31,179 bases of DNA, from the IMG/VR virus record IMGVR_UViG_3300021960_000320, positions 1 to 31,179 of that record; one strand, written 5' to 3'. Position 1 is the first letter of the stretch. Each line of letters starts with the position of its first letter. The notes beneath the pieces are model-generated. The model was not told the origin of the DNA, did no database searches, and was given only the letters and a program-made list of their open reading frames with translations. Source of the stretch: a virus. The position numbers were made by a program, and so were the translations under genes. This document shows positions 1 to 31,179 of this stretch, in pieces.

Positions 1-51
1 TAACTGGACTTAAAAATTTTTGAGACATAACGCTATACTATTTGTCAAAAA

Positions 52-89
52 TACGAAAAAGAAAGGGGGCTTGACATAAGCCAGCCCCC
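52..89 (-). terminator. Intrinsic terminator after the fibre gene
   Basis: Read on the minus strand, GGGGGCT (71-65 on the complement of 83-89) pairs perfectly with AGCCCCC across an 11-nt loop, followed by TTTCTTTTT. It lies just beyond the stop of the leftmost minus-strand gene and should end the virion-gene transcript. On the plus strand the hairpin is not followed by a T run. Confidence 0.8.
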
Positions 90-115
90 TCCTCATTTAG
101 TTAAAAATCAAGTCA

Positions 116-1348
116 TCAAGGCGTACCCTGACTCAACCCTTCATAAGCGAGCGTGTCACCATTCAGCTTAGCAGCGGAAAGGATAGCAATATAATCGCCT
201 TCAGTAACAGAGTTTCCAAACGAAATGGTCACAGTTGAAGTGCTAGGACGAGTGGTGTCTACGTGCACAGTCTCAAATGTCGTGGAATCCACAACCTGAA
301 CCATGATACGTTGTGTATTGTAGTCGTGAGTGATGGTATACGCATTTCCAGTCTTGGAAACAGAAGTCTGTGATGAATCAAGCGTGAACCACTTAGGAGC
401 GCCAATGAGGTTGGCAACCGTGTTTACGTTTGCCTTTTTGATGATACCTGTTTCTCCCGTTGCATTCTCATACATATAGAAGAAGTCATCTCCCGCAGGG
501 GTCATCGTATCAACTGTACCGATGTGGAGCTTCTGGTCTACAGTAGAGAAGTAGTCGTTTGTTTCATTCCAGATGAACGATACATTGGTATCTGTTCCAC
601 GCTCAACTTCAAAACCTGCGTTCTGCGTAGCTGCTTCAGTCTCGTCAGAGTTCAACTTGATGATTGAATCACCGATGTTAACCTCGTTAGAGTTTACGCT
701 AGTGGTAGTACCATTAACGGTAAGATTACCTGAGATAACAACCGCAGCGCCACCGAAAGTGATGGTTTCATTGTCACCAACGTCTACCGTGCGAGTGATG
801 TTTGGTTGCTCCAACTGGTCGGCTCCCCACATCAACAGTTTATACTGGGTGAGGTTGCCAGCATTCTTCAACTGTACATCATTGGCATTTACCGTGATAC
901 CCGTACCGGCACCAACAGCAAACGTGCGAGATGCGTCAATAGCACCACCACCGGTCAAACCGGCACCTGCCGTAAGGTCAATGGTATCGTGCGCTACGTT
1001 TCGGGTGTGAAGCGTATCAAGCTGTACGTCATTTGCATTTACCGTGATACCGGTTCCTGCGCCAACGGTAAGCGTTACGTCGCCAGAGGTAGAATCACCG
1101 GTAAGGCCTGCTCCGGCTGTAATAGAACGGATGTCACCAGAAACATCTAGCCAAGTACTACCGTCAGAAAACTTAATCACATTAGCAGTAGAGTCGTAAA
1201 CAATACGACCCTCATGGGCTGAAGCAAGAAGTTCTCCTGCGCCGGGAGTTCCTGAGGTGATAAGGCTTGAGCCTACAACGAATTGAGGTTTGGAGTTGAT
1301 AAGCTCTAAGCCCCCTAAATCAATTGCTGATAAAAATTTTATAGCCAT
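116..1348 (-). CDS. Tail fibre / receptor-binding-like structural protein (410 aa)
   Basis: Probable virion fibre or adhesin. It is rich in Gly, Thr, Asn and Val with beta-type spacing. Two copies of the motif GAGTGITVNANDVQL lie at residues about 96-110 and 146-160, interleaved with TAGAGLTG motifs at about 78-84 and 127-133. This repeat style is common in trimeric phage fibres. The C-terminal part (about 320-405) looks like a separate beta domain with SSQTSVSK and ISFGNSVTEGDY. It is the last gene of the minus-strand virion operon, 6 nt after the 108-aa gene, and a terminator follows. The start is the ATG giving MAIKFLSAID. The fibre role is inferred from composition, repeats and position; a baseplate or decoration role is possible. 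Confidence 0.65.
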   Translation of the reverse strand: MAIKFLSAIDLGGLELINSKPQFVVGSSLITSGTPGAGELLASAHEGRIVYDSTANVIKFSDGSTWLDVSGDIRSITAGAGLTGDSTSGDVTLTVGAGTGITVNANDVQLDTLHTRNVAHDTIDLTAGAGLTGGGAIDASRTFAVGAGTGITVNANDVQLKNAGNLTQYKLLMWGADQLEQPNITRTVDVGDNETITFGGAAVVISGNLTVNGTTTSVNSNEVNIGDSIIKLNSDETEAATQNAGFEVERGTDTNVSFIWNETNDYFSTVDQKLHIGTVDTMTPAGDDFFYMYENATGETGIIKKANVNTVANLIGAPKWFTLDSSQTSVSKTGNAYTITHDYNTQRIMVQVVDSTTFETVHVDTTRPSTSTVTISFGNSVTEGDYIAILSAAKLNGDTLAYEGLSQGTP

Positions 1349-1354
1349 AGCATG

Positions 1355-1681
1355 TTAGTTAAAGTAGGCTTTGCCAGAGAAAGCCCCAGATTCAAAAGTT
1401 AGTCTTACGTTGTTATTGTCTATATATTCCACAATACCATAAACCACCGCATCCGTTGAACTAACAACAGTAACTGAAGGTTTCTTATTTAGATTATGCT
1501 GCACCTGCCACGTGGAAGATGGAGAGCCTTGTATATGTACATAATGAGCATCTGAACCACCACCAACAATTCCTTTTACGGAAAAATTGGGACGAGTTTC
1601 TCTTACTACAATAGACTGAGTCTCTTGATTGGCAACAATAACATTGGAGCCAGAAGGCGAGTTAACAGTTATATCGCTCAT
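1355..1681 (-). CDS. Small fibre/tail-tip-like protein with C-terminal beta domain (108 aa)
   Basis: Short virion-region protein. Residues about 55-108 carry a pattern often seen at the ends of phage fibres and baseplate proteins: WQVQHNLNKKPSV, then VYGIVEYIDNNNV, then FSGKAYFN (aromatic HNLN..PSV, GxVxYxDNNxV and GKAYxN motifs). The N-terminal half is polar with no clear domain. Its start overlaps the stop of the upstream 121-aa gene by 4 nt (1678-1681), so the two are translationally coupled. Likely a fibre or tail-tip accessory; the exact role cannot be read from sequence. Confidence 0.65.
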   Translation of the reverse strand: MSDITVNSPSGSNVIVANQETQSIVVRETRPNFSVKGIVGGGSDAHYVHIQGSPSSTWQVQHNLNKKPSVTVVSSTDAVVYGIVEYIDNNNVRLTFESGAFSGKAYFN

Positions 1682-2043
1682 ATAGTAACGTCCTCGTTAA
1701 TGATAAATTTTCCTCTTAGCCAAGTTGTAACAACACTATTTTTAGTAGCCTGAAGGTCATAGACATATGTTCCTCCAGAAATATTCATACTAGCAGCAGC
1801 CTTTGTTATAGACAATATACCTCCGGATGTTCCTGTTATTTCATTGCTTTCACTACGCATTGCAAGTGTAGCGGTTCCTGTTTTTCTATCATGGCGGCGA
1901 ACCTCCATCAAGAAAGAAGAGTACTCGGTCAAATCTATAGCGTCCCCGTCAGGGTCAGTCATAGTTAACTCCAATGAAAACGAGTCATTACGTCTACACG
2001 TAATGTCTAACTTCGTAGAAATGTCTAAATTGATGGCTGCCAT
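1678..2043 (-). CDS. Baseplate upper-protein-like N-terminal domain protein (121 aa)
   Basis: Small beta-rich protein resembling the N-terminal domain of phage baseplate upper (BppU-like) proteins: a Leu-Asp-Ile-Thr-Cys-Arg-Arg-Asn-Asp-Ser-Phe segment near residues 11-22, then DPDGDAIDLTEYSSF (about 30-44), then a strand-rich C-terminus ending GKFIINEDVTI. It is the first gene of a three-gene group reading left, with an 8/8 TAnnTTTG box 32 nt upstream (2075-2082) directly after a terminator, so the group can be transcribed separately from the capsid genes. Adaptor or fibre-attachment function is an inference. Confidence 0.55.
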   Translation of the reverse strand: MAAINLDISTKLDITCRRNDSFSLELTMTDPDGDAIDLTEYSSFLMEVRRHDRKTGTATLAMRSESNEITGTSGGILSITKAAASMNISGGTYVYDLQATKNSVVTTWLRGKFIINEDVTI

Positions 2044-2074
2044 AGTCTATGCGAAAATACAAAATATTTAAACT

Positions 2075-2082
2075 CAAAGATA
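2075..2082 (-). promoter_or_regulatory. Bacteroidota-type -7 box before the baseplate/fibre operon
   Basis: On the minus strand the sequence is TATCTTTG, a full match to the Bacteroidota -7 consensus TAnnTTTG, 32 nt upstream of the ATG at 2043. No clear TTG -33 element is visible because the terminator of the preceding gene occupies that space. Confidence 0.5.
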
Positions 2083-2106
2083 AAAAGAAAGCGCCCCGTA
2101 GGGCGC
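2082..2106 (-). terminator. Intrinsic terminator after the 307-aa gene
   Basis: Perfect hairpin GCGCCC (2091-2096), loop CGTA, GGGCGC (2101-2106). On the minus strand it is followed by TTTCTTTTT. It lies 5 nt past the stop of the gene ending at 2111. The other strand also has a CTCTTTTATT tail, so it could work in both directions. Confidence 0.8.
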
Positions 2107-2110
2107 TCTT

Positions 2111-3034
2111 TTATTCTGATGCTTTGGCTCGTCTTCGTTTAGACTGAGGAGATGACTCTTCCTCGACTTCTTCCTTTACAGATGGAGCTTTAGACACATG
2201 ACTTCTTCCGTAGACAATAGACTCTAGCTCTTGAAACACTCTTACTGCTCTATCTTCTGACATATACCAGTCTACAAACAGCTGATACATATCTTTTGTT
2301 GAGCTTCGAGGAAGTGTGCACATAACCTGTTGAGACGCACCCCAGTACCAAGCGTTTTCCATTGCGTTTTTAGCAACAATGTTTCGTGACTCGGCACGTT
2401 TTAAAGTTGCCAGCACATAACGAGAACGGCTAGATTGTGCTTCAATAAAACCATTTGGGTCTTTTTCGCACCATGTAAGTACTTGGTCTTTAAGCACAAA
2501 AACGTCTTCTGCCTCATTCCAACCAACAGAAGCAGCAAACTCGCGAAGTTCTTCTTCACTCATTGAAGCAGCCAATGTGATAGCTTCAATCTTTTGCATT
2601 CTGTCTGCAACGCGCTGCTTAGCTTTTTCTTCGGGTCTAAATACCTCAAACAAAGGTTGAATATTTGGGTCCCTGTATGGGTTAGACGCATTGTAATTGC
2701 TAATTAATAAAAACTCTAATAAGTCTTTATCTCTTGCGTTGCGTGGGTTTAATCTTTTAAATCCACCCTCGTCTTTCCAGAACCCAATCTCATATAAAGA
2801 TGCGTTATCCTGTGAAACTGAAGCAATGGCTGCAATATCATAAGACACACCATCTACAATGATGATGTCTTTATTTGGAATTCTTTTGTAAACAGGAATA
2901 AGGGGCTGAGAGGGATTGTCGGGGTCAAATCTTACATGTACAAGTTTGATTACTACTGGGTCGATTAGTTTATCGACACCTAGTTTTTTCATGACTGTAG
3001 CGTCAAGCTGATTAAAATATGTTGTTTTTCTCAT
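2111..3034 (-). CDS. Virion-operon protein of unknown function (307 aa)
   Basis: I do not recognise this protein. It is soluble, without signal peptide or membrane segment. The N-terminal part (to about residue 100) is beta-rich. Residues about 130-230 are helical and charged, and the C-terminus is a low-complexity Glu/Ser then Lys/Arg tail. It lies directly after the capsid gene but is separated from it by a terminator, so it is probably expressed at a different level. Position suggests a head-completion, connector or internal virion protein. The ATG at 3034 (MRKTTYF) was chosen; a GTG one codon upstream is possible. Confidence 0.6.
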   Translation of the reverse strand: MRKTTYFNQLDATVMKKLGVDKLIDPVVIKLVHVRFDPDNPSQPLIPVYKRIPNKDIIIVDGVSYDIAAIASVSQDNASLYEIGFWKDEGGFKRLNPRNARDKDLLEFLLISNYNASNPYRDPNIQPLFEVFRPEEKAKQRVADRMQKIEAITLAASMSEEELREFAASVGWNEAEDVFVLKDQVLTWCEKDPNGFIEAQSSRSRYVLATLKRAESRNIVAKNAMENAWYWGASQQVMCTLPRSSTKDMYQLFVDWYMSEDRAVRVFQELESIVYGRSHVSKAPSVKEEVEEESSPQSKRRRAKASE

Positions 3035-3063
3035 CACTAAAATTTATAAGTCAATTCAAATTT

Positions 3064-3093
3064 GAAAAAAAGGGGGAGAGTTTCCCCTCCCCC
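3064..3093 (-). terminator. Intrinsic terminator after the major capsid gene
   Basis: On the minus strand GGGGGAG pairs with CTCCCCC across an 8-nt loop and is followed by seven T residues. It sits 8 nt beyond the capsid stop codon, as expected for a highly expressed capsid transcript. Confidence 0.85.
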
Positions 3094-3100
3094 TTAATAA

Positions 3101-4378
3101 TTATGCAAACGTGGCAATACCAAAGTGCTCAACACCCAATACTTCCAAACCTTGAGCTGATTCGTAAACGCACTCAAGTACGCTACGACCATCCGTTGGC
3201 GTAGGAGCAAGGCCTCCAAGCATCCACTCCTTGTAAGCAAGGTTGGTGTTGGGTCCTTCAAGATAACGAACGCGCATACGGTCAACAGAACCAGAACCAG
3301 CGTGAACTTTAATCTTGTCATTAGGAACGAACAATACAGTGTTGGTAGCACCGCTAAGCGCCTCTTCTCCTGCAACGTGAGAGAACATTGGGAATGCCTT
3401 ATTTACAAAACGGCGGCCATACAGGTTGAATGATTCCATTCCGAAGTCAACAGAGTTACCTGCAACATTCAAACGAACGCTAGCAATACCAGAAGAACCA
3501 AGGTTCTTGATGATATTATCCATTTGAATTTTAGCGCCCATACCAGAGAACAACAAGTACTCATAAGGAGCACGAGTCTTATCCATTGCCGTAACAGCTG
3601 CAGCCATGTTAGCCAAAGAGAAACCGCCTGTGGTACCCAAATCAATACCATCATTACACCACTCAACCAAACCTTTGGTGAATTGTACTGCGTTGCCATC
3701 AGCATCGTCTACTTGAGTTACTGAACCAGCAGAACCTGGAGCCTGAACATCATCACCGAAACCAGAGAAGGTAGAAGCGTTACCCTTGCCAAACAACAAA
3801 GCATAAGCGATATCCAAACGGAATTTCATCAAAGCTTGGTGCTGAGCAGCGTACATGTAGTACTCTTGACCATTGAACTGAACAGAGATTTTGTTTGTCA
3901 ATTCTACATCAGTCAATTTGTAAGAGTTCTTGAAGATTTGAGCCTTATTGCTGTACTTCTTCAAGCCATAACGCAAGCCTTCGGGAGCGCCAGAGCCTTC
4001 GCCGTGAGCGTTAGAGATAACAACAATCGTTGCGGTAGCAGCGATAGTTCCACCCGTAGTACCCAATTCAGTAACACCACCAGAAGAGATGTTAGTCTTA
4101 TTAGATACGTAGTACATTTTTTGGTCTGCGGTGTTAACGATGATGTCGCCAGCACGCAATTTGGCGTGAGTACCACCAGACAAAGTGATTTTTTCGTAAA
4201 CAGGCTCGTTTACATAGTTGTGGAATACTGCGCTAGACGTGGGTACGCTGCGGCGCATGCCTTCCATTACGTCCAAGAAAGAAGGGTCTTCGTTCTGAAC
4301 GTCTAATACTTGAGAAAGAATCTCGCGCTTATCCAAGAAGTGGATAGAGGAGATAAAGTTTTTGTCGTAAGTTGCCAT
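3101..4378 (-). CDS. Major capsid protein (425 aa)
   Basis: Probable major head protein. Length (425 aa), position directly after an acidic scaffold-like gene and before a strong terminator, and the Ala/Gly/Val/Thr-rich composition fit an HK97-fold coat protein of P22/N4-like size. The N-terminal arm (MATYDKNFISS) is short, so no cleaved delta domain is obvious. A GTTGGTIAATATIVVIS segment (about 105-121) and an aromatic QFNGQEYYMYAAQHQAL stretch (about 169-185) are typical of coat A/E-loop regions, but this is by feel. The ATG at 4378 was chosen; the frame opens from a TTG at 4387. Sequence is too diverged to name a family. Confidence 0.82.
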   Translation of the reverse strand: MATYDKNFISSIHFLDKREILSQVLDVQNEDPSFLDVMEGMRRSVPTSSAVFHNYVNEPVYEKITLSGGTHAKLRAGDIIVNTADQKMYYVSNKTNISSGGVTELGTTGGTIAATATIVVISNAHGEGSGAPEGLRYGLKKYSNKAQIFKNSYKLTDVELTNKISVQFNGQEYYMYAAQHQALMKFRLDIAYALLFGKGNASTFSGFGDDVQAPGSAGSVTQVDDADGNAVQFTKGLVEWCNDGIDLGTTGGFSLANMAAAVTAMDKTRAPYEYLLFSGMGAKIQMDNIIKNLGSSGIASVRLNVAGNSVDFGMESFNLYGRRFVNKAFPMFSHVAGEEALSGATNTVLFVPNDKIKVHAGSGSVDRMRVRYLEGPNTNLAYKEWMLGGLAPTPTDGRSVLECVYESAQGLEVLGVEHFGIATFA

Positions 4379-4398
4379 ATGTGACAAATAGTTTTAGG

Positions 4399-5484
4399 TT
4401 ATTTTCTTTTTTGATTTAATGCGGCAGATAAGAATGCAGTAGCCCAATCTTGAGAAGATTCTGTTCCGGTTGGAGTAGATTTTACTTCAGGATTTTTGAG
4501 TTCTTTCTCTACATCGCTAACGCCCAGCGTCTTGCCGTGATTAACGAGGCTCCTTTCGTAAACATCTGGCTCCATTGCAAAAGCAAGAATCTTATACCAT
4601 TTGTTTAAGTCAACTTCGCCATTCTGATTAAGGAATAAATTAAAAAACTTTGAGTTGTCCTTAGTCATTTCCAACATGTCATTTACGTTTTCAACTTCAT
4701 AATTAAAGTCTTCACCGTCAATGTCAATTGTAATTGCTTTGTCAGACAAGATGCTTTGCGTTACGCTAGAGCTGTCTACAATGTTTGACCAGTTTTCTGC
4801 TAATTCAGCAGACTCATCTACTTTTGAAGTTTCTTGCTCCGGCTGTAGAAACTGTTCTTGCATCGTTTTATACTCTTGACGAATGCGCTCAGCATCTCTT
4901 TTAAGCATTTGCTTACCAATCTCAATGTCTTCAGGGTCGTTGTCTTCCTCTGAAAGATTGTATTTAGATACAATCTCTTTTTGGTACAACTTCTGGAACG
5001 CTGAGTCCGATAGGTCTGAATATTCAGAGCGCAACTTACTTCTCATAAGTTCTTCATGGCTCATCCCATCCACATCCAACTGGAAGGCCTCCAAGAATGG
5101 TTTTAAAGTGCCATTCTTTTCGTAATAATCAACTGCTTTCTTTATATAGTCATCTTTGAAGTTGTATTCAGATGAAGCCTCTTGCTCCAGTCCAGATAAC
5201 GCTTCAAGGATTTCTTCCATTGAATTGAACTTTCCTTCCGTAGTACTTTTTATATACTCCGAATAGTCCGGTTCAGTATTAACTTGCTCTTGTTGTTCTC
5301 CTTCTAGTTGCCCTTGTTGCTCTACCTCTGCTGCTGGTGTTGCATCTTCCGTAGGTTGTTCAAGTGGCTCAGTACCTCCTTCATCTTCTGTTTTGTCCTG
5401 TTGGTTTTGTACAGGAACATCAATATTAATGACATTTTCTGGAGATTCAGGAGTAAAGGTTTCAAACGTAATTTCATCAGACAT
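4399..5484 (-). CDS. Acidic scaffolding-like protein (361 aa)
   Basis: Probable prohead scaffold. Residues about 1-75 are a low-complexity Glu/Gln/Pro/Thr tract (for example QPTEDATPAAEVEQQGQ). The middle is helical and highly charged, and the protein ends in a short basic tail LNQKRK, typical of scaffolds that bind coat through a basic C-terminal helix. It lies between portal and capsid genes, the classical scaffold position, 20 nt before the capsid ATG. No protease catalytic motif is visible, so a maturation protease is unlikely. Confidence 0.72.
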   Translation of the reverse strand: MSDEITFETFTPESPENVINIDVPVQNQQDKTEDEGGTEPLEQPTEDATPAAEVEQQGQLEGEQQEQVNTEPDYSEYIKSTTEGKFNSMEEILEALSGLEQEASSEYNFKDDYIKKAVDYYEKNGTLKPFLEAFQLDVDGMSHEELMRSKLRSEYSDLSDSAFQKLYQKEIVSKYNLSEEDNDPEDIEIGKQMLKRDAERIRQEYKTMQEQFLQPEQETSKVDESAELAENWSNIVDSSSVTQSILSDKAITIDIDGEDFNYEVENVNDMLEMTKDNSKFFNLFLNQNGEVDLNKWYKILAFAMEPDVYERSLVNHGKTLGVSDVEKELKNPEVKSTPTGTESSQDWATAFLSAALNQKRK

Positions 5485-5513
5485 AACTCAAATTTTTGAT
5501 AAAGTTAGACAAT

Positions 5514-7715
5514 TTACAAGTTGTTGCCAAAATTAGACCGTTGTCCACCGGTCTCATTAGACTTTAAATTAGCTTTGAGGGTTTCAATTTCAGCTTCTAT
5601 TTGACCTTTTAATTGCTGCAATTGAATTTTAAATTGGTTTTCCATTTCTAGCTTTTGCATATCCATCTGTGCTACGTTCATAGCAGATTGCTGCTGTACT
5701 TGAGCATTTTGCATTTGCATTTGCATGGCTTGTCGCTGCTGCTCCTGCTTGCGTTTTTTCATTCTATATGCTAAAATGTACTGTGCCTTTTTAAGGTTTT
5801 TAGTGTTTTCAATCAAGATAATGTCCTCCATTTCTAAAAGACCACTACCCGCATACTGTAGTGCTATTGCTTTGAATTTGTCTTTTTCAAGGGTGTCTGG
5901 TCTATCCTCTATTACAATTCCAAAGTCTCTTGCGGAAAGGTCATCAGACGTTGCTAGGAACTTAATAGACTCTACTCCAAGAGCCTTTTTGTACGATGGG
6001 TGATATGTCTTAAACTTAATTAAGTCCTGAACTCTAATTACTATTGCTTTAGCAATCTGCTCAAGAACATATCTATCAGCCTCTACGCAGCTATATAATG
6101 CATTGTTAGAAGCCTCTTCTGCCATTTTAGTGACGTTAGACAAAGTGCGCGGGTCTAGCGTTGTACCATCAACATATTCATTGACACCAGTTATATCTCT
6201 TATTAACTGGATATTCTCTTTTATTAAGTTGAAATATGTTATCACGTCTCTTCCAAGGCCGTTTTCAATTTCTTCAATTGGTTTGTAGGGACTGGGGTTT
6301 CCGGCTGTGTCTAAATACCTGTAGACTAGTGTTCCTTTTTTGTTGAACAAGTCAAGAACATCTTTGGGTGTCATCTCAGCCCCGCCGCTTCCAAGAGGGA
6401 TATTTTCAATCGCGTCAAGTGCAATTTGAATGCCCTTAGGTCTAGATGTAGCAATCGCGTTTTGTAGTTTAAACCAATTAAGCTGAATTGCATCAGCCAA
6501 TGGTATAACTTGCTCCATTATAGAGCTGGCACGCATGTCATAAAAATCTGGAGCGAACAAAGAGTATGACATGCTTGTTTCTGTCATTGAATTCTTTGCT
6601 CTTTTCATATTGGTGCACAGGCCGTAGTCAAAAATGTAGTCTGTGTCTACAATCCATTTAGCTTTATATACAACTTTGTAGCTCGTTGTTGCATAGCTAT
6701 TAGACTTTCTTTTTTTCGCTTTTTTATAGACTCTGCTAATTCTATTTCCTCGCTTGTCTACTCTAGTTTCTACATCTAGTGTATTGACAGAAATAAACTC
6801 AATGTCTAAAACGGGTATTTGAAAGCTGTCATAATCTGAACCCACACCTCGTGAAGGCGGCATAGCCTGAGGGTTTTTGTATGCTCCAGAAAATTTTTCG
6901 GCAATGTCAGCAAATTGCTCTTCGCTAAAATTGTTACCCATTCTCCGAATATCGGACAATGACATCATGGTCATTTCTCCAATGTGCTGGGCATCGCTAA
7001 AGTTTCTATTCATGCAATAGCTCACAACTACATTTTCGGGGCGCACGTGACGCAACTTCACAACACCATTGTCTACGTATTCACGCACACCACAAACTCC
7101 AAAATCAAATACGTCTTGCAATAGGCGTTTTCTGATTTCATCGTATTCATTGATATTCAGCACGTTAGCGATTACCTCTTCGATTTCTTCACTTACTTTA
7201 TGCTTATAAGAGAAGTTCATGTGGATTTCTAGTTCTTCAGAATCGGTAGGGTCTCCGGGTTCTGGAGCTAAGGCCGAGTGATTAAGAAGTTCGGGATTCT
7301 CTTTAGAAAGCTGCTCTCTAAGTTTTATCTTGACTTCTTTTTTTGCGCGGTATTCAGTTTTTTCTTCTTCTGATATGCTATCAATAGCATTTGCAACAAT
7401 ATTATATGAGCGCTTTGAAAGTTTAGCCAAAGCGAGTCGTCTAAATCTGGCAACTACTGGAATAATGCTCCAGTCTATATTTAGCCATGAATCGTCAGCA
7501 CTTTCATTTACATCCAACATTTTCTTGTACTTGCTAATGGACTGTGTGCCCATAGCATAATCACGATATGTTGCGTAGTTATATCTGTTGCTGTAAAATA
7601 TTTTTCCGTTTTGTCCGCCGAACTCTTTATGTGCGGCCTTTACGTACTTTAGAATCCATGAAGCATTTTTTTCTTCATTTGGAATCAAATGTGAGGGATA
7701 GGATTGTTTGCTCAT
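5514..7715 (-). CDS. Portal protein (733 aa)
   Basis: Probable portal (head-tail connector) through which DNA is packaged. It follows TerL directly (TGATG overlap, sharing one base at 7715) and precedes the scaffold. The length matches large podovirus-type portals such as P22 (about 725 aa). Helical wing and stem regions are seen around residues 385-545 (an IMEQVIPLADAIQLNWFKLQNAI stretch, then LIRDITGVNEYVDGTTLDP with the typical portal ITGV motif). The last 80 residues are a Gln/Met-rich coiled coil resembling the C-terminal barrel or helix of P22-type portals. The ITGV-containing helix is the best family signal. Confidence 0.88.
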   Translation of the reverse strand: MSKQSYPSHLIPNEEKNASWILKYVKAAHKEFGGQNGKIFYSNRYNYATYRDYAMGTQSISKYKKMLDVNESADDSWLNIDWSIIPVVARFRRLALAKLSKRSYNIVANAIDSISEEEKTEYRAKKEVKIKLREQLSKENPELLNHSALAPEPGDPTDSEELEIHMNFSYKHKVSEEIEEVIANVLNINEYDEIRKRLLQDVFDFGVCGVREYVDNGVVKLRHVRPENVVVSYCMNRNFSDAQHIGEMTMMSLSDIRRMGNNFSEEQFADIAEKFSGAYKNPQAMPPSRGVGSDYDSFQIPVLDIEFISVNTLDVETRVDKRGNRISRVYKKAKKRKSNSYATTSYKVVYKAKWIVDTDYIFDYGLCTNMKRAKNSMTETSMSYSLFAPDFYDMRASSIMEQVIPLADAIQLNWFKLQNAIATSRPKGIQIALDAIENIPLGSGGAEMTPKDVLDLFNKKGTLVYRYLDTAGNPSPYKPIEEIENGLGRDVITYFNLIKENIQLIRDITGVNEYVDGTTLDPRTLSNVTKMAEEASNNALYSCVEADRYVLEQIAKAIVIRVQDLIKFKTYHPSYKKALGVESIKFLATSDDLSARDFGIVIEDRPDTLEKDKFKAIALQYAGSGLLEMEDIILIENTKNLKKAQYILAYRMKKRKQEQQRQAMQMQMQNAQVQQQSAMNVAQMDMQKLEMENQFKIQLQQLKGQIEAEIETLKANLKSNETGGQRSNFGNNL

Positions 7716-9706
7716 CAGCGTCTCGCTTGAATTTTATGTTTACTAAATAAGTCGGATACACTCACTTTGGATGTACGGCGCTCAACCATGGTGTTTCTAT
7801 CGGCCATTAGAGAATAACCAAACGCCATAGACGCGTCATACTTTGTTGTTTTTTCAACTTTAAATTCGAGCAAATCTTTAATCAACCTATCAAAATATAT
7901 TTTTTTGTGGTTGTTGTAGACATATTCTTCAATGTACTCAGCGAGTTGTCTATTTGTTTTATCGCTGGCATGAAGACCGTGTTTTCCAACTACCCTCATA
8001 ACAAAAGCTTCGTATCCGGTATCACAAAAGTACTGAATACAATTTACTCTGTTTCTTTCAATTAGCGCTTGACACCCATAGTAATAGACAAGCTTAATCA
8101 TATCTTCATAAAACATCTTAGCCATTGGGGGTCTATACAGATATTCAGCTACTGGACAATTGCTTAATTCATCAAAGGCATCATACTTCTTAAATACATA
8201 GGCAGCCCCCTCGGAGCCGCGATTGTCTACAGTCTGGTCTAAGTCATATGGGTCTATTCCCGCAACGTATTTTGCTCTTGTTGATGGGGTCACCTTTCCA
8301 TTTGATATTTTGACATCATTTGATTCGGGTGGGTGTTCAACGATTCTAAATCGCCCATTGACATCTGGGTGCCAGACCACTTCGTCTTTTTTATCTGGGT
8401 TTTTCCATACTAGGTTTCCCACTTCAGCCCTGCTTTCTGTCCATTCAAGATAGTCTAGCTGCTCATTTAACTTTATTGTGTCAAATAAACAGTCGTCAGA
8501 ATCAGAACGAAATGCTTCTTCCGCGGTAAATGGATTTTTTCTAATATAAGACGAAAGCGCACGATGGTCATGTTCTAAAGACCTTCTTTCTGATAAATAA
8601 TATTGTTTAGACTTGTCTATGTCTGAAATTCCGTATTTATCAAAAAACAAGGTTTCTTGGGATGGGGTAAAATAGCGCCACATGCCACTAATGGTTCTAC
8701 CCATTTCGTTCTTTGCTGTTTGGTCGCTGTATTTCCATAGTCTTTTAAATCCATCGCCACCTCTAGACATTTCTTCTACTGTGGTTGTATACAGTGCCTT
8801 ACCAATAAATATTCCATCCTGCTCCATACAGAAACGAACAACTAAGTGACGGTCCCAAATGTCTACATCCTCAAGTTTTCCAGCTTCGTCTGACACATAT
8901 CGATGCAGCTTTGAGCCGTCATACGCAAATAACTGCGAGTTTCTCCAGTCTATCCAAGATTCGAGTTCTGGCATTTTTTCGTATGCCAAATCAACCTTAC
9001 CTCTTTTGGTGGTCTTGTAGAACCGTAGTTCCGTTGTCGGAGTAGTACCTTTTGCTTGGTCATATATAGGCTTAAAAAAGTCGGGCAGGTGTTTAAAGGG
9101 GTTAATGACCGCTTTAGAAAAGACATTCTTTTTAGCGTCATCCGCAGTTTTTGACTGAATACCTGCATATTTGTTTTTGCTTCGTGAGGGTAGGTCGTAC
9201 AAAAATACGCCAGAACGAAAAGTTTTTCCTTGTCTTCGTTTTGTCAACTCAACAACACCGAGACAATGTGGTGACTCTATTGCCGCTTGCAAAAAGTAAA
9301 AAAACTTTCTGTCTGGGTCTCTGTACGATGGATACCCTATGTCAATTTTCCACCAATTCAGGTAAAAATAGTGCAGCCCAGATACGTATGTGGCTTTTCC
9401 GTTATTCATAAACCACACCCCATTTAATCTTCTATCCCATTCCTGTTGCCTAAAAGACTCTAGTTTTACGTCATAATAACTTGGCTCCAGCTCTTGTTTG
9501 CGAAGTTCTAATGAGCGTTTCTTGTTGTAGTCTTCTGGCAGCTCAGTTCTAAACCAAAGCTGGTCTTCTTTTTTAAGACTACTTTTTAATATTTCTCTTT
9601 TTTCAAGCTTATTGGTCAGCCTGTTATAGACGTAACCGACAGGAGGAATCCAGCATTCGACATCCTGAATAACTACTTTTTCGCCTCCTTTAATTTCTTT
9701 ATACAT
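7715..9706 (-). CDS. terL: Terminase large subunit (663 aa)
   Basis: Packaging motor ATPase and nuclease. The adenine-binding and Walker A region is LTKRRQGKTFRSG (residues about 154-166; core KRRQGKT 156-162), followed by AGIQSKTADDAKK. A C-terminal RNase H-like nuclease begins at about 480 with YVAGIDPYDLDQ, where the Asp of GIDPY is the expected first metal ligand. FCDTGYEAFVMRVVG lies further on. The N-terminal 110 residues precede the ATPase. The long form (663 aa) fits terminases of Bacteroidota phages. It overlaps the upstream 201-aa gene by 8 nt and shares one base with the portal start. Confidence 0.95.
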   Translation of the reverse strand: MYKEIKGGEKVVIQDVECWIPPVGYVYNRLTNKLEKREILKSSLKKEDQLWFRTELPEDYNKKRSLELRKQELEPSYYDVKLESFRQQEWDRRLNGVWFMNNGKATYVSGLHYFYLNWWKIDIGYPSYRDPDRKFFYFLQAAIESPHCLGVVELTKRRQGKTFRSGVFLYDLPSRSKNKYAGIQSKTADDAKKNVFSKAVINPFKHLPDFFKPIYDQAKGTTPTTELRFYKTTKRGKVDLAYEKMPELESWIDWRNSQLFAYDGSKLHRYVSDEAGKLEDVDIWDRHLVVRFCMEQDGIFIGKALYTTTVEEMSRGGDGFKRLWKYSDQTAKNEMGRTISGMWRYFTPSQETLFFDKYGISDIDKSKQYYLSERRSLEHDHRALSSYIRKNPFTAEEAFRSDSDDCLFDTIKLNEQLDYLEWTESRAEVGNLVWKNPDKKDEVVWHPDVNGRFRIVEHPPESNDVKISNGKVTPSTRAKYVAGIDPYDLDQTVDNRGSEGAAYVFKKYDAFDELSNCPVAEYLYRPPMAKMFYEDMIKLVYYYGCQALIERNRVNCIQYFCDTGYEAFVMRVVGKHGLHASDKTNRQLAEYIEEYVYNNHKKIYFDRLIKDLLEFKVEKTTKYDASMAFGYSLMADRNTMVERRTSKVSVSDLFSKHKIQARR

Positions 9707-10304
9707 TGAGATTTGCTATTTCTTCTGGAGTTATGTTTTTAACGATAACCTTAGTAATAAGGTCTGTATCTCCTTGGTACAATTTATCGTAGTAACCCTC
9801 TAAACGCTTGTTTATGTCGTCCATGTCAGTCATGATTTTAGACTTGATTTGAAGCGCTTGCAGCAAATCTTTGTCGCGGTCTTCTTCTGTTTTGATTAAC
9901 AGTTTTGACTGATACTCATAAAAAACTTCCTCGTTAGAAACAATCATAGACCATATGCGATTGTTTTGAAACTTTAAAAACTCATCAATGGCCTGCAAAA
10001 AGAAAGTGCTGCTCATATTTATCATTACCGCTTCTAGCTCTGGTGCTTTCGCTAGTCCGCTAAGTAATGAGCACTCTTTTTTTCTTTGTTCTAATTCTGG
10101 AAAATGTTTTTTCATAGGGCTTCCGCTATCATACATATAACATATGTACTTGATGATTGAGGAACCGTGTTCTTTGTAGGACGAGGCTACCTTAGACAGA
10201 ATTTCTATCCTGGTAAGCTTTGGCAGCTCTTTTAAAATGTCTTTAGACTTTGCGCCATAGACATTGAAGGTCATATTTTGAAATTCTTCTTTGTGAAAGT
10301 CCAT
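9699..10304 (-). CDS. Protein in the TerS position (201 aa)
   Basis: First gene of the virion operon, ending within the TerL start (8-nt overlap). It is helical and charged, with a predicted long coiled segment near residues 135-180 (EEDRDKDLLQALQIKSKIM and following). The N-terminal part contains LPKLTRIEILSKVASSYKEHG, which could be a helical DNA-binding region but has no clear HTH signature. The position is right for a small terminase subunit, but sequence alone does not prove it; it may be another packaging accessory. Confidence 0.6.
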   Translation of the reverse strand: MDFHKEEFQNMTFNVYGAKSKDILKELPKLTRIEILSKVASSYKEHGSSIIKYICYMYDSGSPMKKHFPELEQRKKECSLLSGLAKAPELEAVMINMSSTFFLQAIDEFLKFQNNRIWSMIVSNEEVFYEYQSKLLIKTEEDRDKDLLQALQIKSKIMTDMDDINKRLEGYYDKLYQGDTDLITKVIVKNITPEEIANLNV

Positions 10305-10320
10305 TTTGTCTAAAAAAAAT

Positions 10321-10328
10321 TAAATTTG
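10321..10328 (+). promoter_or_regulatory. -7 box in the divergent promoter region
   Basis: TAAATTTG matches TAnnTTTG, 30 nt before the ATG at 10358. The 53-nt gap 10305-10357 separates the leftward virion operon from the rightward lysis block and must hold promoters for both. A properly spaced -33 TTG is not obvious. Confidence 0.4.
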
Positions 10329-10357
10329 CTGTTGTAAATTTAGACTATTACACCATC

Positions 10358-10621
10358 ATGGCAAAAGTCATACACAGAGGAGAGTCCTTTCCGGGATATA
10401 ACAAACCAAAGCGTGCTCCTCAAGGAAGCAGCAAAAAATATCGTGTGCTTGCTCGGCAGAACGGACAAACTAAGATTGTGATGTTTGGAGCGCGTGGCTA
10501 TCAAGACTTTTTGCAACACAAAGACCAGAAGAGACGAAAGAATTTTAAGTCTAGGATGAATTGTTCGTCTGAAAAAAATAAATTAACGGCTAAGTGGTGG
10601 GCGTGTAACTATAACTGGTAG
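10358..10621 (+). CDS. Conserved small phage protein, FG/RR/WAC motif family (87 aa)
   Basis: Basic protein of unknown function with a recognisable phage pattern: RGESFPGYNKPKRAP near the N-terminus, KIVMFGARGYQDF at about 39-51, RRKNF at about 59-63, and KLTAKWWACNYNW at the C-terminus. Proteins with this FG..G....RR..F..R..C...K.TA..WAC...W arrangement are widespread in tailed phages, with no established function that I can name. It is the first gene of the rightward lysis block; its stop overlaps the GTG start of the next gene by one base. Confidence 0.8.
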   Translation: MAKVIHRGESFPGYNKPKRAPQGSSKKYRVLARQNGQTKIVMFGARGYQDFLQHKDQKRRKNFKSRMNCSSEKNKLTAKWWACNYNW

Positions 10622-11013
10622 TGAACTGCAAGTCCTGTTCTAATAAACTAACTCAGGACGAAGTTAAAAACGCGCGTCTGGGCGGGTATCCCAACGACTT
10701 TTGTGGTTCTTGCAGGAAGGAGTGGAAAAGGAACGCTAACCTATTAGGAAGGTATGGTTTAAATCTCGCTGATTATGAGGAATTACTTGCCTCGCAAGAA
10801 AAAAAATGCAAAATTTGCAATGTGGAACTACTTCAAGGCAAGACTGTTGTAGACCATTGTCATACTACTGGCGCAGTTAGGGGATTGCTTTGTTACAACT
10901 GCAATTTTGCTATAGGCGCACTTAGGGATGACGTTCAAATTGCTCTTAGACTTGTAGACTATTTATATCAAACAGAAAAAGAAAATGGGCGACTTGAGCA
11001 ACTGGATAAATGA
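10621..11013 (+). CDS. Recombination endonuclease VII-like nuclease (130 aa)
   Basis: His-Me finger nuclease of the T4 endonuclease VII type, expected to cut branched DNA (Holliday junctions, forks) before or during packaging. Zinc ligands are C63xxC66 and C91xxC94. The catalytic beta-alpha-metal segment is VVDHCHTTGAVRGLLCYNCN (residues about 76-95) with the DHCH motif at 78-81. An extra N-terminal zinc-finger-like pair, C3xxC6 and C28xxC31, is present. The start is GTG at 10621 in a TAGTG overlap with the previous stop. A resolvase located beside the packaging operon makes functional sense. Confidence 0.9.
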   Translation: MNCKSCSNKLTQDEVKNARLGGYPNDFCGSCRKEWKRNANLLGRYGLNLADYEELLASQEKKCKICNVELLQGKTVVDHCHTTGAVRGLLCYNCNFAIGALRDDVQIALRLVDYLYQTEKENGRLEQLDK

Positions 11014-11083
11014 GCTAGAGGAAGCACCTCAGCCTACGTGTAACATTGATAATCCTGAGGACTGCGAAGCTTGCGGTAGTTAA
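10985..11083 (+). CDS. Small acidic cysteine-containing protein (32 aa)
   Basis: Short frame MGDLSNWINELEEAPQPT, ending in a Cys-containing tail (TCNIDNPEDCEACGS; three cysteines with a final CxxC). It overlaps the end of the endonuclease gene by 29 nt and ends 2 nt before the next ATG, in keeping with the tight packing here. It may be a minor phage peptide. Function unknown; confidence is limited by size. Confidence 0.45.
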   Translation: MGDLSNWINELEEAPQPTCNIDNPEDCEACGS

Positions 11084-11085
11084 TT

Positions 11086-11226
11086 ATGGCAAAGATGAAA
11101 ATGCAAGCGGACTCTAAACGGATTGTTATTAAGCAAAGCCGTCCGGGTGTCCATGCCAAGACCAAAACTTCTGGTATGAAGACCAGTAAGAACTATATTA
11201 AAAAGTATAGAGGTCAGGGGCGATGA
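11086..11226 (+). CDS. Small basic protein (46 aa)
   Basis: Lys/Arg-rich protein beginning MAKMKMQADSKRIVIKQSR and ending YIKKYRGQGR. It fills the space between two neighbours and has a good coding look (high Lys, few Cys). Possible nucleic-acid-binding peptide; no family is recognised. Confidence 0.6.
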   Translation: MAKMKMQADSKRIVIKQSRPGVHAKTKTSGMKTSKNYIKKYRGQGR

Positions 11227-11259
11227 AAAAATATATAAGCAAAGTAGCAAAACATAGAA

Positions 11260-11484
11260 ATGGCTAGTAAGAGCAAAGAATATTACGATAAGAATCCTAA
11301 GGCTAAGAAGCTAAAGAAGAAATACGACACGGAGTACCATAGTACTGCCGAGCGTAAGAAGTATCGCGCTTTCTTAGTTAAGAAGAACAGAGATGCGGGT
11401 ACCTATGGCAACGGTGATGATTTAGATTATGACCACAGCGCTAAAAGGTTTATTAATAAAAGTAAAAACCGAGCAAAAAAATGA
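11260..11484 (+). CDS. Conserved phage protein of the YY.KNP...GTYGNGD family (74 aa)
   Basis: Very basic small protein with a pattern found in many tailed phages: KSKEYYDKNPKAKKLKKKYD at the N-terminus, YHSTAERKKYRA, then NRDAGTYGNGDDLDYDH and SKNRAKK at the end. The family is often annotated as hypothetical or virion-associated; I know of no established function. It overlaps the following DUF5675-like gene by 4 nt. Confidence 0.75.
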   Translation: MASKSKEYYDKNPKAKKLKKKYDTEYHSTAERKKYRAFLVKKNRDAGTYGNGDDLDYDHSAKRFINKSKNRAKK

Positions 11485-11936
11485 AATTGCGTGTAGTTCG
11501 TTATAACAGCACTGATGACTTTACGTTGGGTATGTTGTTAGACGAAACAAAGGATATTAAGTTTTTGGCCTATACTCTTGAGGATGAACACAGAGAAAAG
11601 AAAATAGCAGGTGAAACTCGTATTCCAGCGGGCACTTATTTTGTAACTTTGCGTACAGTAGGAGGATTTCATGCCAAATACCAAGCCAAATTTGGTTCTA
11701 TGCACAAAGGAATGCTCTGGGTTAGGGATGTTCCGGGATTTGAGTACATTTTAATTCATACCGGCAATACGGATGAGCACACAGCTGGATGTTTATTAGT
11801 AGGTAACACTTCTGATGTAAAAGGATTTATTGGTGACTCAACCGGGGCATACAAAAGAATCTATCCAGCTATTGCAAAAGCCATTGAATCGGGTGAAGAG
11901 GTTACAATTACATACGAAGATTATGACACTGTTTAA
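11481..11936 (+). CDS. DUF5675-family protein in the lysis block (151 aa)
   Basis: Matches the DUF5675 pattern: N-terminal strand KLRVVRYNSTDDFTLGMLL, then YTLEDEHREKK, RIPAGTYFVTLR (about 49-60), and the conserved C-terminal half with FEYILIHTGNTDEHTAGCLLVG (about 93-114). The IHTGN...H..GC arrangement looks like an L,D-peptidase or transpeptidase-type active site, with His and Cys as candidates, but catalytic function is not established for the family. Its place among holin, muramidase and spanin-like genes suggests a peptidoglycan-related role. The next membrane-protein gene starts inside its end. Confidence 0.82.
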   Translation: MKLRVVRYNSTDDFTLGMLLDETKDIKFLAYTLEDEHREKKIAGETRIPAGTYFVTLRTVGGFHAKYQAKFGSMHKGMLWVRDVPGFEYILIHTGNTDEHTAGCLLVGNTSDVKGFIGDSTGAYKRIYPAIAKAIESGEEVTITYEDYDTV

Positions 11937-12180
11937 AAAGTATATTATGGATTTTATGTCAATTTTTAAAGACGATAACACTTGGAACGAAAAGACCATT
12001 ATTGGCTTTTTGTCCTTTGCTATTATGGTTTTGGTTATGTTAGCTGATGTTGTGAGCGGTCTTTTAGGTAAAGACCTAGTAATTAATGAGTTTATATATA
12101 ACTCTTTTGTTCTTGTAACCCTAGGCTCTTTTGGCATTGCCGGTCTAGAAAAATTCGCCTCAAAAAATGAAGCCCGTTAA
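11923..12180 (+). CDS. Holin-like small membrane protein (85 aa)
   Basis: Two predicted membrane helices: about residues 24-42 (TIIGFLSFAIMVLVMLADV) and about 57-74 (YNSFVLVTLGSFGIAGLEK), with a short linker carrying LLGKDLVINE and charged ends. Size, topology and position before a muramidase fit a class II-type holin. The start is uncertain: ATG at 11923 overlaps the previous gene by 14 nt, while ATG at 11947 has an A-rich leader. Holin function is an inference from topology and context. Confidence 0.65.
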   Translation: MTLFKKYIMDFMSIFKDDNTWNEKTIIGFLSFAIMVLVMLADVVSGLLGKDLVINEFIYNSFVLVTLGSFGIAGLEKFASKNEAR

Positions 12181-12454
12181 AGAAATAGGAGAGGACATGG
12201 TATTGGGCTTTAGCCTAAGAACATTAATTGCCATGGCCGTTGGTTTGAGTATAGCAATTGGCATGTATTATGACCTTCGTGGAGAGGTTGAGTTAGCCAA
12301 AGAACTTCCTCCCCCTCAGGTTACTCGTGTAGAGTATGAACTCAAAGATGAGTTGGTTCGCTCAGCCATCATGGAGACTCAGAAGCAAGTAGAACAGATT
12401 GACGCAACAGTTAAGAAAATTGATGAGCGTCTTTATGAGCTGACAAAAAAATGA
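12167..12454 (+). CDS. Single-pass membrane protein with coiled-coil C-terminus (95 aa)
   Basis: An N-terminal membrane helix lies at about residues 13-34 (LGFSLRTLIAMAVGLSIAIG). A Pro-rich hinge follows (ELPPPQVTRVEYEL), and then a charged coiled-coil helix (about 58-95). It overlaps its upstream neighbour by 14 nt and its downstream neighbour by 4 nt. It could be an antiholin, a holin partner or an inner-membrane spanin-like component; the later gene at 13449 is a better spanin candidate. Confidence 0.6.
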   Translation: MKPVKEIGEDMVLGFSLRTLIAMAVGLSIAIGMYYDLRGEVELAKELPPPQVTRVEYELKDELVRSAIMETQKQVEQIDATVKKIDERLYELTKK

Positions 12455-12774
12455 AACGCTTTTTCCTATCTGCCCTTGTTTTAATGTCGTTTACGACATA
12501 TGACCAAATGGCTGAAGGGAAAACCATTATAGAGTTCAATGCTGGTTTTAATGTTAGCAATGGGTATAAGCAGTTAAACATGGTAAATGGAGCCAAGCTG
12601 TATCGTATTGACATTGAGTCTAAACCTGGTTTAAAGGAAAAGTATAAAATCAAATCAGTACCTACCATCATTTACTTTGTTGATGGAGAAGAGCGTTATC
12701 GCTGGTCAGCTGGTTTAGACATGAAACTGCATGTACACTTCAGCGAGATTCAAGAGATAGTAAATCGTTATTAA
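12451..12774 (+). CDS. Thioredoxin-fold protein lacking the CxxC active site (107 aa)
   Basis: The order of elements matches thioredoxin: strand KTIIEFNA (about 24-31), helix, strand AKLYRIDIESKPGLKEKYKI (about 48-67), the cis-proline loop SVPTIIYFVDGEERYRW (about 69-85), and a C-terminal helix. The active-site position reads EFNAGFNVSN, with no Trp-Cys-x-x-Cys, so it cannot act as an ordinary disulfide reductase. The N-terminal 20 residues are hydrophobic (RFFLSALVLMSF) and may be a signal or membrane segment, placing the fold in the periplasm. It lies between small membrane proteins and the muramidase, so a structural or regulatory role in lysis is possible. Confidence 0.7.
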   Translation: MKRFFLSALVLMSFTTYDQMAEGKTIIEFNAGFNVSNGYKQLNMVNGAKLYRIDIESKPGLKEKYKIKSVPTIIYFVDGEERYRWSAGLDMKLHVHFSEIQEIVNRY

Positions 12775-12775
12775 G

Positions 12776-12886
12776 ATGGCTAAAAGTCACAAACGCTTGA
12801 ATAAAAAGCCTAATTTTGCAACTGGCAAAAAGCGTCAAGAGCAATCACGAAAAAACATTGAAGTTTTAAAGTCACTAGAATGTTAG
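12776..12886 (+). CDS. Small basic protein (36 aa)
   Basis: Begins MAKSHKRLNKKPNFATGKKR and ends KSLEC. It starts right after the stop of the thioredoxin-like gene and overlaps the muramidase start by 7 nt. It has a phage-like Lys/Arg-rich composition. Function unknown. Confidence 0.5.
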   Translation: MAKSHKRLNKKPNFATGKKRQEQSRKNIEVLKSLEC

Positions 12887-13452
12887 GCGGAAATTTTCCA
12901 AATAAGTCCTCGCTATCCAGTAAACTTCCTAAGAATCCCACTGAGTTAGATAGCGTATTTAACTACCTCATTAAAACAAGAGGTGGTACAAGAAAGGATT
13001 GGGAATATGCTATAAATGCAATTGCTTGGCACGAGACGGGCGGCACGATGAACCCATCAATAATTCAGCGCTCAGACGATGGACGCGGTCCTGGGGAGGG
13101 CTTGTTTCAATTTGAGATTAGTCAATTTGGGGGCAGCAATGAAGCGCGTACTGCTGTCAACAGGGCGGTAAACTTTTATAAATCACAAAATCAACCGGTT
13201 CCTGGCTGGATTAAAGATTTGTATAATAGCACTGGAGAGATACATTTCGGCAAATTACCTGCTGAAAAACAGACTCAGTTGTTTTTAATAAATGGCATTA
13301 TGAAGCCAGGAAAGATAGGCATGTTGCTACAGGGGCCTGAGGGTATATCAAATTATTGGGTGAATCATCACTGGAGTGGTAGTTCCGCATTAAAAGATTC
13401 AGAATTAGAGAAATTCACAGCTTCATTACAAACCTACCAACAAAATCGATGA
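12880..13452 (+). CDS. Lysozyme-like peptidoglycan hydrolase / lytic transglycosylase (190 aa)
   Basis: Probable muramidase of the goose-lysozyme/SLT superfamily. The helix INAIAWHETGGTMNPSIIQ (about 45-63) carries the catalytic Glu candidate E52 in the HETG motif. It is followed by the typical GPGEGLFQFEISQFGG (about 70-85), which resembles the G.GLFQ..P motif. No signal peptide is visible, so export would need the holin, or the enzyme could be virion-borne. It sits between the thioredoxin-like gene and the spanin-like gene, overlapping the latter by 4 nt. Confidence 0.82.
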   Translation: MLGGNFPNKSSLSSKLPKNPTELDSVFNYLIKTRGGTRKDWEYAINAIAWHETGGTMNPSIIQRSDDGRGPGEGLFQFEISQFGGSNEARTAVNRAVNFYKSQNQPVPGWIKDLYNSTGEIHFGKLPAEKQTQLFLINGIMKPGKIGMLLQGPEGISNYWVNHHWSGSSALKDSELEKFTASLQTYQQNR

Positions 13453-13877
13453 AATGCCCCTACATCCTGCTTTTTGCCATCCTTATACTTTCTGGGTGCT
13501 CAGCCGAATGGCATCTATCCAAAGCGGTCATGAAAGACCCAACGATATTAAAGACGAAGACGATGATTGTCACGGACACGGTTGTTACCGACCCGATTGT
13601 TGTCAAGGATACGGTCACCATGTCGCAGGTGGACACGGTAGAGATAGTAAAGGACAAGTTCCGAGTCAAGATTATGCGGAGCTACGACACCCTTATAATC
13701 GATGGAGGTTGTGATAGCGACACTATTGTTCGCACGGTAGAGGTACAAGTTCCTGTTGTGGAGTACCGTGATGGTGGTGGTTTTTGGAGCAAGGTATATG
13801 AGGGTTCTTTTTATGTCCTCATTATTTTTATTACTATAGCTACGTTAGTAAGCGTAATACGGAGATACTTAGGATAA
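13449..13877 (+). CDS. Probable unimolecular spanin (lipoprotein with C-terminal TM, 142 aa)
   Basis: The N-terminus is a lipoprotein signal: MKCPYILLFAILILSGCSA, lipobox LSGC with Cys17 as the lipidation site and Ser18 at +2, predicting outer-membrane sorting. The middle is a beta-rich, Asp/Val/Thr-rich periplasmic region (many TDTV/KDTV-type repeats at about 38-65). The C-terminus has a membrane helix (about residues 119-136, FYVLIIFITIATLVSVIRR) with a positive tail. This lipobox-plus-C-terminal-TM architecture is that of u-spanins such as phage T1 gp11, which fuse inner and outer membranes as the last lysis step. It directly follows the muramidase. Confidence 0.75.
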   Translation: MKCPYILLFAILILSGCSAEWHLSKAVMKDPTILKTKTMIVTDTVVTDPIVVKDTVTMSQVDTVEIVKDKFRVKIMRSYDTLIIDGGCDSDTIVRTVEVQVPVVEYRDGGGFWSKVYEGSFYVLIIFITIATLVSVIRRYLG

Positions 13878-14201
13878 TTTATTATTCAGTCTCCATAGTA
13901 TACGAATGGCTCTTTTAGACAGTCTATACTTACCGTAGGCCCATCGTTCCACCATATCGTTTTGCACTAGTAGTTTCCAGTGTTCGCTTTTCCATCTATG
14001 GATAGCGTCTTTTTCTGCTACTTTAAAGTTGTTGCTATTAAAGTGGCCGTATCGGTCTTGTATAAAGGCGCAGTATGTCATGGCCTCTATAAGCGTTTGA
14101 CTATACCCTTCTTCTGCTAGTTCTCGTATGGCTCTTGAGAAAGTAAAGTAGTCTTGTGCCCACTGGGCTATTTGAAATGTTAGCGGACTATCTGCCGACA
14201 T
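13869..14201 (-). CDS. Unknown protein with C-terminal winged-helix-like region (110 aa)
   Basis: I do not recognise this protein. It is mostly helical and Trp/Tyr-rich, with a C-terminal segment VERWAYGKYRLSKRAIRILWRLN that resembles the recognition end of a winged helix. It converges with the spanin-like gene (9-nt overlap of the two 3' ends) and overlaps the next minus-strand gene by 22 nt. It belongs to the leftward group 13869-16606. Confidence 0.65.
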   Translation of the reverse strand: MSADSPLTFQIAQWAQDYFTFSRAIRELAEEGYSQTLIEAMTYCAFIQDRYGHFNSNNFKVAEKDAIHRWKSEHWKLLVQNDMVERWAYGKYRLSKRAIRILWRLNNKLS

Positions 14202-14491
14202 AACTCTATTACTATTGGAGACTGAGGTCCGTAGTTTGTATCTATGAAGTTGTCGTTTATATAGATAATAGCATCCTCTATATCTGTGTCTTCATCCTCC
14301 ATATGTATCTCAACCATCTTCCAGTATTCGTAGACCAGGCATGGTGCAAGGTCTTCTTTTACGGCTACTCCAAGAAATGCTTTTTCGTATCCTTCAAAAA
14401 GTATGATGGTAGATGCAAATTCATTATCGTCACCAAGAGTTTCCCAGATGTACTTTATTAAAGACGGTTTATCCTGAATGACTCCTTGCAT
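14180..14491 (-). CDS. Unknown acidic protein (103 aa)
   Basis: I do not recognise this protein. It is acidic, with EMHMEDEDTDIED-type clusters around residues 60-75 and no membrane segment. The ATG at 14491 gives MQGVIQDKPSL. It is coupled to the downstream 110-aa gene by a 22-nt overlap and lies 17 nt after the Gly/Ala-rich protein. Coding capacity is supported by tight packing with its neighbours. Confidence 0.65.
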   Translation of the reverse strand: MQGVIQDKPSLIKYIWETLGDDNEFASTIILFEGYEKAFLGVAVKEDLAPCLVYEYWKMVEIHMEDEDTDIEDAIIYINDNFIDTNYGPQSPIVIELCRQIVR

Positions 14492-14508
14492 AGGATAAAA
14501 ATACGACT

Positions 14509-15543
14509 TTATCTTCTACCATATGGGTCGGTTGTGCTAGATGCAGGAACCACTAATTCTGGAGTAACGCCGTATTTCTTTTCGTATAATTTAACAAGAT
14601 TATCTGTTTTCTTTTGTTCTCTTGCTTGTAGCTGCTTAACCTTTTTGTCGCTGGCTCTATGGTATGTCCTTGCTTCTTTTACGTCTTTTTTACCTTCTCT
14701 TTTAAGGACACGCGCTTGTTTGTTGAATGGATTGACGGTTAATCCGCTTGTGGGTACGACCAATTCATGTCCATTTAGACTGTATAACATAGCCAACGCA
14801 GCGGTTGTTGCGGCGGAGTCTGCGGCTCTACCTGTTACAAAGTCGCTTGTATTGGAGTCGCTTTGCACGTCTCCCATACTTCTTTTTAGCCAGCTATTAA
14901 ACAAAGCTCCCCCAGCTAGGCCGAATGCTCCATCGAGTATTCTATTTCCTCCTGTGGATGCGCCACCACCAAGAATAAAGTTTGCTGCTGGGACTACGGA
15001 GCCGGGTGTATGGGCTAAACGGCTCAAGAAACTGCGGCTTCTTTTTTCTTCTTCGTGTCCTTCCTTCATGTTTCTGTTAGACTGCCATGTTGGGGCATAT
15101 GAGCCTCCACCTATACCGGTCATTGACATGAATGGAACGTCATAGAAGTTTCTGGTGTTTGTTCCGTCTACTTGTCTATATCCGTCTCTTCCGATTATTG
15201 AACCTCCTCCACTAACGGTTCTTTCTGCGATGTATGGTAATCTATGGTTTTTACCGTCTGCACTATTCTTTTTACCCAGCCATCTTTCGTAGGCTATTGG
15301 ACCAAGTGTTCTGATGTCGGTATATCCTTGTAGTGGGTGTGCTTCTCTGTATACGTTTTGTGCTTCACGCATTACTGCGAACTCCTCAAGTGTTGGGTAT
15401 CCTCTTGGTGTGAGGTATACCTGACTCAGGTCTTGATAGACATTAGGTGCTGTGCGCTCAAGATTATTTCTTGTTTGCTGCGCTATACGTTCAAGGCGGC
15501 GAAGCTCTTTCTCGTTTCTACGAAGTGTCTTATTCTTTGGCAT
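14509..15543 (-). CDS. Gly/Ala-rich, possibly virion-associated protein (344 aa)
   Basis: No family is recognised. The N-terminal 60 residues are a charged helix (KNKTLRRNEKELRRLERIAQ). The middle contains RTVSGGGSIIGRDGYRQ. At about 200-280 comes a Gly/Ala/Ser-rich stretch with ILGGGASTGGNR and TGRAADSAATTAALAML. The C-terminus returns to charged helix. Such Gly/Ala-rich cores occur in ejected internal virion proteins, but this is only a suggestion. The ATG at 15543 (MPKNKT) was chosen over an upstream in-frame start that would run into the tRNA. A TATCTTTG box ends only 4 nt before this ATG. Confidence 0.65.
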   Translation of the reverse strand: MPKNKTLRRNEKELRRLERIAQQTRNNLERTAPNVYQDLSQVYLTPRGYPTLEEFAVMREAQNVYREAHPLQGYTDIRTLGPIAYERWLGKKNSADGKNHRLPYIAERTVSGGGSIIGRDGYRQVDGTNTRNFYDVPFMSMTGIGGGSYAPTWQSNRNMKEGHEEEKRSRSFLSRLAHTPGSVVPAANFILGGGASTGGNRILDGAFGLAGGALFNSWLKRSMGDVQSDSNTSDFVTGRAADSAATTAALAMLYSLNGHELVVPTSGLTVNPFNKQARVLKREGKKDVKEARTYHRASDKKVKQLQAREQKKTDNLVKLYEKKYGVTPELVVPASSTTDPYGRR

Positions 15544-15547
15544 AAAA

Positions 15548-15555
15548 CAAAGATA
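15548..15555 (-). promoter_or_regulatory. TATCTTTG box abutting the 344-aa gene start
   Basis: An exact TAnnTTTG match on the minus strand ending 4 nt upstream of the ATG at 15543. If used, transcription would begin at or next to the start codon (a leaderless message). The tRNA-Arg lies just upstream, so read-through from there is an alternative. No -33 TTG at the usual spacing. Confidence 0.3.
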
Positions 15556-15573
15556 CAAATTTAGACAATTCAG

Positions 15574-15647
15574 TACCCCTGGCTGGACTCGAACCAGCAA
15601 CCTACGCTTTAGAAGAGCGTTGCACTATCCGATTGTGCTACAGGGGC
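15574..15647 (-). tRNA. tRNA-Arg (anticodon TCT)
   Basis: On the minus strand a full cloverleaf can be drawn. The acceptor GCCCCTG pairs with CAGGGGT (first pair G-U). The D-stem is GCAC/GTGC. The anticodon stem ACGCT/AGCGT has the loop CTTCTAA, anticodon TCT. The T-stem is GCTGG/CCAGC with loop TTCGAGT, and the discriminator is A. CCA is not encoded. It would read AGA codons. Confidence 0.93.
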
Positions 15648-15665
15648 ATTTGGCCCCTCTATGTC

Positions 15666-15860
15666 TTAGAGCATATTACTCGGCTCGTCATAACAAACCA
15701 TGATAGCCCAGATTCCCCAGCCAAGCATCAAGTAGTGATGGCCCTGTATGGTTTTGTCTGTGCTAAAGCTTATTATCGGCAAGAGAAAAAACTCACCTTG
15801 ACAATACAAAACATGAGTTTTGAACTTTTTTAGCATTAGAGTTGTGTATTTAGAAAACAT
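15666..15860 (-). CDS. Small hydrophobic, possibly membrane protein (64 aa)
   Basis: A hydrophobic small protein with two candidate membrane stretches: GEFFLLPIISFSTD (about 22-35) and YLMLGWGIWAIMVCYDEP (about 43-60). The start may be the ATG at 15860 (MFSKYTT) or at 15836 (MLKKFKTH). No family is recognised with certainty, but the composition and Trp-containing helix look like a real small phage membrane protein. It lies upstream of the tRNA-Arg on the same strand. Confidence 0.5.
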   Translation of the reverse strand: MFSKYTTLMLKKFKTHVLYCQGEFFLLPIISFSTDKTIQGHHYLMLGWGIWAIMVCYDEPSNML

Positions 15861-16024
15861 TGTTTTATTAGCTAAGCTATAACTAATATATACAGTATAG
15901 TATATAAGTGTGGGTATAATTTCATTTTGTACATCCCAAATAATATAACTAATTGATAATCAGATATAGAACCGGTACGTGTTATCCGACTCCGGATAAT
16001 CCGTATACGGTTTACCAGTACTGG
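15861..16024. other. Intergenic palindrome cluster
   Basis: No gene is seen here. The left part is AT-rich with TATA repeats (15886-15910). The right part is a cluster of palindromes: ACCGGT (15971-15976), the stem TTATCCG/CGGATAA with loop ACTC (15982-15999), CCGTATACGG (16001-16010), and ACCAGTACTGGT (16014-16025, running into the stop of the GroES-like gene). This looks like a protein-binding or replication site rather than a terminator, since no T run follows on either strand. Confidence 0.6.
15985..16010 (-). repeat. 26-bp dispersed element, copy A
   Basis: On the minus strand this reads CCGTATACGGAT, then TAT, then CCGGAGTCGGA. The plus-strand segment 27012-27037 reads the same except AAA in place of TAT, giving 24/26 identity in opposite orientation 11 kb away. 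Copy A lies in the intergenic palindrome cluster and copy B inside the replication-initiator gene, so a shared binding protein, perhaps the initiator, is plausible. Confidence 0.75.
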
Positions 16025-16606
16025 TTATCCGTCTATCCACGTCTCTAGAACACCGTCAATTGCGTCTGCATCCATAACGTAGACCTCTTGGCCCTCTATG
16101 AGGTTTTCAAAGGCATAGCGTGAGTGAAAGAATACCTTCTTTCCTATCATGTCTTCATCAGGGTGGCATAAAATAAGCCCCTGTATCTCGCTTTTGCGTG
16201 GTTGTTCTAGTGAGTGCAGTAGACTCGTGAGCATTTTAGGCTCATGGATATAAGGCAATACAGCCACTTTATTGTTTAGGCTGGTCATCTTGCCTGCATC
16301 ATCAACCTTAAAAAACGCCATATCGCTTGGAACAAGCAAATAATTGTCGTCATCTATCCGTTGCATGGCATCTTCCATCTCAACACAGGTATAATGGAAA
16401 TACAATTTATCTCCACTGGATACCTCAGACCCTCTAAATGATGCGTGTACCTTGCCGTATATCTTGGCATGCCATGTTGGCTTGTAAGATGGGTCTAGGA
16501 ATAGCTTAGAGCCGTTCTCCAAGACTTTCTCTCTCTCGTAAGGGTCTCGCCCTATATCAACTATTAAACGCCTCCCTGCGCCTAAAATTGCCTTGCTAAT
16601 GTCCAT
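16025..16606 (-). CDS. GroES-like co-chaperonin with two Cpn10-like folds (193 aa)
   Basis: Probable co-chaperonin that caps host GroEL to help fold phage proteins such as capsid. The C-terminal half matches GroES closely in pattern: NKVAVLPYIHEP, a variable region where the mobile loop would lie, QGLILCHPDEDMIGKKVFF, then EGQEVYVMDADAIDGVLE (compare the G-E-x-x-IM-x-x-x-DI-x-x-IE end of GroES). The N-terminal half repeats the layout: GSKLFLDPSYKP, AKIYGKV, SSGDKLYFHYTCVE, DDDNYLLVPSDMAFFKV. At 193 aa it is twice the usual 97. The ATG at 16606 was chosen; the frame extends to an ATG at 16660. It is the first leftward gene beside the divergent control region. Confidence 0.7.
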   Translation of the reverse strand: MDISKAILGAGRRLIVDIGRDPYEREKVLENGSKLFLDPSYKPTWHAKIYGKVHASFRGSEVSSGDKLYFHYTCVEMEDAMQRIDDDNYLLVPSDMAFFKVDDAGKMTSLNNKVAVLPYIHEPKMLTSLLHSLEQPRKSEIQGLILCHPDEDMIGKKVFFHSRYAFENLIEGQEVYVMDADAIDGVLETWIDG

Positions 16607-17158
16607 TGGAAATTTTACTGTAAAAAAACAAACTTGATACTCTAGAGCCAAATTAAACATAAAACCCTAATAACCAAACAAAAAACACCCCTAGGCTACC
16701 GGGTGGGGTAACTATAACTAGTTGGGGGGTCACGCCCGCGCCGCGGACTCACCTACCCGCAGGGGGTACCCCGCGCAAGGCCTTTGGCCGGCGTGCAGTA
16801 CCCAAGCCAAACTTTTTGCTCTGTCTAAAGCCGGAATAGCCAAGGTATTGGCTAAAACTGGGTTAGAACTGACTGAAGCCGGGGATTGGCCGACCAAACC
16901 GACGGAGATATTGGGAAAATAGACTTCGTCTAAAACCACAATAACACCCCCTCCAACCTCGGCTCTCGCTTCGCGTGCCAAACTGCGTTGCATAATGCGC
17001 TCGGTTTAGCGGGCGAAGCCCTGCGCGCCTGAGGCTCTTGTCCTATCCTTTCCCCTATTATCCCCTTTCCTTCCCTCGATTTGGATTGTATTGGAAACTT
17101 TCCGTATCTTTGCTCTGTTCACTCGGAACACTGCTTTTCACTTAACACATACACACAC
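16607..17158. other. Divergent control region, GC-rich and hairpin-rich
   Basis: About 550 nt without a convincing gene, between the leftward GroES-like gene and the rightward lysine-rich gene. The stretch about 16690-17040 is visibly richer in G+C than the rest. It contains CACCC/GGGTG (16687-16706), AACTA/TAGTT (16700-16714), GGGGTACCCC (16764-16773), TAGCCAA/TTGGCTA with loop GGTA (16837-16854), TAGAC/GTCTA with loop TTC (16920-16932) and GGGC/GCCC with loop GAA (near 17010). A pyrimidine-rich tract follows at 17036-17080, then the promoter. Candidate roles are an origin, a structured RNA or a regulatory hub. Confidence 0.55.
17080..17112 (+). promoter_or_regulatory. Bacteroidota-type promoter for the early region
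   Basis: TTTG at 17080-17083 (-33) is followed by a 21-nt spacer and TATCTTTG at 17105-17112 (-7, full match to TAnnTTTG). The leader to the ATG at 17159 is about 40 nt and ends in a CA-rich segment. Best promoter for the rightward early transcript. Confidence 0.7.
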
Positions 17159-17560
17159 ATGAAAGCACACACAAAAGCCCCCAAGACAACTGCCGCTAAA
17201 TCTGCTAAAGCAGACAACAAGTCACAAGACCTTAAACTGCCCTTGGCAGTTTATCTGCGGTATCGTTACCGATTGGCCTTACAGGCCAATAACCTTGGCA
17301 AAGCCAAAGGTTTAGCCAACAGGTTGGCTAAAATGGACGAGCAATTAGTGGTAAAAGGTGAAACCTTTACCACTAATGCCGGGGCACTCAAGTTTCAGGA
17401 GTCTTTACAGACTCCGAAAGCCACGAAGGCAAAGACTTCTACGAAGTCTAAACCTGCTTCTACGAAGCAGACTCATAATCTTAAGGACCTTGTCCTTGAG
17501 ATTATGGCACTGAACATCGACATGGCTGACAAGGCAACTTTGCTTGCAAAGTTGGTTTAA
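17159..17560 (+). CDS. Lysine/alanine-rich protein encoded by a hairpin array (133 aa)
   Basis: Basic protein of unknown function. The N-terminus is KAHTKAPKTTAAKSAKADNK, the middle is helical (VYLRYRYRLALQANNLGKAK), residues about 85-105 hold a second Lys/Thr/Ser-rich linker, and a hydrophobic helix ends the protein (LKDLVLEIMALNIDMADKATLL). It may bind nucleic acid. The ATG at 17159 fits the promoter; an in-frame upstream ATG at 17081 lies inside the promoter and is rejected. Its DNA is extraordinary: from 17201 to 17553 nearly every segment is one arm of a perfect or near-perfect short hairpin. It is followed by a strong terminator, so it is probably a separate early transcript. Confidence 0.75.
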   Translation: MKAHTKAPKTTAAKSAKADNKSQDLKLPLAVYLRYRYRLALQANNLGKAKGLANRLAKMDEQLVVKGETFTTNAGALKFQESLQTPKATKAKTSTKSKPASTKQTHNLKDLVLEIMALNIDMADKATLLAKLV

Positions 17561-17598
17561 GTCTAATGATGGCACAAAGAGGGAGGCTAACGCCTCCC
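17201..17598 (+). repeat. Tandem array of 13 stem-loops within and after the Lys-rich gene
   Basis: Stems and loops in order: TCTGC/GCAGA (17201-17214); TAAACTGCC/GGCAGTTTA (17233-17253); CGGTA/TACCG (17258-17271); ATTGGCCT/AGGCCAAT (17272-17290); a 9-bp stem with one bulge (17291-17312); TTTAGCCAA/TTGGCTAAA (17311-17332); a 15-bp stem with one bulged A (17344-17377); GGAGTCT/AGACTCC (17398-17415); AGACTTC/GAAGTCT (17433-17449); CTGCTTC/GAAGCAG (17454-17470); a 15-bp stem with one G-U pair (17474-17506); AACTTTGC/GCAAAGTT (17536-17553); then the terminator stem (17581-17598). Loops are 2-4 nt, often TAC or TTAC. Stems and loops cover roughly 70% of 17233-17553. Confidence 0.9.
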
Positions 17599-17605
17599 TT
17601 TTTTT
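17581..17605 (+). terminator. Intrinsic terminator after the Lys-rich gene
   Basis: GGGAGGC (17581-17587), loop TAAC, GCCTCCC (17592-17598), then seven T residues. Textbook rho-independent terminator 20 nt after the stop codon. Confidence 0.92.
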
Positions 17606-17646
17606 ATGTCTAATGATTAACAAAACCCCTTAAAACCCCCCTTAAC

Positions 17647-17880
17647 ATGGCACAAAAATCAGCCACCCCTAACTCAAAAAAGTCACATCAGATGACTTCA
17701 AAGAAGTGCAACACAATCATGGAAGCCATCCATTGGTTCTCTTTGATTACTGCTGCGATTGTATTCTTATTGACAGCATGGTGCTTTCATAACGAAGTTA
17801 TTGGCGAGTCAGTCACTCTTGGACTACTCGCGAATTCTTTGATGTTCACCTGTGTTGCCATCATCACTAACCCTAAATAA
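17647..17880 (+). CDS. Small two-helix membrane protein (77 aa)
   Basis: The N-terminal 24 residues are polar and basic (MAQKSATPNSKKSHQMTSKK). Two membrane helices follow: about 27-46 (AIHWFSLITAAIVFLLTAWC) and about 54-73 (VTLGLLANSLMFTCVAII). No family is recognised. It lies between the terminator and the AAA+ gene, followed by a GTCTAATGA nonamer (17883-17891). It could be a membrane partner of the ATPase module downstream. Confidence 0.7.
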   Translation: MAQKSATPNSKKSHQMTSKKCNTIMEAIHWFSLITAAIVFLLTAWCFHNEVIGESVTLGLLANSLMFTCVAIITNPK

Positions 17881-17945
17881 TAGTCTAATGAAAGCAGGTT
17901 AAAGTTGGACACCTTAAAGGACAACAAATCAAATCTCAATGAATC

Positions 17946-19436
17946 ATGAAGTACATTCTCAATTTGGCCAACGGCCAGCAATTCAAAGGAAAGAATCTTG
18001 ATGAGGTTCTCCGGAAAAGCGGCTTGCATACAGCAAGCGGTAGACTTACCAAGAGTCAAGCCCTCGATAGGATTTTAAGAAACAACGGCATGTTGTTTCA
18101 GTTGGATTCTAAAAGAGATTGGCAACAAATCAAGTCAGCCAAAGACTTTCAGTCCGGAGGACAAACCGGAACCCGTCAAGAAGAAGAACTAATTCAACAA
18201 GAAGGTGGAGGTTCATCTGCCGAATCAAAAGATGGACAACAAAAACAACAACCCATGACCATAACAGAACAAGTCAAACAAGAATTGAAGCAATCTCCGG
18301 AGGACAGAAAGTCTAAAATGGATGAACTCAAAGAAGAATCGGCAATCATGCAGAATGCTAAAGAGTCATCCGAGGAAGACATGAAGAGGTCTATTGAAGA
18401 ACGCGAAGAAAAAATGTCAAAGAAGAAGCAACTTGAAGAGGCCGGACTTTGGGATGATGAAGAAATGAAGCCCCTTACTCAAAAGATTCAGAGTAGTATT
18501 TCTGAATTGAGTGATGAGATAGACCGCCATTCGGATATGGTAGACCATTATGCTCAACGACATCAAGATATTCTAAAAGAGTTAAGAGAACTTGAAGAGG
18601 CTCCGGAGGAGCAACCAAGCGGAGTTGTTGTCGGTGAACGACAAGAGCATCCAATGCAGTCAAGACTTATTCGGAAATGCAAGGCAGTTCAAATGGCTCA
18701 ATCATCTAATCAAGATGCTTTGTATCCTATGCTTGTCGGCCCAGCCGGTTCCGGTAAGACTACGGCAGCGCGTAATGTGTCTTTGACTTTGTTCGGTGAC
18801 GATGCTATTGCCGAGGGCAAGTTTGGTATGCTATCTCTCAATGAAGAATCAGAAAAGAGCGAAGGCTTTGGCTTTATCAGTCCGATAGACAAGATGTATA
18901 AGTCTACTGACTTCCGTAGAATCTATGAGAATGGCGGTGTGTTTCTGCTCGATGAGATTGATGCTTCCAATGCTAACACATTGACCTCTTTGAATGCTGC
19001 GATATCAGCCCCCTATGCTTCCTTCCCCGACAAAGTCGTGGCTCGTCATAAAGACTTTGTCTTGATAGCCGCCGCTAATACCTTCGGTAATGGTGCCGAT
19101 GGTTTGTATGTTGGTCGTAACGAATTGGATGCTGCATCAAGAGATAGATTCTCTACGATGGTCTGGAATTATGATTGGGATGGTGTTCGTGCTGCTCGAC
19201 CAAAACATAAAGCGGTCGTTACTCTTATTGAATCTTTGTCTAAAGCGGCTCTTAAACTTGAGATGCAACACATCATCTCTCCTCGTGCTGCCTTGTTTGC
19301 TCCGTACTTATTAGAGTCTGGTGATACAATGTGGGATGTCCTTCAAGACTGCGTGTTCAAAGGACTACCTAACGATGACCAACGCACTCTTATTCAAGAA
19401 GCCGAATTGTCTATTACCGAACTTCGTAACATGTAA
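17946..19436 (+). CDS. MoxR/CbbQ-like AAA+ ATPase (496 aa)
   Basis: ATP-driven remodelling enzyme. The N-terminal 60 residues form a small domain (MKYILNLANGQQFKGK and following). Residues about 60-220 are a highly charged Glu/Lys/Gln-rich coiled coil. The AAA+ module contains Walker A GPAGSGKTT (about 263-271), Walker B VFLLDEIDAS (about 332-341), sensor-1 AAANTFGNG (about 375-383) and arginine-finger region ASRDRF (about 396-401). The motif style (LDEID, AAANT, DRF) is that of MoxR/CbbQ ATPases, which usually work with a VWA-domain partner; the next gene may be that partner. Both are followed by another small membrane protein gene. Confidence 0.88.
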   Translation: MKYILNLANGQQFKGKNLDEVLRKSGLHTASGRLTKSQALDRILRNNGMLFQLDSKRDWQQIKSAKDFQSGGQTGTRQEEELIQQEGGGSSAESKDGQQKQQPMTITEQVKQELKQSPEDRKSKMDELKEESAIMQNAKESSEEDMKRSIEEREEKMSKKKQLEEAGLWDDEEMKPLTQKIQSSISELSDEIDRHSDMVDHYAQRHQDILKELRELEEAPEEQPSGVVVGERQEHPMQSRLIRKCKAVQMAQSSNQDALYPMLVGPAGSGKTTAARNVSLTLFGDDAIAEGKFGMLSLNEESEKSEGFGFISPIDKMYKSTDFRRIYENGGVFLLDEIDASNANTLTSLNAAISAPYASFPDKVVARHKDFVLIAAANTFGNGADGLYVGRNELDAASRDRFSTMVWNYDWDGVRAARPKHKAVVTLIESLSKAALKLEMQHIISPRAALFAPYLLESGDTMWDVLQDCVFKGLPNDDQRTLIQEAELSITELRNM

Positions 19437-19439
19437 TCT

Positions 19440-20300
19440 ATGGAAGTCTATAATAAAGTCTATGATACGCCATTGGAATTTTTCCAATTCTGCAAAGCAA
19501 ATGCTTTACCGAACTACTCAAGTCACGAGAGGGAACAAAGTCGCACTGAATTCACAGGCACTAAATCTTTTGAAGAGGCAGTAAGTCTTATTGATAAAGG
19601 ATGGGAGCCAAGCAAGATGAAGTCTATGTCTAATAGAATCACTCTGCGTTCAGTCAAACAAAGAATGAAACTAAAGCGTGACAACTATGGCGGTACTCTT
19701 TTGATTGATAGATATACTCAAGGAATTGACAAGTCATTCCGAAGAAAGTATCGCTCTCCAAAGGAAGACAAGCATGTAACTATTGCTATCGAAATCAATG
19801 AAACAGGTAACATGACAATCAATCAGATATTCTTGAAGGCTTGTGTTGTTTCATCTATCGTTGAGAATCTACGATTGCAGAATGTTTCTTGCAGTATCTA
19901 TGGATACTTTGCCATTGCTGATGTTGGTGAAAAGTTCGGCTTAAGCGAGGTTGTACCAATCAAAAGACGCAACGAGAAACTCCAACTCTATAAACTTGGC
20001 GCAATGCTTCACCCTTCTTGCTTCCGTAGACTTTACTTCGGTAGACTTGAGAACGGCAGCAAAGCAAGTGACAACCCAATAAGTCACATGAAAGACTTTG
20101 TCTTTGGAGGTTCTTATGGTTGCGCTAACTCAACACTATCTGCTAAGACTAAAAGTCTTGTGAGCGAAGTGGCAAGGGATGAACGAGTCCTTTACATACC
20201 TCAAATTAGACTTGCAAAGTTTAGTCTACATGATGAGGAGGATGCCACCAAGTGGGTCAATGACTTCGTACAAACTGCAAATGCTATGTTCAATGAATAG
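19440..20300 (+). CDS. Possible VWA-like partner of the AAA+ ATPase (286 aa)
   Basis: It starts 3 nt after the ATPase stop, so the two are almost certainly co-expressed. Residues about 55-90 are a basic region. A Rossmann-like alternation follows: KHVTIAIEINETGNM (about 116-130), a helix, then VSCSIYGYFAIADVG (about 149-163), and later strands near 206-235 with FGGSYGCANSTLSAKT. This resembles VWA-like proteins that pair with MoxR ATPases, but the first strand reads IEINETGN and lacks the canonical DxSxS MIDAS, so metal binding may be lost. VWA assignment is an inference from pairing and secondary-structure pattern. Confidence 0.6.
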   Translation: MEVYNKVYDTPLEFFQFCKANALPNYSSHEREQSRTEFTGTKSFEEAVSLIDKGWEPSKMKSMSNRITLRSVKQRMKLKRDNYGGTLLIDRYTQGIDKSFRRKYRSPKEDKHVTIAIEINETGNMTINQIFLKACVVSSIVENLRLQNVSCSIYGYFAIADVGEKFGLSEVVPIKRRNEKLQLYKLGAMLHPSCFRRLYFGRLENGSKASDNPISHMKDFVFGGSYGCANSTLSAKTKSLVSEVARDERVLYIPQIRLAKFSLHDEEDATKWVNDFVQTANAMFNE

Positions 20301-20502
20301 ATTCAAAAGAAGGTATCGGCTTGCAGCCGGAGCGATAGCAATAGTGTTGGTTTATGTGGCCTCTAAATCATTAGAGGCTGCATCCAATGCTGCATCCTAC
20401 CACAATCAAGTAAGATGGGACATGGTGTACAATGTTCAAGCATTCATTTGCCTTTGTGCATCACTGATTCTTGTCTATAGTTTATTCTCTAATTCTAAAT
20501 GA
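20293..20502 (+). CDS. Small two-helix membrane protein (69 aa)
   Basis: Begins MNRFKRRYRLAAGAIAIVLVY with a basic N-terminus and a first membrane helix (about 10-24). A second helix lies at about 47-64 (VQAFICLCASLILVYSL). It overlaps the VWA-like gene by 8 nt. The first in-frame ATG at 20281 would add four residues. With the 77-aa protein upstream, the ATPase pair is flanked by two membrane proteins. Confidence 0.65.
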   Translation: MNRFKRRYRLAAGAIAIVLVYVASKSLEAASNAASYHNQVRWDMVYNVQAFICLCASLILVYSLFSNSK

Positions 20503-20554
20503 TAGGGCAAGTCATTCCCCTAATTCAAGAATGGCAATTCAAATTTCTATTATC

Positions 20555-21076
20555 ATGTCTAAAGAATCAATTGAAAACGAAATCAAGTACAAAGCATTCC
20601 TCGGTGCATACGAGCATAATCTTGATGATGCTATTAAAAAATTCAAGGAGCCAAAGGCCGGTGTAGACTTTGAGCACTTCCTTCCAAAGATGGAAGAAGC
20701 AGTAGAGCAATGGCTTGGCGCACCACTCATGGACTTTATCTTGCACCGAGTCGAGTTGAAGCCAAACAAAGTATCTCGCGCTTCAGTCTATTTGAACTTG
20801 TCATTGATTAAAAGTTGGCAATACAACATGGATAGCATTGGTGCTAACGATGTAGACTTACTTCCAGTCAGTGAGGTTAAAAGTCTATTTGAGCAAGCCG
20901 TGTTTATTTCCGTAGGCTTTGCAATCCTTACTGATATGCTATTTAGGAATAAAAAACATAAGGACAACATTGACAAGGAAATTGACGCTTATGTTAAAAA
21001 GTCTATGGATGAAATATCTACTGATGACTTAATGTCTATGCTTGGTCTTGGCGAATCAACTGATAATCAAGAATAA
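20555..21076 (+). CDS. Unknown helical protein (173 aa)
   Basis: I do not recognise this protein. It is helical, beginning MSKESIENEIKYKAFLGAYEH, with an amphipathic stretch SLFEQAVFISVGFAILTDMLF (about 114-134) that is hydrophobic but probably buried rather than membrane-spanning. It ends in an acidic tail DDLMSMLGLGESTDNQE. ATG 20555 was chosen because the upstream extension (from 20471 or 20531) looks non-native. Confidence 0.65.
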   Translation: MSKESIENEIKYKAFLGAYEHNLDDAIKKFKEPKAGVDFEHFLPKMEEAVEQWLGAPLMDFILHRVELKPNKVSRASVYLNLSLIKSWQYNMDSIGANDVDLLPVSEVKSLFEQAVFISVGFAILTDMLFRNKKHKDNIDKEIDAYVKKSMDEISTDDLMSMLGLGESTDNQE

Positions 21077-21091
21077 TAAATACCAATTCTA

Positions 21092-21238
21092 ATGAAAGGA
21101 AAGTTTTACATAGCCATCAATGGCGACACAATTCGCTATGATGTTATTCAGTATAATGGCTTTGTTGTCAAGAAGTCTTTTGACACATTTGATGAGGCCA
21201 AACTCTATTGTGAATTATTAAATAAACCTAATCAATAA
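21092..21238 (+). CDS. Small protein of unknown function (48 aa)
   Basis: MKGKFYIAINGDTIRYDVIQ and following reads as a compact beta-beta-alpha protein with a final helix FDEAKLYCELLNK. It fills the gap between two longer genes with 15 nt and 4 nt spacers, which supports coding. No family is recognised. Confidence 0.65.
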   Translation: MKGKFYIAINGDTIRYDVIQYNGFVVKKSFDTFDEAKLYCELLNKPNQ

Positions 21239-21242
21239 GACT

Positions 21243-21782
21243 ATGCCAAATTGGTGTCACAATTCGCTTGAAATACAATATCCAGACAAGGAATCTTTGG
21301 ATAGTATTTTGACATGTCTAATGAATGAAGAATTTGAATTAGACTTTTCAATTATTAAACCCATGCCAAAAGAGGAAACACTAAATTGGTATGAATGGAA
21401 CATTAAAAATTGGGGAACCAAATGGAATGCTAATGGTATTCATTTTGAATTAAGAGAAGACGAACTCTTTATGACATTTGAAACGGCTTGGGCACCGCCC
21501 ATGCCGTGGTTTCATGCTCTTTGTTATAGACTAAATGATATATCAAAAGACATAACTGCAACCATGAGGTATGAAGAATTTGGCATGATGTTCTGCGGTC
21601 ATATAGAATATAGTGATGAACATGGTGTTCTATATTACGATGGTGAAGTCATAGACATAGACATCACTTCTGAAGAAGAAGTCAAGTATGATGACAATTT
21701 GAATAGGTGGAGAAGTATCACCGGAAAGTTTGTGTCTGAAGACAACATTGGGCATAGCGCAGTCTATTATGAATCAAATTAA
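21243..21782 (+). CDS. YubB/DUF1281-type ferredoxin-like protein (179 aa)
   Basis: Starts with the family signature MPNWCHNSLEI. It contains FSIIKPMP (about 35-42), NIKNWGTKWNANG (about 53-65), FETAWAPPMPWFHALC (about 78-93) and an MRYEEFGMMFCGHIEY segment (about 108-123). These match the YubB/DUF1281 ferredoxin-fold proteins of plasmids and phages (MPNWCxN, NWGTKW, TAWxPP, EEGxxFxG). Molecular function is not established. It is in the early operon, 10 nt before the next gene. Confidence 0.85.
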   Translation: MPNWCHNSLEIQYPDKESLDSILTCLMNEEFELDFSIIKPMPKEETLNWYEWNIKNWGTKWNANGIHFELREDELFMTFETAWAPPMPWFHALCYRLNDISKDITATMRYEEFGMMFCGHIEYSDEHGVLYYDGEVIDIDITSEEEVKYDDNLNRWRSITGKFVSEDNIGHSAVYYESN

Positions 21783-21792
21783 ATAATCTATT

Positions 21793-22089
21793 ATGAAAAA
21801 ATCAAATGAATTTATAGCAACATGCTCGGCTCTTACTTGGTCAGCAGAAGACATTGATATCAATGTACAAAGAATGAACGATGCGGGAGTCATAAATGAC
21901 TTTGGTGCAAAGCATTTTTTGAATATGCCAAATGCAGACAAACTTATTTGGTTGGAGCAAATCCTTGAAGATTGTCACGATGAGTTTTGTCAAATAATCA
22001 ATGAGCGAATCGGAGATGCTATCTATGATAATTGTCTACAAAACCCAAACCTTCTTGGTGTACCCATCAAGATTAAATCAAAAGAATAA
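21793..22089 (+). CDS. Unknown acidic helical protein (98 aa)
   Basis: MKKSNEFIATCSALTWSAED and following; acidic and helical, with LIWLEQILEDCHDEFCQII (about 56-74). No motif is recognised. Coding is supported by short spacers to both neighbours (10 nt and 6 nt). Confidence 0.65.
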   Translation: MKKSNEFIATCSALTWSAEDIDINVQRMNDAGVINDFGAKHFLNMPNADKLIWLEQILEDCHDEFCQIINERIGDAIYDNCLQNPNLLGVPIKIKSKE

Positions 22090-22095
22090 ATAGTT

Positions 22096-22239
22096 ATGGA
22101 ATGTTGTATTTGTAATGAGTCTATTGATGGATTCGGGCACAACCCTTTTCCAGTATCAAAGAATCCAAAAGATAGATGTTGTGATGATTGTAATGCCAAT
22201 GTTGTTATTGCAATGAGAATCATGGACTACCTTAAATAG
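22096..22239 (+). CDS. Small zinc-ribbon protein, GFGHNPFPV type (47 aa)
   Basis: MECCICNESIDGFGHNPFPV then RCCDDCN: Cys3/4xxCys6 and Cys28/29xxCys32 make a zinc ribbon around a GFGHNPxPV core. This small ribbon pattern recurs in many phage genomes without an assigned role. Its stop overlaps a GTCTAATGA nonamer and precedes the attenuator-like structure at 22245-22303. Confidence 0.75.
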   Translation: MECCICNESIDGFGHNPFPVSKNPKDRCCDDCNANVVIAMRIMDYLK

Positions 22240-22244
22240 TCTAA

Positions 22245-22303
22245 TGAGGCCGTGTGTTATGTGTGTTAGCAGTCGGGGGGAGTTGGCCTCACCCCCCTTT
22301 TTT
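22245..22303 (+). terminator. Terminator with competing pairing (attenuator or pseudoknot)
   Basis: GGGGGG (22275-22280) pairs with CCCCCC (22292-22297) and six T residues follow, so this is an intrinsic terminator. Upstream, TGAGGCC (22245-22251) is perfectly complementary to GGCCTCA (22285-22291), which lies inside the terminator loop and ends directly against the C run. The two helices interleave, giving either competition (attenuation) or an H-type pseudoknot with loops of 23, 4 and 0 nt. Confidence 0.7.
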
Positions 22304-22320
22304 AAAATGTCTTTGAAGTT

Positions 22321-22542
22321 ATGAAATCAAATGAATTAGACCACTTGTATGTAATGTCATACAAGAATGTTGAAATGAGTTCTGCATCTTTGAAAAGATG
22401 GGGGGCGACAAACGACATACTATTGTTCACCGAACAAGACACAAAAGAAATAGACAATGAAATCTACATCTTTGTAAAAGTTTCCGACCTTCCAAAGGAA
22501 ATCCGTTATGAATTGTATAATCAAGAAAAAGAATGGTCATGA
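22321..22542 (+). CDS. Unknown small protein (73 aa)
   Basis: MKSNELDHLYVMSYKNVEMS and following. Soluble, beta-then-helix style with VKVSDLPKEIRYELYNQEKEW at the end. It is the first gene after the attenuator-like terminator and overlaps the next start by 4 nt. No family is recognised. Confidence 0.6.
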   Translation: MKSNELDHLYVMSYKNVEMSSASLKRWGATNDILLFTEQDTKEIDNEIYIFVKVSDLPKEIRYELYNQEKEWS

Positions 22543-22697
22543 ATAATCGCGACAAATCATTAGTTGAGATGTATATCAGCATGAAGAAAAGCGGCCACGG
22601 AAAGGCTGCCCTTGAACATAAGTTCATCTGCAAAGACCGCGGCTTCTATAGTGCCGTGTCTAAAATGAATCAGTATGACGATGGCCAAGAAGTATAA
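22539..22697 (+). CDS. Small basic helical protein (52 aa)
   Basis: MNNRDKSLVEMYISMKKSGH and following, then AALEHKFICKDRGFYSAVSK. The pattern of short helices suggests a helix-turn-helix-like small protein, but this is weak. It starts in an ATGA overlap and ends 23 nt inside the next gene. Confidence 0.55.
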   Translation: MNNRDKSLVEMYISMKKSGHGKAALEHKFICKDRGFYSAVSKMNQYDDGQEV

Positions 22698-22860
22698 ATT
22701 ATGCGCAGCGTCTAACGGGATTCTTATTGAAGTAGACGAGCGTAGTGCAAAAAGTCTAATGACCTTCGCGCAGTATGCGAGTAGGTCGCCCCACATAAGA
22801 GAGATGTGCCCCGAACTTTCGGATGTCATGGCCGAGTTGGAGAGAGTCTACCACGCGTAG
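22675..22860 (+). CDS. Unknown small protein (61 aa)
   Basis: MTMAKKYKLCAASNGILIEV followed by a helical C-terminal half (SPHIREMCPELSDVMAELER). The start could be ATG 22675 or ATG 22681. Its last codons form the left arm of the terminator at 22843-22865. No family is recognised. Confidence 0.6.
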   Translation: MTMAKKYKLCAASNGILIEVDERSAKSLMTFAQYASRSPHIREMCPELSDVMAELERVYHA

Positions 22861-22872
22861 ACTCTTTTTTTT
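22843..22872 (+). terminator. Intrinsic terminator overlapping the 61-aa gene end
   Basis: AGAGTCTAC (22843-22851), loop CACGC, GTAGACTCT (22857-22865), then a run of T residues. The stem begins inside the coding sequence. It ends the first half of the early transcript; a new promoter follows at 22951. Confidence 0.88.
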
Positions 22873-22950
22873 GCGCCCGGTTTGTTGATAGTGATAAGCG
22901 CAAGGTCGTCACCTTCGCAAGCTCGTCACGGATAAAGTTGGAATTATTCC

Positions 22951-22980
22951 TTGCTTTTTTCCAATTTATATTTATATTTG
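22951..22980 (+). promoter_or_regulatory. Bacteroidota-type promoter for the replication operon
   Basis: TTG at 22951-22953, a 19-nt spacer, and TATATTTG at 22973-22980: a full match to the TTG/TAnnTTTG promoter with standard spacing. The leader to the ATG at 23027 is about 40 nt and A-rich near the start. The 166-nt gap 22861-23026 otherwise holds only the preceding terminator. Confidence 0.8.
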
Positions 22981-23026
22981 CAAGGTAAGTTGTTTGTTTA
23001 ACCCATCCCTAATTTAAGTTAAAACG

Positions 23027-23428
23027 ATGGAAATCAAATCAGTAAGGGCCATTATGATTGACCCAACGGCACAGGCCGTATCGCTCGTTTCCCTACCATG
23101 CGGAAACGATGGAGACGTAAAACTCTCCGCTATTTATGATAGCATGAATTGCTCATGCGTAACACGCTACAAGTTAGCAGAAGATGCCGACCTTGTTCTT
23201 GATGATGAGGGGCTATACAAAGACAACCATGGATATAGTCTTGGCAAGTACCCACAAATTTTTGCGGGCAAGTCATTAATCTTTGGGGTTAATTGGGGTG
23301 AAGATGGTGCCACTTGGTCAAGCGTTCCCGATGATGTAAACATGGAAAACCTTAAAAACATTATTACTTGGCGCACGCGCGAAGAGATTATGGATGTGGA
23401 CAAGTCGTTTAGTATAACCTCTTTTTAA
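23027..23428 (+). CDS. DUF3846-like protein (133 aa)
   Basis: First gene after the promoter. SVRAIMIDPTAQAVSLVSL (about 4-22), then DLVLDDEGLYKDN (about 55-67), then YPQIFAGKSLIFGVNWGEDG (about 74-93) match the DUF3846 layout (I.DP....., vDDEGL, .P.G.alv.G.d..G) found in phages and mobile elements. Function is not established; some relatives are thought to be antirestriction-like, but nothing here proves that. First-gene position in an early operon would suit a host-takeover role. Confidence 0.72.
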   Translation: MEIKSVRAIMIDPTAQAVSLVSLPCGNDGDVKLSAIYDSMNCSCVTRYKLAEDADLVLDDEGLYKDNHGYSLGKYPQIFAGKSLIFGVNWGEDGATWSSVPDDVNMENLKNIITWRTREEIMDVDKSFSITSF

Positions 23429-23437
23429 ATCGTAACC

Positions 23438-23650
23438 ATGACAACACTTGAATTACTTGAGAACTTAATAGAAGTTGCTAATCAAAATCCGGCATTTCAA
23501 ATGATGGTGTCGAATGTTGGCGATGAAAAATACTCCTCCAAAAAATGGAATGAGTATATCCGCGATGCAAGAAAATACATGCACCTAAGGAGACTAGAAA
23601 TTTTAGAGCAAAAAATTGCTGAACAAGATAAAAAGCCTTTAAAAATCTAA
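23438..23650 (+). CDS. Unknown small helical protein (70 aa)
   Basis: MTTLELLENLIEVANQNPAF and following, with a Lys/Glu-rich helix LRRLEILEQKIAEQDKK at the end. It is 9 nt downstream of the DUF3846-like gene. No family is recognised. Confidence 0.6.
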   Translation: MTTLELLENLIEVANQNPAFQMMVSNVGDEKYSSKKWNEYIRDARKYMHLRRLEILEQKIAEQDKKPLKI

Positions 23651-23661
23651 TTAGACACGAC

Positions 23662-23988
23662 ATGATGGAACCTATTATTAGCATATCTAAAACCATTAAG
23701 TTTTTGAAGCAGCACGGGTTTAAGGTTAGAAAGAAAAAAACTAATACCAACAACCCAAGCCTAAGCCAACAAACTGCTTTGCGACTACTTAGCAGCATAG
23801 GGCATCCAATATCAAAAATTACGGATGACCCAAAGCAACGCAATAGACTTTATTCTTGCGTAGAAAAAGGCTACTATCCCAACGAGGAGGACTCTGAACA
23901 AGTCATCTTTTACTTCTTAAAGCAATCAGTTAAAATAAATGACTTAGTCTATGAGTACGTCACAAAAAAGTCATCCGAGAGTAAGTAA
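23662..23988 (+). CDS. Unknown basic protein, possible DNA-binding (108 aa)
   Basis: An N-terminal helix ISKTIKFLKQHGFKVRKKKT is followed by SLSQQTALRLLSSIGHPISKI. The layout resembles a small DNA-binding protein but has no clear HTH. It overlaps the HTH gene downstream by 38 nt, so the two are likely co-translated and may act together. Confidence 0.6.
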   Translation: MMEPIISISKTIKFLKQHGFKVRKKKTNTNNPSLSQQTALRLLSSIGHPISKITDDPKQRNRLYSCVEKGYYPNEEDSEQVIFYFLKQSVKINDLVYEYVTKKSSESK

Positions 23989-24208
23989 CGCACTTGCGGA
24001 TGCATGTAAGGCTATATCCGAAACCAAAAACTATAGAGGGATGGGCATACCATCTATTGCCAAAGAGTGCAAACTTGGGCAAGATAGACTTTATAAGTTG
24101 GTTAGTGGCAAGGCCGGCAAGAGAGGTATACCATTTGAGGTGTACTATAAAATAAGCAAAAGGTTTCCATTTGTGGAATCCATACTTAATAATGAGGTAG
24201 CGCCATGA
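23951..24208 (+). CDS. Helix-turn-helix protein, possible regulator (85 aa)
   Basis: GIPSIAKECKLGQDRLYKLV (about 32-51) reads as an HTH: helix, turn at KLGQ, recognition helix DRLYKLVSG, followed by PFEVYYKISKRFPF as the next helix. The arrangement is of Xre/Cro type. It probably binds DNA and may control the early promoter. Its stop overlaps the next start (GCCATGA, 4 nt). Confidence 0.62.
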   Translation: MSTSQKSHPRVSNALADACKAISETKNYRGMGIPSIAKECKLGQDRLYKLVSGKAGKRGIPFEVYYKISKRFPFVESILNNEVAP

Positions 24209-24516
24209 AGCGTTTAGCCAATTTTATTAAGCGTCTATTTGGCTACTTAAAGCCAAGAGAGATACATTTTGAGTTATTGTCGATTAGACTTCTTACTCCA
24301 AATCATATCATTTATGAATTTAATTATAATGACATTGACTACTTCTTTTATGAGGTGGGAGTGTATGATGACGCTTACGAAAGACACGGTATTTCGGAAC
24401 TAACCAAAAACAAGTGGTTTGAAGAGGAAAGTGTGCTTAATTATATAATGTCTAAAAGATATAAATGGATAAGGAGAGATGGTGTGCCATACCAAGATTC
24501 AAAAGATATGAAGTAA
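24205..24516 (+). CDS. Unknown protein (103 aa)
   Basis: MKRLANFIKRLFGYLKPREI is a basic amphipathic N-terminus. The rest is beta-rich and aromatic (HIIYEFNYNDIDYFFYEV, about 33-50). No domain is recognised. It overlaps the HNH gene by 52 nt, which suggests the HNH gene was inserted or evolved over its 3' end. Confidence 0.55.
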   Translation: MKRLANFIKRLFGYLKPREIHFELLSIRLLTPNHIIYEFNYNDIDYFFYEVGVYDDAYERHGISELTKNKWFEEESVLNYIMSKRYKWIRRDGVPYQDSKDMK

Positions 24517-24827
24517 GCACATTTGGCAGAGTTCGCGTAATACACAACGGCAGAATACTGAATCCGATGAGAAGAGGTAGGCACCTTTGGGTTTTGATGT
24601 TGAGCGATGATAGAAATGTGCGCGAGTGGGCGAGGGTTTGCCTAATGTCACTAACTTGTTTTAAACCAAAAGGGAAAATACTTGGAAGTGTTTGGCATAT
24701 AGACAACGACCCTTGCAACAATCATATTGACAATCTTATTTGGATAGACCGGACTGAATTTAATGACCGCAGATATGCGTTTAAAAGAACAAAAAAGAAA
24801 CCTAATTATAAATTGTTAAAGCCATGA
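24465..24827 (+). CDS. NUMOD4-HNH endonuclease (120 aa)
   Basis: Free-standing homing-type nuclease. NUMOD4-like DNA-binding motif at the N-terminus: RWCAIPRFKRYEVSTFGRVR (about 5-24; compare W..ipgf..YevSn.GrVr). HNH core toward the C-terminus: VWHIDNDPCNNHIDNLIWID (about 81-100), where His83, Asn89/90 and His91 give the H-N-N/H layout. The basic tail ends KKKPNYKLLKP. It overlaps neighbours on both sides. Confidence 0.9.
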   Translation: MDKERWCAIPRFKRYEVSTFGRVRVIHNGRILNPMRRGRHLWVLMLSDDRNVREWARVCLMSLTCFKPKGKILGSVWHIDNDPCNNHIDNLIWIDRTEFNDRRYAFKRTKKKPNYKLLKP

Positions 24828-25240
24828 GTTTTATTAATGGAGTCGTAGAATCGACTGACTGCACACCGTTTAAGGATATGTTCCGCCACCGTATTGCAGT
24901 AAATGGAGTAGACTATTTTGCCTACAAAAAATCAGAGAATAGCCCTGCACCACAGGGCAGTATGGTAAGCCTACAAGTAACTAACCCTAAAGCAAACACG
25001 GTTAAAATACTTGGCGCTGAATCATCAAGCGCACCAGTTACCAATCAAGTTGTGTCTAACATTGTTCAACCTCAACAAACATTCCAGCCTATCCAGCAGG
25101 GCGGAAACAAAGACGAGTTGATAATTAGACAAACGTGCATCAAGTGTGCTTGCGAATTCTATGCAGCAAGCGGAGTAGATGAAAGCATAATTGTTCAGTT
25201 GGCGCAACGACTAGAACAATATGTGAAAACGGGAGCATAA
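24824..25240 (+). CDS. OB-fold-like, possibly ssDNA-binding protein (138 aa)
   Basis: The N-terminal half is beta-rich: RHRIAVNGVDYFAYKKSE, then GSMVSLQVTNPKANTVKIL (about 46-64), with the look of an OB fold. A Gln/Pro/Val-rich linker (about 70-92) leads to a small helical domain DELIIRQTCIKCACEFYAAS (about 98-117) containing CIKCAC. It lies in the recombination operon between the HNH gene and tRNA/YqaJ, suggesting a recombination or ssDNA role. Domain assignment is by pattern only. Confidence 0.55.
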   Translation: MSFINGVVESTDCTPFKDMFRHRIAVNGVDYFAYKKSENSPAPQGSMVSLQVTNPKANTVKILGAESSSAPVTNQVVSNIVQPQQTFQPIQQGGNKDELIIRQTCIKCACEFYAASGVDESIIVQLAQRLEQYVKTGA

Positions 25241-25248
25241 CTCCCTAA

Positions 25249-25321
25249 GCGCCTTTAGCTCAGCGGTTAGAGCCGTGGACTCATAATCCATTGGTCGAAG
25301 GTTCGATTCCTTCAAGGCGCA
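25249..25321 (+). tRNA. tRNA with CAT anticodon (elongator Met or Ile2)
   Basis: Full cloverleaf. Acceptor GCGCCTT/AAGGCGC, D-stem GCTC/GAGC, anticodon stem GTGGA/TCCAT with loop CTCATAA (anticodon CAT), and a TTCGATT T-loop, discriminator A. A G1-C72 pair is present, so it is not an initiator (which would show a 1-72 mismatch). Met versus lysidine-modified Ile2 cannot be settled by eye. It lies 8 nt after the OB-like gene and 20 nt before the exonuclease, inside the operon. Confidence 0.95.
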
Positions 25322-25341
25322 CTAATTTTTATTTTATTACC

Positions 25342-26352
25342 ATGTTTACAAATAGAACATTACCAAAGCACATTAAGTCAGTTGACACCGGAAAGATGTC
25401 TAGAAAAGAATGGGAAGATTTTAGGTCTTCTTTAAGTACGCTAGGAGGCAGCGATGTGGGCGCATGCGTGGGTTTAAGTAGATGGAAGTCTAACATAGAG
25501 TTGTTCTATGAAAAGTTGCGTATGTATAAAAAAGAATTTCATGATAGCGTTCCAATGATAATGGGACGAGAACTTGAAGACAACATTCGCAAACTATTTG
25601 CGTATTATGATGTAGAAAATCCGGATGACTTTGTAGATAACTATGCAGCAAAAAATAAGGTTAATAGTGTTAGACAACGAAAGGCTACTTTTTTTAATGA
25701 AAGAATGCCCGAACTACATGCAAACATTGATGGCATTTGCAAGTTGGCGGGAAGAGAATCGTGGGGGATTTTAGAAATAAAATACCAAAGTGGTCAAGCA
25801 GTTCGCATGTGGGAGAACAATCTAAACCCATCATACATCGCGCAGTTGATTACCTACATGGAAATCATGGAGGCCGAGTATGGTGTTTTAATTGTCATTG
25901 AAGATGCCAACAAGTGGCACGTGCACGTTATTGAGCGCAATCAAAACTTTTGGGGCAACATCTATCCAACCATCCAAGAGTTCTATTCGTGTGTTAAAAT
26001 AGCAGAAACGCTAATAGACTCAACGCCCATAGAGGCAGAGCAGTTCTCCCTGGCAGCGTCAGCAGAGCCGCCATCTTTCCAGGAGCAGTCTAAACCATAC
26101 GAATCGTTCTTGTCTAGTTATGCTAAAGCCAAAGAAACTCAATTAATAATTGAGGGAACTCAAGAAATGTTAGACACCGCATTGGAAATCAAGACGTTAC
26201 AAGACGAAATGACGAACATAGAAGACAAACAACGTCATTTAAAAAATCAAGTACGCAAGTATATGATAGATAATCAAGCACAAGTAATTAACTTTGGGGA
26301 TAAGGGAAGTATAACATATCGCAATCAGTTGCGATTCAATATCAAAGCATAA
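25342..26352 (+). CDS. YqaJ-like viral recombination exonuclease (336 aa)
   Basis: Lambda-exo/YqaJ-type 5'-3' nuclease for homologous recombination. GGSDVGACVGLSRWKSN (about 35-51) is the family N-terminal motif. GRELED at 75-80 follows. Asp130 in HANIDG and the E145-x-K147 pair in WGILEIKY complete the PD-(D/E)xK site. A helix YIAQLITYMEIMEAEYGVLIV follows. The C-terminal third is helical (for example EIKTLQDEMTNIEDKQRHLK). Start at ATG 25342; longer reading enters the tRNA. It sits with an SSB-like protein downstream, forming a nuclease plus ssDNA-binder recombination set. Confidence 0.92.
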   Translation: MFTNRTLPKHIKSVDTGKMSRKEWEDFRSSLSTLGGSDVGACVGLSRWKSNIELFYEKLRMYKKEFHDSVPMIMGRELEDNIRKLFAYYDVENPDDFVDNYAAKNKVNSVRQRKATFFNERMPELHANIDGICKLAGRESWGILEIKYQSGQAVRMWENNLNPSYIAQLITYMEIMEAEYGVLIVIEDANKWHVHVIERNQNFWGNIYPTIQEFYSCVKIAETLIDSTPIEAEQFSLAASAEPPSFQEQSKPYESFLSSYAKAKETQLIIEGTQEMLDTALEIKTLQDEMTNIEDKQRHLKNQVRKYMIDNQAQVINFGDKGSITYRNQLRFNIKA

Positions 26353-26353
26353 A

Positions 26354-26662
26354 ATGAAAGATGTCAAATTTGTTGCCGAGGGTATTTTTGTTGGCAAAGT
26401 TGATGCAACTGAAGTCTTGAAGAATGACGGGCGAGCAATTAGTCTAACCGACTTTGTTATCAATAATGCAATTATGGATAATCGAGGAACGGTAAAAGAA
26501 CAACCACTAAAAATCACAGCATACAATAAAAACAGCGCATTGTTAGACGCTGTTCAAATTGGTGATAGGGTTTTGGTTAATGGTTATGTACGCGGAAAAT
26601 ACAATGAGCGTAAGGACGAGTATTGGACAAACCTTGTGATGACGACAATACGAATTCTATAA
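26354..26662 (+). CDS. DUF3127/SSB-like OB-fold protein (102 aa)
   Basis: Short OB-fold-like protein: VKFVAEGIFVGKV at the N-terminus, SLTDFVINNAIMDNRG, then LKITAYNKNSALLDAVQIGDRVLVNGYVRGKYNERKDEYW in consecutive parts (about 52-91), and a final strand TNLVMTTIRIL. The order (G.i..i......, f.i......, i..fn...lLD.....GD.V.V.g.vrG.....) matches DUF3127, a Bacteroidota SSB-like family. It lacks an acidic SSB tail; a separate small gene at 29097 carries such a tail. It probably protects ssDNA during YqaJ-driven recombination. Confidence 0.75.
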   Translation: MKDVKFVAEGIFVGKVDATEVLKNDGRAISLTDFVINNAIMDNRGTVKEQPLKITAYNKNSALLDAVQIGDRVLVNGYVRGKYNERKDEYWTNLVMTTIRIL

Positions 26663-26670
26663 AAAGAAAA

Positions 26671-26686
26671 GGGGCGCAAGCGCCCC
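26671..26686 (-). terminator. Hairpin with T run only on the minus strand
   Basis: GGGGCGC/GCGCCCC with a 2-nt loop (or a 6-bp stem with loop CAAG). On the minus strand it is followed by TTTTCTTTTT, so it should stop leftward (antisense) transcription. On the plus strand, the direction of all genes here, no T run follows, so rightward read-through into the initiator is expected. Confidence 0.55.
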
Positions 26687-26777
26687 GATTCACTACCCTT
26701 TAACACACCAACAACACACAAGTTGGATGTATCAAATTTAAACTTTTTTTCTTAACAAACAAATTTATATTGATGAA

Positions 26778-27539
26778 ATGCCCAAAGTTGATATTGAAAT
26801 TGACAAACGCATAAGCCTAAAAGCAAAAGGTTTATACTACGTTTTAGCGAAAACAAAGGCTACTGGTGTCGCACTGCACGCAATGTCTAAAGATGGAAGA
26901 GACTCACATCTTAATGCGCTAAAAGAACTAATTAAATATGGATATGTAGAAAGGAAGGCCACGCGAAACGTAGCAGGTCTATTCTCATACGAGTACACCG
27001 TTACTGAAAATCCGTATACGGATAAACCGGAGTCGGAAAATCCTGATTTAACTATAGTTAATACTAAACAGGAAGTAGTAACTACAGTAAAGAAGAAAGT
27101 AAGTGTGTCTAGATTCAGTACGCCATCGGTAGACGAGGTGTGTGACTACATGAAATCACGACTATGGAAGATGCCAGAAGAGCAATCTGCAAAATTTGTA
27201 GACTTTTACAGTGCCAAAGGATGGATGGTGGGCAAGAATAAGATGAAAGATTGGAAGGCGAGTGTAAGAACATGGGAACGTCAGGGCGAAAACATTGTAC
27301 ACGTAAACCCAAATACAGAGACAACGCCAGCATTGAAAAAACTATACAGTATAGACTGGAAGACCGCCGAAGACATCATTGTCGTCAAGGCCGCCGTGTA
27401 TTGTGTTGAGAATAATGTAAACCCACCTGCTGATTTGTCTAAAAGGTTTTATAACAACCAAAAACTGGAGACAGTCTTCATGGATGCCTGCCTTTCAAAA
27501 GGGCTTGAGGCAAAACTTCCTAAATCTATAACGCCATGA
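26778..27539 (+). CDS. Replication initiator / helicase-loader-like protein (253 aa)
   Basis: The N-terminal winged helix-turn-helix (about 10-70: ISLKAKGLYYVLAKTK, then DSHLNALKELIKYGYVERK) is typical of phage initiators. Residues about 75-115 are a polar linker. The C-terminal domain has VDEVCDYMKSRLWKMPEEQ and FYSAKGWMVGKNKMKDWKAS (about 148-167), a motif common in phage O/DnaT/DnaD-type helicase loaders. It is followed by a DnaB-like helicase with 4-nt overlap. The linker DNA carries palindromes (27010-27023, 27048-27061) and one copy of a dispersed element, so the origin may lie inside the gene, as in lambda O. Confidence 0.75.
   Translation: MPKVDIEIDKRISLKAKGLYYVLAKTKATGVALHAMSKDGRDSHLNALKELIKYGYVERKATRNVAGLFSYEYTVTENPYTDKPESENPDLTIVNTKQEVVTTVKKKVSVSRFSTPSVDEVCDYMKSRLWKMPEEQSAKFVDFYSAKGWMVGKNKMKDWKASVRTWERQGENIVHVNPNTETTPALKKLYSIDWKTAEDIIVVKAAVYCVENNVNPPADLSKRFYNNQKLETVFMDACLSKGLEAKLPKSITP
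27010..27085 (+). other. Candidate origin: palindrome cluster in the initiator gene
   Basis: ATCCGTATACGGAT (27010-27023) and TTAACTATAGTTAA (27048-27061) are perfect 14-bp palindromes, and GTAGTAACTAC (27075-27085) is a short one. Between the first two lies CCGGAGTCGGA, completing the dispersed 26-bp element (copy B, 27012-27037). All fall in the codons of the inter-domain linker (about residues 78-103), where protein constraint is low. The flanking DNA is AT-rich. Origin function is an inference from position and palindromes. Confidence 0.55.
27012..27037 (+). repeat. 26-bp dispersed element, copy B
   Basis: Reads CCGTATACGGAT, then AAA, then CCGGAGTCGGA, and matches 15985-16010 on the opposite strand at 24 of 26 positions. 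It is in the linker region of the initiator gene. No third copy was noticed in the window. Confidence 0.75.
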
Positions 27540-28498
27540 AACACGAGAACCTCATTAACCTTGATGAGCAACTAAAGATATTAGACAAAAAACGCGCTGG
27601 GAAACTCAAGCAAGGACTCGGTATAGGTGTTCCGGAATTTGATACGCACATACGTTTAAAGCCAAGAGACTTTACTGTTATAGCGGGTCATGCCAATGTG
27701 GGAAAGACAACCATCGTGCTTTGGATAATGCTCGTATATGCTGTAAAACACGGCACCAAGTGGCTAGTCTATTCATCCGAAAACAATGCCTACTCGCTTA
27801 TTGACAAACTAATAAGTATGAAGATGAGAGAGAAAATAGAACAGGTGTCGGATTTAGAGTTTTACAACGCTAGGGATTTTATACTAGAGCATTTTAAGTT
27901 TGTCAACGATGAAAAGACATACTCTGCTTATGACCTTCTGGAAATTGCCAGGGACATGTTAGACACCTTTCAGTATAACGGGTTTTTAATTGACCCATAC
28001 AACAGTTTGACAAAAGATAGAAACAGATTGCAAGGCCTATCTGTACACGATTACGATTATGAAGTCGCGTCCGAGTTTAGATTGTTTTGTAAAAAATATA
28101 ATGTGTCTATCTTTCTGAACGCACACGGTCAAACTGACGCGCTCAGAAAGTATCATAGCAAGGATGAAGAGTACCTAGGATATCCATTGGAAGGCCATCC
28201 AAGACCATTGGCAATGGCGGACCTAGAGGGCGGCTCTAAATGGGCATCGCGGTGTGACAATATGTGGTGTGTCCATCGATATAGTAGACACGAGAATCTG
28301 TATAATCAATCTCTTATACACGTGAACAAGGTTAAAGAAACCGAATCAGGAGGGACTCCTACATTTTTTAACGAACCAGTTAGACTACAAATGCGTGCTG
28401 GCAACTCGTTCCTGATAGGCGGGAGATATGACCCACTTGTTGATAGTGAAAGAGTAGAAGAGGTTATAAATACAAATCCTAATGACGATATTTTCTAA
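27536..28498 (+). CDS. DnaB/RecA-superfamily replicative helicase-like ATPase (320 aa)
   Basis: Single RecA-fold ATPase without the DnaB N-terminal collar domain. Walker A is GHANVGKTT (51-59) after FTVIA. KWLVYSSENN (75-84) is strand 2. Walker B is NGFLIDPYNSL (148-158). The H-motif is SIFLNAHGQTDALRK (191-205), as in DnaB/KaiC sensors. MADLEGGSKWASRCDNMWCVHRY (in two steps, about 223-245) is the typical region preceding the arginine finger. It ends NPNDDIF. It directly follows the putative loader, with which it should form the replication fork machinery. No primase domain is present. Confidence 0.85.
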   Translation: MKHENLINLDEQLKILDKKRAGKLKQGLGIGVPEFDTHIRLKPRDFTVIAGHANVGKTTIVLWIMLVYAVKHGTKWLVYSSENNAYSLIDKLISMKMREKIEQVSDLEFYNARDFILEHFKFVNDEKTYSAYDLLEIARDMLDTFQYNGFLIDPYNSLTKDRNRLQGLSVHDYDYEVASEFRLFCKKYNVSIFLNAHGQTDALRKYHSKDEEYLGYPLEGHPRPLAMADLEGGSKWASRCDNMWCVHRYSRHENLYNQSLIHVNKVKETESGGTPTFFNEPVRLQMRAGNSFLIGGRYDPLVDSERVEEVINTNPNDDIF

Positions 28499-28797
28499 TG
28501 GATAGAGCACAAAAAATGCTTGTCATCGCGCAGTCAATGGAGATTTTTCAAGCGTGTGAGTGGGTACAAGAATGGTACTCAAAAGCAAAAGATGGAGAAA
28601 ACAAAGAGCGTTTATTTAAAACACTAATGATACTAACTGAAGCAGAACTGACTTTAAAGCATCAATCATATGAAATCGAGAAACTCTCAACAATCATCAC
28701 TGAAGACAGACTTAGACTATCGGCAGCAAATCACGAATCGGAGAACCTTAGAGCAGAAAATACAACACTTCGAGAAAGCATTGACAGCGTATTATGA
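28498..28797 (+). CDS. Unknown helical/coiled-coil protein (99 aa)
   Basis: MDRAQKMLVIAQSMEIFQAC and following; the C-terminal half is a heptad-like coiled coil (NHESENLRAENTTLRESI). It starts on the last base of the helicase stop (TAATG). No family is recognised. Confidence 0.65.
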   Translation: MDRAQKMLVIAQSMEIFQACEWVQEWYSKAKDGENKERLFKTLMILTEAELTLKHQSYEIEKLSTIITEDRLRLSAANHESENLRAENTTLRESIDSVL

Positions 28798-28813
28798 GTA
28801 TACAAAAGAGCTG

Positions 28814-29032
28814 ATGAGTCAAAGTGCATGGATTTTGGTTGGCGAGATTATGTATACATCCAAGGGAAAGTATCGAATAACTGATATTGAATCCGGCTAT
28901 AACGAGAAAATAAATCAGCGAGATTGGATATACATCATGCTTTCTTATGAAAATAACACAACACTAAGCGTCTGGTATACAGACCTTTACGATAATTACA
29001 CCAAGGGCAAGATGGTTTTTATTCGGTTTTGA
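28814..29032 (+). CDS. Unknown beta-rich protein (72 aa)
   Basis: From ATG 28814: MSQSAWILVGEIMYTSKGKY, then ITDIESGYNEKI, and strands WIYIMLSYENNTTLSVWYTD. It looks like a small beta barrel. The open frame extends upstream to an ATG at 28670 inside the previous gene, but that extension is Gln/Arg-rich and looks like out-of-frame translation, so 28814 is preferred. Confidence 0.5.
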   Translation: MSQSAWILVGEIMYTSKGKYRITDIESGYNEKINQRDWIYIMLSYENNTTLSVWYTDLYDNYTKGKMVFIRF

Positions 29033-29045
29033 TTGCTGAAATGAT

Positions 29046-29053
29046 TATGTTTG
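29046..29053 (+). promoter_or_regulatory. Possible internal promoter -7 box
   Basis: TATGTTTG, a full TAnnTTTG match, lies in the 64-nt gap before the SSB-tail gene (ATG 29097), giving a plausible leader of about 40 nt. A TTG at 29029-29031 is closer than the usual 19-21 nt, so the promoter is uncertain. Confidence 0.35.
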
Positions 29054-29096
29054 CCAAGTGTAAGTTTTATTAACCAAACAATCAAATTAGACTTCT

Positions 29097-29339
29097 ATGG
29101 AACAATATAAGAAGTTAGTCGTTGCAGCCGGAAATTATACGGTGCAAGGACAAGAAAAGACACGGTGGATTGAGATTGGCCGTGTGCTGAAAGCACCCAA
29201 TGGTTACAAGGTCAAATTAGACACCATTCCAGTTGATTGGAACGGGTGGGCTGAGATGGTAGACATTGAGCCACGACAGGCTGCTCCAGCCAAAGTTTCT
29301 AAAGCAGAGGTGGTCGCCGCAGATGATTTGCCCTTCTAA
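29097..29339 (+). CDS. Small protein with an SSB-type C-terminal tip (80 aa)
   Basis: The body is beta-rich: KLVVAAGNYTVQGQEKTRWI, EIGRVLKAPNGYKVKLDTIP, VDWNGWAEMVDIEP. A Pro/Ala/Lys linker leads to the C-terminus VVAADDLPF. DDLPF is the classic SSB tip that recruits repair and replication enzymes in bacteria. The body is too short for a standard SSB OB fold, but GRV and WIEIG strands could form a minimal one. It could serve as the phage SSB or a decoy of the host SSB tail. One-base TAATG overlap with the VRR-NUC gene. Confidence 0.7.
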   Translation: MEQYKKLVVAAGNYTVQGQEKTRWIEIGRVLKAPNGYKVKLDTIPVDWNGWAEMVDIEPRQAAPAKVSKAEVVAADDLPF

Positions 29340-29698
29340 TGAAACACGAAGAGTCACGACTTCAGCAAGCATGTGTAAAATGGTTTAGACTGCAATACGC
29401 AGAATATTCCTTATGCCTGTTTGCGATTCCAAATGGAGGAAGGCGTGACAAGATAACTGCTTCCATATTGAAAGGGGAAGGTGTACTCCCCGGAGTAGCC
29501 GACCTCTTTCTTATGGTTCCAAGCAAAGATTATCATGGAATGTGGATTGAAATGAAGACACCAAAAGGAAGGCAAAGCGACTCTCAAAAGGATTTTGAAT
29601 TAATTTCTAAAAACCAAGGATATGAGTATCGAATTGCCAAAACTTTGGATGAATTCCAGTTCGCCATTAATGATTACCTTTGTACAAACCCGAAATGA
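29339..29698 (+). CDS. VRR-NUC domain nuclease (119 aa)
   Basis: PD-(D/E)xK-type nuclease of the VRR-NUC family. N-terminal KHEESRLQQACVKWFRLQ contains the conserved Glu (E4/E5) and Q..cv.w. FAIPNGGRRDK (about 28-38) follows. The catalytic Asp55 is in LPGVADLFL, Glu71 and Lys73 in MWIEMKTPKGRQS, and Q83 lies downstream. Such single-domain phage VRR-NUC proteins cut branched or flapped DNA. It follows the SSB-tail gene with one-base overlap, suggesting joint action in replication or repair. Confidence 0.92.
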   Translation: MKHEESRLQQACVKWFRLQYAEYSLCLFAIPNGGRRDKITASILKGEGVLPGVADLFLMVPSKDYHGMWIEMKTPKGRQSDSQKDFELISKNQGYEYRIAKTLDEFQFAINDYLCTNPK

Positions 29699-29699
29699 A

Positions 29700-29900
29700 A
29701 TGTCATACTATACAGACATGAATGTGCGGGAGCGTATAGACAGCGTTTTGAAAGCCAACGCAAGTATGTTTGCTAACCTCGGAATGGGATGTAGCAAGTC
29801 AGAAATTGAAAAGGCAAAAGTTCAAGAACGCAAAAACTTGAGAGAGGTAAAGCACCTCGACCCAACGTTTGTAGATACGCTTCTTTTGGCTTGTGACTGA
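29700..29900 (+). CDS. Unknown small helical protein (66 aa)
   Basis: MSYYTDMNVRERIDSVLKAN and following, then CSKSEIEKAKVQERKNLREV, charged and helical. The start at 29700 follows the VRR-NUC stop at once. No family is recognised. Confidence 0.6.
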   Translation: MSYYTDMNVRERIDSVLKANASMFANLGMGCSKSEIEKAKVQERKNLREVKHLDPTFVDTLLLACD

Positions 29901-30048
29901 TAATCAGCAACATAAGTCTAAGGGTCTGCCGAAAGGCGGAGAGGGAACCATTGGCCCTGTTGGGAGCGACTTCGTATTTATTTATTGGGATGATTTAGGC
30001 GATAGTCAAGAACACGTAGACAATCAAAATAATGACAACACCACCTGA
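29893..30048 (+). CDS. Small acidic protein with GTG start (51 aa)
   Basis: GTG at 29893 overlaps the previous stop by 8 nt. It reads TDNQQHKSKGLPKGGEGTIG, then SDFVFIYWDDLGD and an Asn/Asp-rich tail. It ends 17 nt inside the next gene. The mid-section looks like a true strand followed by acidic residues. Function unknown. Confidence 0.5.
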   Translation: MTDNQQHKSKGLPKGGEGTIGPVGSDFVFIYWDDLGDSQEHVDNQNNDNTT

Positions 30049-30205
30049 GTTTTGGATTGAAAGACATCCATATATTGTCCTTCACTCTAGTACGTTTTGC
30101 GACTGGATAGTCGTAGACTTAGACAACAATGTTGCTTTTCGCTCTGATTCAAAAAAAGAATGTCAAGACTGGGCACATGAAAAAACACACGAGGCTATAT
30201 CTTGA
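30032..30205 (+). CDS. Small protein of unknown function (57 aa)
   Basis: MTTPPEFWIERHPYIVLHSS, then CDWIVVDLDNNVAFRSDSKK and ECQDWAHEKTH. This strand-strand-helix pattern is similar in spirit to the 48-aa protein at 21092. It overlaps the GTG gene upstream and the HNH gene downstream. Confidence 0.55.
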   Translation: MTTPPEFWIERHPYIVLHSSTFCDWIVVDLDNNVAFRSDSKKECQDWAHEKTHEAIS

Positions 30206-30437
30206 TGAGATGAACTACGATGAAACAGACTTCATACCATGTGAGGTCTGTGGAGTCAAAGCCACAGACATACACCATATAGATGCTAGAGGGATGGGCG
30301 GAAGCAAAACGTCCGACTATATAGAAAATCTAATGGCATTATGTAGAAACTGTCACGAAAGGTGGGGAGATATCAAACATCATAAAGACTTCTTGAGAGA
30401 CGTTCATGAATTAAGAATGTATCAAAAAAGGCGCTAA
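30177..30437 (+). CDS. HNH nuclease (86 aa)
   Basis: Compact HNH endonuclease. Zinc pair C22xxC25 (PCEVCG), catalytic DIHHIDARGMGGSK (31-44; His33/His34), then ENLMALCRNCHERW (50-63) with Asn51, zinc pair C56xxC59 and His60. The start at ATG 30177 (MKKHTRLYLDEM) was chosen; the frame is open further upstream, but that part duplicates the reading of the 57-aa gene. Followed 11 nt later by a zinc-binding protein. Confidence 0.88.
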   Translation: MKKHTRLYLDEMNYDETDFIPCEVCGVKATDIHHIDARGMGGSKTSDYIENLMALCRNCHERWGDIKHHKDFLRDVHELRMYQKRR

Positions 30438-30448
30438 TAACTTAAACG

Positions 30449-30667
30449 ATGGATACGGAACAAGTTAAGACCTGTAACTCTTGCCACCGAGAGTTGCCCG
30501 TAAGTCGATTTAGTCCACAAAAGAAAAACGGAGTATTCGCATACTATAAAGGTCGTTGCAAAGACTGCTATGTAATATATCGCAAACAGCGAGCCGACAA
30601 AGGAACACCAGATGGGGTACGCAAGAAGGAGTCTAACCAATACTGGAAACACATATCATGGCTATGA
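30449..30667 (+). CDS. Zinc-finger protein of the type found beside HNH nucleases (72 aa)
   Basis: TCNSCHRELPVSRF (8-21) and GRCKDCYVIYRKQR (35-48) give C9xxC12 and C37xxC40, a treble-clef-like zinc ribbon usually seen N-terminal to HNH domains (Csc.reLp.s.F.......C..C....r). Here it stands alone after a separate HNH gene, so it may be a split partner or a small DNA-binding protein. Confidence 0.72.
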   Translation: MDTEQVKTCNSCHRELPVSRFSPQKKNGVFAYYKGRCKDCYVIYRKQRADKGTPDGVRKKESNQYWKHISWL

Positions 30668-30732
30668 GTTGGATGTTGGGAGGCGGTGGGTTAATGGATG
30701 ATGGAAGCCGTCTCCCCCACTCAGTATTATGA
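30658..30732 (+). CDS. Very small Gly/Met-rich frame (24 aa)
   Basis: MAMSWMLGGGGLMDDGSRLP and following. It overlaps the previous gene by 10 nt and is almost wholly inside a long hairpin (30678-30716). It may be a real micropeptide or only a by-product of the structured region. Confidence 0.25.
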   Translation: MAMSWMLGGGGLMDDGSRLPHSVL

Positions 30733-30790
30733 GTCATAAAAAGAGCTAATACGGCTCAAAGTGTAAAGTAAATGAGCCACAAAGTGTAAA
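30678..30790 (+). other. Structured intergenic region with hairpins and an 11-nt repeat
   Basis: GGGAGGCGG (30678-30686) pairs with CCGTCTCCC (30708-30716, one G-U). CTCA/TGAG (30720-30733) and GGCTCA/TGAGCC (30753-30778) follow. CAAAGTGTAAA occurs twice (30757-30767 and 30780-30790). No T run follows any stem, so these are not ordinary terminators. Confidence 0.5.
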
Positions 30791-30816
30791 ACAAAAACCT
30801 TTAACACCAACGAGAA

Positions 30817-30999
30817 ATGAAACAAGGAACATTAGTTTGGGTACTTGCTGAAGTAAGCGAATACCAAGAGACCAACACTATGGAGGATACTATCATTGTA
30901 GAGCCTCAAGGAACGAAGGCATTGCCTTACTACGCACCTACGGAATTCGTAAAGGAACTCACTCAGGTAGAGATTGATGAATTGTCTTTAACCCTTTAA
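30817..30999 (+). CDS. Unknown small acidic protein (60 aa)
   Basis: MKQGTLVWVLAEVSEYQETN, then TIIVEPQGTKALPYYAPTEF and an acidic end. Beta-rich. It is preceded by the first CCTTTAACAC leader. No family is recognised. Confidence 0.6.
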   Translation: MKQGTLVWVLAEVSEYQETNTMEDTIIVEPQGTKALPYYAPTEFVKELTQVEIDELSLTL

Positions 31000-31010
31000 C
31001 ACCAAATGAA

Positions 31011-31130
31011 ATGAACCAATGCAAATGCACTGCCCCTACTATCGCTACAAAAGTTAGCGAGAACGGAATATACTCATACTGCACAAAGTGTGCGGAAGAA
31101 GTAGAAACCTTTAACACAAAAGAGAAATGA
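31011..31130 (+). CDS. Small zinc-ribbon-like protein (39 aa)
   Basis: MNQCKCTAPTIATKVSENGI then SYCTKCAEEV: C4xC6 and C24xxC27 could form a small zinc ribbon. It lies between two leader repeats and overlaps the next start (ATGA). Function unknown. Confidence 0.55.
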   Translation: MNQCKCTAPTIATKVSENGIYSYCTKCAEEVETFNTKEK

Positions 31131-31179
31131 AGACACCAATGCAAGAAATGTTTGACCAACTGAAAGCGTCAAGAAAGGA
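31127..31179 (+). CDS. Gene start cut by the window edge
   Basis: Opens MKTPMQEMFDQLKASRK after the third leader repeat and runs off the right end. If the window end were joined to its start, this frame would stop after four further codons, giving a 21-aa peptide. Confidence 0.4.
   Translation, partial: MKTPMQEMFDQLKASRK

Follow-up and report, generated by a model that had tools for sequence, protein, structure and literature searches.

A phage-borne MoxR-type AAA+ ATPase and its near-obligate DUF7192 partner, a predicted VWA adaptor without a canonical MIDAS

What could a phage do with a MoxR-like AAA+ ATPase and the partner protein that is encoded directly behind it? This question is raised by a 31179-bp virus contig (IMG/VR record IMGVR_UViG_3300021960_000320), the whole of which is called the window here. 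A sequence-only reading had pointed out an AAA+ ORF lying 3 nt from an ORF of 286 aa, with small membrane proteins at the edges. Both ORFs of the pair are real and the gap between them is indeed 3 nt. The genes concerned are the following:

17647..17880, + strand: ORF with two hydrophobic helices, 77 aa, 5' of the AAA+ gene; not conserved and probably outside the module
17946..19436, + strand: MoxR/CbbQ/NorQ-type AAA+ ATPase, 496 aa, complete (Pfam and PHROG matches, invariant residues, AF2 model, Foldseek)
19440..20300, + strand: DUF7192 protein, 286 aa, predicted VWA-fold adaptor without MIDAS (Pfam PF23822, AF2 model, NorD VWA match, HHalign to CobT)
20293..20502, + strand: two-helix membrane protein, 69 aa with its most likely start (46-50% identity to the 64-aa proteins of the relatives L002, L003 and L004)
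20555..21076, + strand: downstream protein without a known family, part of the gene string of the pair (homologues in place in four relatives)

In profile searches the first ORF of the pair matches Pfam AAA_5 (E 1.4e-10) and belongs to PHROG_249 (E 1.4e-34, residues 105-486), a family which carries the name "porphyrin biosynthesis"; this name is a misnomer. The AAA+ motifs are Walker A (G265-K271), Walker B (D336-E337), sensor 1 (N378), the Arg finger (R401) and sensor 2 (R447), and the residues K271, D336, E337, N378, R401, and R447 are invariant in AAA+ alignments of 10 and of 34 sequences from diverse phages. Against the PDB, the AAA+ profile finds Midasin best (E 1e-38) and also CobS (E 3.4e-17), and when the AF2 model (pLDDT 86) was searched with Foldseek, the best 19 matches were all CbbQ or NorQ (target TM 0.65-0.75), with CbbQ 6l1q and NorQ 9qh4/9qh8 as top entries. 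With these profile matches, invariant motifs and structural matches the assignment as a CbbQ/MoxR-style AAA+ is borne out, and the product of 17946-19436 is a MoxR/CbbQ/NorQ-type AAA+. Its model consists of an N-terminal alpha/beta domain (aa 1-68), a flexible or disordered linker, a coiled coil (118-218) made of two antiparallel helices (118-165 and 172-218), and the AAA core (~238-495). The long coiled coil seen by the sequence-only reading is thus present, but it is not an insertion, as the AF2 model places it N-terminal to the core. Where the helix-2 beta-hairpin insert was sought, the model has short strands near 309-310 and 318-319.

The second ORF matches DUF7192 (PF23822; E 1.6e-12, 47.8 bits versus a curated cut-off of 27), a Pfam family without function for which we found no mention in the literature, as well as PHROG_1909 (E 2.8e-16). 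Searches of the PDB by the DUF7192 sequence alone found nothing convincing. The AF2 model, calculated from an alignment of 58 sequences from the window and IMG/VR, reached a pLDDT of 90 and a pTM of 0.86, and all five Foldseek matches with E < 0.001 are NorD VWA domains in NorQ-NorD complexes (E 4e-6 to 8e-4). VIA returned 299 chains at Z >= 5, and among the matches listed VWA domains predominate, with NorD on top (Z 8.6-10.1), besides the Rea1 MIDAS domain (Z 9.3) and other VWA domains (Z 7-8). Since the Foldseek TM-scores to NorD are ~0.3 and the VIA rmsd is ~5 A, the match has to be read as a shared fold and not as close similarity. Among viral models, the search lists DUF7192 proteins first and then phage CobT/VWFA proteins. 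Similarly, HHalign aligns the DUF7192 profile with that of the CobT VWA over 126 columns (P 1.4e-5, score 45.7), compared with scores of at most 19.4 for 30 column-shuffled profiles and of 22.6 for the AAA profile. For the CobT profile, database sequences alone were used, retrieved with a bait sequence: those of nine phages or phage-like plasmids plus one of cellular origin. A VWA (Rossmann-like) fold of the DUF7192 partner is therefore supported, because its AF2 model best matches the NorD VWA as bound to NorQ. The VWA-like pattern described before has in this way stood up to the structure prediction that had been proposed as a check for 19440-20300, with NorD (Z 10.1) as best match. The DUF7192 proteins of the Rhizobium-phage type (L005 5707-6852, L009 7144-8322, L083 5642-6688) are extended at the N-terminus by a further domain of ~60-100 aa, which bears a motif of the LGGxWN type.

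A canonical MIDAS is absent from the partner, as had been noticed from the sequence: the window protein reads EINET at 118-122, the DxSxS position. In the family this position is mostly N-x-S/G-x-S, and residue 118 is a D in 5 and an N in 30 of the 58 sequences. Judged on the DxSxS, the motif is degenerate across the DUF7192 family, and the window protein departs from it further. In NorD, it is the target and not NorQ binding that requires the MIDAS (PMC9976466). By analogy, DUF7192 may retain the contact with its motor, and since the metal site which NorD uses for its target is lost, the target would be held by another surface, for which the strongly conserved residues K175, H191-P192, R196-R197, F200, E204, and Y226-G227 are candidates. 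The family also has a conserved segment at aa 77-104, in which G84, G95, P97, and M100 are among its most conserved residues. HHalign pairs G84...G95-x-P97 with the CobT segment preceding the first VWA strand, and just before this strand NorD carries the finger that enters the NorQ pore (PMC13036017). The conservation of 77-104 fits such a pore-inserting finger, going by the analogy to NorD. At conserved positions of this putative finger the window clade departs from the family (P97 to D, M100 to F).

Does the pair belong together beyond this contig? Scanning with an AAA profile gave 80 viral contigs, and together with other loci DUF7192 is present in 87 of 90 AAA loci, which were gathered with a profile seeded by DUF7192-linked members. 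The gene is mostly located directly downstream of the AAA gene; it lies upstream in Enterococcus phage vB_CECAV_04 (L007) and in L021. In the three loci without DUF7192 the contig breaks off no more than 125 nt behind the AAA stop codon, or within the AAA gene itself. Among GenBank phages, 236 Staphylococcus phage records contain the AAA and 236 contain DUF7192. The co-occurrence that the sequence-only reading had wished to see in other genomes is accordingly strict, and the AAA-DUF7192 pair is a near-obligate module in very different phages. A viral-contig protein search with the DUF7192 of the window itself found no relatives. Four IMG/VR relatives keep the order of a hairpin-rich ORF, AAA, DUF7192, two-helix protein and downstream protein, with protein identities of 27-62% to the window along this gene string; for the product of 20555..21076 the homologues in the equivalent place are 27-30% identical. 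In a quick AAA tree, with several long branches among the CobT-linked members and a DUF7192-linked set that had been gathered by a profile of the same kind, a branch with an SH-aLRT of 99 has the 42 DUF7192-linked AAAs on one side and nine CobT-linked AAAs plus one cellular CobS on the other, and the partner trait requires one change versus a shuffled mean of 9.4. As far as this tree reaches, the DUF7192-linked AAAs are a single clade apart from the CobS-CobT AAAs.

The pair also occurs in modified forms. L078 contains two tandem DUF7192 copies (4661-5479 and 5561-6424), and mycobacteriophages such as JoeDirt (JF704108) have two copies several kb apart, as if one AAA served two adaptors. The AAA gene of L004 (1631-3011) and the DUF7192 gene of L082 (2068-2912) are each split into two ORFs by a frameshift, which is either real or comes from the assembly.

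The two small two-helix membrane proteins which the sequence-only reading had placed at the edges are present, but the start of the 3' one has to be moved. In the close relatives L002, L003, and L004 the ATG of a 64-aa two-helix protein overlaps the DUF7192 stop, and the window gene therefore most likely starts at 20293 (69 aa) and not at 20179. Membrane proteins as members of the core module were rejected: for the 5' ORF 17647-17880 no homologue was found even in the closest relatives, and the 3' protein is conserved only in L002, L003, L004, and L016, while elsewhere nothing or an unrelated gene follows DUF7192. Control of host membranes, which had been brought up as one possible function, is left unsupported, with the small membrane proteins outside the conserved module.

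A separate observation concerns the DNA upstream of the pair. The ORF 17159-17560 contains ten perfect hairpins with stems of 6-10, compared with a mean of 1.6 and a maximum of 5 in 500 synonymous-codon permutations (repeat z 7.9). In the L002 and L016 homologues, hairpins of other sequence occupy the equivalent positions, with a paired C-G to T-A change among the differences, and further hairpins stand at positions of their own. Between this ORF and the pair, a terminator-like inverted repeat with a T run is found at 17576-17603. Much longer arrays run through the first genes, AAA and DUF7192 in a separate clade (L042, L059, L060, L063, L066), the AAA genes of which contain 16-20 hairpins where 2-3 are expected (z about 10). 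Arrays are located at L060 3379-4681, L059 4165-5494, and L042 3744-4550, and also in L063, L066, L081, and L095. The hairpins are spaced by 30-40 nt and formed by synonymous codons (z about 8-10 versus synonymous permutation), and in L060 ribosome-binding sites (TGGAG) lie in hairpin loops. The arrays start at the 5' side of the pair-bearing transcript and thin out in the downstream direction, with hardly any on the opposite structural side; relative to dinucleotide shuffles, the enrichment is highest in the 1.2 kb that precede the AAA gene. They occur in at least three separate AAA lineages; because many AAA loci are without them (e.g. L035, L022), they do not characterise the module in general. 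Regarding hairpin-studded phage coding sequences, nothing relevant was found in the literature.

How might the pair work? AAA and DUF7192 very probably constitute a MoxR/VWA-adaptor remodelling pair. The predicted folds, the pairing, the loss of the MIDAS signature and the gene neighbourhood come from the present analysis; a hexamer, a finger in the pore and a rotation are inferred by analogy to NorQ-NorD (PMC13036017, PMC9976466). According to this analogy the AAA+ subunits would assemble as a hexamer, on which one DUF7192 adaptor would dock with its finger pushed into the central pore of the ring. ATP hydrolysis would then turn the adaptor, which would thereby pull on its bound target.

What this target may be is suggested by the neighbourhood. 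In the window, the genes for head protein, portal and terminase are found on the - strand at 3-10 kb, and those for a RecE-like exonuclease, replication initiator and helicase on the + strand at 25-28.5 kb, which is the strand of the pair. The - strand also encodes a 211-aa protein (16025-16660) with a weak match to the phage co-chaperonin GroES family PHROG_13932 (E 5e-4), for which no Pfam match was found. Across the loci, PHROG scans identify exonuclease, DNA primase, clamp loader and DNA methyltransferase as same-strand neighbours of the pair, and terminase subunits, tail fibre and tail proteins on the opposite strand. In Staphylococcus phage 812 the pair is located at about 19.6-21.4 kb, and the late promoters of a Kayvirus are concentrated at 36-66 kb (PMC7698491). 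The timing of the pair is not named in papers dealing with transcription in Kayvirus and Listeria phages. Neighbourhood and Kayvirus promoter positions argue for early expression, and speak at best for the timing and not for the target. Since the pair groups with replication and nucleic-acid genes, the target would most likely be a nucleic-acid-handling complex of host or phage, which the pair would remodel or disassemble at an early stage of infection; an early nucleic-acid complex is a quite possible target, as a guess guided by the neighbourhood. In most of the CobT-CobS loci inspected in phages and phage-plasmids (L101-L110), genes for DNA polymerase III alpha, sigma-70 or primase are nearby, which again points to a role in replication or in the early phase.

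The same arrangement bears on two other roles. A chaperone function in virion assembly, in which the pair would help to build head or tail, has been proposed for jumbo-phage MoxR-vWA pairs (PMC7824862), and PMC7911831, citing Scheele et al. (2011), links p618/p892 of the archaeal virus ATV to tail development. Moreover, in Rhizobium phages the pair is flanked on both sides by the structural genes, although these are encoded on the other strand. However, because the pair groups with replication genes and lies opposite to terminase and tail genes, and in phage 812 also away from the region of most late promoters, assembly of a phage complex, as likewise considered by the sequence-only reading, is disfavoured, and we regard this role as unlikely. 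The early-side location would also suit a factor for anti-defence or host takeover, which would take apart a defence or signalling complex of the host, and in Gordonia phage Octobien14 the pair lies amid small variable genes, a few kb from an anti-restriction gene. There is no specific evidence against this function, but the module is widely conserved and not patchy in the phage groups seen, which would be less typical of anti-defence genes, and we therefore consider it improbable.

A possible coupling to proteolysis is hinted at by part of the loci. A gene for a SprT-like HExxH protein with a putative zinc ribbon is found upstream of the AAA gene in 19 loci, directly adjoining in most of them (L047 386-1045, L049 3721-4392, L092 3746-4315, and 16 other loci), and an HExxH near the N-terminus of six of nine phage-type CobT proteins agrees with the fusion of a vWA to a metallopeptidase in jumbo phages (PMC7824862). 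A system in which a metallopeptidase receives its targets from the ring, or has them made ready by it, is nevertheless rather improbable, as no peptidase gene can be recognised beside the pair in the window and in most loci and the match to Pfam SprT-like (E 8e-4) is below the cut-off. Least likely is an accessory role in metal chelation like that of CobS/CobT, which would raise cobalamin production as suggested for viral CobST by annotation and by PMC8651126. The CobS match of the AAA profile, the name of PHROG_249 and the distant similarity between the DUF7192 and CobT VWA profiles are in line with it, but Midasin outscores CobS, the MIDAS is lost, and the pair is carried by the 236 Staphylococcus phage records. 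Staphylococcus hosts are not known to make B12 by the cobaltochelatase route. With no CobT_C (PF11775) match at E 0.01 and no CobN found in the record, which may be a fragment and whose host could supply CobN, a cobalamin role of the pair is disfavoured. Overall, a MoxR ring motor with a dedicated VWA adaptor that remodels an early nucleic-acid-handling complex is probably the best explanation. A doubtful extension of it would be that the DUF7192 pairs represent a phage-specific MoxR lineage whose adaptor has lost the metal site and has kept the finger, and which acts early as modular machinery for dismantling or degrading host complexes, joined in part of the lineage by a SprT-like metallopeptidase encoded separately.

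Among known systems, NorQ-NorD of Paracoccus, which acts in nitric oxide reductase maturation, resembles the pair in the MoxR AAA+ fold, the predicted VWA fold of the adaptor (Z 10.1), the separate genes and the conserved stretch that directly precedes the first VWA strand, the place of the finger in NorD. NorD differs in its size of ~70 kDa, in having one more domain at its N-terminus and in an intact MIDAS that the target requires (PMC9976466), whereas DUF7192 has 286 aa and no MIDAS, and the target is not shared. Cellular and viral CobS-CobT likewise have a similar AAA and a related VWA profile (HHalign P 1.4e-5), and both are widespread two-gene phage modules; however, their AAAs fall into separate clades, the pair has no CobT_C match, and in CobT both the DxSxS and the SDG motif are intact and an HExxH is frequent at the N-terminus. 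The MoxR-vWA pairs of jumbo phages and archaeal viruses (PMC7824862, PMC7911831) are also virus-borne and encoded by neighbouring genes, but their VWA proteins are larger and contain a MIDAS and/or a fused metallopeptidase. Midasin/Rea1, the best AAA profile match (E 1e-38) with a matching MIDAS-domain fold (Z 9.3), is in contrast a single giant eukaryotic protein that acts on pre-60S ribosomes.

The families PHROG_249 and DUF7192 and viral MoxR-VWA systems as a kind were already known. What looks new is DUF7192 as a predicted VWA adaptor without MIDAS, the AAA lineage of its own and the separate SprT-like gene that goes along with part of this lineage. Owing to the 2026 structures of NorQ-NorD the mechanism can be tested directly, and phages that are easy to work with (M. 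smegmatis phages, Staphylococcus phage 812) contain the pair. In several hundred sequenced phages, therapeutic Staphylococcus kayviruses among them, it is labelled "porphyrin biosynthesis" and "hypothetical protein", an annotation that is corrected here to a MoxR motor with a predicted MIDAS-less VWA adaptor, distinct from CobS-CobT.
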